Of a stretch of DNA of 64,000 nt, positions 1 to 64,000 are shown piece after piece. The notes under the pieces are model-generated. The model did not search any database. It worked only from the letters and a program-made list of their open reading frames with translations, and was not told the origin of the DNA. Source of the stretch: Archaeoglobaceae archaeon (lineage in GTDB: Archaea > Halobacteriota > Archaeoglobi > Archaeoglobales > Archaeoglobaceae); the NCBI GenBank assembly GCA_027028145.1, contig JALVJV010000011.1, positions 1-64,000 on the forward strand, in the 5' to 3' direction. The stretch's first letter is position 1. Every line of letters begins with the position of its first letter. The position numbers were made by a program, and so were the translations under genes.

Positions 1-617
1 ATTATATATCTTAAGGGCAATGGAAATTCATTTATATTAATATTAAAATCTACATCTATTATACTATATCCTGCTTCTTCAAACATTTTTTTAGCTGTAT
101 GATATGTAAAGAATCTAATATGACCAAAATCAAGCAATCCTGCATTCTCATATTCAAATTTTCCTTTTAGTAAGTCTAATCTCATTTTCCAATTTGCAAT
201 ATTTGGTATAGATGCTATAAGGATACCATTATTTTTTAAATATTTTCTTAACTTAATTAATACATTTTTAGGATTAAATAAATGCTCTAATACATCAGCG
301 CAAATAATAATATCAAAATAATTTTCTGGATAAGGTAAATCGATATCTTCAATATCTCCAATAACAACACTATCTAAGACTTTTTCTGCTTCTTTTCCTG
401 CTTTTTCTGATATTTCCACACCATAAACTTTATGACCTCTTTTTTTTAATTCCCTACCCAAATACCCCGTAGCACATCCAATATCTAGAATTATCGAAGG
501 TTTGTTAGAGAATTTATTAATAAGATTAATAATTTTTTGATGTATCGAATTTTTGCTAAGGTTTAATGAATATACTACATGACTTTTTTGATCATAATAA
601 GTTCTAACTTTCTTCAT
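1..617 (-). CDS. Class I SAM-dependent methyltransferase (3' end outside window)
   Basis: About 205 codons are visible, reading leftward off the edge of the window, so the C-terminus is missing. The SAM-binding motif I is clear (DIGCATGY, residues 45-52), followed by an acidic ribose-binding position and a motif like ADVLEHLFNP near residue 110. This is the methyltransferase_11/23 type found in polysaccharide clusters, where such enzymes methylate sugars. The ATG at 615-617 overlaps the end of the upstream glycosyltransferase by 14 nt, so the two genes are translationally coupled. The AT-rich composition matches the neighbouring glycosyltransferases. The substrate is unknown; a sugar or lipid-linked glycan is inferred from context. 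Confidence 0.85.
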   Translation of the reverse strand, partial: MKKVRTYYDQKSHVVYSLNLSKNSIHQKIINLINKFSNKPSIILDIGCATGYLGRELKKRGHKVYGVEISEKAGKEAEKVLDSVVIGDIEDIDLPYPENYFDIIICADVLEHLFNPKNVLIKLRKYLKNNGILIASIPNIANWKMRLDLLKGKFEYENAGLLDFGHIRFFTYHTAKKMFEEAGYSIIDVDFNININEFPLPLRYI

Positions 618-1554
618 AATCCCACCATAGCTTCTTAGTTCTATTGAATCTCTTATCAGTTATTTCTTTAATTTCTTTAAAATTAATTAAACAAGCCTTA
701 ATATATATTTTTAATTCGGTAGTCCAGTTTTTCTTAAATTTTATATTAATACAATTTCTTTGAAATATTGATCTTAAATATTCACGGATAAGTATATGTA
801 ATATCTTAAATAATGGTAAATTCAGTAGTACAAATCTGATTTTATTCTTTTTCATTGTAAGTGATATTTCTTTTTTTATTTGCTTTGATGTAGAGCCTTC
901 ATAATGAACTACTGCTGTAGAGAGTAAACATACAATAATGTATCCCGCCTTTTTCACTCTGTAACAGTAATCTGCATCCTCATAATATGCTGGAAAGTAT
1001 CCCTCGTCAAGCAGTCCTACCTTATCAATTACAGTTCTCTTTATTAATAAGCAAGCTCCGGTAATATAATCTGGATATGTGATTATATCATCGTAATTAT
1101 TAATTTGGATTTGAACTCCATCACCACATTTATCAATATATGCACCAATATGCTGAATACTCCCATCTGGATAAATAAGCTTGCAACCAACTATTCCTAT
1201 TTTTTTATCACTCTCTGCAACTTCAACCATTTTTCTTAACCAATCCTTTTGAATTATTAAAATATCATTATTTAATAGTAAAATATAATCCGGATTATAT
1301 TTATTCAATGCATAAACTATGCCTCTATTATTCCCACCAGCAAATCCATAATTTCTATCCAAAGCTAGAACATCAACCCAAGGAAATTTTCTTTTCAAAA
1401 ATTCCACAGAACCATCAGTACTACCATTATCGACGACAATTACCTTATAGTTAGAGTATTCTGTATTTTTCTTTAAAGATATTAAACAATTTTTTAAAAG
1501 ATTTTTACCATTCCAATTAACTATTATAATTACAACCTTTGGATCATTTCTCAT
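604..1554 (-). CDS. Glycosyltransferase family 2 (rhamnosyltransferase-like)
   Basis: A GT-A fold enzyme that transfers a nucleotide-activated sugar. The N-terminus has the family signature IIIVNWNG, then IVVDNGSTDGS, a GGNNRG segment, and the metal-binding LLNND motif about 100 residues in. The PAYYEDADYCYR stretch near residue 195 matches the ED motif that supplies the catalytic base in GT2 enzymes. I chose the ATG at 1552-1554 (MRNDPKVV) rather than the codon five positions upstream, because family members begin close to the first beta strand and this leaves a modest overlap with the preceding gene, which ends at 1544. No membrane segments are evident. Its job is probably the assembly of a surface glycan or S-layer oligosaccharide. 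Confidence 0.88.
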   Translation of the reverse strand: MRNDPKVVIIIVNWNGKNLLKNCLISLKKNTEYSNYKVIVVDNGSTDGSVEFLKRKFPWVDVLALDRNYGFAGGNNRGIVYALNKYNPDYILLLNNDILIIQKDWLRKMVEVAESDKKIGIVGCKLIYPDGSIQHIGAYIDKCGDGVQIQINNYDDIITYPDYITGACLLIKRTVIDKVGLLDEGYFPAYYEDADYCYRVKKAGYIIVCLLSTAVVHYEGSTSKQIKKEISLTMKKNKIRFVLLNLPLFKILHILIREYLRSIFQRNCINIKFKKNWTTELKIYIKACLINFKEIKEITDKRFNRTKKLWWDYEES

Positions 1555-2653
1555 AGCTATACACCACATTTTTGTAGATTTTTAATATATTGCTTGCAGT
1601 TTTTTCCCAACTGAATTTCTTAGCTCTTTTTAAACCCTTCTTTTTTAAACTGTTTTTTAGGCTTTCGTCTGTTATAACATCATAGATGGCTTTTACCAAT
1701 TCATCGATATTTAGGGGATTTACCATAATTCCTGCATTTCCTACAACTTCTGGTAAAGAGGAGGTATTTGATGTGATTACAGGACAGCCACAAGCCATAG
1801 CTTCTAAGGGAGGTAGTCCAAATCCTTCATACAGTGATGGATAGACAAACACTTCTGCATGAGAATAATAATATGGTAAATTCTCCTCCTGGACATATCC
1901 AGTAAAAATCACATCATTATGCATATCGAGTTTGTTAATAACATTTATTGTCATCTTACCAAATCTTTCTACTTCTGGAACTCCGACTTTTACTAATTTA
2001 ACACCTCCAAATTCTTTAGGATACTTTTTCTTTAATTTATACAATGCTTTAATAATAGTTATCATATTCTTTCGAGGATATTCTGAACCAACGTAGAGTA
2101 TATAAGGGTAATCAAGAGGTCGTTTATCCTTTCTAGGATAAAATATTTCATGGTTTACCCCGTTGTAAACAACTGATACTCTTTCTTCTGGTATTCCAAA
2201 CAACTTACATAGGTCTTTTTTAGTGTTATTGGATATTGCAATAAAATGATTTACATAGTATAAATTCTTTCGCTCAAGAGCTAAAATCATGGGATGCTCC
2301 TTATGTTCGGGAAATTGTGGAAGATATGGAAGAAGATCATGAAATGTAAGTATAATATATTCAAATCTCTTTTTTAAAACAGATAAATATGGTAAAAATG
2401 AGTGAACAGGCAAATGTAGAATATCGCCACTTAAACCTAATGACTTAATGAAGAATGTTAGAGTTTTTTTAGCAAATATAATATGAGAAAATCTTACATC
2501 TAATAAATTCCAGTGAGGGATATCAATAGTAAACGCTTTTACATTCAACTCATTTGATCTTTTTACTAATTTTTTCATAGATCTAAATACATTATTCGCA
2601 TATATTGAAAATGATGTATTTCCTCTTGGTATCAGCATTACGGAGTTTATCAT
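1544..2653 (-). CDS. Glycosyltransferase family 4 (GT-B fold)
   Basis: A 369-residue retaining GT-B glycosyltransferase. The C-terminal donor-binding domain has the E-x7-E signature as YEGFGLPPLEAMACG (about residues 280-295), followed by PVITSNTSSLPEVVGNAG. The linker segment PYILYVGSEYPRKN marks the start of the second Rossmann domain. It lies 3 nt downstream of the next GT4 gene and overlaps the GT2 gene at its own 3' end, so it is part of one leftward operon. It resembles mannosyltransferases of the WbaZ/RfaG group, but the donor cannot be read from the sequence. Confidence 0.88.
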   Translation of the reverse strand: MINSVMLIPRGNTSFSIYANNVFRSMKKLVKRSNELNVKAFTIDIPHWNLLDVRFSHIIFAKKTLTFFIKSLGLSGDILHLPVHSFLPYLSVLKKRFEYIILTFHDLLPYLPQFPEHKEHPMILALERKNLYYVNHFIAISNNTKKDLCKLFGIPEERVSVVYNGVNHEIFYPRKDKRPLDYPYILYVGSEYPRKNMITIIKALYKLKKKYPKEFGGVKLVKVGVPEVERFGKMTINVINKLDMHNDVIFTGYVQEENLPYYYSHAEVFVYPSLYEGFGLPPLEAMACGCPVITSNTSSLPEVVGNAGIMVNPLNIDELVKAIYDVITDESLKNSLKKKGLKRAKKFSWEKTASNILKIYKNVVYSYEK

Positions 2654-2655
2654 GT

Positions 2656-3735
2656 TTAATTTCCACCGTAAATACTTTTTAACCTTTCTACAACATCATC
2701 CCAGCTCATTAGTTTTTTAACGTTAATGACCTTTCTACCAGCGACATCTTCAATTAGTCTAGCTAAATCATCAATATCAATTGGATAATTTACTCCAAAG
2801 ACATTTTGATTATCTACCCACTCACGTAAAGCGGAGGTATTCGCAACTATGCATGGTGTTTTAGCCGCTAAAGCTTCGGCTACGACTATACCATAGGCCT
2901 CATACTTGGAAAGTAAAACTAAAACATCAGCTTTGGCATATCTTTTAATAAGCTCATTTCTATTTAAATTCTGATAAAATCGAATTCTATCTAAAACTCC
3001 AAGTTTTCTAGCCAATTTTATTAGATTTTGCCTATAAGGCCCTTTTCCAACAATTTCCAAAACATATTCTTTACCAAGCTTGGTTAGAGCTCTGATAACA
3101 TGCTCAATACCTTTATACTTTTCTAATCTACCGACATAAAGAATAACTTTTTCACTTTGATCTTTTCCACGTTTAATTTTATCTACACATTTAAATTCGT
3201 CAAAATTTATTCCATTTGGAATAATGTAAACTTTTGATGAATATACTCTAAAATCTCTTAAAATTAAATCTTTCTCAAACTTGGATACACATATAATAGC
3301 ATCGGATTTATCGAATATTTTTCTACCTAAGATTTTGTATGGTTTATGTAAGATATTTCTGGTAAAAGTATGTCCTTTTCCGTGATAATGGGGTGTAAAA
3401 ATGAACTTACTATTATTATCTTTCGCTAAAGATGCAAATAAAGCAGGAAGGGCATGATAACTGTGCGCGTGAACTATATCATATTTATATAAATATTTTT
3501 TAAAGAATATATACATATCAAATGATATATGATACGCGTTTGAAGGTGCAAACGATTTAAATCTTCTGACAATGATTCCATCGATTTCCTCAACCTTTGG
3601 AAGTTTTCCCGTTGGATCTGTAGTTATAACCTCTATTTCAAAATCTCTAGCTAACCTTTTAGATATCTCATAAACGTGAGTTTCAACGCCTCCGATATGT
3701 GGATAAAATCTTGGACAAACCTGAGCGATTCTCAT
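2656..3735 (-). CDS. Glycosyltransferase family 4 (GT-B fold)
   Basis: A second GT4 enzyme of the same operon. The N-terminal acceptor domain opens with RIAQVCPRFYPHIGGVETH, the typical glycine-rich start of PimA/PIG-A-like enzymes. The donor domain has VILYVGRLEKYKGIEHVI and the E-x7-E motif as KYEAYGIVVAEALAAKTP. I chose the ATG at 3733-3735 (MRIAQV) because homologues usually begin with MRI; an ATG four codons upstream (3745-3747) is also possible. The gene appears to be the promoter-proximal member of the leftward glycan operon, with an AT-rich gap of about 130 nt upstream. Confidence 0.87.
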   Translation of the reverse strand: MRIAQVCPRFYPHIGGVETHVYEISKRLARDFEIEVITTDPTGKLPKVEEIDGIIVRRFKSFAPSNAYHISFDMYIFFKKYLYKYDIVHAHSYHALPALFASLAKDNNSKFIFTPHYHGKGHTFTRNILHKPYKILGRKIFDKSDAIICVSKFEKDLILRDFRVYSSKVYIIPNGINFDEFKCVDKIKRGKDQSEKVILYVGRLEKYKGIEHVIRALTKLGKEYVLEIVGKGPYRQNLIKLARKLGVLDRIRFYQNLNRNELIKRYAKADVLVLLSKYEAYGIVVAEALAAKTPCIVANTSALREWVDNQNVFGVNYPIDIDDLARLIEDVAGRKVINVKKLMSWDDVVERLKSIYGGN

Positions 3736-3877
3736 TAAGTTAGGCATTAAGCTTTTAACTATTTATAGTCTATTTTGGTCTTTTCAGCACTACTAAAGTT
3801 TTAAATGTTTATGAATGAACGCCTAAGTAGTAAAATTTAAATATAGAAATTTTAAACTATCTAAACTTCGAACTCAA

Positions 3878-5113
3878 CTATATTTTACCGCTTCTTTTAA
3901 GCTTTCTTATTTTTTCCTTCAGACTATTTTCCTCTATCATCCTTCTCTTCTGCTTAGTTCTCCTTAAAAACTCTTTTACAACTAATTCCAGTTCCTCCTT
4001 AAGCTCTGGACAACCGATCTCCTCAAACCTGTGACTTTCAACATCATAGATGCCCTTACAGCCTTTATAAAACACCGCCACTTTATGTCTCTCAAATTTT
4101 GGATCGACAATTTTGCTCGAAAAGGATCCAAACGATTCTGCAAACGCGACCTTTGAAAAAAGTAGACTTACATCCACTCTATCATCGACGAACTTAATTA
4201 CGAATCTTCTCAAATTTGCATGGGATATGTAGCCGTCAAACTTTGTGATTTTTCCATTTGGGATTTTAATAAAAAATGGGACTTTAATTAATTCGTCATC
4301 CAAAAATACACCGTGCCCTCCTCTGCCTCTTTCTCCCAGAAGTTGTCCGTGATCGCTGGTAACTATAACAAGAGAATTATCCAAAATACCTTTGTCATTT
4401 AAAACTTCCATAAGCTTTTCAAACTTCCTTTTAAGGTATCTAAGCTGAGCTTCGTATTCGGCTCTGACATTGTTCGATCTGTAGGGCTCATGAAGTTCCA
4501 TTATGTTCATAAATATAAAAAACGGCTCTTTAAAGTTGGTTTTTCTAATCTTTTTTATGATTTTGCTTATTCCCTTCTCTTTTGGCCATCCACCAACGAA
4601 ACTGCTAAGCTTTCTGTACGCGAATACTGCACACCCTTTAAATAGAAGTTTTAATTTCCTTTTCTTCAAAATGCTGATCAAAACTCCCAAAGGACTCTTT
4701 GTAAGCGTTTCTTCTGTAAGGTATCTAAGTTCATCTGGCTTAAGAAACAACCTATCTGGCACATTGCTGTTGAAGTAAATGTGGTCAAAATCTCCAAACC
4801 CAAATCTTTCCGTCAAAAATGCGTTAGCTATAAAAAGATACGTCGTATAACCCCTTCTCTTTAAATCGTTTACAAGGTTATCCTTAATCTTAAACTCAAT
4901 CTTACCGACCTTTCTATTCTTGCTCTCATGAGCTCCGTGTTCACTTGGATACAATCCTGTAAGCATCGATGCATGGGCTGGAATAGTCCAAGGGGCAGTT
5001 GTTACTGCAAAATCCATTTTATAAAATCCGTATTTGCTCAGCACATCCCAAATTTCATTCGAGTAGTCGAGTCTTAGGCAATCGATAACTATTACAACTA
5101 CATTCTTCACCAT
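3878..5113 (-). CDS. Sulfatase-family hydrolase (alkaline phosphatase superfamily)
   Basis: 411 residues with the alkaline phosphatase/sulfatase fold. Metal ligands appear in VVVIVIDCLRLD at the N-terminus and in VIVTSDHGQLLGERG near residue 250. The nucleophile region reads APWTIPAHASMLTGLYPSEHG; a canonical sulfatase would have C/S-x-P-x-R, so formylglycine conversion at a Cys is not expected here and a Thr or Ser nucleophile is more likely. The basic C-terminus (RRTKQKRR and following) may be unstructured. No signal peptide is visible. It sits between glycan genes, so it may hydrolyse or transfer a phosphate or sulfate ester on a surface polysaccharide; that role is inferred. Confidence 0.82.
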   Translation of the reverse strand: MVKNVVVIVIDCLRLDYSNEIWDVLSKYGFYKMDFAVTTAPWTIPAHASMLTGLYPSEHGAHESKNRKVGKIEFKIKDNLVNDLKRRGYTTYLFIANAFLTERFGFGDFDHIYFNSNVPDRLFLKPDELRYLTEETLTKSPLGVLISILKKRKLKLLFKGCAVFAYRKLSSFVGGWPKEKGISKIIKKIRKTNFKEPFFIFMNIMELHEPYRSNNVRAEYEAQLRYLKRKFEKLMEVLNDKGILDNSLVIVTSDHGQLLGERGRGGHGVFLDDELIKVPFFIKIPNGKITKFDGYISHANLRRFVIKFVDDRVDVSLLFSKVAFAESFGSFSSKIVDPKFERHKVAVFYKGCKGIYDVESHRFEEIGCPELKEELELVVKEFLRRTKQKRRMIEENSLKEKIRKLKRSGKI

Positions 5114-5183
5114 TGATAGGTTTTGCCAATAGTAATAAAAGACCTTCCATAGTTTATTAAAGTCTCATGACAAATATCTTAGT

Positions 5184-6326
5184 GTGAAAATAGCAATAAT
5201 TGGACCATCAAAAAAATATCTATCTGGCGTAAGCTATTACACAATTAGGCTATCCAACGCTCTGTCCAACTACACCGATGTGAAGACTATACTGTTTCGT
5301 AACATGCTTCCGAAGAGGCTGTTTCCGGGATGGAAAAGAGTTGGAAAAGATCTAACCAAACTTGAGTTTAATAAGAGAGTAGAAGTTCACGAGATTCTCG
5401 ACTGGAACAATCCGATTTCTTGGATTAAAGCCTTCAAAATTGCAAAAGATTGCGATGCCATAATACTGCAGTGGTGGACTTCGAGCGTTGCCCATATGCA
5501 TTTTGCATTAGAATTTATGAATAGGCTGTCCGAGAAAATTCCTACGATTATAGAGTTTCACGAAGTTGTTGATCCTCTCGAAAGCTCAATAATGCCAATA
5601 AGGATTTATTCGAGAGTAATGGGAAGGCTCGTAAGGATGTTTGCGGATTGTTACGTTGTGCATTCGAATGCGGATAAAGATCTTATAAGTAAGGTCTACG
5701 GAATTCCAAAAAGCAGGATATACGTTATTCCGCATGGAATTTACGACCATTATGTCAAGATTGATAAAAACTTAGCAAAAGAAAAACTTGGAATAGACGA
5801 AGACTTCGTTATTCTATTTTTCGGGCTCTTGAGACCTTACAAAGGAGTTAAGTATCTCATAAAAGCATTTGAAAATCTTCCTGAAAATATTATAAAAAAT
5901 TCAAGATTACTTATAGTCGGAGAAACTTGGGAAGACGAAGAATCGGTTGAACTTGCAAGGAGATCAAGGTATTCGGAGAAGATCACACTCATTAACAGAT
6001 ACGTGCCAGACAGCGAAGTTTCCCTGTATTTTTCTTCAGCCGATGTTGTAGCTCTTCCATATTTAAGGGCTTCTCAAAGCGGAGTTGCACACATCGCGAT
6101 GGCATTTGGCCTGCCAATTGTAGCAACTCCCGTTGGTGGGTTGAAGGAATCTCTGGCTAATTATAACGGAACGATATTTATAAATCCTAAAGACATCGAA
6201 GCCTTATCCAAAGCCATTTTGAAGGTGTATGAATGCAGAAAAACCTACCGACCGCCTGAAAATTTAAGGTGGAATAATATAGCAAAGAAATGGGTTGAAA
6301 TTATGTCAAAAATATACTTGTATTGA
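5184..6326 (+). CDS. Glycosyltransferase family 4 (GT-B fold)
   Basis: A 380-residue GT-B enzyme transcribed divergently from the sulfatase. It has the N-terminal motif IIGPSKKYLSGVSYYTIRL, a linker VILFFGLLRPYKGVKYLI near residue 210, and the C-terminal donor site ASQSGVAHIAMAFGLPIVATPVGG. The second Glu of the usual E-x7-E pair is not in its standard form (SQSGVAHIAMAFG), as in several archaeal GT4 subgroups. Translation most likely begins at the GTG at 5184; no in-frame ATG lies near a plausible ribosome-binding site. Composition is less AT-rich than in the leftward cluster. Confidence 0.85.
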   Translation: MKIAIIGPSKKYLSGVSYYTIRLSNALSNYTDVKTILFRNMLPKRLFPGWKRVGKDLTKLEFNKRVEVHEILDWNNPISWIKAFKIAKDCDAIILQWWTSSVAHMHFALEFMNRLSEKIPTIIEFHEVVDPLESSIMPIRIYSRVMGRLVRMFADCYVVHSNADKDLISKVYGIPKSRIYVIPHGIYDHYVKIDKNLAKEKLGIDEDFVILFFGLLRPYKGVKYLIKAFENLPENIIKNSRLLIVGETWEDEESVELARRSRYSEKITLINRYVPDSEVSLYFSSADVVALPYLRASQSGVAHIAMAFGLPIVATPVGGLKESLANYNGTIFINPKDIEALSKAILKVYECRKTYRPPENLRWNNIAKKWVEIMSKIYLY

Positions 6327-6401
6327 TATTGACATTACTTCGATCTACCTCTCGCGGTTATTTAGTAATTCCCAAGATAATTCCAAAAGATTTACATAGA
6401 T

Positions 6402-6413
6402 GAGATGCATCTC
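6402..6413. promoter_or_regulatory. 12-bp perfect palindrome over the ribK start codon (candidate operator)
   Basis: GAGATGCATCTC is a perfect inverted repeat covering the ATG at 6405. The downstream gene fuses a winged-helix domain to riboflavin kinase, an architecture known to regulate riboflavin genes in archaea, so autoregulation through this site is plausible. The palindrome is short and could be a chance product of the first codons. Confidence 0.35.
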
Positions 6414-7070
6414 GATTATGAGATGCTCGAAGTCTTGAAACAGCTGGCTCTGATGAATGCCACGAAGAAGGTTCTGAAGATAAGCTCGAAGGAGTTGGCT
6501 GAGAAGATCGGACAGAGTGTGCAGACTGCCGCGAGAAAGCTGAAAGAGCTTGAGGATGAAGGACTTATCGAAAGAACGCTTACGAGAGACGGGCAGTTCA
6601 TCGTAATTACGGAGAGGGGTAAAAAGATGCTTTATAAGGAGTATCTCGATTACAAGAAGATCTTCGAGGATGAGGGAACGATTACGATTAAAGGGAAGGT
6701 ATTCAGCGGAGTTGGGGAAGGTCGTTATTACGTTTCCTTAGATGGATACAGAAAGCAGTTTATCGAGAAGTTAGGGTTCGATCCGTTCCCCGGCACTCTC
6801 AACCTAAGGATCCCCAAGGAACAGCTTTACTTCAGACGTAAGCTTGACGAGGAGGATGGAATACTGATCGAAGGATTCTCAACTCCGGACAGAACATTCG
6901 GTGAAGTCAAAGCTTTTAGGTGTAAGATTGGGGGCGTAGAGGGTGCGATAGTTATGCCAAAAAGAACTCATTATCCTGAAGACGTTTTAGAGGTTATAGC
7001 TCCCGTGAAGCTTAGAGACGTTCTCAAGCTTAAGGATGGGGATTACGTTGAAGTGGAGGTGATTCTATGA
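6405..7070 (+). CDS. ribK: CTP-dependent riboflavin kinase with N-terminal winged-helix regulator domain
   Basis: Phosphorylates riboflavin to FMN using CTP, the archaeal route. Residues 1-85 form a MarR-like winged helix (SSKELAEKIGQSVQTAARKL, then a wing ending ITERGKKML). The kinase domain follows, with GEGRYYVSLDGY and the conserved FPGTLNLRI near residue 128. This two-domain form is the RbkR type, which acts both as enzyme and as repressor or activator of riboflavin genes. The start is the ATG at 6405; the stop overlaps ribB by 4 nt (ATGA), so the two genes form an operon. Confidence 0.93.
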   Translation: MHLDYEMLEVLKQLALMNATKKVLKISSKELAEKIGQSVQTAARKLKELEDEGLIERTLTRDGQFIVITERGKKMLYKEYLDYKKIFEDEGTITIKGKVFSGVGEGRYYVSLDGYRKQFIEKLGFDPFPGTLNLRIPKEQLYFRRKLDEEDGILIEGFSTPDRTFGEVKAFRCKIGGVEGAIVMPKRTHYPEDVLEVIAPVKLRDVLKLKDGDYVEVEVIL

Positions 7071-7777
7071 TTGAATACGCTCTTAGGCACTTCAGAATGG
7101 GTAAGCCGGTTCTGATATACGATTTCGACGACAGAGAAGGTGAGACGGACATAGCCATTCCGGCGATAGCGGTAACTCCAAAGGATGTGGCGATGATGCG
7201 GATCGAAGGTGGCGGATTGATCTGCGTTGCTATCCATCCCATCGCCGCCGAGAAGTTGGGTTTACCGTTTATGCACGACGTTTTAAGGGTTGCGAGCGAG
7301 AAGATGCCGGAACTCGTGAAGGTTTCGGATGCTCACGATATAAAGTATGATTCCCGCTCCTCGTTTTCGCTTTGGGTGAATCACAGAAACACGTTTACAG
7401 GCGTAACGGACAGAGATAGAGCGCTCACAATCAGAAGGATTGGAGAGGTGGTTGATTACGTGATGCTGAACGGAAAGCGGTTCGACTTCGGAAGCGAGTT
7501 CAGAAGTCCGGGGCATGTTGCTTTGCTGAGAGCCGCTGATGGGTTGGTATACAACAGAGTAGGGCAGACAGAGCTTAGCGTAGCTTTGGCGGAAATGGCT
7601 GGTATCGCTCCAGCCGTCGCAATTTGCGAGATGCTCGATGCTGAAAGCGGAAAAGCACTTTCTAAGAAGAAGGCTAAGGAGTATGCCGAAGAGAAGGGCA
7701 TCCCGTTCGTGGAGGGTAAGGAAATAGTGAAGTGCTACAAGGAGTTCAAGGAAGTCAGAATGAACATCTTTGAATAA
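7067..7777 (+). CDS. ribB: 3,4-dihydroxy-2-butanone 4-phosphate synthase
   Basis: Converts ribulose 5-phosphate to the four-carbon riboflavin precursor plus formate. The substrate and metal loop DDREGETDIAIPA lies near residues 20-32, as in the family, and the rest of the fold is present with FTGVTDRDRALTIR and FRSPGHVALLRA. The segment that normally reads R-x-G-H-T-E is RVGQTELSVALAEMAG here, with Gln in place of His. The length of 236 residues is typical of the monofunctional enzyme without the GTP cyclohydrolase II domain. It is coupled to ribK by a 4-nt overlap. Confidence 0.92.
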   Translation: MIEYALRHFRMGKPVLIYDFDDREGETDIAIPAIAVTPKDVAMMRIEGGGLICVAIHPIAAEKLGLPFMHDVLRVASEKMPELVKVSDAHDIKYDSRSSFSLWVNHRNTFTGVTDRDRALTIRRIGEVVDYVMLNGKRFDFGSEFRSPGHVALLRAADGLVYNRVGQTELSVALAEMAGIAPAVAICEMLDAESGKALSKKKAKEYAEEKGIPFVEGKEIVKCYKEFKEVRMNIFE

Positions 7778-7814
7778 CCAAAAAGTATTTAATTTTTTGT
7801 TCAAGTTCTTGCGC

Positions 7815-9236
7815 ATGTTTAAACTACCGTTTATCGTGAAATTGAACTGCGCGGGCGTTACTTCTCTGCTTTTGGTTTTGCTATTGGTTACAACTCCAGT
7901 CGAAGCATCACGTTTGCTTGAAGTATGCCCGAACCCCCTAAATTCCGAAGCCGAGTTCGTTAAGGTTTACGTCGATTCCAACTGCACTCTGAGCGATGGT
8001 GAAGGAAACGTAACTCTAAATAGATCTGGAACTTTTTACGTTGCGAAAAACAGAACGGATTTCTTCGAATCTTTTGGCTTTTATCCCGATTACGAGTTCG
8101 AAGGAAGGTTCGGACTTTCGAACAGAGGAGAGGAGATATACTTAATTCAAAACGGAAAAATCGTGGATTCTTTCGGCTGGAAGAACGCGGACAAGGGTTT
8201 GATATACTACCGAACTCAGAACGGCTGGGATTTTAAGTATCAGGATTGGACGAATTTCAGTCCGGTTGAAGATCACGTTTCCGGTATGGTTGTGGTATCC
8301 CCGACGAAGTATAAAATTAAAGCCGAATCTCTCGTTTTGGCTTCTTATACCCTAACGGATTCCAGCTTTATCGATTGCAATAATGTAACGATATTTTTGG
8401 ACGGAAATCCGGTCGGCGGAGTTCCCATGAACGAGATGATCGTAGCCAAGAGATACAACGTTACTTTTCTCAAGTCGAGCTCTTATAGGCATTTTCACTG
8501 GAAGTTTGCGATCGCCGATGGAGATAAGGTAGTTATAACGACGGAAAATTGGAAGTGGAACAAAAGGGGATACATAGTCGAATTTGAAAGCGACAAAATC
8601 GCGAACTTCTTGAAATCCGTTCTAAACCACGATAAGATATACGCAACCGAAGTCGGCAAATTCGGTAAACCTAAGCGTAGCTTTAAAGCGTTGAAAAACG
8701 GCGACGAACTCAAATTCAATTCAAGGGTTGAAGTCTTCGTTTTGCCGGATTGCAATCCGATCTTCAAGACGATCAATTCAGCAAAGAGAAGGTTGCTGAT
8801 TCAGGCACCATACATGGATTTCGATTGGTTTTGGAAGGACAAGCCACTCCTCGATGCTGTAATTAACGCATCAAAGCACGCTGATGTTAGGATAATTTTA
8901 TCGAGCGATGAGATTGCGACTAAGCGGTTTTTGGAAGATCTGGCAGAAGTTGAGAACTTGAATCTCAAAGTGAAGACCATGGATAACCTTCACGGCAAAA
9001 TGATAGTTGCCGATGATGTCGCGGTAATTACATCTGCAAATCTGAACAAATATGGGCTAAAGCTGAACAGAGAAGTAGGAGTGGTGATCTACGATAAGAA
9101 GGTGGCGGACTTTCTTGCCGAGAAGTTCGACGAAGATTGGGGAACGAAGAGGGGAGAGAACTACTACTTAATCGCCGCCATGATAGTTTTGACGACGGCG
9201 CTAATTCTTACGCATGCTTTAATCAGAAGGCGGTGA
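7815..9236 (+). CDS. Membrane-anchored phospholipase D-fold protein with lamin-tail-like domain
   Basis: Two HxK(x)4D motifs are intact: HWKFAIAD near residue 235 and HGKMIVAD near residue 400, each followed by the Asn of the PLD signature. An N-terminal hydrophobic stretch (SLLLVLLLVTTP) is a signal peptide or anchor. A C-terminal helix (YYLIAAMIVLTTALILTHALI) with RRR behind it looks like a membrane anchor, so the catalytic part should face outside. The region after the signal (LLEVCPNP to FGWKNAD) resembles lamin-tail-like domains of secreted nucleases. I chose the ATG at 7815; a TTG at 7770 would place 15 extra residues before the signal peptide. Activity could be phosphodiesterase or nuclease. 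Confidence 0.82.
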   Translation: MFKLPFIVKLNCAGVTSLLLVLLLVTTPVEASRLLEVCPNPLNSEAEFVKVYVDSNCTLSDGEGNVTLNRSGTFYVAKNRTDFFESFGFYPDYEFEGRFGLSNRGEEIYLIQNGKIVDSFGWKNADKGLIYYRTQNGWDFKYQDWTNFSPVEDHVSGMVVVSPTKYKIKAESLVLASYTLTDSSFIDCNNVTIFLDGNPVGGVPMNEMIVAKRYNVTFLKSSSYRHFHWKFAIADGDKVVITTENWKWNKRGYIVEFESDKIANFLKSVLNHDKIYATEVGKFGKPKRSFKALKNGDELKFNSRVEVFVLPDCNPIFKTINSAKRRLLIQAPYMDFDWFWKDKPLLDAVINASKHADVRIILSSDEIATKRFLEDLAEVENLNLKVKTMDNLHGKMIVADDVAVITSANLNKYGLKLNREVGVVIYDKKVADFLAEKFDEDWGTKRGENYYLIAAMIVLTTALILTHALIRRR

Positions 9237-9265
9237 CGTCAAGCGCAACGGAAAATTAAAAAAGG

Positions 9266-10906
9266 TTAGAATTCACCGCCGCCGAACTCTTCTCCACCTT
9301 CGCCACCCTTCTCTTTCTCCTTCTCCAATCCCTTGGCGGCGATGACGTCGTCGATTCTCAAGATCATCACTGCAACTTCCGTAGCTGATTCGATTGCGTG
9401 CTTCTTGACTCTGAGAGGTTCGAGGACTCCCCTCACCTTCATGTCGACTACCTTACCGGTTTCGATGTCAACTCCGGCATACTTGTTGCCCTTCTCGTGT
9501 GCGGCTTTGAGTTCTACGAGCACATCGATTGGATCGAGTCCAGCGTTCTCGGCGAGGGTCTTCGGAATTATCTCAAGCGCTGACGCGAAGGCTTCAGCGG
9601 CCAACTGCTCTCTTCCGCCCAGCGTTGGCGCCCACTCTCTAATTCTAAGGCTCATTTCGATCTCCGGAGCACCGGCACCGGCAACTACCTTACCGTCCTC
9701 GAGTGCGCATGCTACGACCCTTACCGCGTCCTCGATGCCCCTCGCGATCTCTTCAACTACGTGTTCGGTTCCACCCCTTACGAGGATCGTCACGGCCTTC
9801 GGGTTCTTGCAACCGGTTACGAAGACCATCTTCTCGTCACCGACCTTTCTCTCCTCGACAAGCTTAGCCTCTCCTAAGTCTTCCGGCTTAACATCTCTCA
9901 AGTCGGTGAGTATCTTAGCTCCAGTCGCTCTCGCCAACTTCTCGATGTCGCTTTTCTTAACCCTTCTAACTGCCAATATTCCTGCTTTAGCCAAGTAGTA
10001 TTGTGCCAAGTCGTCGATACCCTTCTGGCAGAACACAACGTTAGCTCCGGCTTCGACGATCTTATCTACCATCTCCTTGATCATCTTCTCCTCCTGCTCG
10101 ATGAACTTCTGCATCATCTCTGGGTCGGTGATTCTGATCTTCGCGTCGATCTCGGTCTCTTTCACTTCGAGGGCGGAGTTCAGCAACAGTATCTTAGCGT
10201 TTTCGACCCTCTTCGGCATTGCCGGATGAACGACCTCCTTGTCGAGAACGATACCATCTACGAGCTCCGTATCTTCAACGGCACCACCCTGTCTCTTCTC
10301 GATCTTTATGTGGTCTGTATCTGCAACGATCTTGCCGTCCACCTCTTCGGCGATCGTCTTTACGGCTTTAACAGCGATCTCAGCGAGCCTTTCGAGAGCT
10401 ACTTCAGCACCCTTTCCGGTCATGGCGGTCATCGCGATCTTCTTCAGTATCTCGTCGTCGTCCCTGCTCACGGGGATAGCGATCTCCTCAAGGACTTCCG
10501 TAGCCTTCTTAGCCGCCATCCTGTAACCGTTTGCGATGATCGTCGGATGGATGTCCTGATCGAGCAACTCCTCGGCCCTCTTGAGCAGTTCTCCAGCCAA
10601 AACTACCGCTGTGGTAGTTCCGTCTCCCACTTCGTTGTCCTGAGCTTTAGCAACCTCGATTATCATCTTTGCAGCCGGATGTTCTACATCGATCTCCTTG
10701 AGAATCGTAACACCATCGTTCGTGATCACGATGTCACCCAAACTGTCGACGAGCATCTTGTCCATTCCTCTTGGACCGAGTGTTGTTCTTACAGCTTCTG
10801 CAATAACCCTCGCGGCCATTATGTTCATCCTCTGAGCGTCCCTACCCACCGTTCTCTGTGTTCCCTCCTTTAATATTAAAACGGGGGTTCCCTGCAACGT
10901 AGCCAT
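9266..10906 (-). CDS. thsA: Thermosome (group II chaperonin) subunit
   Basis: ATP-driven archaeal chaperonin subunit of about 546 residues. It has the N-terminal [13 protein letters not shown] segment, the ATP-binding GDGTTT motif near residue 95, and a Gly/Glu-rich tail ending EEFGGGEF. Translation starts best at the ATG at 10904-10906 (MATLQGTP): the strong ribosome-binding site GGAGGTG (10913-10919) sits 6 nt upstream of it and would overlap the two earlier in-frame starts. Transcription runs leftward from a TATA element at 10947-10955. Whether it is the alpha or beta subunit cannot be settled without the other copy, so the symbol is provisional. Confidence 0.95.
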
Positions 10907-10946
10907 CCGCATCACCTCCAGTGCTATTTTGTGTGGATCAGTATGT

Positions 10947-10955
10947 CTATATAAG
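10947..10955 (-). promoter_or_regulatory. TATA box of the thermosome gene
   Basis: CTTATATAG on the minus strand, preceded by an A-rich BRE-like element (CGAAATA). It lies about 45 nt upstream of the start codon, which leaves a short leader carrying the GGAGGTG ribosome-binding site. Confidence 0.65.
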
Positions 10956-11027
10956 TATTTCGGTCGTGTGGGGTCAGGTGTTGCTCTTAGGTAGCATTAA
11001 TAAATTTCATCTGATGATCGCTATCTG

Positions 11028-11924
11028 ATGAACATCCTCCTCGACACTCTCAGATTTCTGGCATCTACGATTCCGATAATAGCTTTGGCGAGCTATCTGG
11101 TTTCGTATTCCATAAATAAAGGCATCATGGAGAAAATTTCTGCAAAGATTGAGCCGTTGCTTAGTAAGCTCAACTTGGATCAGGTTACGGTTGCTTCCGT
11201 GGCCGTTTGCTTCGTAAGTCCGGTTGCCGCATATTCTATGCTCGCTCAGGCTTTTAAAGAGAAGAGGATCGACGAGAAGGAAGTGATAGCGGCATCCTTT
11301 CTAAACTCCTTTCCGGCTACCTTCAGCCACATATACTCCTTCTTCATACCTTTCGTCATACCCGTCTTGGGATGGGCCGGCGTAGTTTACACGGCATTGA
11401 GAATGCTCGTTGCGATAATTAAATCCGCGATAGGCTTCGTCTTAGCTCTGAAGTGGAAGGACAGACGTGAGGTGATAAGGAGGGAGATCGAGCATCGCAA
11501 AGTAGATCCGCTGAAATCTACGTGGGACAACATAAAGAGGGTAACGCCCATAATGGCGGTAACATACATGCTCGTCAGTATTCTTTCGGCTTACGGATTC
11601 TTCGACAGCTTTAAAAAAATATTCAGCTTTATGCCCTTTGATCCAAACGTAATAACGGTTTCCGCAGTTGAATTCGTAAACGTTAGAGCGGCAGTCGTTT
11701 TAGCCGCGGGAATGCTTGACAGAGGTGTTCTAACCCCAAAGTGGGTTGTAATCGGATTGATACTCGGGAATGTTATAACCTTCTCTACGAGGTTCGTTAA
11801 GCACTCTCTACCCCTGCACGTCTCCTTATTCGGAAGGTTGGGTGTGAAGATTGTTGTTCTCAACGCTTTAGCGACATTGATCTTGGATATAATTATAATA
11901 GCCTTGCTCCTGTCGTTGCCATAA
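11028..11924 (+). CDS. Nucleoside-recognition (Gate) domain membrane protein
   Basis: A 298-residue polytopic membrane protein with about eight hydrophobic segments. The repeated Gate/nucleoside-recognition pattern is visible as SPVAAYSMLAQAF with FLNSFPATFSHIYSFF in the first half, and VEFVNVRAAVVLAAGML with LILGNVITFSTRFVKHSLP in the second, which suggests an inverted or tandem repeat. Gate-domain proteins include SpmA/SpmB, nucleoside transporters and putative metal or small-molecule transporters. The substrate cannot be inferred. A short AT-rich region separates it from the divergent thermosome promoter. Confidence 0.75.
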   Translation: MNILLDTLRFLASTIPIIALASYLVSYSINKGIMEKISAKIEPLLSKLNLDQVTVASVAVCFVSPVAAYSMLAQAFKEKRIDEKEVIAASFLNSFPATFSHIYSFFIPFVIPVLGWAGVVYTALRMLVAIIKSAIGFVLALKWKDRREVIRREIEHRKVDPLKSTWDNIKRVTPIMAVTYMLVSILSAYGFFDSFKKIFSFMPFDPNVITVSAVEFVNVRAAVVLAAGMLDRGVLTPKWVVIGLILGNVITFSTRFVKHSLPLHVSLFGRLGVKIVVLNALATLILDIIIIALLLSLP

Positions 11925-11954
11925 ATTTATATCTCCTAACGTCTACGATTTTTC

Positions 11955-12269
11955 ATGAGCGACAGAACCGTAATGGCCATTGGAGTAATCGTCGGATTCC
12001 TCTTCGGCTTCAACGGAATTGCAATGCTGTTCAACTTGCTCACGCACACTCTCACAGAAGCTCAAGCCCAGCTTTCTCAGATCAGCACCGTCTCAACGCT
12101 CGTATTGTTCTTGATCGTCGTTGGAATCATAATTAAAGTAAGGGTGCTGTCGTCGTTGATAGTAGGCGCTGTGGTTGGAGCGGTGCTCAACTTGCTACTT
12201 GAGATGAACGGAATTCACGTGATGAACATGATATACTCGGCTATACTCGAATTTCTAAAGATTCACTAA
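11955..12269 (+). CDS. Small membrane protein, unknown function
   Basis: 104 residues with three predicted membrane helices (MAIGVIVGFLFGFNGIAML, TLVLFLIVVGIIIKV and LIVGAVVGAVLNLLLEM). It lies 30 nt downstream of the Gate-domain gene and is probably cotranscribed with it. Its 3' end overlaps the convergent aroD by 15 nt. No family is recognised; it may be an accessory subunit of the upstream transporter-like protein. Confidence 0.65.
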   Translation: MSDRTVMAIGVIVGFLFGFNGIAMLFNLLTHTLTEAQAQLSQISTVSTLVLFLIVVGIIIKVRVLSSLIVGAVVGAVLNLLLEMNGIHVMNMIYSAILEFLKIH

Positions 12270-12866
12270 CGCATCCAAAATTTTTCGAACCTTATTGGCT
12301 TCCAACTGTCCGGGAGCTACGGATTTGCTCACCGTGCAGTAGATGAACGGCGAGCCCAGAAATAGAGCCATTACCCTCGTCCAAGCGAACTTTTCGCCCA
12401 TCAGAAACGCTACAAGGTTTTCGTATTCGCACAGCAGTTTAACGATAGTAAGGACGTCTCGCTTGTCTTTTCCCATCGTCGCTATCTTGAATATGTCACC
12501 TCTCTTGGATTCAACGAGATCTCTCAGGTATTCGTAATCCGGCGTTTCTTTGAAGTTGTGATAGGACTCTATCACTTTGCATCTCATAGCTTCGAACCAT
12601 TCATCGGAAACGTCGTTTTCCAAATCGACGTAATCGGCATGAACGGAATACCTCGCCAAAGTTTTCAACCTTCGGTCTTCGTCTCCAGAATACTTCCCGC
12701 CCTCTTGCTGTCTTCGGATCGTAACTATTATCGGCTTCCCTATGCCTTTGAGCTTGTTTTCGTCCGGGAACGTAGAAAAGAGATCGAGCCTCAATTCTAT
12801 AACGTCGGCAACGTTCATAGCCGCGACTACATCCGCAAAACTTGAAGCCGAGACTACGATTTTCAC
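12255..12866 (-). CDS. aroD: 3-dehydroquinate dehydratase, type I
   Basis: Third step of the shikimate pathway, working through a Schiff base. The 203-residue protein has the type I landmarks: ELRLDLF near residue 25, the catalytic His in VIESYHNF near residue 103, and the Schiff-base Lys in DIFKIATM near residue 128. The C-terminal FIYCTVSKSVAPGQLEA is the usual substrate loop (S-x-APGQ). It is somewhat shorter than bacterial AroD, as in other Archaeoglobales. aroC lies elsewhere in this window (41364-42458), so aromatic biosynthesis genes are scattered. Confidence 0.93.
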   Translation of the reverse strand: MKIVVSASSFADVVAAMNVADVIELRLDLFSTFPDENKLKGIGKPIIVTIRRQQEGGKYSGDEDRRLKTLARYSVHADYVDLENDVSDEWFEAMRCKVIESYHNFKETPDYEYLRDLVESKRGDIFKIATMGKDKRDVLTIVKLLCEYENLVAFLMGEKFAWTRVMALFLGSPFIYCTVSKSVAPGQLEANKVRKILDALVNL

Positions 12867-12896
12867 ATGATGGAGTTAGGATTGCTGTTAAAAAAT

Positions 12897-13811
12897 TTAT
12901 TCGAATTCTATCGTGGCTGGTGGTTTCGGCGTTAGGTCGTAAACTACCCTCGTAACTTCGGGAATTTCGGACGTGATCCTTAGGGTGATCTTCCTCAGCT
13001 TATCGTAATCTATTTCGAGCACATCGGCCGTCATACCATCTCTCGAATCCACAGCCCTTATCGCGATTACGTAGCCGTAAACCCTAACGTCACCCTTAAC
13101 ACCGGTGGCTTTACCGATTAAAGCGGCAAAAGCCTGCCACTTCTTGTAATCCTTCAATTCCTCCTCCACGATCTTCGTAGCCTTCCTTACTACCTCAACC
13201 TTCTCCGGCGTAACCTCGCCGACTATTCTGACAGCCAATCCCGGCCCGGGGAAAGGCATCCTCTCGCAGATCTCCTCCGGCAGTCCCAAATACCTCGCGA
13301 CCTCTCTGACTTCATCCTTATAAAGCTCTCTAAGGGGCTCTATTACATCCTTAAACTTATACTTGGTCGGAAAACCTCCGACGTTGTGATGGCTTTTGAT
13401 TCCACCCTGACTTTCGATTATATCCGGATATATCGTTCCCTGAATAAGATACTCCGCCCCGTGTTCTTCGGCAACCTTCTCAAATATCCTGACGAACAAC
13501 TCGCCGATGATCTTCCTCTTCTGCTCCGGATCCGTAACACCCTTTAAAGCTTTGAAGAACTCCTCTCTTGCATCTATGAAGACTAAACCCATGTGTCCGA
13601 AGATCTCCTTAATTCTCTCCGGCTCCCCTTCCCTCATCAACCCCGTATCGACGAATACTGGGATCAATCTATCTCCTATCGCTTTGTGAGCTAAAACTGC
13701 ACAAACGGAACTGTCGACACCGCCTGATAGAGCTATTATCGCTTTACCGTCTTTAACCCTCTCCTTAATCTCCTCTATCGCCTTCTTTACGAATTCCTCG
13801 ACGTTGACCAT
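12897..13811 (-). CDS. guaAB: GMP synthase subunit B (ATP pyrophosphatase domain)
   Basis: Archaeal GMP synthase is split; this 304-residue subunit binds ATP and XMP and uses ammonia from the glutaminase subunit A. The PP-loop SGGVDSS lies near residues 29-35. The family segments [25 protein letters not shown] and the C-terminal dimerisation region ending [13 protein letters not shown] are all present. The start ATG is at 13809-13811. The glutaminase partner is not in this window. Confidence 0.94.
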
Positions 13812-13946
13812 GTTTCAGAGTCTTATTGGGGTAATAAATGATTTTGCCTTACGAGTTGCTCAAAACGTTGCCGAGATCACCGAGCGAATGGAGACTAAAT
13901 ACGGATGCTTCGGCGATATTGGAAAATGTGGGAGCGTTAGATAACT

Positions 13947-14327
13947 TCAACTTCTACATCTGCATCTACCATGAATGTGCTCTACCCAATCTCCGCAAGC
14001 TATTCGTTCGCAACCGTCCAAGCTACCCTTCCATTCGTAAATCCAAGCGCTTACGATTTCGCTGTTCTCAAGTTCCACATCAACCTCAGTCCTTTCGTAT
14101 CCGCTTTCGTAGTAATCGAGTAACGGTATCTTGTCATCTGGAACGTCGTAAACCTCAACCACTATGCTGTCCTTCGGGTCGTCACTCTTAACCGCAAACG
14201 GGATGCGGGATGCGAACAGCTTGTATCCTCTAACCCTCCCCCTTCCAACGAACCGTGCGTTGATCAATCTAAGCATCACATGCGCTCCTCCTTTCCTTCT
14301 TAATGTTCCGTAAACCGCTACGAGCAT
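13947..14327 (-). CDS. Gamma-glutamylcyclotransferase-fold (AIG2-like) protein
   Basis: 126 residues with the signature YGTLRRKGGAH at the N-terminus (the YGxLxxG substrate loop) and the acidic catalytic segment LDYYESGYERTEV near residue 75, where the Glu of YES corresponds to the family's general acid/base. In archaea the substrate is unknown and cleavage of gamma-glutamyl amines is only one possibility. The last residues (HIHGRCRCRS) are unusual, so the true C-terminus may have been altered by a frameshift; the 135 nt beyond it contain no obvious continuation. Confidence 0.75.
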   Translation of the reverse strand: MLVAVYGTLRRKGGAHVMLRLINARFVGRGRVRGYKLFASRIPFAVKSDDPKDSIVVEVYDVPDDKIPLLDYYESGYERTEVDVELENSEIVSAWIYEWKGSLDGCERIACGDWVEHIHGRCRCRS

Positions 14328-14359
14328 TCGAACGATTTACGTTCGATCATCTTAATACT

Positions 14360-15121
14360 TTACCTTCTCGACACGAACCAGATTAGCCCGAGGAGTATCG
14401 CGATGAACGCGTATCCGAAAGCTACGATGACTTTGCCTGATATGAGGTTTAGGTTGTATAGCAATGCGAGAAACACCTCTATCGCTATGAAAAACTGGAG
14501 CACCGTCAGAAAAACGAACGATTTACTTCCGAAAGCCGGAAATCTCGTTATCATCGGCTCTATATAGCTTAGGAACGTCAGAAGTGGTGTTATGCACATG
14601 GCTATTATCGGAATCACCACGGCACCGATGAATTTATCCGAGTAGCTGTCAGGTTTTCCGGTTACGTCGAAGTGTATCGCAACCATGCTCGGAATTTTAT
14701 CCCATAAGATCAGCGTTAGAATTAGATATAGGAATATCGGAACGATCTGAACAGTCAGATAGAACTTGATGCCTTCGATTCTGAGCGGCTTCGCTACTTG
14801 AACAGGGGTTTTCATATCTTCGATTTCGTATGTCTCCTTGGCAATTTTGTAGCTTAGAAACACGAGAACTGTTAAAGCGATCAGCAGAATCGCAAGAAAG
14901 GCGGAGAGTGGTATATTCAAAGTTAAGCTGATTATCAAAAGGATCAAACCCAAGATCGTAACGCAGATCCCAGCGAACGTGTTCGCCTTTCTCCATGCTT
15001 CCTTTGATAGATACGTATAGCCAAACCTAACTCCAATGTAGGGATTCGGTCTGTTTCTTAAAGCATACGTGAGAACTCCAACGACTATCAGAACAACCGA
15101 AATCATAGGCTCCGGATTCAT
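14360..15121 (-). CDS. SdpI-family membrane protein with DUF1648 domain
   Basis: About 253 residues with six or seven hydrophobic segments. The SdpI signature is near the N-terminus (PYIGVRFGYTYLSKEAWRKA) and the DUF1648 signature IPSMVAIHFDVTGKPDSYSDK lies at about residues 140-160. Bacterial SdpI is an immunity protein and signal transducer that sequesters a repressor at the membrane. I chose the ATG at 15119-15121, one base past the PadR stop codon, because it leaves a neat junction with a GGAGGG site inside the PadR gene. The pairing with a PadR regulator suggests a small membrane-sensing unit. Confidence 0.82.
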   Translation of the reverse strand: MNPEPMISVVLIVVGVLTYALRNRPNPYIGVRFGYTYLSKEAWRKANTFAGICVTILGLILLIISLTLNIPLSAFLAILLIALTVLVFLSYKIAKETYEIEDMKTPVQVAKPLRIEGIKFYLTVQIVPIFLYLILTLILWDKIPSMVAIHFDVTGKPDSYSDKFIGAVVIPIIAMCITPLLTFLSYIEPMITRFPAFGSKSFVFLTVLQFFIAIEVFLALLYNLNLISGKVIVAFGYAFIAILLGLIWFVSRR

Positions 15122-15122
15122 A

Positions 15123-15461
15123 TCACAACCCTCCAACCCTTTCAATTATCTCTTTTAACGTCTCGATTTCGGATTCGATCTCTTTCAAAACAATTTTACC
15201 CGATTCCGTAATCCTGTAGCACTTCCTCGGTCTAACGTCCACGATCCAAAAGCTCTCAACTAAACCGCGCTTTTGCAATCCCTTGAGGATATCGTAAAGC
15301 GTCCCCTCGCTCGGAACGAACTTACCTTCCGTTATCTCCTCTATCCTTTTCCTTATCGCGTATCCGTGCAAACTGCCGGATTCGAGGATCTTCAGGACTA
15401 AGTATGCGTATATCCCGGATCTTATCTCCTTTCTGAACTTCTTCACGACATCGTCCCTCAT
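15123..15461 (-). CDS. PadR-family transcriptional regulator
   Basis: 112 residues forming the PadR winged helix: YLVLKILESGSLHGYAIRKR, then the conserved PSEGTLYDILKGLQKRGLVES, then the wing RPRKCYRITESGK and a C-terminal dimerisation helix. It is the first gene of a two-gene operon with the SdpI-like protein. A perfect 23-bp palindrome lies 13-35 nt upstream of its start, between the start codon and the TATA box, so autorepression is likely. The ribosome-binding site AGGAGG is unusually close to the annotated ATG, so the true start could be a few codons later. Confidence 0.9.
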   Translation of the reverse strand: MRDDVVKKFRKEIRSGIYAYLVLKILESGSLHGYAIRKRIEEITEGKFVPSEGTLYDILKGLQKRGLVESFWIVDVRPRKCYRITESGKIVLKEIESEIETLKEIIERVGGL

Positions 15462-15473
15462 ACCTCCTACTCC

Positions 15474-15496
15474 TATGCCTCGAACTTCGAGGCATA
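15474..15496. promoter_or_regulatory. 23-bp perfect palindrome, probable PadR operator
   Basis: Two arms of 11 nt (left arm TATGCCTCGAA, right arm its exact complement) flank a single central C at 15485. The palindrome lies between the padR start codon (15461) and the TATA element (15499-15507), that is over the expected transcription start. This position fits a repressor operator for the padR-sdpI operon, and it might also affect the rightward sRNA promoter that uses the same TATA region. Confidence 0.75.
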
Positions 15497-15498
15497 TG

Positions 15499-15507
15499 TA
15501 TTTAAAG
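15499..15507. promoter_or_regulatory. TATA element, apparently shared by padR (left) and sRNA 1 (right)
   Basis: TATTTAAAG on the plus strand reads CTTTAAATA on the minus strand, where it is preceded by a BRE-like GCAAA. It lies about 40 nt from the padR start and about 25 nt from the predicted 5' end of the first C/D-box sRNA. Confidence 0.5.
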
Positions 15508-15527
15508 TTTGCGCATCAACGTTGTTT

Positions 15528-15586
15528 GACGATGATGATTGGCGCGGGTTCTGATTGGAGATGATGAACGACTGACGGACTGAGAA
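15528..15586 (+). ncRNA. C/D-box guide sRNA (candidate 1)
   Basis: All four boxes are present in order: C box ATGATGA (15532-15538), a 12-nt guide TTGGCGCGGGTT (15539-15550), D' box CTGA (15551-15554), a 6-nt spacer, C' box ATGATGA (15561-15567), a 12-nt guide ACGACTGACGGA (15568-15579), and D box CTGA (15580-15583). Both guides are 12 nt, the standard archaeal spacing. The RNA would bind L7Ae, Nop5 and fibrillarin and direct 2'-O-methylation. L7Ae is encoded at 25533-25895 here. A TATA element lies 25 nt upstream. I could not assign targets from memory. The RNA ends are estimated. Confidence 0.82.
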
Positions 15587-15591
15587 ATACC

Positions 15592-15599
15592 TTTAAATT
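15592..15599 (+). promoter_or_regulatory. TATA element for sRNA 2
   Basis: TTTAAATT with an upstream GAAATAC BRE-like element, centred about 27 nt before the predicted 5' end of the second C/D sRNA. This suggests the second RNA has its own promoter rather than being processed from a joint transcript. Confidence 0.5.
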
Positions 15600-15620
15600 C
15601 TATTGCGTATACCAACAATC

Positions 15621-15677
15621 GGGAGATGATGAATTCAGCCTTGGCTGAGTCGTGATGAACTCTGGCAGTCTGATCCT
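15621..15677 (+). ncRNA. C/D-box guide sRNA (candidate 2)
   Basis: C box ATGATGA (15626-15632), 12-nt guide ATTCAGCCTTGG (15633-15644), D' box CTGA (15645-15648), 3-nt spacer, C' box GTGATGA (15652-15658), 11-nt guide ACTCTGGCAGT (15659-15669), D box CTGA (15670-15673). Box spacing is canonical. The complement of the D' guide contains CCAAGGCT, which from memory matches a conserved 23S rRNA segment (near E. coli position 450). The complement of the D guide contains CTGCCAGAG, which occurs near the 5' end of archaeal 16S rRNA (CCTGCCAGAGG). By the rule of five the modified bases would be the G in CCAAG and the second C in CTGCC's TGC. These targets are inference. Confidence 0.85.
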
Positions 15678-15724
15678 CACTTATACCGATACCGCTATAT
15701 CGTTTTGGAATCGAATAGGGGTCG

Positions 15725-16585
15725 ATGTTCAGGAGTGCCGAAGATTCCGCAACGGCCGGAGTTTTGGCGTTGTTGTTGGAAGTATCGGGAACGCCGAAAG
15801 CCGGAAACGTGGATAGGGATCACAACTTTCCCGATTTGAGATTCGAACAATTTTTGGCTTCAGCTTCGGCGGTATATCCCGTTTTTTTAAAGGATGCGAG
15901 GGGTGAAGGCTCTATCGGTAAACTCGTGCTCGAATCCGTAGAAAGATCGATGGCTTGGCATAAGGCTAAAAACGTCCATTTCGGATGTTTCATGCTCCTC
16001 ATTCCTTTGATAAGATGCTGGAATTCTGGAGATGTCGGTAGAGCGGTGATAGAAGAGCTGAAGCGGACGAGCGTTGAAGATTCCTTGGCGGTTTTGAAAG
16101 CTTTTAGGCTGAGCAGTGCGAGGGTTATGGATGCTGAAGAGCTAAGCTTAACGGACGATGAAACAGAAAGGGAACTCGTAGAGCGTAACTTAAATCTCTA
16201 CGACTGGCTTAAATACACTCCTAAGGAGAACATAGTTGCCATGGAGTTGCTGAACGGATACGAAATAAGCTTTAAGGGTAGGGACGTTCTACTTGAAACC
16301 TTCGCCGAGCACGAAGACGTAAACCTCGCGATAGTTTACACATACTACTACCTACTTTCCGAGCATCTCGATCCCCTGATCATAGCCAAGCACGGGCTCG
16401 ATGTGGCTGAGGATGTTAGAAACAAAGCCGGCAAAATCTTGAACGAATTTGAAAGCTCTTTGGATGTCGGAATCTTGAGGGAGTTCGACGAGGAGTTGAT
16501 ATCTAAGGGCATAAACCCCGGAAGCATAGCCGATTTGACCGCATCTTCGATCTACTTAGCTTTAAGGGAGGGGTTGAGGTTTTGA
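15725..16585 (+). CDS. CitG-like triphosphoribosyl-dephospho-CoA synthase family protein
   Basis: 286 residues of the CitG family. The nucleotide-binding signature reads GTPKAGNVDRDHNFPDLRFE near residues 22-41 and is followed by SASAVYPVF. A second conserved block, STDSS-like in bacteria, is replaced by KNVHFGCFMLLIPL. In bacteria the enzyme makes the citrate lyase prosthetic group precursor, but archaeal copies occur without citrate lyase and with a DUF447 gene, as here, so a different triphosphoribosyl or nucleotide transfer is likely. Some relatives lie in tetrahydromethanopterin gene clusters of methylotrophs; I recall this only loosely. The stop overlaps the next start by 4 nt (TTGA). 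Confidence 0.82.
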   Translation: MFRSAEDSATAGVLALLLEVSGTPKAGNVDRDHNFPDLRFEQFLASASAVYPVFLKDARGEGSIGKLVLESVERSMAWHKAKNVHFGCFMLLIPLIRCWNSGDVGRAVIEELKRTSVEDSLAVLKAFRLSSARVMDAEELSLTDDETERELVERNLNLYDWLKYTPKENIVAMELLNGYEISFKGRDVLLETFAEHEDVNLAIVYTYYYLLSEHLDPLIIAKHGLDVAEDVRNKAGKILNEFESSLDVGILREFDEELISKGINPGSIADLTASSIYLALREGLRF

Positions 16586-17133
16586 AGTTGTCCGATTTCG
16601 GCTTCACCGATGGAATAAACGAGATAATAGCGATAACGTTCGGAGAAAGGATAAACACCGCACCGATCGGCATAATCGTAGAGGATGAAAACTCTAAATT
16701 CGCAAAAGCAAGACTTTATCCTTCGCATACGCGGAGGAACATCGAAGCCGGAAGCAGGCTCTGGGCTAACGTCATATACGATCCGATCGTTTGGACTTTA
16801 ACCGCTTTCGATGATTTGGATGAAGGCTGGTTCGAAAGCTTGGATCCGCCGATAATCAGAGGCTCCTTGGCTTGGTGCGAGTTCGATGCTAAGCTTGAAG
16901 GCGAATTTGCGAGGCTTGAACTACTAAGAGGTGGGATAATAAGATCGGAAGTTAGAACCGTCAACAGGGGTTTCAACGCGCTTATAGAGGCGCTCGTGCA
17001 TGCAACTCGCTACAAAATAAGCAGAGACGAAGAACTCTGGCGGAAGATCATCGAATGCAAGGCTATAGTGGAGAAGTGTGGTGGTAGAAGGGTGAGGGAA
17101 GCCTTCGAAATTCTCATGAAAGAGATCAGATAA
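16582..17133 (+). CDS. DUF447 family protein (flavin-binding-like fold)
   Basis: 183 residues matching the archaeal DUF447 family: the start GFTDGINEIIAITFGE, then APIGIIVED, the ANVIYDPIVWTLTAFDDL block, and a helical C-terminal third containing LVHATRYKI. Structures in this family have a split-barrel, flavin-reductase-like core. The start is a TTG at 16582, part of a TTGA overlap with the CitG-like gene and preceded by GGGAGG. The two proteins almost certainly work together. The reaction is unknown. Confidence 0.8.
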   Translation: MKLSDFGFTDGINEIIAITFGERINTAPIGIIVEDENSKFAKARLYPSHTRRNIEAGSRLWANVIYDPIVWTLTAFDDLDEGWFESLDPPIIRGSLAWCEFDAKLEGEFARLELLRGGIIRSEVRTVNRGFNALIEALVHATRYKISRDEELWRKIIECKAIVEKCGGRRVREAFEILMKEIR

Positions 17134-17163
17134 GCTTATCTATCGTAAGTTCAACCTAAATCC

Positions 17164-17646
17164 ATGAGATTTGCGATAATTTCCGATACGCACGACAACG
17201 TTCCGGCTATAAGAGAACTCATAGAAAGGCTTAAAAGCGAGAAAATCGAGTTCGTGGTTCACGCGGGAGATATCGTTTCTCCTTTCGCAATCAAGGAGTT
17301 CAAAGCTCTGAACGTAAAGTTATACTTCGCCTTCGGAAACAACGACGGTGAGAGAAGGCTACTTACGAAAATTGCGGATGAAAACGGCTGGGAGATAGGG
17401 GATATAGTGATATTTCCCATGGGCGATGGTGAGGGAGTGGTTTACCACGGAACAGATAGAAGAATCGTCGAAGTCCTGAGAAATTCGAAATACAAACTCG
17501 TCGTGCTCGGACATACGCACGAACCGCTTATAGAAAAGCTTGAGGATAAATACATCGTTAATCCGGGCGAAGTCTGCGGATACTTGACCGGCAACAGAAC
17601 GTATGCAATATTCGATGATGGAGACATCAGCATCGTGGAGTTTTGA
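17164..17646 (+). CDS. YfcE/MJ0936-type metallophosphodiesterase
   Basis: 160 residues of the calcineurin-like phosphoesterase fold. Metal ligands are evident in order: SDTHDN (residues 8-13), VHAGDIVSP (near 36), FGNNDGE (near 59), and LGHTHEP (near 119). The C-terminal NPGEVCGYLTGN matches the MJ0936 group, which hydrolyses bis-pNPP; the natural substrate is unknown. It lies 30 nt after the DUF447 gene and may be in the same operon. A second phosphoesterase of this superfamily lies at 59197-59868. Confidence 0.88.
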   Translation: MRFAIISDTHDNVPAIRELIERLKSEKIEFVVHAGDIVSPFAIKEFKALNVKLYFAFGNNDGERRLLTKIADENGWEIGDIVIFPMGDGEGVVYHGTDRRIVEVLRNSKYKLVVLGHTHEPLIEKLEDKYIVNPGEVCGYLTGNRTYAIFDDGDISIVEF

Positions 17647-17682
17647 TAAATATGGAAAAACTTATAGTCGAGTGGGATCGGG

Positions 17683-18432
17683 ATGGATGTGCTAAGGCTG
17701 GTAAACTTGGGAGTTGAAGTGGATGGCAAAAAAATACTCGAAAACGTAAACTTATATATTCAGAAGGGGCAAACATTCGTTCTTTTCGGTCCAAACGGTT
17801 CGGGAAAGTCGTCTTTGCTCATGTCCATAATAGGGAACCCGAAGTATAAAATATACGATGGAAGAATTATATTTAAAGGTCAAGATATAACTTACGCGCC
17901 GACGGACGAGAGGGTTAAGATGGGGATGGGAATAGCTTTCCAAAATCCGCCGAAGATCGGAGGTGTCAAGCTTATAGACGTGTTGAAACACTGCGCGAAG
18001 CTTGGCGGAACGGAGGATAAAATCGAGGAGTTCGCAAAGCTCTTGGGAATGGAGGACTTCCTGCACAGGGATTTGAACGTCGGATTCAGCGGTGGAGAGG
18101 TTAAGAGATCTGAGTTGCTTCAACTCATGCTCCTAAATCCGGATTTCGTGATGTTAGATGAGCCGGACAGCGGTGTGGATTTGGAGAACATCGCGATAAT
18201 AGGCGAAGCCATCAACAAGCTCTTGGAGAGGGATAAGCCGGCTGAAGAGAGGAGAAAGGCTGGAATAATAATAACGCACACCGGGCACATTCTGAATTAC
18301 GTCGATGCGGATTACGGTGTGATTCTTTACAAGGGCAAAATCGTCTGTATGGGAAATCCTTTCGATCTGCTTAAGGATATCAGCGAATTCGGATACGAGG
18401 GGTGTGTGAAGAGATGCCTGAGGAGATTTTGA
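17683..18432 (+). CDS. sufC: SufC-type ATPase of a minimal Fe-S cluster assembly system
   Basis: A 249-residue ABC-type ATPase that energises Fe-S scaffold assembly. Walker A is GPNGSGKSS (about residues 36-44), the signature is FSGGEVKRSELLQL, and Walker B is FVMLDEPDSGVDLEN with the SufC-specific D-SGVD. The His switch is in IIITHTG. It overlaps the SufB gene by 19 nt. The two-gene arrangement without SufD, SufS, SufU or SufE matches the archaeal SUF-like minimal system (SmsC/SmsB). A TATA-like element (CTTATAG) about 20 nt upstream suggests a near-leaderless transcript. Confidence 0.93.
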   Translation: MDVLRLVNLGVEVDGKKILENVNLYIQKGQTFVLFGPNGSGKSSLLMSIIGNPKYKIYDGRIIFKGQDITYAPTDERVKMGMGIAFQNPPKIGGVKLIDVLKHCAKLGGTEDKIEEFAKLLGMEDFLHRDLNVGFSGGEVKRSELLQLMLLNPDFVMLDEPDSGVDLENIAIIGEAINKLLERDKPAEERRKAGIIITHTGHILNYVDADYGVILYKGKIVCMGNPFDLLKDISEFGYEGCVKRCLRRF

Positions 18433-19487
18433 AGGAGAGACTCGAAAGCGTAGGAATAGAGATGGATCCGAAGAAGAGATCCGGTAGCTTTCTACTGCTC
18501 GATCAGGATGTCAAAAGCGTTGCTAAGTTCATGGAAGGACTCGAAATAATGCCGATTAAGAGGGCTTTGGAAAAATACGACTGGCTCGAAGATTACCTAT
18601 GGAAGGCTGTGAAGGTGAAGGACGAGTTCACGAGGGAGGTTGAAGAGGACTTCAACGGCTACTTCATAAGAGCCTTGCCGAATGCTAAGGTCGAAATTCC
18701 GGTGGAGGCTTGCCTTTATCTGAGCAAGGTCAAGAAGCAGAAGGTTCACAACATCGTTATTGCCGAAGAGGGTTCGGAAATCAACATAATATCCGGTTGC
18801 ACATCGCATCCGAAGGCGATGGGAATGCACATCGGAGTTTCCGAGTTTTACGTCAAGAAAAATGCAAAGCTTACATTTACGATGATTCACAGCTGGAGCG
18901 AAGACATTGAGGTTAGACCGAGGAGCGGAGTTATAGTTGAGGAGAACGGAACATACATAAGCAACTACGTTCTTTTGACTCCGGCCAAACTCGTTCAGAT
19001 GTATCCCACAGCATATCTCAAGAGGAACGCTACAGCAGTTTTTAGCAGTATAGTTGTAGCGTTTAAGAACGCCACGATAGATATGGGAAACAAAGCGGTT
19101 TTGATGGAGAAGGGTAGCAGTGCGGAGATAATTTCGAGAACGATAAGCAAGGGTGGAAGGGTTATTGCGAGGGGTCATATAGTCGCTGAGGTTCCAGAGG
19201 TTAAGGGACATTTAGAATGCAGGGGGCTGATATTGGATGAAGGGGAGATTTTAGCTGTTCCGGAGCTTGAAGCTAAGTGTCCTAACGTCGATCTAAGCCA
19301 CGAGGCGGCTATAGGGAAGATAGCGGAGGATGAGATATTCTATCTGATGTCGAGGGGTATGACGCAGGATGAGGCGACAGCTACGATAATAAGGGGGTTC
19401 ATGGAAATAGACATCAAGGGGATTCCTCCGGCATTGAAGAGGGAGATAGATAAGGCGATAGAGTTGGCTGAGAGGGAGTTGCTGTAA
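18414..19487 (+). CDS. sufB: SufB-type scaffold of a minimal Fe-S cluster assembly system
   Basis: 357 residues of the SufB/SufD family, which form the right-handed beta-helix scaffold on which clusters are built. The core has IIAEEGSEINIISGCTSHP, the family repeat region MIHSWSEDIEVRPRSG, and the C-terminal block LSHEAAIGKIAEDEIFYL plus SRGMTQDEATATIIRGF. I chose the ATG at 18414 (MPEEILKER); the upstream GTG at 18402 is poorly placed. It probably acts as a homodimer with two SufC ATPases, as inferred from the absence of SufD nearby. Confidence 0.92.
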   Translation: MPEEILKERLESVGIEMDPKKRSGSFLLLDQDVKSVAKFMEGLEIMPIKRALEKYDWLEDYLWKAVKVKDEFTREVEEDFNGYFIRALPNAKVEIPVEACLYLSKVKKQKVHNIVIAEEGSEINIISGCTSHPKAMGMHIGVSEFYVKKNAKLTFTMIHSWSEDIEVRPRSGVIVEENGTYISNYVLLTPAKLVQMYPTAYLKRNATAVFSSIVVAFKNATIDMGNKAVLMEKGSSAEIISRTISKGGRVIARGHIVAEVPEVKGHLECRGLILDEGEILAVPELEAKCPNVDLSHEAAIGKIAEDEIFYLMSRGMTQDEATATIIRGFMEIDIKGIPPALKREIDKAIELAERELL

Positions 19488-19492
19488 TAAGG

Positions 19493-22090
19493 ATGATCAG
19501 GAAGGGAAAGCCATACAGCGACGAAGAGATAGCCGAAGTTTTGCATCCGCTCGTTAGAGAGTGGTTTTTTCAAAAATTCGAGACTTTCACACCTCCGCAG
19601 AGGTATTCGATAGTAGAGGCTACAAAAGGCAACAACGTTCTCATCACATCCCCGACCGGAAGCGGAAAGACTTTAGCGGGTTTTCTGCCGGTTATAAGCA
19701 TGCTCATCGATTTGGCTGAGAAAGGAAAGCTTGAAGATAGGGTTTATGCCGTTTACGTTTCTCCTCTCAGAGCTTTAAACAACGACATAAGGAGGAACTT
19801 GGAAGAACCGCTTAAGGAGATCTACGAGCTTGCAAAAAATAAGGGGATAGAATTGCAGGAGATAAGGATCGCTGTCAGAACCGGAGATACTTCGCAGGAG
19901 GAGAGGCAGAGACAGCTTAGAAAGCCTCCGCACATACTCATAACGACTCCGGAAACGCTTGCGATAGTTCTGTCCAGCCCCAAGTTTTCTCGATACCTTA
20001 CCGATGTCAGATACCTCATAGTCGATGAGATTCATGCGATGGCTGAGAACAAGAGGGGTTCGCATCTGACGCTTTCGATGGAGAGGTTTGAGAGATTGCA
20101 AAGCGGTAGGATGGTCAGAATAGGGCTTTCAGCCACGATACATCCGTTAGATGAGGTTGCGAGGTTTTTGGTCGGTTATGAGGGAGGGAAGGAGAGGGAC
20201 TGCATAGTTGCGGATGTTACTTTCGAAAAGAAGATGGATATAAAGGTGATATCGCCGATAGATGACTTCTTTTCAGCTTCAGCCGAAGAGATCTCGCAAA
20301 AGCTATACAATCTGCTCGCTGAGTTGGTCAAATCTTCGAAGACTTGCCTCATATTTACGAATACGAGAAGCGCAACGGAGAGGGTTGTCTATCACTTGAA
20401 GAAGCTCTTACCGGATTATCCGATCAAAGCTCATCATTCGTCTCTTTCGAGGGAGGTGAGGCTTGAGGTTGAGGAGGAACTTAAGGCTGGAAAGCTCAAA
20501 TGTGTTGTATCTAGCACCTCTCTTGAGTTGGGGATAGACATAGGTCACATCGATCTCGTCGTTCTCCTCGGCTCTCCTAAGAGCATAAATCGGGCTCTGC
20601 AGAGGATAGGCAGAAGCGGGCACAGACTTCATGAAGTAAGCGTCGGAAGGATAGTCGTGGTCGATCAGGACGATTTGGTCGAATGCACGGTTTTGGCTAA
20701 GGAAGCAATGGAGAGAAGGCTGGATAGAGTTCACATTCCGAAGAAGCCCCTCGATGTCCTCTGCCAGCACATAGTCGGCATGGCTGTCGAAAAGAAGTGG
20801 AAGGTTGACGAGGCGCTCAAGCTTGTAAGGAGAGCTTACCCGTATAAGGATTTAACGAAGAAAGAGTTTGTGGACGTTTTGAGGTATCTGTCCGGTAAGT
20901 ATTCCGAGCTTGAGAAGGAGAAGGTTTACGGCAAGATCTGGTTCGATGAAGAGGCTGAGGAGTTCGGAAGAAGGACCAAGCTTCTGAGACCCATATACTA
21001 CTTAAACGTCGGAACGATTCCGGATGAGGTAGCCGTAACGGTGATAACGAAGGACGGAAAGTTTATAGGTAAGATCGAGGAGGAATTCGCAGAAAGGCTC
21101 GTTAAGGGCGATATCTTCGTTTTAGCAGGCAGAACGTTCAGGTTTCTCGGTTCGAGGGGTATGAGCATAATAGTTGAAGAGGTTGAAGGGGAAAAGCCGA
21201 CCGTTCCAAGCTGGTTCTCCGAGCAGTTGCCGTTGAGCTACGATTTAGCCTTGAGAATTCAGAAGTTCAGGGCTATGATGGATGAGATGTTGGATAGGTT
21301 GACGAATGAGGAGATCGACGAAGAAGATATCATCGGATACCTCATGAGGGAGTATAGAATAGAGAGGAGTTCTGCTAAGGCTATTTTCAGATATTTCTTG
21401 GAGCAAAAACTCTTCAGCGAAATTCCGACCGATAAAAAACTCGTTATCGAAGAATTCAAGGAGGACGAAATGTTCTGCTACGCCATTCACACGTTGATCG
21501 GCAGAAAGGCGAACAGCGCAATTTCGAGGGTGTTCGCTTATCGAATCGGGAAGATGAAAGATTGCAACGTTCAGATTGCCGTTACGGACAACGGATTTCT
21601 GTTGAAGTTACCCGAAAAGCTTGAGAAGCATGAGATCGTTGAGCTTTTCGATGTTAAAGACTTTAAGGAGCATCTCAAACGTTCTCTGGACAAAACCGAG
21701 CTTTTAAGGAGGAGGTTTAGGCACGTAGCAGTTCGATCCTTTATGATTTTGAGGAACTACCTCGGCAGAGAAAAGAGTGTCTGGAAACAGCAGATGAGCG
21801 CCGATTCTTTGCTCAAACTTTTAAAGAAGCACTTTCCGGACTTTCCGGTGCTTAGGGAAACGTATAGAGAAATCATGGAGGATTCCATGGACGTTCACAA
21901 CGCCTTAGATTTCCTGAGCAAGATCGGGAGGGAGATCGAGCTTAGAATCTTGGAAGTTCCAAATCCGAGCCCCTTCGCTTTGAACATGTATCTGGTCGGT
22001 GAGGAGGATGTAGTTCTGATGGAAGACAGAAGGAAGGTGCTCAAAATGTTGCACGAGATGATTCTGAGGAAGATCGAGATGAGCGACTAA
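19493..22090 (+). CDS. lhr: Lhr-type superfamily 2 ATP-dependent helicase
   Basis: 865 residues. Helicase motifs run in order: Walker A SPTGSGKT (residues 53-60), YVSPLRALNND (Ia), TTPETL (Ib), VDEIHAM (Walker B), GLSATI (III), FTNTRSATERV (IV), SSTSLELGIDIGHIDLVV (V) and QRIGRSGHR (VI). The later winged-helix and Lhr-core C-terminal region fills the remaining 450 residues. Its size fits the archaeal Lhr-core proteins, which act in DNA repair or recombination at stalled forks. The start ATG lies 5 nt after sufB, so it is cotranscribed with the Fe-S genes. No Fe-S ligand set is obvious. Confidence 0.93.
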   Translation: MIRKGKPYSDEEIAEVLHPLVREWFFQKFETFTPPQRYSIVEATKGNNVLITSPTGSGKTLAGFLPVISMLIDLAEKGKLEDRVYAVYVSPLRALNNDIRRNLEEPLKEIYELAKNKGIELQEIRIAVRTGDTSQEERQRQLRKPPHILITTPETLAIVLSSPKFSRYLTDVRYLIVDEIHAMAENKRGSHLTLSMERFERLQSGRMVRIGLSATIHPLDEVARFLVGYEGGKERDCIVADVTFEKKMDIKVISPIDDFFSASAEEISQKLYNLLAELVKSSKTCLIFTNTRSATERVVYHLKKLLPDYPIKAHHSSLSREVRLEVEEELKAGKLKCVVSSTSLELGIDIGHIDLVVLLGSPKSINRALQRIGRSGHRLHEVSVGRIVVVDQDDLVECTVLAKEAMERRLDRVHIPKKPLDVLCQHIVGMAVEKKWKVDEALKLVRRAYPYKDLTKKEFVDVLRYLSGKYSELEKEKVYGKIWFDEEAEEFGRRTKLLRPIYYLNVGTIPDEVAVTVITKDGKFIGKIEEEFAERLVKGDIFVLAGRTFRFLGSRGMSIIVEEVEGEKPTVPSWFSEQLPLSYDLALRIQKFRAMMDEMLDRLTNEEIDEEDIIGYLMREYRIERSSAKAIFRYFLEQKLFSEIPTDKKLVIEEFKEDEMFCYAIHTLIGRKANSAISRVFAYRIGKMKDCNVQIAVTDNGFLLKLPEKLEKHEIVELFDVKDFKEHLKRSLDKTELLRRRFRHVAVRSFMILRNYLGREKSVWKQQMSADSLLKLLKKHFPDFPVLRETYREIMEDSMDVHNALDFLSKIGREIELRILEVPNPSPFALNMYLVGEEDVVLMEDRRKVLKMLHEMILRKIEMSD

Positions 22091-22174
22091 CTTTTACCGT
22101 CGGAGTTGTAAGCGCTGATTTTTAAATCAAAAATTAACGTTAGCTACATATACTGTTGACGGTAGTTGCTTGTT

Positions 22175-22771
22175 ATGGTCGACCCTTTCGATCACAGCGT
22201 TTATGTTTTTTATAAATACGCAGGGGCGGTTGAAGTTTTCGATTTTAACGGGAATTCTCTCCTCTACGCCGAGAGGGAAGGAACGAACAAGCTGGGAAAA
22301 CCCATACATATCTACGCGAACAAGCATCGAACTGAGGAACTGCTGACGATATCGCCATCGAAAGGGCGAAGAGAACTTGCGTATGTCTTCAGGGATGGCA
22401 GTGTTCTAAGTTTACTGCTTTCCGTTGTATCTCCATACATAGAATACAGAGTGACCGACACTGCAACGGGAGAGGTTGTCGGTAGTGCGGTTCATAAGGA
22501 CAGACAAGTAATTACAAAAGACGAATGGATTCTGATTTCAGGTGGAAAAACGGTTGGCAAGCTGAAATCCGTTCGATACATTCTGCATAGCTGGATCTTT
22601 CCGAGGAAATACGAAATCACAGCGCAGGATGGGAGAGTGGTGGGCACGTTCAGACAGCACAAGGACTTACTAAATTTTAGATATACTATGGAGATAACGG
22701 ATCGGTGTATAGATACGAGACTTCTCGTAGCAGTTGGTATAGTTATTGTCGCTCTGAAATGCTCCTTTTGA
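22175..22771 (+). CDS. Tubby/LURP-one/scramblase-fold-like protein, unknown function
   Basis: About 198 residues. The sequence alternates short beta strands with G-turns: AGAVEVFDFNGNSLLYAERE, EYRVTDTATGEVVGSAVHK, YEITAQDGRVVGTF. It ends in a hydrophobic helix, DTRLLVAVGIVIVALKC. This pattern, with repeated strand-D/NG-strand units and a buried C-terminal helix after a conserved Asp, recalls the tubby-like fold of phospholipid scramblases and LURP-one proteins. That assignment comes from visual similarity, not from a search. I start at the ATG at 22175; a TTG three codons upstream is possible. Confidence 0.55.
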   Translation: MVDPFDHSVYVFYKYAGAVEVFDFNGNSLLYAEREGTNKLGKPIHIYANKHRTEELLTISPSKGRRELAYVFRDGSVLSLLLSVVSPYIEYRVTDTATGEVVGSAVHKDRQVITKDEWILISGGKTVGKLKSVRYILHSWIFPRKYEITAQDGRVVGTFRQHKDLLNFRYTMEITDRCIDTRLLVAVGIVIVALKCSF

Positions 22772-22783
22772 AAGGCGAGTTAA

Positions 22784-24577
22784 CTATTTAGCCCAGAACG
22801 GGTTCCGCTTCCTCTTTATCTCCAAAAATTCCTTAAACGCCTCCCTCGCCTTCTCGCTCAGGGTGTCCATCAACTCTCTTTCCAAAATCCTTGCGTGGTT
22901 TTCTGGAACGTCCACATAAAGAACCTCGTCGCCTTCAAGCTGTCTTCCTATCGTAACTCCGTCTATCGCTATCGCAAGCTCCTCTCCCTCCTTCGCAACG
23001 CTCACGTTCTTACCCTCCTTCTGCATGCTTCTTATCGTTCCAATCGGAGTCCCGTCAGGCTTTATTAGGTTCACGTCCTTCCTTATCTCTCCAGCCAGAA
23101 CCCTGACACCTATTATCGCCGGCTTGCTCCTTCTGAAGATGAACTCTTTCAGTAGCTTTATCTTGCCCGGCTTAATCAGAGCCTCGATCCTCTGCCTCTC
23201 TCTCAATTGCTTCACTTCGTCTCTCCACTTGACGTAGTTATCAACGAGGGAGTAGATAACTTGATCCTGAAATATCTTGACGTCGAACTTCTTTGCCTCC
23301 TCCTCAACTCCCGGCAGAAGCTTGACGTTGAACGCTAAAACGACCCTGTTGACCTCATCCCTGTTAGCCGAAGCTTCAACGACATCTCTCTTGTCAACAT
23401 CACCCACTTCAGCTTTCTTTATCGGAATTCCGGCACTCTTAAGTTCGTTTATCAATGCTTCGAGGGATCCGAGAGTATCGGTTTTCAGAACTACGCCTTC
23501 CTCATCGGTTCTGATGGCGATGCTCTCGTATTCCCTCCTAACCCTCTCCCTGAACCTCTTTATGTCCTCCTCACTCTCTACAACTTCAAATTCACTTCCA
23601 GCTAAGACGTTTTCAAGATTCGGAGCGACAATCTTTACTCCCGCAGCGGCGGTAACCCTATCCACCCTCTTGAACTTGCTCTCGACCCTCATCTCCTTAG
23701 CCGGACGGGGCTTGAGTATCCCCTTGACCCTCGTAACTATAACGTCGTCAATTCCGGCAATCGCAATCCTATCTCCTACCTTCAGCGTTCCGTCGTAGAG
23801 GATTACGTCGCACGTAACTCCCAATCCCTTCTCCTCTTTTACCTCCAATATCGTTCCCTTCGCTTTGCCCTCAACGTGCAGTCTCAGTTGCTCCTCCAAA
23901 TATCTTTGGGCAAGCCCGACTAAAACCATCAGCAGTTCGGGAATTCCCTCGCCAGTTACAGCGGAAGTGGGGATTATCGCAACCGTTCTCGTGAAATCCC
24001 TTATCCTGTCGAACCTATCCGCGTTGAATCCGTGTTTGTAGAGTTCGCCTATGAGTTCGTAGATCCTGTTCTCCAAGTTTCTCTTAGCGTATTCATCCTG
24101 CTGAGCCCAGCTCTTCAAAAACGGTGCATCTTCTATGCTCTGCCAACCCGGAATCTTGTCTATCTTGTTCGCAGCCACTACGAAAGGAGTTCTGAAGGTC
24201 TTCAATATCGAGATGGCTTCTTCTGTCTGAGGTTTGAAACCTTCATTGATATCAACAACTAAAACGGCTAAATCGGCTAAAGCTCCACCTCTTCTTCTCA
24301 AATTCGTAAAAGCCCTGTGACCGGGCGTATCTATAAACAGCAACCCGGGAATCGTTACCTTAAATTTCTTGAGGTAATCTTTACAAATGTTTTTTATAAT
24401 ATCGATCGGTATTTCCGTAGCTCCGATATGTTGCGTAATGCCACCCGCTTCTTTAGCCGTTACTCTTGTTCTCCTTATACGGTCGAGTAGTGTTGTCTTA
24501 CCGTGATCCACGTGACCCAAAACGGCAACGATGGGTGTTCGAAGTGGTTTCTGTTCTTCTGACTTCTTCTTCGCCAT
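22784..24577 (-). CDS. infB: Translation initiation factor aIF5B (IF-2 homologue)
   Basis: 597 residues; the GTPase promotes ribosomal subunit joining. G1 is GHVDHGKT (residues 21-28), G3 DTPGH and G4 ANKID. Domains II, III and IV follow, with the C-terminal EEVLYVDVPENHARILEREL helix that contacts aIF1A. The start is the ATG at 24575-24577 (MAKKKSEEQ), with GGTGG about 6 nt upstream; an in-frame GTG three codons earlier is less likely. No intein is present. It is the last gene of the leftward rpl7ae operon, about 45 nt after ndk. Confidence 0.95.
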   Translation of the reverse strand: MAKKKSEEQKPLRTPIVAVLGHVDHGKTTLLDRIRRTRVTAKEAGGITQHIGATEIPIDIIKNICKDYLKKFKVTIPGLLFIDTPGHRAFTNLRRRGGALADLAVLVVDINEGFKPQTEEAISILKTFRTPFVVAANKIDKIPGWQSIEDAPFLKSWAQQDEYAKRNLENRIYELIGELYKHGFNADRFDRIRDFTRTVAIIPTSAVTGEGIPELLMVLVGLAQRYLEEQLRLHVEGKAKGTILEVKEEKGLGVTCDVILYDGTLKVGDRIAIAGIDDVIVTRVKGILKPRPAKEMRVESKFKRVDRVTAAAGVKIVAPNLENVLAGSEFEVVESEEDIKRFRERVRREYESIAIRTDEEGVVLKTDTLGSLEALINELKSAGIPIKKAEVGDVDKRDVVEASANRDEVNRVVLAFNVKLLPGVEEEAKKFDVKIFQDQVIYSLVDNYVKWRDEVKQLRERQRIEALIKPGKIKLLKEFIFRRSKPAIIGVRVLAGEIRKDVNLIKPDGTPIGTIRSMQKEGKNVSVAKEGEELAIAIDGVTIGRQLEGDEVLYVDVPENHARILERELMDTLSEKAREAFKEFLEIKRKRNPFWAK

Positions 24578-24622
24578 TGCTACCACCGGAGAAAAGAGGT
24601 GAGCGGGTGGGTTTAAAAAACT

Positions 24623-25072
24623 TTATTCGTAGAGCCAATCCTCGTCGATCCTCTTGTATTCGACGATCTCTTCAGGTTTAAAGAATAGCGAAATCTCCCT
24701 TTCGGCAGATTCAAGCGAATCCGATGCGTGAATAACGTTTCTACCAATATCCATTCCGAAATCCCCTCTAATCGTCCCCGGCAGAGCTTCCTGCGGATTC
24801 GTAGCTCCGACGAGCGTCCTTACGACTTTAACGGCATTTTTCCCTTCCACCACCATCGCAACCACCGGAGCGGAAGTTATGTAATCCACTAAGCTCTCGA
24901 AAAACGGCTTCTCTCTGTGTTCTGCATAATGTCTTTCCGCTAATTCTCTGCTCACATTTAGCATCTTCATTGCGACTATCTTGAGTCCCTTCCTTTCAAG
25001 CCTCGATATTATTTCGCCGATTAAACCCCTCTGCACGGCATCCGGCTTTATCATTACGAACGTTCTTTCCAC
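24623..25072 (-). CDS. ndk: Nucleoside diphosphate kinase
   Basis: 149 residues. It starts [20 protein letters not shown] and contains the active-site segment [16 protein letters not shown], with the phosphorylated His in NVIHASDS. It balances nucleoside triphosphate pools. It sits between rpl24e and infB, the conserved archaeal order. Confidence 0.96.
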
Positions 25073-25084
25073 GGTAATCCCTCC

Positions 25085-25273
25085 TTACTTCGTTCCGCCC
25101 TTAACGTAATACTTCGTCCACTTGAGCTTTCTCGGATTTCGCTTCAGTTCGAGCATATTTTTCTCGCACTTCCTTGAGCAGAAGTATAGGATCTTACCAT
25201 CCCTTCTGACGACCATCTTGCCCGTTCCAGGCTCTATCTCGTAACCGCAGAACGAGCAGATCCTCCTCTCCAT
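25085..25273 (-). CDS. rpl24e: Ribosomal protein L24e
   Basis: 62 residues with a zinc ribbon: [13 protein letters not shown] at the N-terminus and FCSRKCEKN further on, giving four Cys ligands. The ATG at 25271-25273 (MERRICSF) matches the family start; a GTG three codons upstream is an alternative. The gene lies 10 nt after rps28e. Confidence 0.94.
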
Positions 25274-25283
25274 TCCAACCACC

Positions 25284-25499
25284 TCACTTCACCATGAGCT
25301 TTCTTGCCTCTCTTGCGGTTTCTTTGATCATGAGAACGTCTCCAACCCTTACCGGACCCAAGACGTTTCTCGTGATAATCCTTCCCTTGTTCGGGCCATC
25401 TAAAATCTTAACCTTAACCTGAGTAGCCTCACCGTGCATTCCCGTTCTTCCTATGATCTCGATAACCTGAGCTGGGGCGATGTCCTCCTCTTCAGCCAT
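25284..25499 (-). CDS. rps28e: Ribosomal protein S28e
   Basis: 71 residues of the OB-fold small-subunit protein. It contains [20 protein letters not shown] and ends in [16 protein letters not shown], the family signature. It lies between rpl7ae and rpl24e in the conserved operon. Confidence 0.95.
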
Positions 25500-25532
25500 G
25501 GTATCACCTCCGAAGAAATAAATATAAAAAGG

Positions 25533-25895
25533 TTACTTCCTCAACCCGCTGAGCTTCTCGATGATCTGCTTGAGCTCCTTCTTGGCTTCTCCCTCATCTA
25601 TTATGCATGCAGAAGCCGCCGCAACGTCTATTCCGGCCGCTTTACCGAGTTCGTCCTTGCTCTTAACGTATATGTATGGTATGTTCTTCTCCTCGCAGAG
25701 CAACGGAAGGTGGGCTACTATTTCCGGCGGATCAACGTCCATCGCTATGTAAACTAACTTAGCCAAACCCCTTTCAACCGCTTTCGTCGTTTCGTTCGTT
25801 CCCTTCTTTATCTTTCCCGTTTCCCTCGCCTTCTCAAGCAAGGCAAGTGCTTCGTTCTGCAATTCCTCAGGAACCTCGAACCTGACATACACCAT
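25533..25895 (-). CDS. rpl7ae: Ribosomal protein L7Ae (K-turn binding)
   Basis: 120 residues. L7Ae binds K-turns in 23S rRNA, C/D and H/ACA guide RNAs and RNase P RNA. The family core is complete: [29 protein letters not shown], then [16 protein letters not shown] and [19 protein letters not shown]. The ATG at 25893-25895 has the ribosome-binding site GGAGGTG 6 nt upstream; the GTG at 25904 overlaps that site. Its mRNA leader carries a box C/D-like element (25912-25935), suggesting autoregulation. It also serves the C/D sRNAs at 15528-15677. Confidence 0.96.
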
Positions 25896-25911
25896 ACGAA
25901 CCACCTCCTTC

Positions 25912-25935
25912 CCGTTCAGTCATCATTCATCGGAC
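25912..25935 (-). promoter_or_regulatory. Box C/D (K-turn)-like element in the rpl7ae leader
   Basis: In the mRNA sense the leader reads CCGATGAATGATGACTGAAC, bringing a GATGA box C core and a CTGA box D within one short hairpin-sized segment just upstream of the GGAGGTG ribosome-binding site. L7Ae recognises this type of motif, so binding would mask the ribosome-binding site. The supporting stem is short (two or three pairs), so the fold is uncertain. Confidence 0.45.
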
Positions 25936-25961
25936 TCGGGCTTTAACCAGAAGTGCAGTTG

Positions 25962-25973
25962 AGTATTTATACC
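25962..25973. promoter_or_regulatory. Shared TATA element between rpl7ae and the C5 methyltransferase
   Basis: GGTATAAATAC on the minus strand serves the ribosomal operon, giving a leader of roughly 45 nt. Read on the plus strand (GTATTTATACC) it lies about 24 nt before the methyltransferase ATG at 25991, which would make that transcript leaderless. Confidence 0.55.
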
Positions 25974-25990
25974 TTTTTACCCAGTTTGTC

Positions 25991-26950
25991 ATGTTTAACA
26001 TGAACGTAGTAGACCTCTTCGCAGGAGCCGGAGGATTTAGCAGGGGATTCGAATCGGAGGGATTTAAGGTAGTCGTCGCTGTGGAGAACTTCAAACCCGT
26101 AGCCGAGACTTACAAAACGAACTTTCCAGAAACCGAAGTTATAGTCAGGGATGTAAAGCTCGTTACCGGCAAAGAAATCGAGAGGATCTGCGGAGACGTT
26201 GATGTTTTGATCGGCTCTCCGCCGTGTGAGCCTTTCACATCCGCAAACGCTAAGAGGTTTCCGAAGCCGGAAGATAGGCTTTACGTCGATAAGAGGGGAC
26301 AGCTGACGTTGCACTTCATAAGGCTCGTTAAGGAGCTTAAGCCGAGGATATTCGTAATAGAAAACGTTCCGAAGATAACGGAGCTTAGGGGTGCTCTAAT
26401 AAATGAGTTCAAAAAGATCGGTTACGATATACACTTCAATGTGCTGAAGGCTGAAGATTACGGAAATCCGTCCAGAAGGACGAGAGTTTTCATCTCTAAC
26501 GTTAAAATCGAGCCAAAGCCTGAAGGGAGGAAGAGGAAGGTTATCGATGCTATCGGCGATCTGCCAGAGCCGGATGGCTCGATACCGAATCACGAAATTC
26601 TGCTCAAAATTCCGAAAGGTAAGCTTGAGAAAGTTAGAAGGTTGAAGTGGGGCGAAAGCTTGGTCAGGTTTGAGGGAGCCGGAAGGATGTGCACGAACTT
26701 AACGAGGTTGCATCCTTACAAGCTGGCTCCTACGGTTATGGGGAGTTCGAGGTTTATCCATCCCTTCGAAGATAGATTTCTGACGGTAAGAGAGCACGCG
26801 AGGCTCATGGGTTTTCCTGACGACCATATTTTCGTAGGAGGTAAGAGAGTCCAATACGATATGGTCGGCGAAGCCGTTCCGGTTCCTCTTGCGAGGGCTG
26901 TAGCTAAGGAAATTAAAGTGATTATAGAATCATACTCAAGAACTTCTTAG
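25991..26950 (+). CDS. C5-cytosine DNA methyltransferase, solitary
   Basis: 319 residues with all core motifs of m5C methyltransferases: [28 protein letters not shown] with the catalytic Cys, [39 protein letters not shown] and [18 protein letters not shown]. The target-recognition region between VIII and IX is short, about 90 residues, implying a short recognition sequence. No restriction endonuclease gene adjoins it: one neighbour is rpl7ae and the other an ABC transporter. The 3' end overlaps the convergent ATPase gene by 29 nt. The ATG at 26000 is an alternative start. Confidence 0.92.
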
Positions 26951-27650
26951 TCCTCTCATGTTTCGGATTCGTGAATATCTCTTCGGGCGTTCCCTCCTCT
27001 ACTATTCTACCGTTGTCCATGAAGATAACTCTGTCCCCCACTTCTCGCGCAAATCCCATCTCGTGCGTTACGACGATCATCGTCATTCCATCCCTCGCAA
27101 GCTGTTTCATGACGTCGAGAACTTCCTTAACGAGCTCCGGATCCAAGGCGGATGTGACCTCATCGAAGAGCATAACTTCGGGATTCATCGCTAAAGCTCT
27201 CGCTATCGCAACCCTCTGCTGTTGTCCTCCGCTCAGTTGGTGCGGATAGTGGTCAGCTTTGTCATCAAGCCCGACCTTCTTCAAAAATTTTATCGCGATC
27301 TTTTCGGCTTCATCCTTCGGAATCTTCTTGACGACCCTCAGCGGTAAAGTTATGTTCTCCAAAGCCGTTAAATGGGAAAAGAGGTTGAACTGCTGGAAGA
27401 CTATCCCTATCCTCTGCCTGATCTTGTTGATGTCTATCTTCGGATCGGTGATGTCTACGCCGTCTAAAATGATCTTACCCCGAGTAGGCTCTTCCAATCT
27501 GTTTATGCACTTAAGAAGCGTCGATTTTCCACTGCCGGAGGGTCCGATGATTACGACTACCTCACCCCTTTCGACTTCCATGTTTATACCCTTCAGCACG
27601 TAGAGATCCCCGAACCTCTTGTGCAGGTCGATGATCTTAAGCAGACTCAT
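26922..27650 (-). CDS. Polar amino-acid ABC transporter, ATP-binding protein
   Basis: About 242 residues of the GlnQ/HisP group. Walker A is GPSGSGKST (near residue 36), the Q-loop [17 protein letters not shown], the signature [17 protein letters not shown], Walker [17 protein letters not shown] and the His switch VVTHEMGFA. The start is the ATG at 27648-27650, which overlaps the permease 3' end by 14 nt. It forms a three-gene operon with the permease and binding protein upstream. Its 3' end runs 29 nt into the convergent methyltransferase. Confidence 0.94.
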
Positions 27651-28311
27651 GACCACCGATCCTCCTCTGAGCGTAATCCACGAGTCTACTTAAAGGTAAC
27701 GTCATCATCAGATAGAACAGAGCAACTCCCAAAAGCGGTGTCCAAGCGTTGAAAGTCACCGCGTAGATCTGCATACCCATCCTCGTAAGCTCGGCTATTG
27801 CGATAACTGAAAGCAGTGACGAATCCTTCAGCAACGCGATGAATTCGTTGCCCAAAGCCGGCAGTATGTTTCTGAAAGCCTGAGGAAGAACGACGTATCT
27901 CATAGCCTGAACGTATGTCATGCCCAGAGATCGAGCGGCTTCCATCTGACCCTTCGGAACGCTCTGAATACCAGCCCTTATTATCTCAGCGATGTAAGCT
28001 CCGCTGTTGATACTCAAAGCTAATATTCCAGCCAATTCCGGCGGGAGTTTGATTCCGGCTTCTGGTAAGCCGTAATAAACTATCATTATCTGAACCAAAA
28101 GTGGAGTCCCTCTTATGAATTCGACGTATGCGGTCGAAATTGCATTCAAAATGGGATTCTTCACGATTCTGAATATGCCGGTTATCGTTCCCAAAATTAA
28201 ACCGAACAAGATTGAGAAAGTTGTAAACTTGAGGGTGACGAGAGCACCGGAAGCTAAATCCGGAAGGATACGGATAAAAAGATTGAAATCGAATTGACCT
28301 ATTCCCGCCAT
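27637..28311 (-). CDS. Polar amino-acid ABC transporter, permease
   Basis: 224 residues with about five membrane helices and the HisM/GlnP inner-membrane signature. The EAA loop reads [25 protein letters not shown] in two overlapping parts at about residues 140-165. It has the typical N-terminal sequence [21 protein letters not shown]. Only one permease gene is present, so it probably works as a homodimer. Confidence 0.93.
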
Positions 28312-28329
28312 GAATATCCCTCAAAAAAA

Positions 28330-29142
28330 TTAAGATGAGAGCTTTCCAAACCACTTCTCGTATATCTTCTGGTAGGTTCCGTCCTCCTTGATCTCCTTCA
28401 AAGCCTTGTTTATAGCCTTGAGCAGTCCCGGATTGTCCTTTGCAACGGCTATACCGTATTCCTCGTGCGTTAGACTCTTGTTGCCGGTGATAACTTTGTA
28501 ATCTTCTGGACACTTCTTGGCCATCCACAGCGCTATTCCGTTGTCGATTATAACGGCATCCAAGTTACCGTTCTTCAGGTCGAGCAGTGCATCGGGCGTA
28601 GTCTTATACTTCTTGAGTGTGAAATGAATACCCTCCTTGAGAAGTTTTTCGGCGAAGAAGTCTCCCGTAGTTCCAAGCTGAACTCCTACAACCTTTCCTT
28701 CCAAATCCTTTACACCGTGAATTCTGTTGTCGTTGGCTCTAACGACTATAACCTGACTTGCGATGAAGTATGGGTCGCTGAAGTCAACCTGTTTTTCCCT
28801 CTCCTTGGTTATCGTCATCGCACTGCAGATGCAGTCGTATTGGTGTGTGACGAGCCCGGGGATTATGCCCTCCCATGCAACGTTCTTAAATTCCACCTTC
28901 AAGCCAAGCCTCTTGGCAATAGCCTTCATCAGATCGACGTCGAATCCTTCGAACTTCTTCGTAGTCTCGTTTATATATTCGAACGGCGGATACGTCGCGT
29001 CCATTCCTACCGTAAGAACTCCCGGTTTTACGAGCTTGAATCCGGGCGTGGGCGTTGGCGTTGCGGTCTCCTTCTTCACCTGCGCACATCCTATGATCAG
29101 CAGTCCCAAAACCATTGCAATTAGAAACACCTTCCTTATCAT
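28330..29142 (-). CDS. Polar amino-acid ABC transporter, substrate-binding lipoprotein
   Basis: 270 residues of the SBP_bac_3 family. The signal peptide MIRKVFLIAMVLGLLIIGC ends in a lipobox-like Cys at residue 19, followed by a Thr/Pro linker (TATPTPTPG), so the protein is probably tethered to the outer face of the membrane. The ligand-binding core has VGMDATYPPFEYINE, AWEGIIPGLVTHQYDCI, TITKEREKQVDFSDPYF and LDAVIIDNGIALW. The family binds polar or basic amino acids. It is the first gene of the transporter operon. Confidence 0.93.
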   Translation of the reverse strand: MIRKVFLIAMVLGLLIIGCAQVKKETATPTPTPGFKLVKPGVLTVGMDATYPPFEYINETTKKFEGFDVDLMKAIAKRLGLKVEFKNVAWEGIIPGLVTHQYDCICSAMTITKEREKQVDFSDPYFIASQVIVVRANDNRIHGVKDLEGKVVGVQLGTTGDFFAEKLLKEGIHFTLKKYKTTPDALLDLKNGNLDAVIIDNGIALWMAKKCPEDYKVITGNKSLTHEEYGIAVAKDNPGLLKAINKALKEIKEDGTYQKIYEKWFGKLSS

Positions 29143-29166
29143 GGAATGCCGTATGGACTGATGAAG

Positions 29167-29190
29167 GTATAAAAATCAAACGATTTGATT
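29167..29190 (-). promoter_or_regulatory. Promoter and 17-bp palindrome upstream of the amino-acid transporter
   Basis: A minus-strand TATA element TTTTTATACC (29167-29176) is overlapped on its upstream side by the inverted repeat AATCAAA-CGA-TTTGATT (29174-29190). The location over the BRE/TATA region fits a repressor or activator site for the transporter operon. The regulator is not identified. Confidence 0.5.
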
Positions 29191-29224
29191 CTCAAGATTT
29201 TTGATGTAGATAATTGATGTGGAT

Positions 29225-29248
29225 GAACCCGAGTCGCGGGCTCGACAG
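29225..29248 (-). repeat. Partial tRNA-Asp copy (attachment-site remnant)
   Basis: 24 nt (GAACCCGAGTCGCGGGCTCG and four more bases) match the tRNA-Asp gene from the anticodon loop to the T arm with a single mismatch, in the same orientation as the intact gene at 30493-30567. The acceptor and D arm are missing. It abuts a decayed integrase reading frame, so it is best read as one attachment site of an integrated element. Confidence 0.75.
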
Positions 29249-29280
29249 AATAATCGACTACAGGTAAACAACCTGAATAA

Positions 29281-29582
29281 ATCACCATTCTCTTCAAACT
29301 ATTGGTTTATTCCGGAGTCCGTGCTGTGCATGCTGTCGAACTCATTAATACATTCGATAAATCACGACTCATCGAAATTGAAGAGAAAGAGATTGCGAGG
29401 TATCCCATCCTCGAATTTAGCAAGGGGAGGATATTCTGCATACATGCCGTTGAAATTTCCCGAAAATTTAGCTGACACGTAAACCCGCGAGCGTTGGAGC
29501 TATGCACTACTTAGCAGTTACATGCCAAGCTGATAGACTTTACTCCCAACCTTGGATGAGTTACCAATTTGAAAATAATTAA
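29281..29582 (+). pseudogene. Decayed SSV-type tyrosine integrase, C-terminal catalytic part
   Basis: Two fragments in different frames. Fragment 1 (29281-29475) reads LFKLLVYSGVRAVHAVEL and later ARYPILEFSKGRIFCIHA; it aligns with the catalytic-Arg box of the SSV1 integrase (ESGVRLSEIL, and KGVFYVFHI after a YYP segment; recalled, not searched). Fragment 2 (29478-29582) reads RKPASVGAMHYLAVTCQADR and matches the C-terminus around the catalytic Tyr (SSV1: GRKPTRVLTQHYVSLF). The stretch with the HxxR box between them is lost, and stops lie at 29278-29280 and 29473-29475. It begins right after the tRNA fragment, as int(C) does in SSV-type integrations. Non-functional. Confidence 0.78.
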
Positions 29583-29656
29583 GAAATTCCGCTTCAAGTA
29601 TGTTTCAGAACCCCTCTTTACTGTAATCTGTCTATGTAGGTTTCTTCTAAAAATAA

Positions 29657-29903
29657 CTATCTACCGAACAATTCTTTGACAAGAGATTTTTTATCGATTC
29701 CCAAGTGATTGGCGACATCCTTGAGGATGGAGTTGAGAGTTCCGATTTTAAGTGGTTTGTGCCATGGGATTGTAATGTGATGTTCTCCTTTCAAATTTGG
29801 TTGTAAGACGGATGTGACTTCCGGTTTGTCTCGTAATTTCGTAACCGAACTTTTTAAGAAGTTTGGCTAATTCCTCACCGCTGATGTCCCTCGGCAATTT
29901 CAT
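29657..29903 (-). pseudogene. hicA: hicA toxin with a single-nucleotide frameshift
   Basis: The start reads MKLPRDISGEELAKLLKKFG, then YEITRQTGSHIRLTTKFE, the HicA double-stranded RNA-binding fold with its catalytic His in GSH. The frame then shifts: removing one A from the AAA run at 29789-29791 (minus strand) restores GEHHITIPWHKPLKIGTLNS and so on to KELFGR and a TAG at 29657-29659. The total of 247 nt is one more than a whole number of codons. As it stands the product ends after about 51 residues. The start overlaps the hicB stop by 4 nt (ATGA). Confidence 0.85.
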
Positions 29904-30124
29904 AAAGTTATAGCCTCCTGCTTAACGATGTGTAGCCGAATTATCTTCGGTCTCTCTTCTTCGTCAAAATGACACTCCACAGCATCCTTTACCATTTCTT
30001 TTAACTCCTCTAAACTGTCTGCTTGAGTGTAAATAGAATATCCCAAAGCTTGAGCTATGTAACCATCTTCCGTCTCTTCAACAAGAAATATTATCTCTCT
30101 CACCCTTTCCTCTCTTTGTCTCAT
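29900..30124 (-). CDS. hicB: HicB-type antitoxin
   Basis: 74 residues with the partial RNase H-like HicB fold: IIFLVEETEDGYIAQALGYSIYTQADSLEELKEM (given here as a span), and a short C-terminal strand IRLHIVKQEAITL. No separate DNA-binding domain is present, as in the short HicB forms. It neutralises HicA, a ribosome-independent mRNA interferase. The antitoxin is intact while the toxin downstream carries a frameshift. The start ATG is at 30122-30124; a TATA-like element (CATATATTG) lies about 35 nt upstream. Confidence 0.85.
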   Translation of the reverse strand: MRQREERVREIIFLVEETEDGYIAQALGYSIYTQADSLEELKEMVKDAVECHFDEEERPKIIRLHIVKQEAITL

Positions 30125-30347
30125 CAAGACTTATCTGAATTATGTTTTACAATATATGACAAGCTTGAACCAAAGCGAAGTATAACCATTCCGCGTTGAT
30201 ACTGTTAATTAACATGGATTAGAAGGGTGATTTCGGAAAACAGATCAATTTCTGGGGAATATTCAAAGATTATCCTTAAATCTGAGATTGATACTACTAA
30301 CCACCTTCTCCTATAGGAATACCATTACGCCACGCAAACTCCCAAGT
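30125..30347. other. Gene-free stretch inside the element remnant
   Basis: About 220 nt of moderately AT-rich sequence between hicB and the int(N)-like reading frame. It holds the hicBA promoter at its left end (minus-strand CATATATTG near 30153-30161). No reading frame, RNA fold or repeat is recognised in the rest; it is probably degraded element DNA. Confidence 0.5.
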
Positions 30348-30543
30348 ATGATCGATGTATGCTTGCGAATCAATACCGATTTATATCGGCGTTTGAAAGA
30401 AATCGCTAAAATCTCAGGGCTGTTCTATCGCTAATCTCGTTGAACCCAAGCTTATTAAACTCGTAGCGCTGTATGATGTAGGGATTGAAATACGCCCGGG
30501 CCGGGATTTGAACCCGGGTCGCGGGCTCGACAGGCCCGCATGA
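30348..30543 (+). pseudogene. Frameshifted reading frame running into tRNA-Asp; candidate int(N) or ribbon-helix-helix remnant
   Basis: From the ATG at 30348 the frame reads MIDVCLRINTDLYRRLKEIA and KISG, then a stop 28 residues in. Dropping one G from the GGG at 30417-30419 continues it as CSIANLVEPKLIKLVALYD, VGIEI, and then RPGRDLNPGRGLDRPA inside the tRNA-Asp gene, ending with TGA at 30541-30543. The first half looks like a ribbon-helix-helix DNA-binding unit. Its position, reading outward from the element into the intact tRNA, is what an int(N) fragment would have. Either reading is possible; both imply decay. Confidence 0.55.
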
Positions 30544-30567
30544 TAGGCCGGGCTACACCACCCGGGC
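30493..30567 (-). tRNA. tRNA-Asp (anticodon GTC)
   Basis: The cloverleaf folds fully: acceptor arm GCCCGGG paired with CCCGGGC, discriminator G, anticodon stem CGGGC/GCCCG around the loop CTGTCGA (anticodon GTC), and T arm CCGGG-TTCAAAT-CCCGG. CCA is not encoded and there is no intron. The gene served as the integration target for the element whose remnants lie to its 3' side (lower coordinates). Confidence 0.96.
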
Positions 30568-30644
30568 TTCGAGACTAAATTTCATTTGTCGCTTTTTAAA
30601 TGTTTTGGTAAAAAATTCAAAAATTGCCATAAAAATAGGAGCTA

Positions 30645-30848
30645 TTACGTTTTCAGAGCTAACTTGATGTCCTCAGCCTTTACCGTCTTTCTGCCGGCAT
30701 GCTTTGCGATTTCGACAGCCTTCTTTGCAACCTCGGTAGCCCACTCCTCAAGTATCTCGGCTAAAGCCTCTCTTGCGTCTTCACTTACTCTTTCGGCACC
30801 AGCTTTTCTAATCAACCTATCGATTGGAGCAATTGGCAACTCGCCCAT
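30645..30848 (-). CDS. Archaeal histone (HMf type)
   Basis: 67 residues comprising a single histone fold: [34 protein letters not shown], then [19 protein letters not shown] with the RKTV DNA-binding loop. It forms dimers and longer assemblies that wrap DNA. The ribosome-binding site GGAGGTGA precedes the ATG, and a minus-strand TATA element (ACTATATATTTTG) lies about 45 nt upstream. Confidence 0.96.
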
Positions 30849-31084
30849 TCTAAATCACCTCCTTCAATATTCGGCTGAGTTATTCAAAATATATAGTTTT
30901 CGCAAAACTTCATTGTGGTTTGGTCAATTTGCCCTAACCTCTTTAGCCTCATGCCTATTTCTATCTAAAACCGAATTCGTCTGATAGCCGACAAAAACCC
31001 AGTTCTGATCGAACTATAACAATTTATCATGATTTTATCAAATTATACGAAAGGATTATAAGATTGCGATGTTATGGCAAATCG

Positions 31085-31684
31085 ATGAAGTTCAAATGCG
31101 TTCAGTATGACTGGAACGACATCTACGAACTCTGCAAAGAGGTTGCGAAAAAGATAAAGGAATCAAATTTTAAGCCGGATGTGATCGTAGCCGTCGCAAG
31201 AGGTGGCTGGGTTCCAGCAAGAATCTTAGCCGACTTGTTGTTTGTAAAAGAGCTATACAGTGTTAAAGCTGAACACTGGGGGATGGTCGCTACCGAAACT
31301 GGAAAAGCCAAGATTACTCAGCCTTTAACCGTAGATCTGTCCGGCAAGAAAGTTCTCGTAGTCGATGACGTTGCGGACACCGGCGAAACGGTTGAGCTTG
31401 TAGCCAAGCATGTAATGGAGAAAAACGCCAAGGAAGTCAGAACTGCCGTGCTCGACTTCAAACACACGTCGAAGTTCGTTCCGGATTACTACGCCAAGGA
31501 GATGGAAAGCTGGAGGTGGATCGTGTATCCTTGGAGTCTTTACGAAGATGCGAAGGATCTGATTAGCAGAATTGCGAACAACGGGATGAGCGTTGAGGAG
31601 ATAAAGAGGAAGCTTGAGGAGGAGTTCGAGTTTTTCGTAGATGAAGCCATTATCGAGGACGTTTTGAATGACTGCTCTGCTTGA
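31085..31684 (+). CDS. Purine-type phosphoribosyltransferase
   Basis: 199 residues of the type I PRTase fold. The PRPP loop is VLVVDDVADTGET at about residues 98-110, and the N-terminal PPi loop is VAVARGGWVPARILAD. The sequence resembles the archaeal Gpt/Hpt-like group (xanthine-guanine or hypoxanthine acceptor). I start at the ATG at 31085 (MKFKCVQYDW). It lies next to adenine deaminase, so a role in purine salvage from hypoxanthine is consistent. About 235 nt separate it from the histone gene; no feature beyond the histone promoter is seen there. Confidence 0.85.
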   Translation: MKFKCVQYDWNDIYELCKEVAKKIKESNFKPDVIVAVARGGWVPARILADLLFVKELYSVKAEHWGMVATETGKAKITQPLTVDLSGKKVLVVDDVADTGETVELVAKHVMEKNAKEVRTAVLDFKHTSKFVPDYYAKEMESWRWIVYPWSLYEDAKDLISRIANNGMSVEEIKRKLEEEFEFFVDEAIIEDVLNDCSA

Positions 31685-31843
31685 GGTTTGCGAGTGGTAA
31701 AGCAGTGATGATTTTAGCTCGTAGTATCCTCCTTACATAGAGCTTTGGAAAGCGATTTTGACTCGGCACTGAAGTTTCCTCACCCTTAGCGGAGCGGATT
31801 TAGTATAGTTAAGTTTTATCAACAAACGAATCGAAGGTTACAC

Positions 31844-33523
31844 ATGCAGGTTGAAAGAATCGTAGATGTAGCTTTGGGTAAGGAAAAGGCGGATCTGGTC
31901 ATAAAAAACGCTGAAATAGTCAACGTTCTTACCGAGGAGTTCATCAAAGCCGATATAGCCGTCTGCGGTAACAGAATCGCCGGAATCGGAAATTACAGCG
32001 GGATAGAGGAGATAGACGCCGAAGGGTTATACGCAGTTCCCGGACTAATAGACGGGCATACACACATCGAGATGTCCATGCTCAGCGTTACCGAATTCGC
32101 CCGAATTGTCGTGCCGAAGGGAACGACGAGCGTCGTTGCTGATCCTCACGAAATAGCCAACGTCTTGGGCAAGGAAGGTATAAGGGTTCTGCTTGAGGAG
32201 GCTAAAACGACTCCGCTGAAAGTTTTCTGCATGATACCCTCCTGCGTTCCTTCCTCACCGCTCGAAACTTCCGGGGCTAAGATCACAGCCGAAGATATTG
32301 CCGAGATGCTCGAATGGGAGAACGTCATAGGATTGGCTGAGATGATGAACTATCCCGGCGTAATTAACAAGGATTCCGAAGTTCTGAGGAAGATAGAAGT
32401 TGTCAGAGCCAGAGGAAAGCCTATAGACGGGCATTGTCCGATGCTTAGAGGTAAAGATCTAAACGCATACGTATCAGCCGGAATAGGATCGGATCACGAA
32501 AGCATAAGCGAGGATGAAGCGATGGAGAAGCTGAGATTGGGCATGCGTATCATGATCAGAGAGGGGTCGGTTGCAAGGAATCTCAAAGCTCTGCTCAACC
32601 TCGCAAAGAAGGCTTACAGATGGTGCATGCTCGTTACAGACGGCGACAGAACTACTCGCGATTTGATAGAGCAGGGGTATTTGGATTACGTTTACAGAAG
32701 GGCCGTGGAGGAGGGAGTAGATCCGATTAAAGCCTTGCAGATGTGCACTCTGAATCCGGCGGAGTGGTTTGGAATAGATGCCGGTTTGATAGCTCCGGGC
32801 AGATATGCGGATATAGTCCTGCTTAAGAACTTGGAGAGGTTCGAAGTCGTGAGGGTTATAGCGAATGGAAAGCCGGTGGGCGAGATAAGAAGGACTTACG
32901 AGTATCCGAAGTTCGTAAAGAGCAGTGTTAAACTGAAGAAGCCTATAGAACCGAAGGACATAGCAATAGAAGGCAAGGGTATGGCGAGGATAATCAGGGT
33001 TATCGAGGGAGAAATCGTCACCGGCGAGGACAGGGAGTATGTGGAGGGAATAGACATTGAGAGGGACATTTTGAAGATAGTCGTCGTAGAAAGGCACAAG
33101 GCAACCGGTAACATCGGAAAGGGCTACATTAGGGGATTCGGGATTAAAAGGGGTGCATTTGCGTCCTCGGTCGCTCACGATGCGCATAACATCGTAGCAG
33201 TGGGAACGAACGACGATGATATATGCAGAGCCGTTAACAGAATCGCCGAACTTCAGGGAGGAATAGTGGTAGTCGCCGATAACGAGATCAAAGCGGAATT
33301 GCAACTGGATATAGCCGGGCTAATGAGCGAGGAGAGGGCAGAAGTGGTGGCGGAGAAGATCGATAGAATTCACGAAGAGCTCAGAAAATTGGGATGCAGA
33401 CATCCATCCCCCGTCTTCGCCCTTTCCTTCATGGCTTTGCCTGTCATTCCGAAGTTGAAGATCACCGATTTGGGTCTCGTAGACGTTGAAAAATTTGAAA
33501 TTACGGATGTTTTCGTCGTTTAA
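31844..33523 (+). CDS. ade: Adenine deaminase
   Basis: 559 residues of the amidohydrolase superfamily; converts adenine to hypoxanthine. The first metal-binding motif is PGLIDGHTHIEMSM near residue 68, followed by GTTSVVADPHEIANVLG, PIDGHCPMLRG and ISEDEAMEKLRLGMRIMIREGS. The C-terminal domain with HDAHNIVAVGTND is specific to the Ade family. A TATA-like TAGTATAG lies about 30 nt upstream. The 159-nt gap before it holds nothing else that I can support. Confidence 0.94.
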   Translation: MQVERIVDVALGKEKADLVIKNAEIVNVLTEEFIKADIAVCGNRIAGIGNYSGIEEIDAEGLYAVPGLIDGHTHIEMSMLSVTEFARIVVPKGTTSVVADPHEIANVLGKEGIRVLLEEAKTTPLKVFCMIPSCVPSSPLETSGAKITAEDIAEMLEWENVIGLAEMMNYPGVINKDSEVLRKIEVVRARGKPIDGHCPMLRGKDLNAYVSAGIGSDHESISEDEAMEKLRLGMRIMIREGSVARNLKALLNLAKKAYRWCMLVTDGDRTTRDLIEQGYLDYVYRRAVEEGVDPIKALQMCTLNPAEWFGIDAGLIAPGRYADIVLLKNLERFEVVRVIANGKPVGEIRRTYEYPKFVKSSVKLKKPIEPKDIAIEGKGMARIIRVIEGEIVTGEDREYVEGIDIERDILKIVVVERHKATGNIGKGYIRGFGIKRGAFASSVAHDAHNIVAVGTNDDDICRAVNRIAELQGGIVVVADNEIKAELQLDIAGLMSEERAEVVAEKIDRIHEELRKLGCRHPSPVFALSFMALPVIPKLKITDLGLVDVEKFEITDVFVV

Positions 33524-33542
33524 AAATTTTTATGTTGAACAA

Positions 33543-36500
33543 TCAAGCGATCTGTCTGATCTCCTCGTAAAGCTCCTGAAGAGCCTTGTAATAGTCGAGT
33601 TCTCCTCTCTCTATGGCATCCATCTTCTCCTCAAGCAACCTCGTCCTCTCTTCGGAAACGAAGCTTCCGTAGTTGCTTGCCAAATACCTATAAACCTCTA
33701 TACCCCTCTTCGTCGGAATAACCCTTCCGTTCTTCTCGATAACGTAATTTCTGATGAAAAGCCTATCCACTATCGTTGCGTAAGTTGAGGGTCTCCCTAT
33801 TCCTCTCTCCTTCATAAGCTGGACTATGTCCGACTGTGTGAACAGAGGAGCCTTGGGCACGGTTCTAATCTCAGCCTTAACCCTGATCTTACCAACAGGC
33901 AACTCCTTCTTAACCCAAACGCTCCACTTGTAAAGCTCCACAGCCTTTCCCTCCGCATGAAGAAACCTCTCCTCCTCGACCTCCCTGCCGTCAAACCTTA
34001 TGAGATATCTTGCAGTCTTAATGCGGTAAGGCTTGCACTGGCTCGCCATGAACCTTCTGAAGATCAGATCGTATAACGCGAGATGCCTCCACGTGATGCC
34101 TTCGACCTGAATGACACCTTCCTGAATCAACCTCTGAAGAGTATCCTTTGGAATAGGTCTCGTCGGACGAATGCATTCGTGAGCACCTTCCATGAACCAC
34201 TCCCTCGGCGTGAAATCGTCTCCCAAATACTCTTTGGCAATCCTAAGCCCGACGTCGCTCACTCTCGTCGAATCCGTTCGGTGATACGTCGTTAAACCGG
34301 ATTCGAAGAGATCTTGAGCGAGTTTCATCGCCTCCTTTGCGGGAATCTTCAGAATCGCGTTCGCATCCCTCAGCATTGCGTCGGTGGTGTATGGAGGCAG
34401 AGGCGTTTTCTCCTCAACTCTCTCCTCCAAAAGCTTGATCTCCAACTCGAGTTCGGTTTCTCCCGTCTTAGCTTTCTCATCAACCTCAAGAACCAAATCC
34501 AAATCCCTAACTATCGCTATCTTCTTCTTCTGTTTGTATTCGTTGAACCTATCGATAACCCAGCCCAAAACCGGCGTCTGCGCTCTTCCGGCTGATAGGT
34601 TTCGATCTCCGAAAACTTCCCAGAGCTTCTGGCTTAAAACGAACCCTATCCAACGATCCTCAATTCTTCTAACTATCTGCGCTTTGACGAGGTTCTCGTC
34701 GATATCTCTAAGGTTCTTCAGAGCTTCCGTTACCGCTCTCCTTGTAACCTCGTGAAACTCCGCTCTTTTAACTTCTCCGCATCCGGCTAACAGATTCTTG
34801 AGATCCCAAGCGATCTTTTCTCCTTCCGAGTCGGGATCTGTTCCGATTATTATCCTTTCGGCATCATGCGCGAGTCTCCTTAGGGCGTTGATCCTCTTCT
34901 TCGAATCATCAACGTTCTTGCTACCGCACTTCGGACATTCCTCCCTCTCCTCAGTCCACTGGTAGTTGCAGTCTCTACAGCGCTTTATCGAGGCGTAGAT
35001 CGGAACGAATCTGCCGTTCACTAAAACGCCGTGGAATCCCTGATTCGTTATCAGATCCGTCACATGCCCTATGCAAGCTGTAACGAGCAAAACGTGCTCT
35101 GCCGTTGGCACCTCATAAGCTACGAGCTCTACATCTCCATTTTTGTCTGTGAAGACCTTTATGCTCGGCTGTCCGAAGAACCTCGATATCTGCTTGGCTT
35201 TCGTCGGGCTTTCGACTATGAATAAAGTCGGCTTTATCGCGTCGAACTCCGCTTTTCTCCTAAACCTCTCCCTCGTCTCGTTTATCTCTTTGATCAGAGC
35301 TTCGAAGTTTACCTCATCCAAACTTTTAAACTCGATATCGTAGTAGCTCGCCCTGTTTACGAAAGCCTTCAGAATTTCCTCGTCAGCTTCGAACAAGAAC
35401 GATGCTCCCTTCGTTATACCTCCAGCGAAGAGCCTCGAGGTTCTTCCTGAACCTTGGATGTATGTCCTAACATCTGGAAATATTATCTCGCCCTTCCTAA
35501 CGACGATATCCTTCTCCTCTATTTCTCCTTTTTCGAGTAACTGCTTTAATATCGCTCTGAGTTCGTTGAGCATGTCTTCCCTTTTATCCAAAACGGAGAG
35601 GTAGGGGATATACTTCTTCACCTCTTCGTGCGTTCTGAAGATCAGTGCGAGGGTTCTGATTATTCCGACGCTCGCCGTATCGATATCCTCTACCTTAACC
35701 CTGAAAACCGGAGCGCCGAAGAATACGGCGAATCTTATTCTTTCGGGTAGATCCAAACCCCTTACGAGCGTTCCGTAGTAGTAGGCTGTTCCGACGAGTA
35801 GATCTATTTCTCCCTTTTCAAAGAGCTCGTAATCCTTCTTCTTTCCGGCAGTCACAATTCCTATCTTGAATCCCCTCTCCTTCAAAATCTCGTAAAGCCT
35901 CTCAGCTTCCTCAGTCGTTCTCGCGTATATGATTCCGCCCGTCCCCATCTTTTTCAGGATTTCGCAAAGCAGATCGATGTCCTCGCTGTTGATTGCGACA
36001 TCCTCTATGTTTCTAACCGCATGCGTCGAAGTTCCGACATCGAAGTTCAAGAGCTCCCTGAAGAGCTGAACCTTCTGCCCCTTCTTGGCAGTTGCTGTGG
36101 AAACCATTAGGCATCCCTTAGCCTTCCCCTTCCATTTTCTCTCCTTGGCATCGTAGTAGAATCCCAAGAGCATCAGAATTCTATCGACGTTCTTTGAAGC
36201 CTTCAATACGGAATCCACATCATCGACGAATATGAAATCGAAGGTAAATCCCTTGAGGCTTGAGAAGTGCTTGGACAGAAACTGTGCAGTTGTGACGAGA
36301 ATATCGAATTTGCGGGATTCCAAAAGCTCGAAGAATCTATCCTTCTCCTCCTTCTTAAGCCCGCCGTGGTAGTATAGGATCGTCACATCCCCTTCCTCAT
36401 TCAGCCCGGCTTTGACTCCATACTTCTCGCAATACTTGGCGAGATCTTCGGTTACTTGCTTAACCAAAAGCGTCGTGGGAAGGATCACGTAGCTCTTCTT

Positions 36501-36797
36501 CTTTCTTAGAGCGAAGAAGAGGGACACAGCCGAGCCGAATGATGTTTTGCCGATTCCAGTAGGAGCGACGGCGGCGAAACTCTCTCCTCTTAGAATTCTT
36601 TTAGCCCAAAAACGCTGAATAGATCTCGGCTCACCGATTATCTTTCTGAAGAACTCGAAGAACTCCTCAACCACCTTATCGAACTTATACCTGCACATTT
36701 TCAGGTTTCTCTTTTTGCAAACTCCCTCCAAAGCCTCCTCAACCGTGAAATCGTTACCGCAAACCTGACAGAGGTTAGCGTAAATGGCTTGGATCAT
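33543..36797 (-). CDS. rgy: Reverse gyrase
   Basis: 1084 residues combining an SF2 helicase-like module and a type IA topoisomerase; introduces positive supercoils and marks hyperthermophiles. An N-terminal zinc finger (C10, C13, C27, C35) precedes Walker A APTGIGKTS. The Walker B position reads VDDVDS. The topoisomerase half starts at TLFIVESPTKAKQISRFFG, with a second zinc finger CRDCNYQW/CPKCGSKN, the acidic GTDPDSEGEKIAWDL and the catalytic Tyr at about residue 838 in GLTTYHRTDSTRVSD. No intein is present and both zinc fingers are complete. Confidence 0.97.
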   Translation of the reverse strand: MIQAIYANLCQVCGNDFTVEEALEGVCKKRNLKMCRYKFDKVVEEFFEFFRKIIGEPRSIQRFWAKRILRGESFAAVAPTGIGKTSFGSAVSLFFALRKKKSYVILPTTLLVKQVTEDLAKYCEKYGVKAGLNEEGDVTILYYHGGLKKEEKDRFFELLESRKFDILVTTAQFLSKHFSSLKGFTFDFIFVDDVDSVLKASKNVDRILMLLGFYYDAKERKWKGKAKGCLMVSTATAKKGQKVQLFRELLNFDVGTSTHAVRNIEDVAINSEDIDLLCEILKKMGTGGIIYARTTEEAERLYEILKERGFKIGIVTAGKKKDYELFEKGEIDLLVGTAYYYGTLVRGLDLPERIRFAVFFGAPVFRVKVEDIDTASVGIIRTLALIFRTHEEVKKYIPYLSVLDKREDMLNELRAILKQLLEKGEIEEKDIVVRKGEIIFPDVRTYIQGSGRTSRLFAGGITKGASFLFEADEEILKAFVNRASYYDIEFKSLDEVNFEALIKEINETRERFRRKAEFDAIKPTLFIVESPTKAKQISRFFGQPSIKVFTDKNGDVELVAYEVPTAEHVLLVTACIGHVTDLITNQGFHGVLVNGRFVPIYASIKRCRDCNYQWTEEREECPKCGSKNVDDSKKRINALRRLAHDAERIIIGTDPDSEGEKIAWDLKNLLAGCGEVKRAEFHEVTRRAVTEALKNLRDIDENLVKAQIVRRIEDRWIGFVLSQKLWEVFGDRNLSAGRAQTPVLGWVIDRFNEYKQKKKIAIVRDLDLVLEVDEKAKTGETELELEIKLLEERVEEKTPLPPYTTDAMLRDANAILKIPAKEAMKLAQDLFESGLTTYHRTDSTRVSDVGLRIAKEYLGDDFTPREWFMEGAHECIRPTRPIPKDTLQRLIQEGVIQVEGITWRHLALYDLIFRRFMASQCKPYRIKTARYLIRFDGREVEEERFLHAEGKAVELYKWSVWVKKELPVGKIRVKAEIRTVPKAPLFTQSDIVQLMKERGIGRPSTYATIVDRLFIRNYVIEKNGRVIPTKRGIEVYRYLASNYGSFVSEERTRLLEEKMDAIERGELDYYKALQELYEEIRQIA

Positions 36798-36849
36798 AAT
36801 TTGATTGGGCTAATAAAAAGTTAAAAACCTTTTGGGCTGAGAGATTTCG

Positions 36850-37554
36850 ATGTTTTCCGTCAGAGTTGAGAGGGTGGTTAGGCATACCGAGAGCATAGCG
36901 ACGATCTTCTTCGATCGTGTGATTCCTTCCTATCCCGGTCAGTTTCTCATGGTGAACGTCTTCGGCTATGAGGAGATTCCGCTCAGCCTATCGTCTCCGA
37001 ATTCGATCACCGTTAAAGCCGTCGGAGAAACGACTAACGCTTTGGTGAACATAAATAGAGGAGAGTTGTTGGGAATAAGAGGGCCATTCGGCAAGCCTTT
37101 TACGCCGTCTAACAAAGCTCTCATAATTGCCGGAGGAATCGGAATCGCTCCGCTGAAGTTTCTGCACGACTACCTGATGGAGAGGGGTGCGGAAGTTTTG
37201 GTCGTTTTCGGAGCCAGAACGTCCGAAGAGCTTATTTGGAGGGATGAGTTCGAGAATTTGCTCATTGCAACTGATGACGGCTCGGAAGGATTTAAGGGAA
37301 ACGTTGTAGAGCTGATGAAAGCCTGCGATATCGATTTGGACGGATTTGAAAGGATATACTGTTGCGGACCGAAGCCTATGCTTAAAGGGTTATACGAGCT
37401 TTTTAAGGCTGAGAACGTTCTCGACAAAGCGGAGTTTTCGTTGGAGAACTACATGAGATGCGGGATCGGACTTTGCGGTTCTTGCGTTCTTGAAAACGGC
37501 TTAAGGGTTTGCGTTGAAGGAGCTGTGTTTAGAGGTAGCGAGATCGTGCTATAA
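36850..37554 (+). CDS. pyrK: Dihydroorotate dehydrogenase electron transfer subunit
   Basis: 234 residues of the ferredoxin-reductase family. An FAD domain (VIPSYPGQFLMV, EIPLSLSS) is followed by an NAD domain (IIAGGIGIAPLKFL, YCCGPKPML) and a C-terminal [2Fe-2S] site (MRCGIGLCGSCVL plus VCVEG) with four Cys. It passes electrons between PyrD and NAD. pyrD is not nearby. Divergent from reverse gyrase with a 52-nt gap. Confidence 0.9.
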   Translation: MFSVRVERVVRHTESIATIFFDRVIPSYPGQFLMVNVFGYEEIPLSLSSPNSITVKAVGETTNALVNINRGELLGIRGPFGKPFTPSNKALIIAGGIGIAPLKFLHDYLMERGAEVLVVFGARTSEELIWRDEFENLLIATDDGSEGFKGNVVELMKACDIDLDGFERIYCCGPKPMLKGLYELFKAENVLDKAEFSLENYMRCGIGLCGSCVLENGLRVCVEGAVFRGSEIVL

Positions 37555-37586
37555 TGATTTATATAATGAGCGTTTAGTATTAAATT

Positions 37587-38318
37587 ATGAAGGTAGTATT
37601 CCACCCGGAATTCCTGAAGGTTTACGCTAACGATCCCGCCGCGGCTGAAGGCAGATTAGAGTGTATTTTGAAGGAGATCGAGAACGATTACGAATTCGTA
37701 ACACCCGAACCGGCTAAGCTTGAAGATATTCTGCTCGTTCACACTCCGTTTTACGTTGAAGAAGTCAAGGCGGAAGGTCTTTACGATATCGCCGCTTTAG
37801 CCGTTGGAGGTGCGATAAAAGCCGCGAAAATAGCGTTCGAAGAACCGGCATTCGCTTTGATAAGACCTCCCGGACATCACGCCAGCCCGGATAGAGGATG
37901 GGGTTTCTGCTACTTCAACAACATAGCTATTTCGGTCAGAAAGCTTATGAAGGACGGTTTGATACGAAAAGCCGTAATCGTAGATTTTGACCTTCACTTC
38001 GGCGACGGAACTGCGAACGCGTTCTGCACCGACAAAAACGTCGTTTACCATCACATGCCTCAAGACGACATAGCGAGCATCGAAGATATACTGAGGTCGG
38101 TCGAATACGATATAATAGCCGTCTCAGCCGGTTTCGATAAGCACAGGATGGATTGGGGCTACTATCTGAACACCGAAGACTACAAAACTATCGGCGAGAT
38201 AATTAAGGAGTATTCGGAGGAATACTGCTTCGGAAGAAGATATGCGGTGCTGGAAGGCGGTTACAATCAGGAAGTTCTGGGAAAGAACGTTAAAGCGTTT
38301 TTAAAGGGTTTTGAGTGA
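37587..38318 (+). CDS. Histone deacetylase-family zinc hydrolase
   Basis: 243 residues, a compact form of the arginase/deacetylase fold. The charge-relay segment is [11 protein letters not shown] with H97-H98, metal ligands are in [11 protein letters not shown] (D135, H137) and SAGFDKH (near D198), and the C-terminal LEGGYN is present. Archaeal members are called HDAC-like, acetoin utilisation or acetylpolyamine amidohydrolase; the substrate is unknown. An HMf-type histone lies about 7 kb away, but histone deacetylation should not be assumed. It lies about 50 nt before trpB2. Confidence 0.9.
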
Positions 38319-38367
38319 ACGCGAACAAAACCCAAAGGCTTATCTTCTGTGCTACGATTTGGCAAAC

Positions 38368-39660
38368 ATGCGTAAAGTTCTGCTCAGCGAGGACGAGATG
38401 CCAACCTACTGGTATAACATACTCCCCGATCTGCCGGAACCTCTGCCGCCTCCACTGCATCCCGTAACGAAAGAGCCGGTGAAGCCCGAAGATCTGAAGC
38501 CGATCTTTCCGATGGCTTTGATAAAACAGGAGTTCGCTGAAGATCGCTGGATCAAGATTCCCGAGGAGGTCAGGGAAGTCTACGCTTTGTGGAGACCCAC
38601 ACCCCTGATTCGTGCGGAAAGACTTGAGAAGGCTCTAAAAACTCCGGCAAGGATTTACTTCAAATACGAAGGTGCAAGCCCGCCAGGGAGCCACAAGCCG
38701 AATACGGCGGTAGCTCAAGCGTATTACAACGCGAAAGAAGGGATAGAAAGACTCACCACCGAAACCGGAGCCGGGCAGTGGGGTTCTGCTTTATGCTTCG
38801 CTACTAAGCTATTCGATCTGAAGTGCACGGTATACATGGTCAAAGTCAGCTATCATCAGAAGCCTTACAGAAGGGTTCTGATGGAAACTTGGGGCGGAGA
38901 GGTTATTCCTTCTCCAAGCGATAGGACTGAGGTCGGAAGGAAGATTTTGGAGCAAGATCCTGACAATCCGGGAAGCTTAGGAATAGCGATAAGCGAGGCT
39001 ATAGAGGATGCGGTAAAGCACGATAACACGAACTACAGCTTAGGAAGCGTTCTAAACCATGTTCTGTTGCACCAGACCATAATAGGACTCGAAGCCAAAA
39101 AGCAGTTGGAGATGATCGATGAAAAGCCGGATATAATTGTGGGTTGCGTTGGAGGGGGAAGCAACTTCGCCGGCTTGTGCTATCCTTTCGTTAAGGATGC
39201 TCAGAAGGATGGAATAAGGATCATAGCCGTAGAACCGACAGCCTGTCCTACGCTGACGAAGGGAGAATACAAATACGACTACGGAGACACAGCCGGACTG
39301 ACGCCTCTGCTTAAGATGTTCACGCTCGGACACGACTTCATTCCGCCTCCGATCCACGCTGGCGGTTTGAGGTATCACGGAGATGCTCCCACTCTCTGCA
39401 TGCTCGTAAAACACGGAATTATAGAGGCGAGGGCTGTAAGCCAGATTTCGACTTTTGAGGCTGGAGTTATGTTTGCAAGAACCGAAGGAATAGTTCCCGC
39501 TCCGGAAACGAATCATGCGATTAGGGTCGTAATAGATGAGGCTTTGAAGGCGAAGGAGCGGGAGGAGGAAAAGGTCATACTGTTCAACTTCAGCGGACAC
39601 GGGCTTTTGGATCTTCAAGCCTACGACGACTTCCTATACGGAAGACTCAAGGATACGTGA
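38368..39660 (+). CDS. trpB2: Tryptophan synthase beta chain, TrpB2 type
   Basis: 430 residues from the ATG at 38368 ([17 protein letters not shown]), which matches the usual TrpB2 start; an upstream TTG at 38311 overlaps the deacetylase gene. The PLP Lys is in PGSHKPNTA, the phosphate-binding loop in [12 protein letters not shown] and the C-terminal FSGHGLLDL. The N-terminal [13 protein letters not shown] extension defines the TrpB2 subgroup, which works without a TrpA partner in some organisms and may act as a serine deaminase or use free indole. No other trp genes are nearby. Confidence 0.95.
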
Positions 39661-39727
39661 TCTTGCCACCGATGTTTAAGTTTTATTTATTTTTGAATAT
39701 TTAAATAAATTATTAAAATTAATTAAA
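39661..39727. terminator. AT-rich convergent intergenic region
   Basis: Between the ends of trpB2 and glnK lie T-rich runs on both strands (TTTTATTTATTTTTG rightward, and an A/T alternation near 39700-39727). Archaeal transcription ends at such T tracts, so the region probably holds both terminators. Confidence 0.5.
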
Positions 39728-41267
<1,540 letters not shown>

Positions 41268-41312
41268 AGCCCAAGCAGAGTTATGATGTTTTTAACAATT
41301 TTTAGGAATAAC

Positions 41313-41340
41313 TCATAAAAGTTCATAAATTTTCATAAAG
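41313..41340. promoter_or_regulatory. Three direct CATAAA repeats with 10-bp period upstream of amt
   Basis: CTCATAAAA, TTCATAAAT and TTCATAAAG start every 10 bp, so all copies face the same side of the helix. They lie 46-73 nt upstream of the amt start, just above the AT-rich probable TATA region (minus-strand GTTAAAAAC near 41290). This fits a cooperative regulator site. It does not resemble the GGAA-N6-TTCC site of methanogen NrpR. Confidence 0.5.
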
Positions 41341-41363
41341 TGGGTTTAGATTTTGAGGAATCT

Positions 41364-42458
41364 TTAAACGATGGATCGAGGAATCAACCCCTGCATCATC
41401 ATGCAGTCTACAATTACCAAGGCTACCATCGCCTCAAGCACCGGAACAGCTCTCGGAACTATGCAGGGATCGTGTCTCCCCTTTATTACGATCGTTTCCT
41501 CTTGCATCGTTCTGTAATTCACGGTTCTCTGGGGCTTTGAAATCGACGGTGTGGGTTTTATTGCGACTCTTATTATTATGTCTTCTCCGTTAGATATACC
41601 GCCTAAAATTCCTCCGGCGTTGTTCGAAGCAAATCTGATCTTGCCATCTTTGATTATTATCGGATCGTTGTTTTCGCTACCCCTCATCTTCGCAACCCTA
41701 AAACCCGCTCCGATCTCAACGCCCTTAACGGCCGGAACGCTCATTAGGGCGAAAGCCAAATAAGCATCGAGTTTGAGGAATACGGGTTCACCCAAGCCGG
41801 CTGGGGGATTCTTGACGATTATCTCAGCAATACCTCCGACGCTGTCTCCCTCTTTCTTTGCGTTCAGTATGGCATCTTCCATAAGCTTTGCCTTCTCCTC
41901 ATCCGGACATCTAACCGGATTGCTTTCAGCCTTCTTTACGATCTCCTCGAATTCCATGCCCGATACATCGCAACTTATTCCGGCGATCTCCTTCGTGTAT
42001 CCTCCGACTTTAACTCCAAAACGTTCGAGGATCTTCTTGGCTATTGCTCCAGCCGCTACTCTGCCAACGGTTTCTCTTGCCGAGGCTCTGCCTCCACCTC
42101 TCCAGTCCCTAATTCCGAACTTAGCCCAATACGTGAAATCCGCATGACCGGGGCGGAAGAGGTCTTTAATCTCCTCGTAAGGTTTGGAATTAACGTCCTT
42201 ATTCTCAACGATCATCGAAATAGGCGTGCCCAAAGTTTTTCCTTCGAAGACCCCTGAGAGGATCTTGACTCTGTCCTTTTCCTTCCTCTGCGATGCCAAT
42301 CTTCCGCCGGGCTTTCTCCTATCCAACTCCCTTTGAATATCTTCCTCGCTGAGCTTTAAGCCTGCAGGACAACCGTCAACAACGCATCCAACTGCCAAAC
42401 CGTGGCTTTCCCCCCAAGTCGTTACCCTGAAGAGGTAGCCGAATGTGTTTCCGATCAT
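41364..42458 (-). CDS. aroC: Chorismate synthase
   Basis: 364 residues; last common step of aromatic amino-acid synthesis, FMN-dependent. The start ATG at 42456-42458 gives [20 protein letters not shown], the classical N-terminus; 13 extra upstream codons are not conserved. Family signatures [20 protein letters not shown] and [17 protein letters not shown] contain the catalytic His residues. It is divergent from truD with about 70 nt between the starts. Confidence 0.95.
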
Positions 42459-42531
42459 CGCGAAACTGTCGACAAAAATTATTAAGATCTTTCTCATTAA
42501 CTTTTTTAACGTTCGATTACCTCTTGGTTTG

Positions 42532-43809
42532 GTGAACGTCGAGGAGAAGGTAGGTATAACGGCTTACATAACTAATACGGAAGGAATTGATGGCGAGATA
42601 AAGCAATCTATAGAAGATTTCTACGTTGAAGAGGTAACAAAGCTAAAGCTCAGCGATGAGGGACGATTTACGATCATCAAGGTTAGGAAGGTGAACTGGG
42701 ATACGCTGAACTTTGTTAGGGCGTTAGCAAACGCTTTGAGGATAAGTCAGAAGAGAATTCACTACGCCGGAACCAAAGACAAGAGAGCCGTGACGGTGCA
42801 ATACTTCGCCGTGAGCGGGTTGAAAGAAGAGCAGATTGAAAGGCTGAAGAATCTGAAGATCAAGGATGCCGAGATAGAGGTGTTGGGAAGATCGAATAGG
42901 GATATCCAATTGGGCGATCTGATAGGCAACAGGTTCAGGATAGTCGTCAGATCGACGAAGGATGGCGAAAAAATCGAGCGAATTTGCGAAGAACTAAAAG
43001 AAAAGGGGACTCCAAACTTCTTCGGTCTTCAACGCTTCGGCTCTATTCGCTTTATAACGCACGAAGTCGGTTTGCACATTCTAAAGAGGGACTACGAATC
43101 CGCGTTCTGGATTTACGTCGCCAAACCTTTCGAGGGTGAAAATGAAGAGGTGCGTAAAATAAGGGAGGAGCTCTGGAATACGAGGGATGCAAAATTTGGG
43201 CTGAGGGAGTTGCCGAAGTATCTCAGATACGAGAGAAATCTACTGCAGAAGCTTAGGGAGGGAAAGAGCGAAAAGGAAGCTCTGCTTTCTTTGCCCGAAA
43301 ACCTGAAGACGATGTTCGTTCACGCCTATCAGTCGTATGTATTCAATCGAGTGCTTTCAGCCAGAATCAAAGAGTTCGGCAGTCTTAAGATCGTGGAAAG
43401 GGGGGACTGGGCAGATTTCGTAGAATTCGATGACGGATACTACCGTTTCGGGGAAGATTACGTTAGGGTGCACGAGTTCAACGAAAGCAGGGTTAGATTT
43501 CTGATCGAAAAGAGGAGAGCATCGCTTGCTATACCTCTCCCGGGTTACGAAACGGAACTCGGCGACGACTGGACTTCCCAGAAAATCAGGGAATTTTTGG
43601 AAGAGGATGGAGTTAGGCTTGAGGATTTCAAGCACGAATACAGGGAGTTTTCGTCGAAAGGTGGATTAAGATGTGCGGACATACTCATCGAGCATACTGG
43701 TTTTAAATTCACATCGGCTGAGGATACCATCACGTTTGAGTTCTTCCTGCCAAAGGGTTGCTACGCTACTATAATGCTGAGGGAGTTCATCAAGAAGCCT
43801 CTATCTTGA
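42532..43809 (+). CDS. truD: tRNA pseudouridine(13) synthase TruD
   Basis: 425 residues from the GTG at 42532 (VNVEEKVGI), preceded by an AT-rich promoter-like stretch; the frame is open further upstream but that part overlaps the aroC 5' end. The catalytic Asp is in [15 protein letters not shown], with the FFGLQRFGS motif and the C-terminal ATIMLREF block. Archaeal TruD carries the inserted TRUD domain between residues 150 and 330, seen here. It modifies U13 and possibly other sites in tRNA. Confidence 0.93.
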
Positions 43810-43860
43810 GTCATTCGAAATCACAACAGAGATATATACTAAAACGTCGATAGTTTATTT

Positions 43861-46494
43861 ATGAACGGAATATCCAAAAAGATCATCGCCGTAATTCTGT
43901 TCCTGACAATAGATACCGTTCTACTTTACGTTGGAGCCTTTCTGTATACGGAGTATCTATGGTTTAAGTCGTTGGGATTCGGAGAAGTATTTTTAGCCAT
44001 GCTCGGTTACAGGCTGAAGCTGTTCGGCTTGATATTCGCGATAACGTTTGCTATCCTCACGGCAAACGCTTTTATGCTTAAGAGAGGAGTTAAGGAGTTT
44101 CTGGGCGAGCCCATTCGATATCACCACTCGGTGGATCTGATAATCTCTTTAATAGTAGCCTATACGCTTTCGAACAACTGGTTGAGCCTCGTATACTTCA
44201 TCAACGGGGTTAAATTTGGGCTTAAGGATCCGATATTCGGGAAGGATGTATCGTTCTATGTGTTCAAGCTTCCTTTCATAAAGATAGTCCTCTCATCGAT
44301 TGCAGTCGCTTTGTTTCTAAGCTTTATAATTGCCGTCATCTATTACGCCCACGTTTTCAGATGGGTTAAGAGCTTCGAAGAACTCAAAGAGCTTTTTCCT
44401 CAAGCCGGCTACACGCACTTCGCAATCTTGTCCGCTTTCACCTTCATCGTAATTTCGGCCTTATTATACATAGCGAGGTTCGATCTGCTCACATCTCAGC
44501 ACGGAGTCGTTTCCGGAGCAAGCTGGACTGAAGTAAATGTCGTAATGCCGGCCATGCTCCTCATGTCCGTTCTATCCTTAATATTCGCCGGACTCTCGCT
44601 ACACTTCGGAAGAAGGAGCTTCGAAAACATGGCTATCGTGTTCGTGGCGTTTGCCGTTATTTCATTTTTTTCCCTCGGCTTAGTTCCGTTCACGATTCAG
44701 AAGTTTAAGGTCGAGCCTAACGAACTTCAGATGGAGTGGAAATACATAGGTTACAGTATAAATTACATGAAGTTCGCATACGGTCTCAACAATGTTGAGA
44801 AGCAAAGATACAACGTTTCCGAGAATCTGACCCTCGAAAAGATCGAGAGAAATAGGGGGACGATCGAAAACATAAGGCTCTGGGATCACCGTCCTCTCAA
44901 GGAAGTCTACAGGCAGATTCAGCAAATCAGACCTTATTACGTTATAAGGGATGTGGATGTCGACAGATACACAATAAACGGACGATACACCCAAGTTATG
45001 ATATCGGCAAGAGAGCTTTCGATAGATCTTCTTCCGACTATCGCCAAAACGTGGGTAAACGAGCATCTCATCTACACCCACGGCTACGGAGTCGTGGCAT
45101 CGCCTGTCAATGCCGTCTCTAAAGAAGGCTTACCGGTGCTAATAATTAAAGACATACCGCCGAAGGGGGAGATAAAAGTGACTCAGCCACGCATTTACTT
45201 CGGCGAGCTCACGAACGATTACGTAATCGTAGATACGAAGCAGAAGGAGTTCGATTACCCTTTGGGCGATAAAAACGTCTTCACCGTTTACAAGGGAACT
45301 GCCGGAGTCAGGCTTAGTTCATATCTCAGAAAGTTGCTGTTTTCGATAAGGTTCGGCGACGTAAACATAATTTTGAGCAGATATATCACTCCAGAAAGCA
45401 GAATTCTGATGCACAGGAACATAATGGAAAGGGTCAGAACGATAGCTCCGTTCTTTACCTACGACGATGATCCATACATAGCCGTGATACACGGGAGACT
45501 TTATTGGATAATAGACGCATACACGACTCTGAACGATTTTCCATATTCAGCGGTTTACGGCACTAAGTTCGGAAATATAAACTACATAAGGAATCCGGTT
45601 AAGGTGTTCGTAGATGCCTACAACGGAACGGTTGAGTTCTACATCGTTCAGAACGAGCCGGTAATCGAAACGCTCGCGAAAGCCTTTCCTATGTTCAAAA
45701 GGGATATGGACGACGCTAAAAGAAGGCACATTAGGTATCCGGTCAACCTCTTCGAAATTCAGGCTGAAGTTTATTCGGTTTACCACATGGACAACGTCGA
45801 AACCTTCTATAATAGGGAGGACGTATGGGAAATTCCTCAGGAGCTGTTTGAAGGTAAGAGAATCGAGATGGAGCCTTACTACGTAATTTTAAGTTTTAAG
45901 GTAGGGGAAAAGCCTGAGTTCGTTTTGATGCTTCCCTTCACTCCGAAGGGTAGGGAGAACATGATAGCTTGGATGTGCGCGAGATGCGATGGGAAGCATT
46001 ACGGAGAAATACTGCTATACGAATTTCCGAAGGGTAAGCTTATCTACGGTCCTATGCAAATAGAAGCGAGAATAGATCAGAATCCCGAAATTTCAAAGCT
46101 GTTTACCCTCTGGGGGCAGGTCGGATCGAGAGTTATAAGGGGAAATCTGCTCGTAATCCCAATCGAAGGCTCGATCATCTACGTCGAACCGGTTTATTTG
46201 AAAGCCGAAGAGGCACATATCCCTGAGCTTAGAGGTGTAATAGTGGCATACGACGATCTCTTGGTGATGAAGCCCACACTCAACGAAGCTTTGAATGCCC
46301 TCTTCGGTGCTAAGCCTACGCTGGCAAAGGAAGAAGTTAAAACTAAGGAATCCTTCAAGAAGCTCGTTAAAGAGTGCGTTGAAACTTACGAAAAGGCGAT
46401 TGAGAGCGTTAAATCCGGGAACTGGAGCGAATTTGGCAGGATGCTCGAAAAACTCGGAACGCTCTTGAAACGGCTTAACGAGAGCGTGAAATGA
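43861..46494 (+). CDS. UPF0182 (COG1615) large membrane protein
   Basis: 877 residues. The first 290 residues hold seven hydrophobic helices, beginning IIAVILFLTIDTVLLYVGAF. The rest is a large, probably extracytoplasmic domain with family landmarks such as QPRIYFGELTNDYVIVDT and a coiled C-terminal tail rich in Glu/Lys. The family is widespread in Archaea, actinobacteria and cyanobacteria, and its function is unknown. A TATA element (GATATATAC) precedes the gene. The stop overlaps the MFS start in ATGATG. Confidence 0.85.
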   Translation: MNGISKKIIAVILFLTIDTVLLYVGAFLYTEYLWFKSLGFGEVFLAMLGYRLKLFGLIFAITFAILTANAFMLKRGVKEFLGEPIRYHHSVDLIISLIVAYTLSNNWLSLVYFINGVKFGLKDPIFGKDVSFYVFKLPFIKIVLSSIAVALFLSFIIAVIYYAHVFRWVKSFEELKELFPQAGYTHFAILSAFTFIVISALLYIARFDLLTSQHGVVSGASWTEVNVVMPAMLLMSVLSLIFAGLSLHFGRRSFENMAIVFVAFAVISFFSLGLVPFTIQKFKVEPNELQMEWKYIGYSINYMKFAYGLNNVEKQRYNVSENLTLEKIERNRGTIENIRLWDHRPLKEVYRQIQQIRPYYVIRDVDVDRYTINGRYTQVMISARELSIDLLPTIAKTWVNEHLIYTHGYGVVASPVNAVSKEGLPVLIIKDIPPKGEIKVTQPRIYFGELTNDYVIVDTKQKEFDYPLGDKNVFTVYKGTAGVRLSSYLRKLLFSIRFGDVNIILSRYITPESRILMHRNIMERVRTIAPFFTYDDDPYIAVIHGRLYWIIDAYTTLNDFPYSAVYGTKFGNINYIRNPVKVFVDAYNGTVEFYIVQNEPVIETLAKAFPMFKRDMDDAKRRHIRYPVNLFEIQAEVYSVYHMDNVETFYNREDVWEIPQELFEGKRIEMEPYYVILSFKVGEKPEFVLMLPFTPKGRENMIAWMCARCDGKHYGEILLYEFPKGKLIYGPMQIEARIDQNPEISKLFTLWGQVGSRVIRGNLLVIPIEGSIIYVEPVYLKAEEAHIPELRGVIVAYDDLLVMKPTLNEALNALFGAKPTLAKEEVKTKESFKKLVKECVETYEKAIESVKSGNWSEFGRMLEKLGTLLKRLNESVK

Positions 46495-47621
46495 TGGACA
46501 GGAATTTGGTGAGGATATTCGGAATAACGCTGATTGGAATAATCGGAGTTTCGATACTCTCACCGGCTTTTCCGGAGATAAAGACCGGTTTGGGAATTTC
46601 GGACTTCGAAGTCGCGATGCTCGTAACTGCGTTCACATTGCCGGGAGTTTTCTTAGCACCGATAATGGGAATACTTGCCGATAGAATCGGGAGGAAGAAG
46701 GTCGTAGTTCCATGCTTATTTCTTTTTGGAATCTCCGGAAGTGCTTGCGCTTTTGCGGATTACAAGTTGATGCTGATCCTCAGATTTTTGCAGGGTATCG
46801 GAGGCTCGGCGCTGACTTCTTTGGCTGTCACGCTAATCGGTGATCTCTACAAAGGATTGGAGAGAGCGAAGATGTTGGGCTACAACGCCGGAGTTTTGAG
46901 CTTGGGATTGGCCGTGTATCCTTTTTTGGGTGGTATCTTGGCGGATGTAAACTGGAGACTGCCGTTTTTGATGTTTTCGCTCGCCATTCCGGTTGGGATA
47001 CTCGCTTTGGGGATAGACTATCCGAGTATAAGCCGAAAACAATCTTTGAAAAGGTATATTGCGGAAAGCTTGGCACTGCTGAAAAGTAGGAAAGTTTTGG
47101 TCGGGTTTCTTTCTGGATGTGCGGTTTTCGTGGTGACGTATGGTGCGATAACCATCTACCTCTCCTTCTTACTCGAAGAGAGGTTCGGGTTTGATCCGAG
47201 TGTTAGGGGATTGATAATCGCGTTTACGTTCGTTTTCGTCGCAGTGGTGGCATCTAACTTGAGGTTTTTTATAGAGAGGTTCGGTGGGACGAACACCGTT
47301 GTTATGGGATTCGTCGGTTACGCCTTATCCCTTCTGATCATTCCATTCGCCTCGAACGTTGCGGTAATTCTGCTTGCGATGATGCTCTTCGGATTCGGGC
47401 ACGGAACGGTTCTGCCAGCTTTACAGAACTTGGTAGTCTCGATTGCTCCGACTGAAAAGAGGGCGGTGGTTACTGCAACATACAGTTCTATGGTGAGGAT
47501 CGGACAAACTATCGGACCGATATTCGCCTCAGCGATCGCGGTTTATTCTATTGATGGTGTGTTTTTAGCGTCCTCGCTCCTATCTTTGATCTTCGCAATT
47601 TTGAACTGGATATTGCTTTGA
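46491..47621 (+). CDS. Major facilitator superfamily transporter
   Basis: 376 residues with twelve hydrophobic segments. The MFS loop 2-3 motif is GILADRIGRKKVVVP (residues 60-74), and RFLQGIGGSALTSLAVTLIGDL is the helix 4 Arg motif of the drug/proton antiporter group. The substrate is unknown. The start overlaps the UPF0182 stop, so the two are translationally coupled. Confidence 0.9.
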   Translation: MMDRNLVRIFGITLIGIIGVSILSPAFPEIKTGLGISDFEVAMLVTAFTLPGVFLAPIMGILADRIGRKKVVVPCLFLFGISGSACAFADYKLMLILRFLQGIGGSALTSLAVTLIGDLYKGLERAKMLGYNAGVLSLGLAVYPFLGGILADVNWRLPFLMFSLAIPVGILALGIDYPSISRKQSLKRYIAESLALLKSRKVLVGFLSGCAVFVVTYGAITIYLSFLLEERFGFDPSVRGLIIAFTFVFVAVVASNLRFFIERFGGTNTVVMGFVGYALSLLIIPFASNVAVILLAMMLFGFGHGTVLPALQNLVVSIAPTEKRAVVTATYSSMVRIGQTIGPIFASAIAVYSIDGVFLASSLLSLIFAILNWILL

Positions 47622-47657
47622 TAAAAGCTCATAAGTCGGTTGAATTAGCTCACCGAC

Positions 47658-47861
47658 ATGTTTGTGGTGTTCAGGTGCAGAAGGTGCGGTAGATACCTCT
47701 ACGCAAGGAGAGATGCGAAGTCGAGAATCTGTGCTAAATGCGGATTCAAAAACGATTTGAGGAAGGTTGTGATCGTCGCAAAGGCTGAAGATGAAAGGAT
47801 TGCCGGCGAAATCGTAAGAAAGTTGCAAGGCTGTGGAACCGAATTCAGGAGCTTGGGTTAA
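47658..47861 (+). CDS. DUF1922-like zinc-ribbon protein
   Basis: 67 residues. The N-terminal zinc ribbon is FRCRRCGRYLYARRDAKSRI then CAKCGF, giving two CxxC pairs; a basic helix and EDERIAGEIVRKLQ follow. It resembles archaeal DUF1922 proteins, which have a rubredoxin-like knuckle and unknown function. The 3' end overlaps the convergent gene by 4 nt. Confidence 0.8.
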   Translation: MFVVFRCRRCGRYLYARRDAKSRICAKCGFKNDLRKVVIVAKAEDERIAGEIVRKLQGCGTEFRSLG

Positions 47862-48820
47862 CCCCAGAGGGTGTCGATCTCTTTTATGGGTCTTCCAGCC
47901 TTCGTAGCTGGAGCGAGGTAGTCTATGAACCTTCCCACCGGAATCCCGTAGAGCCTAAAGGTAACCCTTATCGGCGAAAGTATAGCATCCTCATCCGCGA
48001 AGTTTACCTTCGAAACGTATGCGGTCTGCTTGTTGAGGTATATCGTTATTTCGTTTCCGCTCCTTCCCTTAAAAAGCTCTGTTCTTGCTGTGTCCAGTAT
48101 CCTCTGCCTTCTCAGCAGATCTCTGAACTTCCTCAGATCCCACGCCCTCGCCTTTAGCTTCCCCTCCTCGATCTCGATTTCCGCATCGGGGAATAGGTTT
48201 TTTACAGCCTGAACGACCTTATCGACGTCTTCGGTCGGATGAACATCCGTTTCGATCTCTATTTCGACTTTTTTTGCCAATTGGGTTAGTATATCTCTGA
48301 CCTTTTCCTTGAATTCCTCCAATCCTCCAACGTTCTCGATCGTAAAGTTTGCAATCTTCATCGCTTCTCCCATGTTCCAAGAGAGCTCTCTTTCGTCTCT
48401 CTTCTTCAGATCCTCGATCGTCGTTATGTCATCGCTCCTCTTCCTCTTCAAAGCTCTCTGAAATCTTATCTCCAAAGGCGCCTCGATGTTTATCAAAATG
48501 AAGTCGTCGCCAAACTCCTTCTTAAACCGCTCGACTTCCGCGATTCCTCTTACGCCGTCTATGACGACGACACCCGTCTCCATACCCTTCTCTCTGATGA
48601 TCGGAATGCATCTCTTCGCAATTGCGTCCATTCCTTCTTTCCGTCTTAGCTCTTCTGCGATCTTTCCCAAGTTTTCATCTGTTTGCGGTAATCCCCTCCT
48701 CTTCGCTTCCTCTCTTACTATATCTCCCATGCAAACAACGGGAATTCCCATTTCTTCGGCAACCTTTGCCGCTGTGCTCTTCCCGCTGAGCGGGAGTCCT
48801 ACGAATGCTATAACCCTCAT
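47858..48820 (-). CDS. UPF0200/UPF0201 fusion: dephospho-CoA kinase-like plus RNA-binding-like domain
   Basis: 320 residues from the ATG at 48818-48820 (MRVIAFVGLPLSGKST). Residues 1-185 are a P-loop kinase similar to dephospho-CoA kinase and adenylate kinases (Walker A GLPLSGKST, VVIDGVRGIAEVERFK). Residues 190-320 form the UPF0201 domain (VEIEIETDVHPTEDVDKVV, ARAWDLRKFRDLLRRQ), related to the L5-like fold. The fused form is known from Archaeoglobus, which supports the taxonomic assignment. It may act in coenzyme A synthesis, since archaeal dephospho-CoA kinase candidates differ from the bacterial enzyme. Confidence 0.88.
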   Translation of the reverse strand: MRVIAFVGLPLSGKSTAAKVAEEMGIPVVCMGDIVREEAKRRGLPQTDENLGKIAEELRRKEGMDAIAKRCIPIIREKGMETGVVVIDGVRGIAEVERFKKEFGDDFILINIEAPLEIRFQRALKRKRSDDITTIEDLKKRDERELSWNMGEAMKIANFTIENVGGLEEFKEKVRDILTQLAKKVEIEIETDVHPTEDVDKVVQAVKNLFPDAEIEIEEGKLKARAWDLRKFRDLLRRQRILDTARTELFKGRSGNEITIYLNKQTAYVSKVNFADEDAILSPIRVTFRLYGIPVGRFIDYLAPATKAGRPIKEIDTLWG

Positions 48821-48857
48821 GTGATGTAAAACTTCGGAACGGTATTTGTTATTTAGC

Positions 48858-48868
48858 ATTTAAATATC
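48858..48868. promoter_or_regulatory. Shared TATA element between UPF0200/0201 and the flavin reductase-like gene
   Basis: CATTTAAATAT is nearly symmetric. It is about 24 nt upstream of the rightward ATG at 48888 (a leaderless arrangement) and about 44 nt from the leftward start at 48820. Confidence 0.45.
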
Positions 48869-48887
48869 TCCAAGCACAGTTTGAACT

Positions 48888-49415
48888 ATGAAGTTCGCGT
48901 ATCGAATTCTCCATCCAAAGCTTGCCTTCCTGTTGGTTACCAAACACGAAGATAAGACGAACGTGATGACCTTAGCTTGGCACATGCCAGTTGAATACGA
49001 TACCATCGCTATAGCCATCGATAGGGAAAATTACAGCTACGAACTGCTTTCGAAGTCTAAGGAGTTCACTCTAAACGTTTTATCGATCGACAATCTCGAT
49101 GTGATCTGGAAAGCCGGAACTACGAGCGGAAGAGAAATCGACAAAATCAAGGAGCTCGGAATAAAGCTTGAGGACGGTGTGAAGATCGAGACTCCTCATA
49201 TAAAGGATGCGATGGCGTTTTTGGAGTGTAGAGTTGAGGATGAGTTGAAGCTGAAGGAACACTCATTAATAGTTGCGAAGATCGTGCATGCTTGGGCCGA
49301 TAAGCGATTTTTCAAGGAGACATGGCTCGAAGGTTGTGGAATTCCGATGCACGTCGGAAGCGTTTTCTTTACCACGAACTCGAAGTATGTATCTGTTAAA
49401 AAGCGGAGACGATAG
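48888..49415 (+). CDS. Flavin reductase-like (flavoredoxin-type) protein
   Basis: 175 residues of the split-barrel FMN-binding family. Conserved blocks are TNVMTLAWHMPVEYDTIAIAI (the N-M-x-AW-x-P FMN loop) and YSYELLSKSKEFTLNVLSID, then a long beta region and HSLIVAKIVHAWADKRFF. Archaeal relatives act as flavoredoxins or NADH:FMN oxidoreductases. The electron partner is unknown. The C-terminus is strongly basic (KKRRR). Confidence 0.85.
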   Translation: MKFAYRILHPKLAFLLVTKHEDKTNVMTLAWHMPVEYDTIAIAIDRENYSYELLSKSKEFTLNVLSIDNLDVIWKAGTTSGREIDKIKELGIKLEDGVKIETPHIKDAMAFLECRVEDELKLKEHSLIVAKIVHAWADKRFFKETWLEGCGIPMHVGSVFFTTNSKYVSVKKRRR

Positions 49416-49419
49416 CAGT

Positions 49420-49701
49420 TTAAAAATCCTTAATCCTAAAACTGTAAACGAAGAGAACCCTGACTCTACCTTTTCTCAAGCCGGCATACTTCGTGCTCAT
49501 CTTAACCTCCGCTTTGAACAGTCTATTCAGCTTTGAAATGATGTTTCTCGCAACGTTAACGTCGGAAAAATATACGTTCATTCCGTTCTTCGTCCTCTCA
49601 ATTTCGAACTCCTCTCCAAACTTTTCGATGATCTTCAGTATCGCTTTCTCCTTTTCTTCATCAATCGAGCCTCTGATCTGGAGTATGGTCGGATGCTTCA
49701 C
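49420..49701 (-). CDS. Small protein resembling part of archaeal NMD3-like proteins
   Basis: 94 residues from a GTG at 49699-49701, giving VKHPTILQIRGSIDEEKEKA and so on to a strand-rich end with KYAGLRKGRVRVLFVYSF. The HPTILQIRG and GLRKGRVRV blocks resemble a segment of NMD3-like proteins, but the zinc-binding N-terminus of NMD3 is missing. The start is supported by a TATA element (AGTATATAAA on the minus strand) centred about 24 nt upstream, which predicts a leaderless transcript; a longer open frame to 49935 would run antisense through the next gene. Confidence 0.6.
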   Translation of the reverse strand: MKHPTILQIRGSIDEEKEKAILKIIEKFGEEFEIERTKNGMNVYFSDVNVARNIISKLNRLFKAEVKMSTKYAGLRKGRVRVLFVYSFRIKDF

Positions 49702-49720
49702 AGATGGAGTAGACTCAAAA

Positions 49721-49730
49721 TTTATATACT
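49721..49730. promoter_or_regulatory. Symmetric TATA element driving two leaderless genes
   Basis: TTTATATACT reads AGTATATAAA on the other strand. It is 24-26 nt from both the leftward GTG (49701) and the rightward ATG (49751), the optimal distance for a transcription start at each start codon. Confidence 0.6.
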
Positions 49731-49750
49731 TATTTACACAGCTGATTACG

Positions 49751-50407
49751 ATGGATCTGCTACAACTGGAGTTCGACATCCGATACATAAATGCGGTATC
49801 GAGGAAAGTGTTAGAAGAGCATGCGCTGATCAGACTAATCATTTCAGCCTTAGCCACCCCCAACGAGCTTGAAAACTTAGTCAAGAGGGACTTCAGAATT
49901 ATAAATAGAAACGGCGAAACGGTGTATACGGTCAAGCTAACATCTGGCGGAAGATCGAGGGTGGCTCCGATAGACGAGAGGACTTACGGTATAGTGATGG
50001 ACATCTGCAGGAGCAAGGGTGGAAGGCAGAGGGTGTTCGATTACACGAAGGAGGAGATGGACAGGATAGTGGAAAAGTATTCACCGGCGAGGAGAAAATA
50101 CAACGCGCTCAAGCTCAGAGAGGCGGTAATAGAGATACTGAGGGACTGTCTATTCTTCGACCACGACTACGTCAGCGATCTGCTAAACGGAGCGAACTTG
50201 GACGGTGTTATCGACTTCCTCCACGATTCCCATCCGATATTCTCGGGAATGTGGGATCTGGATGACGATGAGGTTGCGGAGGATTTCATAATGAACTACA
50301 CAGCAATGACCGGAATAAGGGATGCAAAGAAGATAGCCGAGGAAATATGCGAGAGCGAGGAGAGGATCGAAAGGCTGATGAGAAGGGAACTTAAGAGATT
50401 ATTTTAA
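49751..50407 (+). CDS. Conserved-looking protein of unknown function
   Basis: 218 residues from the ATG at 49751 (MDLLQLEFDIRYINAVS), supported by the TATA element 26 nt upstream. The sequence is soluble, helical and acidic, with a strand pair YTVKLTSGGRSRVAPIDERT near residue 55, a charged helix FDYTKEEMDRIVEKY, and an acidic region MWDLDDDEVAEDF. There is a faint resemblance to a tyrosine-recombinase core (GGRSRVAPI, KLREAVIEIL), but no catalytic Tyr or HxxR box is evident, so I do not assign that function. No family is recognised. Confidence 0.7.
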   Translation: MDLLQLEFDIRYINAVSRKVLEEHALIRLIISALATPNELENLVKRDFRIINRNGETVYTVKLTSGGRSRVAPIDERTYGIVMDICRSKGGRQRVFDYTKEEMDRIVEKYSPARRKYNALKLREAVIEILRDCLFFDHDYVSDLLNGANLDGVIDFLHDSHPIFSGMWDLDDDEVAEDFIMNYTAMTGIRDAKKIAEEICESEERIERLMRRELKRLF

Positions 50408-50463
50408 TCTGACCGAACAAAAGATGATAGCAAATTTTATCTTCATTCAACCGACCGAAGATT

Positions 50464-51348
50464 ATGGCAAATATGATGGAAAAAAAATCCGCGAGAATTC
50501 TCGCGTTTATACTTGCTCTGATAATGATCGGCTCTGTGCTTGCATACGCGTTCAGAGGTCCTTCAAAACCGGAGGTAAGAAAGGTAAAGTTCGACATGGG
50601 TGACAGCCTTAAGGACTGGCTTAGATATCTCCCGAACTCGACCGAATACATCCTATACTTCAACTACAACGTTACGAACGAAACTCTACTTAAATTAATC
50701 TACAACGCCACAGCCAAAAACATAGATATCTACGCCTTCTCCATTTTCAGACCGAACTACATCGGAATGTTCAAGCGGATGCTGATCGGATATCCGGAGC
50801 TATACCTCATAGACCTCGGAAAGAAGAAGGTCTACTTCTCCTTTGACTACGAGAGAAACTATTACGGCTACAACGTCAAGATAAAGAACTTCAACGGAAG
50901 GTATTACGCGATGACCGACGAAATTCATCCCGTCGTATACGGTTATTCGGACAGCGTCTTAAACGTTCTGAAAGTTATAGCGGACAACGGAACGAGTTTT
51001 ACGGATGAATACGGGAACTACACGAGCAGAATAAACGGAAGTTTCGATTACGCGATCATAGTTACCGGTAAGACCGCAATGAGTTCGATTCAAAATAATG
51101 GAACTCCCATAGCCGACTTCTACTTCGAAGGATACAGGATGAACAAAACCGACGGGATGTTCGAGAAGGTGGTCGGCATTCACTTCTTGGGCAACTACTT
51201 CTTCGTGAAATCCAACAAAACCGCATACTACTACTGCAAGAACTACGAGGACGGTTTCAGCATAGCGATAATGGACGACTACAATCTGACAAAGCTTATC
51301 AACACGACACCGGAAATCAGGTCTATAATAATAAAGATTGGAAAGTAA
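50464..51348 (+). CDS. Membrane-anchored extracytoplasmic protein, unknown
   Basis: 294 residues. An N-terminal signal anchor (ILAFILALIMIGSVLAYAF) follows a short basic stretch. The rest is hydrophilic, strongly enriched in Tyr and Asn, with many N-x-S/T sequons (NST, NVT, NET, NAT, NGT, NYT, NGS, NKT, NLT), consistent with N-glycosylation outside the cell. The C-terminal YNLTKLINTTPEIRSIIIK is the only other regular segment. It is separated by 1 nt from the Clp1-like kinase gene, so the two are probably cotranscribed. No family is recognised. Confidence 0.72.
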   Translation: MANMMEKKSARILAFILALIMIGSVLAYAFRGPSKPEVRKVKFDMGDSLKDWLRYLPNSTEYILYFNYNVTNETLLKLIYNATAKNIDIYAFSIFRPNYIGMFKRMLIGYPELYLIDLGKKKVYFSFDYERNYYGYNVKIKNFNGRYYAMTDEIHPVVYGYSDSVLNVLKVIADNGTSFTDEYGNYTSRINGSFDYAIIVTGKTAMSSIQNNGTPIADFYFEGYRMNKTDGMFEKVVGIHFLGNYFFVKSNKTAYYYCKNYEDGFSIAIMDDYNLTKLINTTPEIRSIIIKIGK

Positions 51349-51349
51349 C

Positions 51350-52549
51350 ATGAGGGTCGAAGGTGGAACGACTCTGCTGGTAGAGGGAAAGGCGGAGGTA
51401 AAGGTTCGAGGGAAAGCCGAGGTCTTTGGCTGTCCCATTGAGAGCGTTACGGTTAGCGAGGGGAAGATCCTTCCAGTTTATGTGGTTGAAGACTCCGAAG
51501 TGGAAGTGGAAGGAAATTACATCGCAGTCAAGGGCTCTACCATTCCGGAGAGTTGGAACAGACTCGTAGAGACGATCGAGCGAGAAGGATACACGAAAAT
51601 CATGCTTTTCGGAGATACAGATTCCGGCAAAAGCAGTCTCGCAACATTTTTAGCCAACAAGCTAAGCGGAGGGAAGTGGCTCGTTGATCTGGACATCGGG
51701 CAGTCGGACATCGCCCATCCGTGTGCCATGGGTTTGGGATACACCGAAGGTGGAATTACATCGATTTCGGAAGTTCAAATGATCGACGGCTACTTCGTAG
51801 GAACTATATCGCCTACCGGAAGGGAGGCAAGATGTCTAAGGGGAGTTGCAAGCATCGTAAGTAAGATCGATGATCTCGCCAAGGAAGGCGACAGAATCAT
51901 CATAGACACCACCGGCTGGACGAAAGGAAGGAGGGCGAGGGAATACAAGCTCGCGAAGGTCGAGATCATAAAGCCGGATCTAATCGTATGCTTCGAGAAG
52001 ATACCATACTACCTCAAGAGATACAGCACGTTCGAAGTGGAATCTTTCGTGCTGAAGAAGAGAAGCAGGGAGGTCAGAAGTTCGATAAGGAGCAGACTTT
52101 ACGCCAAATGGCTTGAAAACGCAGAGCTCAGAAGGTTCGAAGATGATGAGGTGGAGTTCGAGAACACGACGCTGTTTAAGGGGGAAAAGATCGAATTCTT
52201 GGAGGGTGTTTTAGACGCTAAAGTGATCTTCGCAGAGAAGGGCGCGGATTTTCTGAACGTTTGCGTTGAAAAAGAGGTGGAGGTTGGAGGGGAACTCATC
52301 AAAGCCTTGCTGGAAATCTACGAAGTCAAGGAGGTCTGCATATTTTCTCCGGATCAGCTGAAAGGTTTGATGCTCGGGTTATACGATAGAGACGGCAGGT
52401 ATTTGGGCTTCGGATTGCTCAGAGGGTTGGATGTTGAAAACAGATCGATAGAGGTCTTCACATCCGTGGGTGGAGAGGTCGGAAAGATCGAATTCGGAGA
52501 AATAAAGCTCAGCGATGACCTGAAGGAAGTCGTAACCAGAGTTCCCTGA
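51350..52549 (+). CDS. Clp1/Grc3-family polynucleotide 5'-hydroxyl kinase
   Basis: 399 residues. Walker A is FGDTDSGKSS (about residues 87-96), followed by the Clp1-specific LVDLDIGQSDIAHP and IIIDTTGWTKGRRAREYK (Walker B region). N-terminal and C-terminal beta domains flank the P-loop domain, as in yeast Clp1. Archaeal members phosphorylate 5'-OH RNA and DNA ends and may act in tRNA splicing or repair. The ATG at 51350 directly follows the upstream stop. Confidence 0.9.
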   Translation: MRVEGGTTLLVEGKAEVKVRGKAEVFGCPIESVTVSEGKILPVYVVEDSEVEVEGNYIAVKGSTIPESWNRLVETIEREGYTKIMLFGDTDSGKSSLATFLANKLSGGKWLVDLDIGQSDIAHPCAMGLGYTEGGITSISEVQMIDGYFVGTISPTGREARCLRGVASIVSKIDDLAKEGDRIIIDTTGWTKGRRAREYKLAKVEIIKPDLIVCFEKIPYYLKRYSTFEVESFVLKKRSREVRSSIRSRLYAKWLENAELRRFEDDEVEFENTTLFKGEKIEFLEGVLDAKVIFAEKGADFLNVCVEKEVEVGGELIKALLEIYEVKEVCIFSPDQLKGLMLGLYDRDGRYLGFGLLRGLDVENRSIEVFTSVGGEVGKIEFGEIKLSDDLKEVVTRVP

Positions 52550-52570
52550 TTATTTTTCCAACTACGCTTT

Positions 52571-52596
52571 CGTGAATCGATAACCTAAAATTCACG
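52571..52596. repeat. Inverted repeat CGTGAAT-N12-ATTCACG upstream of yjbQ
   Basis: Two 7-nt arms are separated by 12 nt, between the kinase stop (52549) and the YjbQ start (52614). As RNA it would form a weak hairpin; as DNA it could be a dyad binding site. A TATA-like GAATATAAAA at 52602-52611 lies too close to the start codon to serve it. Confidence 0.35.
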
Positions 52597-52613
52597 GAAT
52601 CGAATATAAAAAC

Positions 52614-53006
52614 ATGATCGAAATTAGGACGAGCAAGAGGGTCGAAATCGTAGATATAACATCTGATGTTCAGAGAGAGGTGGAGAAATCCGGTGTCAAG
52701 GACGGAATTGCGGTAGTTTACACCCAGCACACGACCACCGCTATAATCATTAACGAGAACGAATCGGGTTTGAGGGAGGATATAGTGTTCGTTTTGGATA
52801 AGCTGATTCCGAGAGGTGCTGGCTACATGCACGACACCATAGACAACAACGCCGACTCCCACCTCAGAGCGATTTTCCTCGGAAACAGCGTCGTCGTTCC
52901 GATAACTAACGGAAGGCTCGATTTGGGAACTTGGCAGAGGATAATGTTCGTAGAATTGGATGGCCCGAGAACGAGGAGGGTTGTCGTGAAGGTCATCGAG
53001 GGTTGA
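52614..53006 (+). CDS. YjbQ/UPF0047 family protein
   Basis: 130 residues. The conserved blocks are VVYTQHTTTAIIINENE, DNNADSHLRAIFLGNSVVVPI (given in part) and NGRLDLGTWQRIMFVELDGPR, with His residues that form a metal or phosphate site. YjbQ from E. coli has secondary thiamin phosphate synthase activity. A thiamine-monophosphate kinase lies two genes downstream, so a thiamine link is tempting but not shown. Confidence 0.9.
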   Translation: MIEIRTSKRVEIVDITSDVQREVEKSGVKDGIAVVYTQHTTTAIIINENESGLREDIVFVLDKLIPRGAGYMHDTIDNNADSHLRAIFLGNSVVVPITNGRLDLGTWQRIMFVELDGPRTRRVVVKVIEG

Positions 53007-53008
53007 AC

Positions 53009-53695
53009 ATGCTAAAGTTGGTATTTCTCGAAACTTCGCTCGAACTTGTCCCGCCGAGCATCGCGAGGCATCCCGCAGTAGTAAAGGATGCAAGGAGAAG
53101 GAAAAAGAAGCCTACAAAGATTATCTTGGACGATTCGAAGCATCATGCGGCGATGAAGGATTTGGATGCGAGGGAGAAGAGGGGAAGACCGGATATAATC
53201 CACCAATGCCTGCTTTCCGTTTTGGATTCGAGGGCTTCAAGGTTCGTCGACATCTACGTTCATACGCTCGACGACACTATAATATGGATAAACAACGAGA
53301 CGAGGTTGCCGAGGAACTACAACAGATTCATAGGACTCATGGAGGATTTATTTGAGAAGAAGGAGATAAAAGCCGGAGATAAGGTTCTGCTTAAGATTTT
53401 GGATGCCGAGCTTGAGGACATTCTTAAGGACGTAGAAGCAGTAGTCGTTTTAACCGAAAAAGGCGAAAGGGATGAGAAATTTTTGAGAGAGATCGTAAGA
53501 AGCAGAGACGACCTCGCGATCTGTATCGGAGCCTTTCCCCACGGCGATTTCGAGGAGGATACGTTGGAGATATTGGAAGAATTCGAAGCGGAATTCGTTG
53601 CGATAGCCAAAGAACCTCTCACAAGCTTATATATAACGAACAGGGTGATATGCATCTACGAAGATGAGAGAGTTCTATCTGATCGAAATCGCTAA
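53009..53695 (+). CDS. nep1: rRNA pseudouridine N1-methyltransferase Nep1 (Emg1)
   Basis: 228 residues of the SPOUT class; methylates N1 of the pseudouridine at 16S position 914 (M. jannaschii numbering) during small-subunit assembly. It contains LVFLETSLELVP, DDSKHHAAMK and RRGKRGRPDIIHQCLL-like REKRGRPDIIHQCLL, IYVHTLDDTIIWINNETRLPRNYNRF in two parts, and the SAM knot segments ICIGAFPHGDF and SLYITNRVICIYE. The start is the ATG at 53009, 2 nt after the YjbQ stop. The 3' end overlaps thiL by 32 nt. Confidence 0.94.
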   Translation: MLKLVFLETSLELVPPSIARHPAVVKDARRRKKKPTKIILDDSKHHAAMKDLDAREKRGRPDIIHQCLLSVLDSRASRFVDIYVHTLDDTIIWINNETRLPRNYNRFIGLMEDLFEKKEIKAGDKVLLKILDAELEDILKDVEAVVVLTEKGERDEKFLREIVRSRDDLAICIGAFPHGDFEEDTLEILEEFEAEFVAIAKEPLTSLYITNRVICIYEDERVLSDRNR

Positions 53696-54569
53696 AAAAA
53701 TGCTAAAAGTCGAGAGGGAAGACGTAATCGTAGGAATCGGCGAAGACGACTGTGCAGTGGTTAGGATCGGCAACAAGAACGTCGTCATGACCGCAGACTG
53801 CTTACACGAGAAAACGGATTTTCCGTCCGGAATAAAGCCTGAAGAGATCGGTCATTTGGCTTTAGCCGTAAATCTGAGCGATTTGGCTGGATGCGGTGCC
53901 AAGCCCTCGTTCTTCCTCTATACGATAACTCTGACGAGGGATACGGATGAAGAAAAATTCAGGGGGATTTTGAAGGGCATGAAGGATCTCGCCGACAGAT
54001 ACGATGTTGCCGTAATCGGAGGGGACACCGACTTCGGCGATGAACTGCACATCTCAGGATTCGCAATCGGAGAAGCCGAGAGGTTCGTCACCCAAAGCGG
54101 AGCGAAGGTTGGAGATTACGTGTGCGTAACGGGTTTGCTCGGGAAGGCACAGCTTAGTTTGGAACAACTATTCTCCGGATACGATCGCGACGAAATAGCT
54201 TATCCAGAATCTCTATTCAAGCCCGAACCGAGGATAAAGGAGGGAATCGAAATATCGAAGCATGCGAATGCGATGACGGACATCAGCGACAGCTTAGCGA
54301 TTTCTCTCAACCTTATTGCAGAGAAGAGTAATGTGGGAATAGAAATTTACGAGAACTCGATTAAGCTCGACCATCTGCTCGGCTACGTGGACTACGAAAA
54401 GGCACTCGAACTGTTTTTGTATGCCGGCGGAGACTACGAGCTCGTATACACTTCCAAGCAATGTCAACACGTAAGAATCGGGAAGGTCGTCGAAGGGAGT
54501 GGAGTTTGGTTGATCAGAAAGGACGGAAGAAGGGAGAGGATCGAATTCAAGGGCTTTAGCCATCGATAA
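53664..54569 (+). CDS. thiL: Thiamine-monophosphate kinase
   Basis: 301 residues of the PurM/ThiL ATPase fold. The N-terminal IGEDDCAVVRI, VMTADCLHEKTDF, GHLALAVNLSDLAGCGAKP, GGDTDFGDELHISGFAIG and ANAMTDISDSLAISL motifs bind Mg-ATP and ThMP. It makes thiamine diphosphate, the active cofactor. It is translationally coupled to nep1 through the 32-nt overlap. Confidence 0.95.
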   Translation: MREFYLIEIAKKMLKVEREDVIVGIGEDDCAVVRIGNKNVVMTADCLHEKTDFPSGIKPEEIGHLALAVNLSDLAGCGAKPSFFLYTITLTRDTDEEKFRGILKGMKDLADRYDVAVIGGDTDFGDELHISGFAIGEAERFVTQSGAKVGDYVCVTGLLGKAQLSLEQLFSGYDRDEIAYPESLFKPEPRIKEGIEISKHANAMTDISDSLAISLNLIAEKSNVGIEIYENSIKLDHLLGYVDYEKALELFLYAGGDYELVYTSKQCQHVRIGKVVEGSGVWLIRKDGRRERIEFKGFSHR

Positions 54570-54577
54570 GACTGCAC

Positions 54578-55183
54578 TCACTCGATCTTCTCACCCAACC
54601 TTATGCCGTCCTCGTCTAAAATCAACTCGTAAAACTTGCTCGGAGGCTTGTTAGGATTCTTCTTAACTCTGATACCCCTTTTGATCTTCAAACCCTCCAG
54701 TATCTCTTCTATTTCAATTACGTAGTCCGCTTCGTTCTCGAGCATGGCTAAGACCCTCTTATCCGCGAGCCTCTTATCGACCGTGGCGATCAAAACGCCC
54801 TTCTTATCTCTAATTATGTCGCAGATCTCCTGAAATAGCTGGTAAACCTTCTCGGGAGGATGGATTATTAGGAGGGGCTGAAGGATATCCGTCAAGCCCA
54901 CACTCTCTTCGAGCCTCTTCACCGCAAGCGAGATCGTGAACAACTCGTGCAACGTGAAGTTATCGTTCGGAGTTACTATCTTAGCATCTTTCAACTCCCT
55001 CCTGAGGTCGTCTTCCAACCTCTTCGGAACTATCGCAAAAACCCTGTATCCTTCCTTAATCGCGTTCTTCAAAAATCCTAAGGATAGCCTCAGGCCTATG
55101 TCCCCTACGGCTTCGATCAGAACAACCCTCCCGCCCGCGATATCTCCAACGATCTCGTCGAACTTCGGAACGTCAAACTTCAT
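54578..55183 (-). CDS. RecA/KaiC-fold protein without Walker A, unknown function
   Basis: 201 residues. The fold is suggested by GGRVVLIEAVGDIGLRLSLGFLKNAIKEGYRVF at the P-loop position, where the GxxxxGKT motif is replaced by EAVGDIGLR, and by GVLIATVDKR and YVIEIEEILEGLKIKRGIRV later on. This mirrors KaiC/FlaH-like proteins that have lost ATP binding. The start overlaps the end of the upstream paralogue by 11 nt. Partner and role are unknown. Confidence 0.65.
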   Translation of the reverse strand: MKFDVPKFDEIVGDIAGGRVVLIEAVGDIGLRLSLGFLKNAIKEGYRVFAIVPKRLEDDLRRELKDAKIVTPNDNFTLHELFTISLAVKRLEESVGLTDILQPLLIIHPPEKVYQLFQEICDIIRDKKGVLIATVDKRLADKRVLAMLENEADYVIEIEEILEGLKIKRGIRVKKNPNKPPSKFYELILDEDGIRLGEKIE

Positions 55184-55859
55184 GGATCTTTGCCACTTCG
55201 CATTTGGTTGGGTTTATAGATTTTACTAAATATATATACTTATTAATTTTCTTGCGCCTAACGTCAACGACGCCTTCGATTCGAACTACGCTCGTAGCCA
55301 TGCTTTCGAATATTGCAAGGGATCTTCTGTCCAGAGCATCGTAATTCAAAAATCCTATAAAAGTTACGCTCGGTAGGGCGACTTTGAGTCCGGCGAGTTC
55401 CCTTAAAAAGCACCTTATGTCGAAATGCAGGTCTATCTGCTCTATTCCGCTTAAGATTAGGAGATTGTTTTCGCGGCTGTCCTTCATGAACGAGTAAAAT
55501 TTCGAAATTATCTTGGTGATTTCGTTCAGCGGAACGTTTACGATGTTAAAGCCCGGAAATTCCGAAACGAAGTTTGAAACGCTGATTATGGGTGTTTTCT
55601 TTATCGCATCGAGTAACTCCGGCATCTCTCCTTTGAGAGCCTTTAAGAGTGCGTATAGTTTAACGTGAAGCTTGTCACCGATCTCCACAAACACGGACTT
55701 GCCCATGGAGACGAGTCTGAACGGTAGTAGCTCTACGTTCGATAGGCTGTTGTATTCGATTAGAACTACCTCTCCTTCGACAATCCTTTTTAGGACGAGA
55801 TTTATCGGCTTAGGAAGGTCGAGCATCTTCATACCGTCCGAAGTTATTTCTACCCTCAT
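55173..55859 (-). CDS. RecA/KaiC-fold protein without Walker A (paralogue), unknown function
   Basis: 228 residues. Like its downstream neighbour it has a strand-loop-helix at the expected P-loop (EGEVVLIEYNSLSNVELLPF) but no Walker A. It also contains ENNLLILSGIEQIDLHFDIR where Walker B would be and VVRIEGVVDVRRKKINKYIY near the end. It may belong to the archaeal DUF257-like group; I am unsure. The two genes form a leftward pair with overlapping ends, which suggests a hetero-oligomer. Confidence 0.65.
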   Translation of the reverse strand: MRVEITSDGMKMLDLPKPINLVLKRIVEGEVVLIEYNSLSNVELLPFRLVSMGKSVFVEIGDKLHVKLYALLKALKGEMPELLDAIKKTPIISVSNFVSEFPGFNIVNVPLNEITKIISKFYSFMKDSRENNLLILSGIEQIDLHFDIRCFLRELAGLKVALPSVTFIGFLNYDALDRRSLAIFESMATSVVRIEGVVDVRRKKINKYIYLVKSINPTKCEVAKIHEV

Positions 55860-55936
55860 AATCTTTTTTAAATCACCTCTAACTTCGATTATACCCTACT
55901 CTATCCGACCCGACGACCCCGTCTAAATCCTTTTTC

Positions 55937-55990
55937 ATAATGATTATCACTATAATTAGGTGAACACCAACCTTTATAAGTTTTCCCGCA
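55937..55990. promoter_or_regulatory. AT-rich intergenic region with AGGT-N8-ACCT dyad
   Basis: The 200 nt between 55859 and 56059 hold no gene. AGGTGAACACCAACCT (55958-55973) has inverted AGGT/ACCT ends, and the preceding AATGATTATCACTATAATT loosely resembles a metalloregulator site. A TATA-like CTTTAATTTATC about 27 nt before 56059 probably serves ribose-1,5-bisphosphate isomerase as a leaderless gene. Confidence 0.35.
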
Positions 55991-56058
55991 GAACATTTTT
56001 TATAAAATTGTTTTATTACAGCACAACTTTAATTTATCTTCGAGTGGTCTGAATATTC

Positions 56059-57009
56059 ATGGATGCGTTCAAGCTTGTCGAAGATGCGGCGATTAAGATC
56101 AAGACCATGGAGGTCAGAGGTGCCGCAAGAATCGCGAAATTCGCGGCCGAAACCCTCAAGAGGTTCGCCGAACTGATAGACAAAGATTTCGATAAGAACA
56201 TGAAATGGGCGGCGGAGAAGCTCATGAACACCCGTCCTACGGCTGTAAGCCTGTTCAACGCGATAAATTACGTCATGAGCTACGGCGGAAGGAACGACGA
56301 GGAAAAGAAAAGGGATGCGATCAGGAGAGCCGATGAGTTTATAAGATGGGTGGACACGGCGAGGAAGAAGATTGGGGAAATAGGAGCCAAGAGGATCAAG
56401 GACGGCTACGTGATAATGACGCACTGCAACTCCTCTGCGGCTCTATCGGTAATAAAGACCGCACATCGAATGGGAAAGAAAATAGAGGTAGTAGCGACGG
56501 AATCCCGTCCGAGGTATCAGGGACATCTCACAGTTAAAGAGTTGAGCGAAGAGGGGATTCCTGTTACTCTCATAGTGGATTCGGCCGTCAGATACTTCAT
56601 GAACGATGTGGATTGCGTCATCGTCGGAGCCGACACTATAACCGTCAACGGGGCACTGATAAATAAGATTGGAACGTCTCAGATAGCTCTGTGCGCGAAG
56701 GAGGCGAGGGTTCCCTTTATGGTCGCGGCTGAGACTTACAAGTTCAGTCCGAAAACGCTATTCGGCGAGCTTGTGGTTATAGAGGAGAGAGATCCGGAGG
56801 AGGTAGCTCCAAAAGACATTTTAAATCTGAAGAACGTCAAAGTAAGAAATCCAGCGTTCGACGTCACTCCGAGAGATTACATCGACCTAATAATCACGGA
56901 AATCGGAGCAATCCCGCCGGAAATGGCTTACGTGATAATCAGAGAGCGTTTGGGATACACCGGAATAAATTACGATGAGATCAAAGTTTCCGCAAGGCAT
57001 TTTGACTGA
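56059..57009 (+). CDS. Ribose-1,5-bisphosphate isomerase
   Basis: 316 residues of the eIF2B-like family. It converts ribose 1,5-bisphosphate to ribulose 1,5-bisphosphate in the archaeal AMP/NMP degradation pathway with AMP phosphorylase and type III RuBisCO. Catalytic residues are C123 in MTHCNSSAAL and D192 in VIVGADTIT. Substrate contacts appear in VVATESRPRYQG and NKIGTSQIAL. AMP phosphorylase and RuBisCO genes are not in this window. The TATA-like element 27 nt upstream supports the start. Confidence 0.95.
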   Translation: MDAFKLVEDAAIKIKTMEVRGAARIAKFAAETLKRFAELIDKDFDKNMKWAAEKLMNTRPTAVSLFNAINYVMSYGGRNDEEKKRDAIRRADEFIRWVDTARKKIGEIGAKRIKDGYVIMTHCNSSAALSVIKTAHRMGKKIEVVATESRPRYQGHLTVKELSEEGIPVTLIVDSAVRYFMNDVDCVIVGADTITVNGALINKIGTSQIALCAKEARVPFMVAAETYKFSPKTLFGELVVIEERDPEEVAPKDILNLKNVKVRNPAFDVTPRDYIDLIITEIGAIPPEMAYVIIRERLGYTGINYDEIKVSARHFD

Positions 57010-57017
57010 ACGAGTTT

Positions 57018-57209
57018 TTATACTCTTTTAGTCTCAACTTCCGAAATGTATGCTGTCAATAACGGATGCATTTCGTATATTCCAGCAATTTCGCTTGACA
57101 CCAACTGAACAACAGCGTAGAGGGTTAAACATAGCAGAAATACAACCGTTCCGATCAGCATAGCTACCGCAACGTAATCCGGGAACATCATGTATCCGTG
57201 CAAATACAT
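57018..57209 (-). CDS. Small membrane protein, unknown
   Basis: 63 residues with one long hydrophobic segment (VAVAMLIGTVVFLLCLTLYA) and a polar C-terminal tail EIAGIYEMHPLLTAYISEVE. It fits neatly in the gap between two genes, in the same orientation as the oxidoreductase upstream. The family is not recognised, and coding is supported mainly by composition and placement. Confidence 0.5.
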   Translation of the reverse strand: MYLHGYMMFPDYVAVAMLIGTVVFLLCLTLYAVVQLVSSEIAGIYEMHPLLTAYISEVETKRV

Positions 57210-57248
57210 AGTATGATCTCGACGATGTAGAGATTTTAGCTTTCCGAT

Positions 57249-58475
57249 CTAAGAAAGGTCTTCCTTCACGGCTCGGGCAACTTCGATACCGGCTTTTATA
57301 CTACCGTTCATGCTTCTCTCCGGATAGTTTGGCGGGGAGGTCATTCCCGCTACGTAAAAACCTTTCAGTTTTGTTCTATACGGTGTAATCTTTTTCAGAT
57401 ATCCTTTTTCGTATATCGGACCGCTGTATTTGGCTTTGAAGATTTCAATCCAGTTTACATCCTTATCGCTCAGCCCGAATCTGCTTACCTCCTTAAGATA
57501 GAGTTTTCTTAGCTCGTCGTTGCTCTTGTTGAAGAGCCAGCCGTTTGGAGCGGAATAGCTCGCGAGGTATATTACGTGTTCTCCGTAATCTTCAAACGGC
57601 ATGAAATGTGTGTGCTCTATTATCGCTCCGAACACTTTCGAGTCCGCAACGTTCGTCCAGTATATGTCCTCGGTTACAGACTCCTTAGCTCCTATCAACG
57701 CGCAAACCGAACTCTGATACTTAATGTCAGGAATTCCAGCCGCTTTTTTTATTTTCTCATCGAGAGTCGGTAGAGGGGCGGTGTATACTACGACGTCGAA
57801 TCTCTCACCGTTCACCTCAAACCTTTCGCCGATCTTTTCTATCTTTTTTACCTCTTCCTTTCTCACATTAAGACCCTCGCTCATCCTTACTATGAGCTCG
57901 TGAAATCCTCGCCTTACGTAGCCCAACTCCTCACCGCTGAGCTTTCTGTTGCTCCTTATTGCAACCCTCGCAAGAAGCCAAGCGTAACTTACTTCCTTGT
58001 AGTATTCCCCGAATTTAGCTCTGAGAAGAGGCATGAAGAATTTGTTTAGTATCTCCTCTCCGAGCTCTTCCTTGATCCCATCGACGACACCTCTGTTGTC
58101 CTCCCTTGTGTAGTCCCTCCTCCTGCTCTTCAGCGTAAACATCGCGAGCTTTATCTTATCGAGTAAACTTAGGTGGGGATACCTTAGAATTTCAATCGGA
58201 GTGTTTAATGGATAGATTTTTCCATCGAAGGCGTATCCCGTTCTCGCAATCCGCCACGTGATCTTGAGGCCCAAATTTTTTGCAAGCTCGATCAACTCGT
58301 TATCTCCTTTGAAACAGTGGTGGTAGAACTTCTCGATGCAGTAACTTCCCGTGCAGTAGGAAGAAGCTAAACCTCCAACATCGTTTTTTTCAAATACGAC
58401 GACATCGGCATATCCTTCAAGCTCTAAAGCGCAACTCATTCCGGTTAAACCGGCACCGACTACTGCGACCTTCAT
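57249..58475 (-). CDS. FAD-dependent oxidoreductase (amine oxidase/protoporphyrinogen oxidase-like)
   Basis: 408 residues. The dinucleotide-binding motif VVGAGLTGMSCALELE is at residues 5-20, followed by VVVFEKNDVGGLASSY. The C-terminal FAD-contact motif is FYVAGMTSPPNYPERSMNGSIKAG. The pattern fits the NAD(P)-binding Rossmann/amine-oxidase group often annotated as UDP-galactopyranose mutase-like or protoporphyrinogen oxidase-like. The substrate is unknown. No membrane segments are visible. Confidence 0.85.
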   Translation of the reverse strand: MKVAVVGAGLTGMSCALELEGYADVVVFEKNDVGGLASSYCTGSYCIEKFYHHCFKGDNELIELAKNLGLKITWRIARTGYAFDGKIYPLNTPIEILRYPHLSLLDKIKLAMFTLKSRRRDYTREDNRGVVDGIKEELGEEILNKFFMPLLRAKFGEYYKEVSYAWLLARVAIRSNRKLSGEELGYVRRGFHELIVRMSEGLNVRKEEVKKIEKIGERFEVNGERFDVVVYTAPLPTLDEKIKKAAGIPDIKYQSSVCALIGAKESVTEDIYWTNVADSKVFGAIIEHTHFMPFEDYGEHVIYLASYSAPNGWLFNKSNDELRKLYLKEVSRFGLSDKDVNWIEIFKAKYSGPIYEKGYLKKITPYRTKLKGFYVAGMTSPPNYPERSMNGSIKAGIEVARAVKEDLS

Positions 58476-58541
58476 CCACCGACACTTTCAAAATTTAAGG
58501 TATTAATAGTGATCCATCGTTTAATTTAGGCTAACCGAAAA

Positions 58542-58569
58542 ATTCAAATACTTTTGAATATATATTCAA
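58542..58569. promoter_or_regulatory. Overlapping palindromes on the TATA box of the Fe-S/DUF5320 genes
   Basis: TTGAATATATATTCAA (58554-58569) is a perfect 16-bp palindrome centred on the TATA box. An upstream half-site ATTCAA (58542-58547) forms a second dyad with TTGAAT at 58554-58559. Three half-sites around a promoter suggest regulated expression of the two downstream genes. Confidence 0.55.
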
Positions 58570-58594
58570 TATCGTGTGGGGACGTGGAAGAGGA

Positions 58595-58888
58595 ATGGGT
58601 AGAAGAAGGATGCAGAGAAGAAGGATGAGATGCAGAAGGGGTAGGAGATGGCTCGGATTCCAGTTACCCTCCATTCCGATAAGATTTCCAAGCATAAGGA
58701 GGGTTAAAGAAGACGAGAAGGTTCGGCAGATATACGAGCTACTTCCCAAGAGGGATTGCGGAGCCTGCGGATACGAAAGCTGTTACGAATGCGCTCTCGC
58801 CATAGCGAGTGGTGAAGCACCGCCTGATATCTGCAGAATAGTCGGAAAGAAAATTGCTCCCCAGATTGAAAGGATATTGAGGAGGTGA
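58595..58888 (+). CDS. Arg-rich protein with a four-Cys [4Fe-4S] domain
   Basis: 97 residues from the ATG at 58595. A GTG at 58574 would lie only about 12 nt from the TATA centre, so the later ATG is preferred. The first 25 residues are Arg/Gly-rich (GRRRMQRRRMRCRRGRRW). The C-terminal domain LPKRDCGACGYESCYECAL with a further Cys in PPDIC has the C-x2-C-x4-C-x16-C pattern of the Fe-S domain in RnfB and the corrinoid Fe-S protein. It probably carries electrons or assists cluster transfer. It lies 5 nt before the DUF5320 gene. Confidence 0.8.
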   Translation: MGRRRMQRRRMRCRRGRRWLGFQLPSIPIRFPSIRRVKEDEKVRQIYELLPKRDCGACGYESCYECALAIASGEAPPDICRIVGKKIAPQIERILRR

Positions 58889-58893
58889 TGGGT

Positions 58894-59142
58894 ATGTGGT
58901 GGAGGTGGAAGAGGTATCCCGGATTCGGTCCTTGGAGCCACCTTCCGCCTTGGGAGAGACCCGGCTGGAAGTTCGGAAGGGGTAGATGCTGGTGGCTCTT
59001 TGCGAATCCGAAGTATATGGAACAGTATTTCGCTCTATCTAAGGAGGAAGAACTGAGGATGCTCGAAGAGATGGAGAGGTATTTGGAGGAAGAGCTAAGA
59101 ATGATCAGAAGGAGAATCGAAGAGTTGAGAAGGGAGCGCTGA
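58894..59142 (+). CDS. DUF5320-like small protein
   Basis: 82 residues from the ATG at 58894 (MWWRWKRYPG). The ribosome-binding site GGAGGTG (58881-58887) lies 6 nt upstream of it, while two earlier in-frame starts overlap that site. The N-terminal half is Trp/Gly/Pro-rich, with WWRWKRYPGFGPW and RPGWKFGRGRCWW. The C-terminal half is a coiled coil (EEELRMLEEMERYLEEELR). DUF5320 proteins often accompany NifX/MRP-type Fe-S or cofactor proteins. Function unknown. Confidence 0.75.
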   Translation: MWWRWKRYPGFGPWSHLPPWERPGWKFGRGRCWWLFANPKYMEQYFALSKEEELRMLEEMERYLEEELRMIRRRIEELRRER

Positions 59143-59196
59143 TAACGTCCCTCTATTTTTTTATGCCTCATAGGAATCCACTTATCCCGTTCATTT

Positions 59197-59868
59197 TCAG
59201 AATCCGTCGTAAAGTCTCGAACACAAGAATTCCGGCAGTCCTGCTTTTCTCACGGCTTCGCAGACCTCTTCGATATCGTATTCAACTCTCTTAAGCTGAA
59301 CCTCGTTCTTTTCCGTATCGTATATTGCGAAAGCCGAGCGGGGATCTCCGTCCCTCGGCTGACCGACACTACCGGGATTCAAGAAGAAGTAACCGTCGAG
59401 CTTTCTGATGAACTGGATGTGGGTGTGTCCGACAACTATGTTCCTTTTGAGCATTCTTAGGAATTCTACGACCATCGGCTCTTCTGGAAATATGTAAACT
59501 TCGAAAGCTGTTTCGTCATCCGCCGGAATGCCGTGGTAAACGCTGAACCATTCGGTTTCGATCTTTATCGGAAGTTTCGACAGCCATTCCAAGTATTCTT
59601 TCTTCAGATGTCTTCTCGTCCACCTTCCGGCTTCCTCCGCATAGGGATTGAATCCCGAGAAATCGTTGTTCGCCACGGCGTAGTCGTGGTTACCCATGAC
59701 GCTCTCTATCCCCTCTTTTATGAATAACTCTACCACCTCGTTTGGATAGGGATAGTAGCCGACTACATCTCCGGCGCAGTAGATCTTATCGCAGTGGTTG
59801 AGTTTTTCGAGAACGGTTTCAAGTGCTATCAGGTTTCCGTGAACGTCTGAAATTAGTCCGACCTTCAT
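59197..59868 (-). CDS. Calcineurin-like metallophosphoesterase
   Basis: 223 residues. The metal motifs run ISDVHGN (residues 6-12), CAGDVVGYYPYPNE (near 32), MGNHDYA (near 58), VYHGIP and VVGHTH (near 145), and NPGSVGQPRDGDPRSAF closes the family signature. This is the YfcE-like group with a helical cap insertion. The substrate is unknown. Confidence 0.9.
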   Translation of the reverse strand: MKVGLISDVHGNLIALETVLEKLNHCDKIYCAGDVVGYYPYPNEVVELFIKEGIESVMGNHDYAVANNDFSGFNPYAEEAGRWTRRHLKKEYLEWLSKLPIKIETEWFSVYHGIPADDETAFEVYIFPEEPMVVEFLRMLKRNIVVGHTHIQFIRKLDGYFFLNPGSVGQPRDGDPRSAFAIYDTEKNEVQLKRVEYDIEEVCEAVRKAGLPEFLCSRLYDGF

Positions 59869-59953
59869 ACTACGATTTGCAATCTCCGTTATTTAATTGT
59901 TTTTAAATAAATTTAAATATCATATCGTGAGAAATACTTTATCGGTGGTAGCC

Positions 59954-60301
59954 ATGTGCGTGGAACTGGGCGAACTGTATAGGTATTCCATATCGGAATC
60001 AGGAGATTGTATCGAACTGAGGCTCTACGAGAACAGGAGCGGGAAGGAGAAGGACTTCGAGTGGGGTATTGCCGGAGAAATCATAGCAAAGAGGTTAAAG
60101 AAAGTAAAGGGTGTCGATTGTGCTTGCTACTCACCGGCTCTCCAGCGCTTGTGCGTAAAGATATCCAAGAACACCGAAGGTTTGGATGCGATCGTTAGAG
60201 CGATTCTCGACATAGTGAGCGATGTGATGACGCGTTACATGACCGCAACCGGCAAAGCCAAGCTCGTCCTCGATGAGTTCGGGATTGAACAGATTTCCTA
60301 A
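59954..60301 (+). CDS. Protein of unknown function
   Basis: 115 residues from the ATG at 59954, preceded by GGTGGT. The sequence starts CVELGELYRYSISESGDCIELR and has a paired Cys (VDCACYSP) plus a further Cys, followed by a helix EGLDAIVRAILDIVSDVM. An upstream longer frame to 59897 lacks a ribosome-binding site. No family is recognised. The cysteines could bind a metal or form disulfides; this is speculative. Confidence 0.65.
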   Translation: MCVELGELYRYSISESGDCIELRLYENRSGKEKDFEWGIAGEIIAKRLKKVKGVDCACYSPALQRLCVKISKNTEGLDAIVRAILDIVSDVMTRYMTATGKAKLVLDEFGIEQIS

Positions 60302-60420
60302 AATTTTTTAATTTCGAAAGCTCTGCTCGTATTCATACGATTCTGTAGCATCGAGTTGAAGTGTGCCGTCGATAGGCATTATCCAAAAGTCTTAAAAGAT
60401 TTGAAGGAGCAAAAGGCTTG

Positions 60421-63135
60421 ATGCTCGACGAAGAGTATTTGGACATCACGTTCCTCAAAGAGAACGGTTTTGTAAGGAAGAAATGTCCGCTCTGCGGAAA
60501 GCACTTCTGGACGGCGGATGAGAGCAGAGAGATATGCGGAGACCCACCCTGCGGTAGCTACGAGTTCATTGGTAATCCCATTTTCAAAAGAAGATTTACG
60601 CTGGATGAAATGAGGGAGTTCTATCTAAGCTTCTTCGAAAAGAGAGGGCACGAGAGGATAGAGAGGTATCCAGTAATTGCAAGGTGGAGAGACGATATCT
60701 ATTTAACGATCGCATCCATAGCGGATTTTCAGCCGTTCGTAACTTCCGGAGTAGCTCCTCCACCAGCCAACCCCCTTACGATATCTCAGCCGTGCATAAG
60801 GATGGACGATCTCGACAGCGTCGGAAGAACCGGCAGACATCTAACGCTCTTCGAAATGATGGCTCATCATGCATTCAACTATCCAAATCAGCACGTGTAT
60901 TGGAAGAACGAGACCGTTCAATACTGCACGGAGCTTCTGAACGAATTGGGCGTTCCTAAGGAGAAGATAGTTTACAAGGAAGAACCTTGGGTCGGAGGCG
61001 GAAATGCCGGACCTTGTTTGGAGGCTATAGTCGGAGGAATCGAGCTCGCCACTTTGGTCTTCATGAATCTGGTTGAAGATGAGAACGGGGATATCGAGCT
61101 CAAGGGCTTGAGGTTCAGGAGGATGGAAAACTACATCGTCGACACCGGATACGGACTTGAGAGGTTCGTCTGGGCGAGCCAAGGGACTCCTACCGTTTAC
61201 GATGCTATATTTCCGGAGGTCGTGGAGACGATAATCGACAACAGCAACATCGGATTCGAGAGGGACGAGGAAGTGGAAAGGATAATCGCGGAAAGTTCAA
61301 AGCTTGCGGGAGTTATGGGTGAACTTAGAGGGGAGAAGCTCATTCAGATGCGCAGACGGGTTGCGGATAAGTTGGGAATAAGTTTGGAGAAGCTTGAGAG
61401 CGTAGTTGTTCCGATGGAGAAGGTTTACGCCTTAGCGGATCACACGAGGGCAATCTTGTTCATGCTCGGAGACGGCTTGGTTCCTTCAAACGCCGGAGCG
61501 GGATACTTGGCGAGGTTGATGATAAGGAGGAGCTTAAGGCTTGCTGAGGAAATCGAGCTTAACTTAACGCTCTTCGATCTCGTAGAATTGCACAGGAAGA
61601 TAATGAAGGCTTTCGAGTTTGAAGTTCCTATGGAGATAATCCACGAAATTCTGGAAATCGAAGAGGAAAGATACAGGAGAACGATATCCAAGGGTATCAA
61701 GCTCGTGGAAAGGGTTATTCAGAGAAAGAGGAGGATCGATAAGGACGATCTGGTCGAGTTCTACGACTCTCACGGCGTTCCGCCGGAACTCGTAGTTAAG
61801 ATTGCTGAGGAGAAGGGTGTTGAAGTTGAGATTCCAAAGGATTTCTACGCTGAGCTTGCGAGCAGGCATGCGAAAGCTGAGAGGAAGGTCAAGCCGAAGT
61901 TGATTAAAGGGAAGTATCCGAAAACCGAGAAGCTTTACTACGATCATCCCAAGCTTTTCGAATTCGAAGCTGAAGTGATAGGAGTTGAAGGAGAATACGT
62001 AATTCTGAACCGATCAGCATTCTATCCTGAAAGCGGAGGTCAGGATTACGATACCGGATTTCTCATCGTCAACGGAGCTAAGATTCCGGTTAAGGCTGTA
62101 TTTGAGGAGGACGGAGTCGTTTTGCATAGGGTTGAGAATTCAAGCAAGTTTGAAGTCGGCGCGAAGGTTAAGGGGATAATAGATGCCGAAAGAAGGCTCA
62201 GACACATGCGACATCACTCCGCGACGCATATACTTTTGCACGTTTTGAGGAAGAAGCTTGGAAATCACGTATGGCAAGCTGGTGCAAGGAAGGAATTCTC
62301 GAAGGCGAGGTTGGATGTAACGCATTATAAGAAGCCGAGCGAAGAGGAGATCAGAGAAATCGAGAGGCTTGCAAATGCCGAAGTGCTGGCGAACAAGCCG
62401 GTTAGCTGGGAGTGGATGAACAGAATAGAAGCCGAAAGGAAGTTCGGTTTCAGGCTGTATCAGGGAGGAGTTCCTCCGGGGAAGGAGATAAGGATAGTTA
62501 AGGTGGGTGACGACGTCCAAGCTTGCGGTGGAACCCACTGCAACACGACGGGAGAGATAGGACTAATAAAGATCACGAGAGTCGAATCGATTCAGGATGG
62601 GGTTATCAGATTCGAATTCTGTGCGGGAGAAGCGGCTTTGGATTACATAGCCCAGCAGGAGAGTTTGTTAAGGCAGGCGAGCGAGATACTCAGAGTAGAA
62701 CCGGCCAAGCTTCCGAGCACTGTCGAAAGGTTCTTCGAAGAGTGGAAGGAGCAGAGGAAGGAGATCGAGAGGCTTAAGAGGGAGATTGCGGAGATAAAGG
62801 CTGAAATGCTGGTTGCGAATGCCGAAGAGTTCGATTCGATCAAGGTTGTAGCTGAAGTTATAAATGCCGACATGAAGGAGTTGATCAAGCTTGGGGAGGT
62901 CTTAGCAGAGAAGGGTTGCGTCGGATGTCTGATGAGTTCGGAGGGCAAGGTTAGGGTCGTTACCTTCAGCGGAGACGACAGAATAGATGCGAGAGAACTT
63001 ATGAAGGAAATCGGCAGGCACATAAAGGGAAGCGGCGGAGGTAAGCCCAAGCTCGCTCAGGGAGCGGGGCAGAAGGCTTTGAGTAGGGACGAACTAATGA
63101 ACGTGATCTTCAGCTACCTAAGTAGGGTTCTATGA
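60421..63135 (+). CDS. alaS: Alanyl-tRNA synthetase (archaeal type)
   Basis: 904 residues from the ATG at 60421. Archaeal AlaS begins with a zinc-like module (CPLCGKHFW, CGDPPCGSY) before the class II catalytic core, as here (TLDEMREFYLSFFEKRGHER, FQPFVTSGVAPPPANPLTI, NLVEDENGD). The editing domain has MRHHSATHILLHVL and CGGTHCNTTGEIGLIKI, and the C-Ala domain ends GGGKPKLAQGAG. Its stop overlaps the next start by 4 nt. Confidence 0.96.
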   Translation: MLDEEYLDITFLKENGFVRKKCPLCGKHFWTADESREICGDPPCGSYEFIGNPIFKRRFTLDEMREFYLSFFEKRGHERIERYPVIARWRDDIYLTIASIADFQPFVTSGVAPPPANPLTISQPCIRMDDLDSVGRTGRHLTLFEMMAHHAFNYPNQHVYWKNETVQYCTELLNELGVPKEKIVYKEEPWVGGGNAGPCLEAIVGGIELATLVFMNLVEDENGDIELKGLRFRRMENYIVDTGYGLERFVWASQGTPTVYDAIFPEVVETIIDNSNIGFERDEEVERIIAESSKLAGVMGELRGEKLIQMRRRVADKLGISLEKLESVVVPMEKVYALADHTRAILFMLGDGLVPSNAGAGYLARLMIRRSLRLAEEIELNLTLFDLVELHRKIMKAFEFEVPMEIIHEILEIEEERYRRTISKGIKLVERVIQRKRRIDKDDLVEFYDSHGVPPELVVKIAEEKGVEVEIPKDFYAELASRHAKAERKVKPKLIKGKYPKTEKLYYDHPKLFEFEAEVIGVEGEYVILNRSAFYPESGGQDYDTGFLIVNGAKIPVKAVFEEDGVVLHRVENSSKFEVGAKVKGIIDAERRLRHMRHHSATHILLHVLRKKLGNHVWQAGARKEFSKARLDVTHYKKPSEEEIREIERLANAEVLANKPVSWEWMNRIEAERKFGFRLYQGGVPPGKEIRIVKVGDDVQACGGTHCNTTGEIGLIKITRVESIQDGVIRFEFCAGEAALDYIAQQESLLRQASEILRVEPAKLPSTVERFFEEWKEQRKEIERLKREIAEIKAEMLVANAEEFDSIKVVAEVINADMKELIKLGEVLAEKGCVGCLMSSEGKVRVVTFSGDDRIDARELMKEIGRHIKGSGGGKPKLAQGAGQKALSRDELMNVIFSYLSRVL

Positions 63136-63821
63136 AAGCGGTAGAGCTTAAGGATGTCGTAAAGAAGTTCGGAAACTTCAAGGCTTTGGACGGAATTAAC
63201 CTATCGATCGAAAAAGGTGAATCTGTAGCTTTGCTCGGCCCGAACGGTGCTGGCAAGACGACGATAGTTAAGCTGATCAGCGGGTTGCTTAAGCCTACGA
63301 AAGGGGAGGTCAAAGTTTTCGGCGAGATTCCGTGGAAGAACTACGAAGTGAGGAGGATGATGGGCATAGTTTCCCACAATACGTTTTTATACGATGATCT
63401 AACAGCCTACGAGAATCTGCAGTTTTACTGCAAGCTCTACGATGCGGATGAAAGCAAAATAGACGAACTCCTTGAATTTTTTGGGTTAAAGGGTAGAAAG
63501 CACGATTTAGTTAGGAACTTCTCAAGAGGTATGAAGCAGAGGCTTTCCATTGCGAGGGCGATTCTGCACGATCCACCTCTGCTCATATTGGACGAACCCA
63601 CAACCGGGTTGGATATAGAAGGACGGAAAGAGTTGATGAAATACGTCGCGAAGGTTGGAAGGAAAAAGACGATAATCTTCACAACACACAACGTCAAGGA
63701 GGCTGAGGAGATCTGCGACAAGGTTGCGATAATCTGCAACGGCAAATTAATCCACTTCGGAGAAATCGAAAGAGATCTTGAGAAGGTTTACTTGAGGGTT
63801 GTGGGTTATGAAGGCACTTGA
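63132..63821 (+). CDS. ccmA: Cytochrome c maturation ABC ATPase (CcmA-like)
   Basis: 229 residues. Walker A is GPNGAGKTT (residues 37-45), the signature is FSRGMKQRLSIARAI, and Walker B is LLILDEPTTGLDIEG. The sequence alone is that of a general DrrA/CcmA-type ATPase; the CcmB-like gene directly downstream identifies it. It would energise CcmAB, which releases holo-CcmE in heme delivery to apocytochromes. It is coupled to alaS by an ATGA overlap. Confidence 0.8.
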   Translation: MKAVELKDVVKKFGNFKALDGINLSIEKGESVALLGPNGAGKTTIVKLISGLLKPTKGEVKVFGEIPWKNYEVRRMMGIVSHNTFLYDDLTAYENLQFYCKLYDADESKIDELLEFFGLKGRKHDLVRNFSRGMKQRLSIARAILHDPPLLILDEPTTGLDIEGRKELMKYVAKVGRKKTIIFTTHNVKEAEEICDKVAIICNGKLIHFGEIERDLEKVYLRVVGYEGT

Positions 63822-64000
63822 GGTTGCGAAGAAGGATCTGAAAATAGAATTTAGAACGAAGGGAACGTTGAATCTTATGATTTTATTCGCTCTGATAACT
63901 TCCATGATGTTCAGCGTTTCGATTCCGATGAGCTTGGCTGAAAAAACGGCCCCGTCATTACTATGGCTCGTTTTCATATTCGTCGGAATGCTCGGATACA
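63808..64000 (+). CDS. ccmB: CcmB-like heme exporter membrane protein (3' end outside window)
   Basis: 64 codons visible. It begins MKALEVAKKDLKIEFRTKGT, the basic amphipathic N-terminus of CcmB, then a hydrophobic helix MILFALITSMMFSVSI and a conserved APSLLWLVFIFVGMLG segment equivalent to the GILWVA region. The start overlaps ccmA by 14 nt. Further ccm genes are expected beyond the window. Their presence suggests multiheme or other c-type cytochromes. Confidence 0.78.
   Translation, partial: MKALEVAKKDLKIEFRTKGTLNLMILFALITSMMFSVSIPMSLAEKTAPSLLWLVFIFVGMLGY

Follow-up and report, generated by a model that had tools for sequence, protein, structure and literature searches.

The 263-bp intergenic gap at 15462-15724 of the window (the whole stretch of DNA analysed, 64 kb) very probably carries two archaeal C/D-box methylation-guide sRNA genes, here called sRNA-A and sRNA-B, arranged head-to-tail and each probably preceded by a TATA promoter of its own. 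From the sequence data, we estimate the probability of this reading at about 0.95. The gap belongs to a draft genome of 1.52 Mb in 24 contigs; both genes lie on the + strand, only about 35 nt apart. A reading made from the letters alone (hereafter the sequence-only reading) had already proposed two tandem, separately promoted guide RNAs in a gap of about 260 bp, a size with which our measurement agrees. The features are as follows.

15123-15461, - strand: upstream neighbour, PadR-type regulator gene
15499-15506, + strand: TATA-like element of sRNA-A, TATTTAAA, readable toward the divergent PadR gene as well
15528-15586, + strand: sRNA-A, predicted C/D-box guide sRNA gene (exact box layout; orthologs in 8 genomes)
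15532-15538, + strand: box C of A, ATGATGA (from the box layout, as for all boxes below)
15539-15550, + strand: D' guide of A, 12 nt, TTGGCGCGGGTT (9 WC pairs to 16S)
15551-15554, + strand: box D' of A, CTGA, followed by a 6-nt spacer
15561-15567, + strand: box C' of A, ATGATGA
15568-15579, + strand: D guide of A, 12 nt, ACGACTGACGGA (8 WC pairs to 16S)
15580-15583, + strand: box D of A, CTGA
15592-15599, + strand: TATA-like element of sRNA-B, TTTAAATT
15621-15677, + strand: sRNA-B, predicted C/D-box guide sRNA gene (RF00095 match; orthologs; stem covariation in the family)
15622-15624 with 15674-15676, + strand: terminal stem of B (covariation in the family)
15626-15632, + strand: box C of B, ATGATGA
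15633-15644, + strand: D' guide of B, 12 nt, ATTCAGCCTTGG (10 WC pairs to 16S; common to other archaea)
15645-15648, + strand: box D' of B, CTGA, followed by a 3-nt spacer
15652-15658, + strand: box C' of B, GTGATGA
15659-15669, + strand: D guide of B, 11 nt, ACTCTGGCAGT (9 WC pairs to 16S; tentative target)
15670-15673, + strand: box D of B, CTGA
15725-16585, + strand: downstream neighbour, CitG-family gene

Box layout, family assignment and conservation

Archaeal C/D guide sRNAs are recognized by boxes C (RUGAUGA), D' (CUGA), C' and D (CUGA) in this order, with guides of 9-14 nt. Exactly this order was found in sRNA-A, as ATGATGA-12-CTGA-6-ATGATGA-12-CTGA at 15532-15583, and in sRNA-B, as ATGATGA-12-CTGA-3-GTGATGA-11-CTGA at 15626-15673. 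The tandem layouts described by the sequence-only reading, with four ordered boxes, guides of 11-12 nt and short D'-C' spacers, were therefore present in every detail. No further strict or loose C/D layout was detected on either strand of the 64-kb window, and none arose in 40 first-order Markov resamplings of it, in agreement with the earlier opinion that a chance origin is very unlikely.

Comparison with Rfam assigned sRNA-B to RF00095 (snoPyro_CD), which it matched over 15622-15676 with 46.7 bits for a gathering threshold of 45 bits. sRNA-A is not a member of this family (22.3 bits) and stayed below every Rfam threshold. No individual Rfam sR family was reached at threshold by either gene; below threshold, numerous archaeal sR families matched both genes, most of the matches falling on the same two spans. 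A k-turn terminal stem of 3 bp plus a G-U was found in sRNA-B, that of sRNA-A being short or absent. The B-family stem covaries strongly across archaea: 86 of 93 combinations at its first three pairs were standard, for a mean of 54 and a maximum of 69 in 5000 shuffles. A fibrillarin gene, coding for a partner protein of such RNAs, was also identified in the genome (2.7e-71).

DNA and profile searches recovered clear orthologs of A and of B in the same eight of 57 Archaeoglobales genomes, four belonging to the same genus (our own included) and two to each of two other genera. Scores were below E = 1e-13 and boxes were nearly invariant across the three genera. Within the genus, A and B are adjacent and their neighbours vary. 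The PadR gene lies upstream of the pair in the present genome (G000) and in G001; it is not beside the pair in G004, where a KaiC-like ATPase takes its place, or in G002, where three ORFs, two of them radical-SAM-like pieces, separate the pair from citG. In the two other genera, A and B occupy unlinked loci, which argues that each is a gene of its own and that the tandem is a genus-level arrangement. A functional link between the pair and the CitG-family gene was considered and rejected, since other genera keep the sRNAs elsewhere and G002 has intervening genes.

Two side observations emerged from these searches. In G002, a radical-SAM-like ORF (L100:2843-3562, + strand) runs with its 3' end into the sRNA-B ortholog, which lies on the other strand (L100:3521-3576, - strand). 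In our own genome, six weaker profile matches (G000:C23:83266-83315, G000:C21:152168-152220, G000:C21:163917-163966, G000:C21:192596-192632, G000:C13:55325-55362 and G000:C5:96450-96487) probably correspond to further C/D sRNAs with other guides.

That box-like words came together by accident in an unremarkable promoter region between genes, an objection that might be raised because the gap doubles as promoter region for two divergent genes, can practically be dismissed in view of the empty shuffles, the covarying B-family stem, the orthologs at unlinked loci and a conservation reaching far beyond the family. The guide-RNA reading is instead supported by the Rfam match, the orthologs, the stem covariation, the fibrillarin gene and the coherent 16S targets described below. 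From the box layout, orthology, B-family stem covariation, complementarity, promoter-like elements and fibrillarin gene, all of them observed, we infer transcription, RNP assembly and methylation. In each transcript, boxes C and D would form a k-turn and boxes C' and D' an internal k-loop; as in the archaeal C/D RNPs that have been tested (PMC4644070, PMC7994747), the RNA would bind L7Ae, Nop5 and fibrillarin. Fibrillarin would then be positioned at the 16S nucleotide that pairs with the guide five positions before box D or D'.

Promoter elements and the divergent PadR gene

The TATA element announced by the sequence-only reading upstream of each gene was recovered as a TATA-like element starting 29 nt before the 5' end that it had proposed. 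Over 16 loci, such elements peak between -40 and -25 from box C, which is the top of a 700-bp profile; at individual loci they can be weak, as for B in G004 and for A in G025. Another possible explanation is that A and B lack separate promoters and are released, through trimming by RNP protection, from a shared dicistronic precursor or longer read-through transcripts. The spacing of about 35 nt and the weak element before B in G004 would suit such a precursor, as would a published survey in which a TATA-like motif was seen for only some 20% of C/D sRNA genes in archaea, and in which gene clusters and precursor processing were reported (PMC7994747). However, each gene here is preceded by an in-register TATA-like element, and orthologs at unlinked loci retain theirs, so that a common precursor appears unlikely, albeit a serious contender, and each sRNA probably has its own TATA promoter. 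The earlier claim of separate promotion thus holds as regards the in-register elements and the orthologs standing alone behind such elements; it is weakened for B by the G004 locus and for A by an element that faces the divergent PadR gene equally.

Between this element and the PadR start codon lies a perfect 23-bp palindrome, TATGCCTCGAACTTCGAGGCATA (15474-15496), with no other exact copy in the genome. Its counterpart in G001 differs by paired changes, palindromy being kept. It is a candidate PadR operator. As the A+T element at 15499-15506 reads as a TATA box both ways, the palindrome may control a promoter region common to sRNA-A and the PadR gene in G000 and G001. On the - strand (14360-15461), the PadR-type regulator is followed by a gene for an SdpI/DUF1648 membrane protein, the two probably forming one operon.

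Predicted targets in 16S rRNA

Complementarity to 16S rRNA with a WC pair at +5 was found for both guides of sRNA-A (9 and 8 WC pairs) and for the D' guide of sRNA-B (10 WC pairs). For A, the D' guide matches ACCCGCGCC and has own C1086, which aligns with E. coli 1114, at +5; the D guide matches CCGTCAGT and has own U1037, which aligns with E. coli 1065, at +5. Taken alone, the 8 pairs of the D guide are no better than chance here, as 13% of shuffles equal them in 16S; up to 10 WC pairs were counted in orthologs. The two sites are 49 nt apart, and the pair is kept in 8/8 genomes despite changed guides. Shuffled guide pairs did as well in 0/300, 1/300 and 0/300 trials in three genomes. By its predicted pairing, sRNA-A is a canonical double guide for these two sites and would guide methylation of 16S U1037 and C1086.

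The D' guide of sRNA-B matches CAAGGCTGAA and would direct methylation of own G880 (E. coli G902, in helix 27), the nucleotide at +5; it forms 10 WC pairs with 16S in every genome tested. A pattern search of 257 billion bases retrieved this guide in C/D context from 32 genome records, all archaeal and distributed among Thermococcaceae, Thermoplasmata, Bathyarchaeota, Vulcanisaeta, Micrarchaeota and Archaeoglobaceae; a literature text search for it returned unrelated papers only. The D guide beside it varies by lineage, and the presence of a common D' guide in distant archaea may reflect shared descent or convergence. In Thermoplasmata sRNAs of this type (records L132 and L155), the D guide matches 16S at E. 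coli C1402, a nucleotide that is ribose-methylated in bacteria by the protein RsmI. One Thermoplasmata genome displayed matching changes in the D guide and its 16S target, direct evidence that guides of the B family track rRNA.

The target of the D guide of sRNA-B in the present genus is more tentative. Its best 16S match is CCTGCCAGA at the 5' end (own 16-24, in helix 1), with 9 WC pairs and +5 at own C19. Anchoring on the shared TTGATC places this nucleotide at about E. coli C22 and was preferred to the MAFFT placement (E. coli 26). Shuffled guides did as well in about 2% of cases in 16S and about 6% in 16S+23S, a same-genus 23S standing in for our own, as a family search found no 23S gene in the assembly. 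The guide is identical in the four genomes of the genus and different outside it; support for the 5'-end target is weak and the target is not kept beyond the genus. Because of these shuffle frequencies and of the lack of conservation outside the genus, pairing with helix 1 can only be proposed tentatively.

The odds are about even that this guide either recognizes a different 16S site, own 1143 (E. coli ~1161) or own 620, or lacks any rRNA target, in which case sRNA-B would effectively be a single guide for helix 27. The two other sites are nearly as stable as the 5'-end site (-13.8 and -12.8 versus -15.4 kcal/mol, duplex energies being stacking sums), the guide drifts between genera, and orphan guides are common in archaea (PMC4644070; PMC7994747). 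In favour of helix 1, the 5'-end site offers the longest uninterrupted WC run (9), in agreement with the published 9-pair criterion (PMC4644070), and the guide is invariant in the four genomes of the genus. Candidate tRNA targets were rejected: on the sense strand, even the best matches did not surpass those in 16S, and the longest ones fell on antisense strands.

Comparison with known guide RNAs

In the established 16S structure, the predicted 5' site of sRNA-B falls on the 3' strand of helix 1, next to the central pseudoknot (helix 2). E. coli 899-908 makes up the 3' portion of helix 27 and precedes the second pseudoknot strand by a short distance. Should both contacts be made at once, sRNA-B of this genus could act as a bridging guide that joins the two sides of the central-pseudoknot region during assembly, as an archaeal functional counterpart of eukaryotic U3 snoRNA, a role that we regard as improbable. 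The predicted contacts (E. coli 19-27 and 899-908) touch the pseudoknot strands only at their edge.

U3 is a C/D-class snoRNA of eukaryotes that base-pairs with the 5' end of the small-subunit RNA and potentially also close to the central pseudoknot on its 3' side (PMC4340053); pre-rRNA cleavage depends on it, and it is grouped with the snoRNPs that have no known modification function (PMC8339473, PMC4340053). According to a 2021 review (PMC8339473), archaea are not known to have either U3 or any snoRNP that serves processing or folding independently of modification. In contrast to U3, defined by pairing with the pseudoknot strands and a processing role, sRNA-B is short, with canonical guides, ordinary box geometry and methylatable +5 pairs, and its D' guide would contact helix 27, several nt away from the pseudoknot strand. 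The likeness between the two is functional and speculative, not a demonstrated homology.

Both sRNAs are real, well supported and ordinary in kind, the bridging possibility of B being the sole unusual part. They add two well-supported C/D sRNA families for Archaeoglobaceae, and one helix-27 guide common to very different archaea, with a differing partner guide, provides a concrete case in which guide turnover can be studied.

With known archaeal C/D guide sRNAs (RF00095, sR families; Dennis et al. 2015, PMC4644070), A and B share box order, guides of 11-12 nt, short D'-C' spacers, rRNA targets following the +5 rule and, for B, the k-turn terminal stem. sRNA-A resembles the typical archaeal double guide, with targets within 100 nt. 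Unlike known representatives, both have lineage-specific guides, and a long stretch of sequence separates the two best targets of B. Dennis et al. proposed in 2015 (PMC4644070) that some double guides with distant targets are folding chaperones, and if its D target holds, sRNA-B would be such a case. The 'chaperone' sRNAs of their Table 3 (for example N. equitans sR17 and sR15) address sequence-distant, structurally close 16S sites, but they pair elsewhere and none links helix 27 with helix 1 at the 16S 5' end, the second site of B being tentative. A bridge between helix 1 and helix 27 would make sRNA-B a simple archaeal system for testing whether C/D RNPs assist in central-pseudoknot folding.
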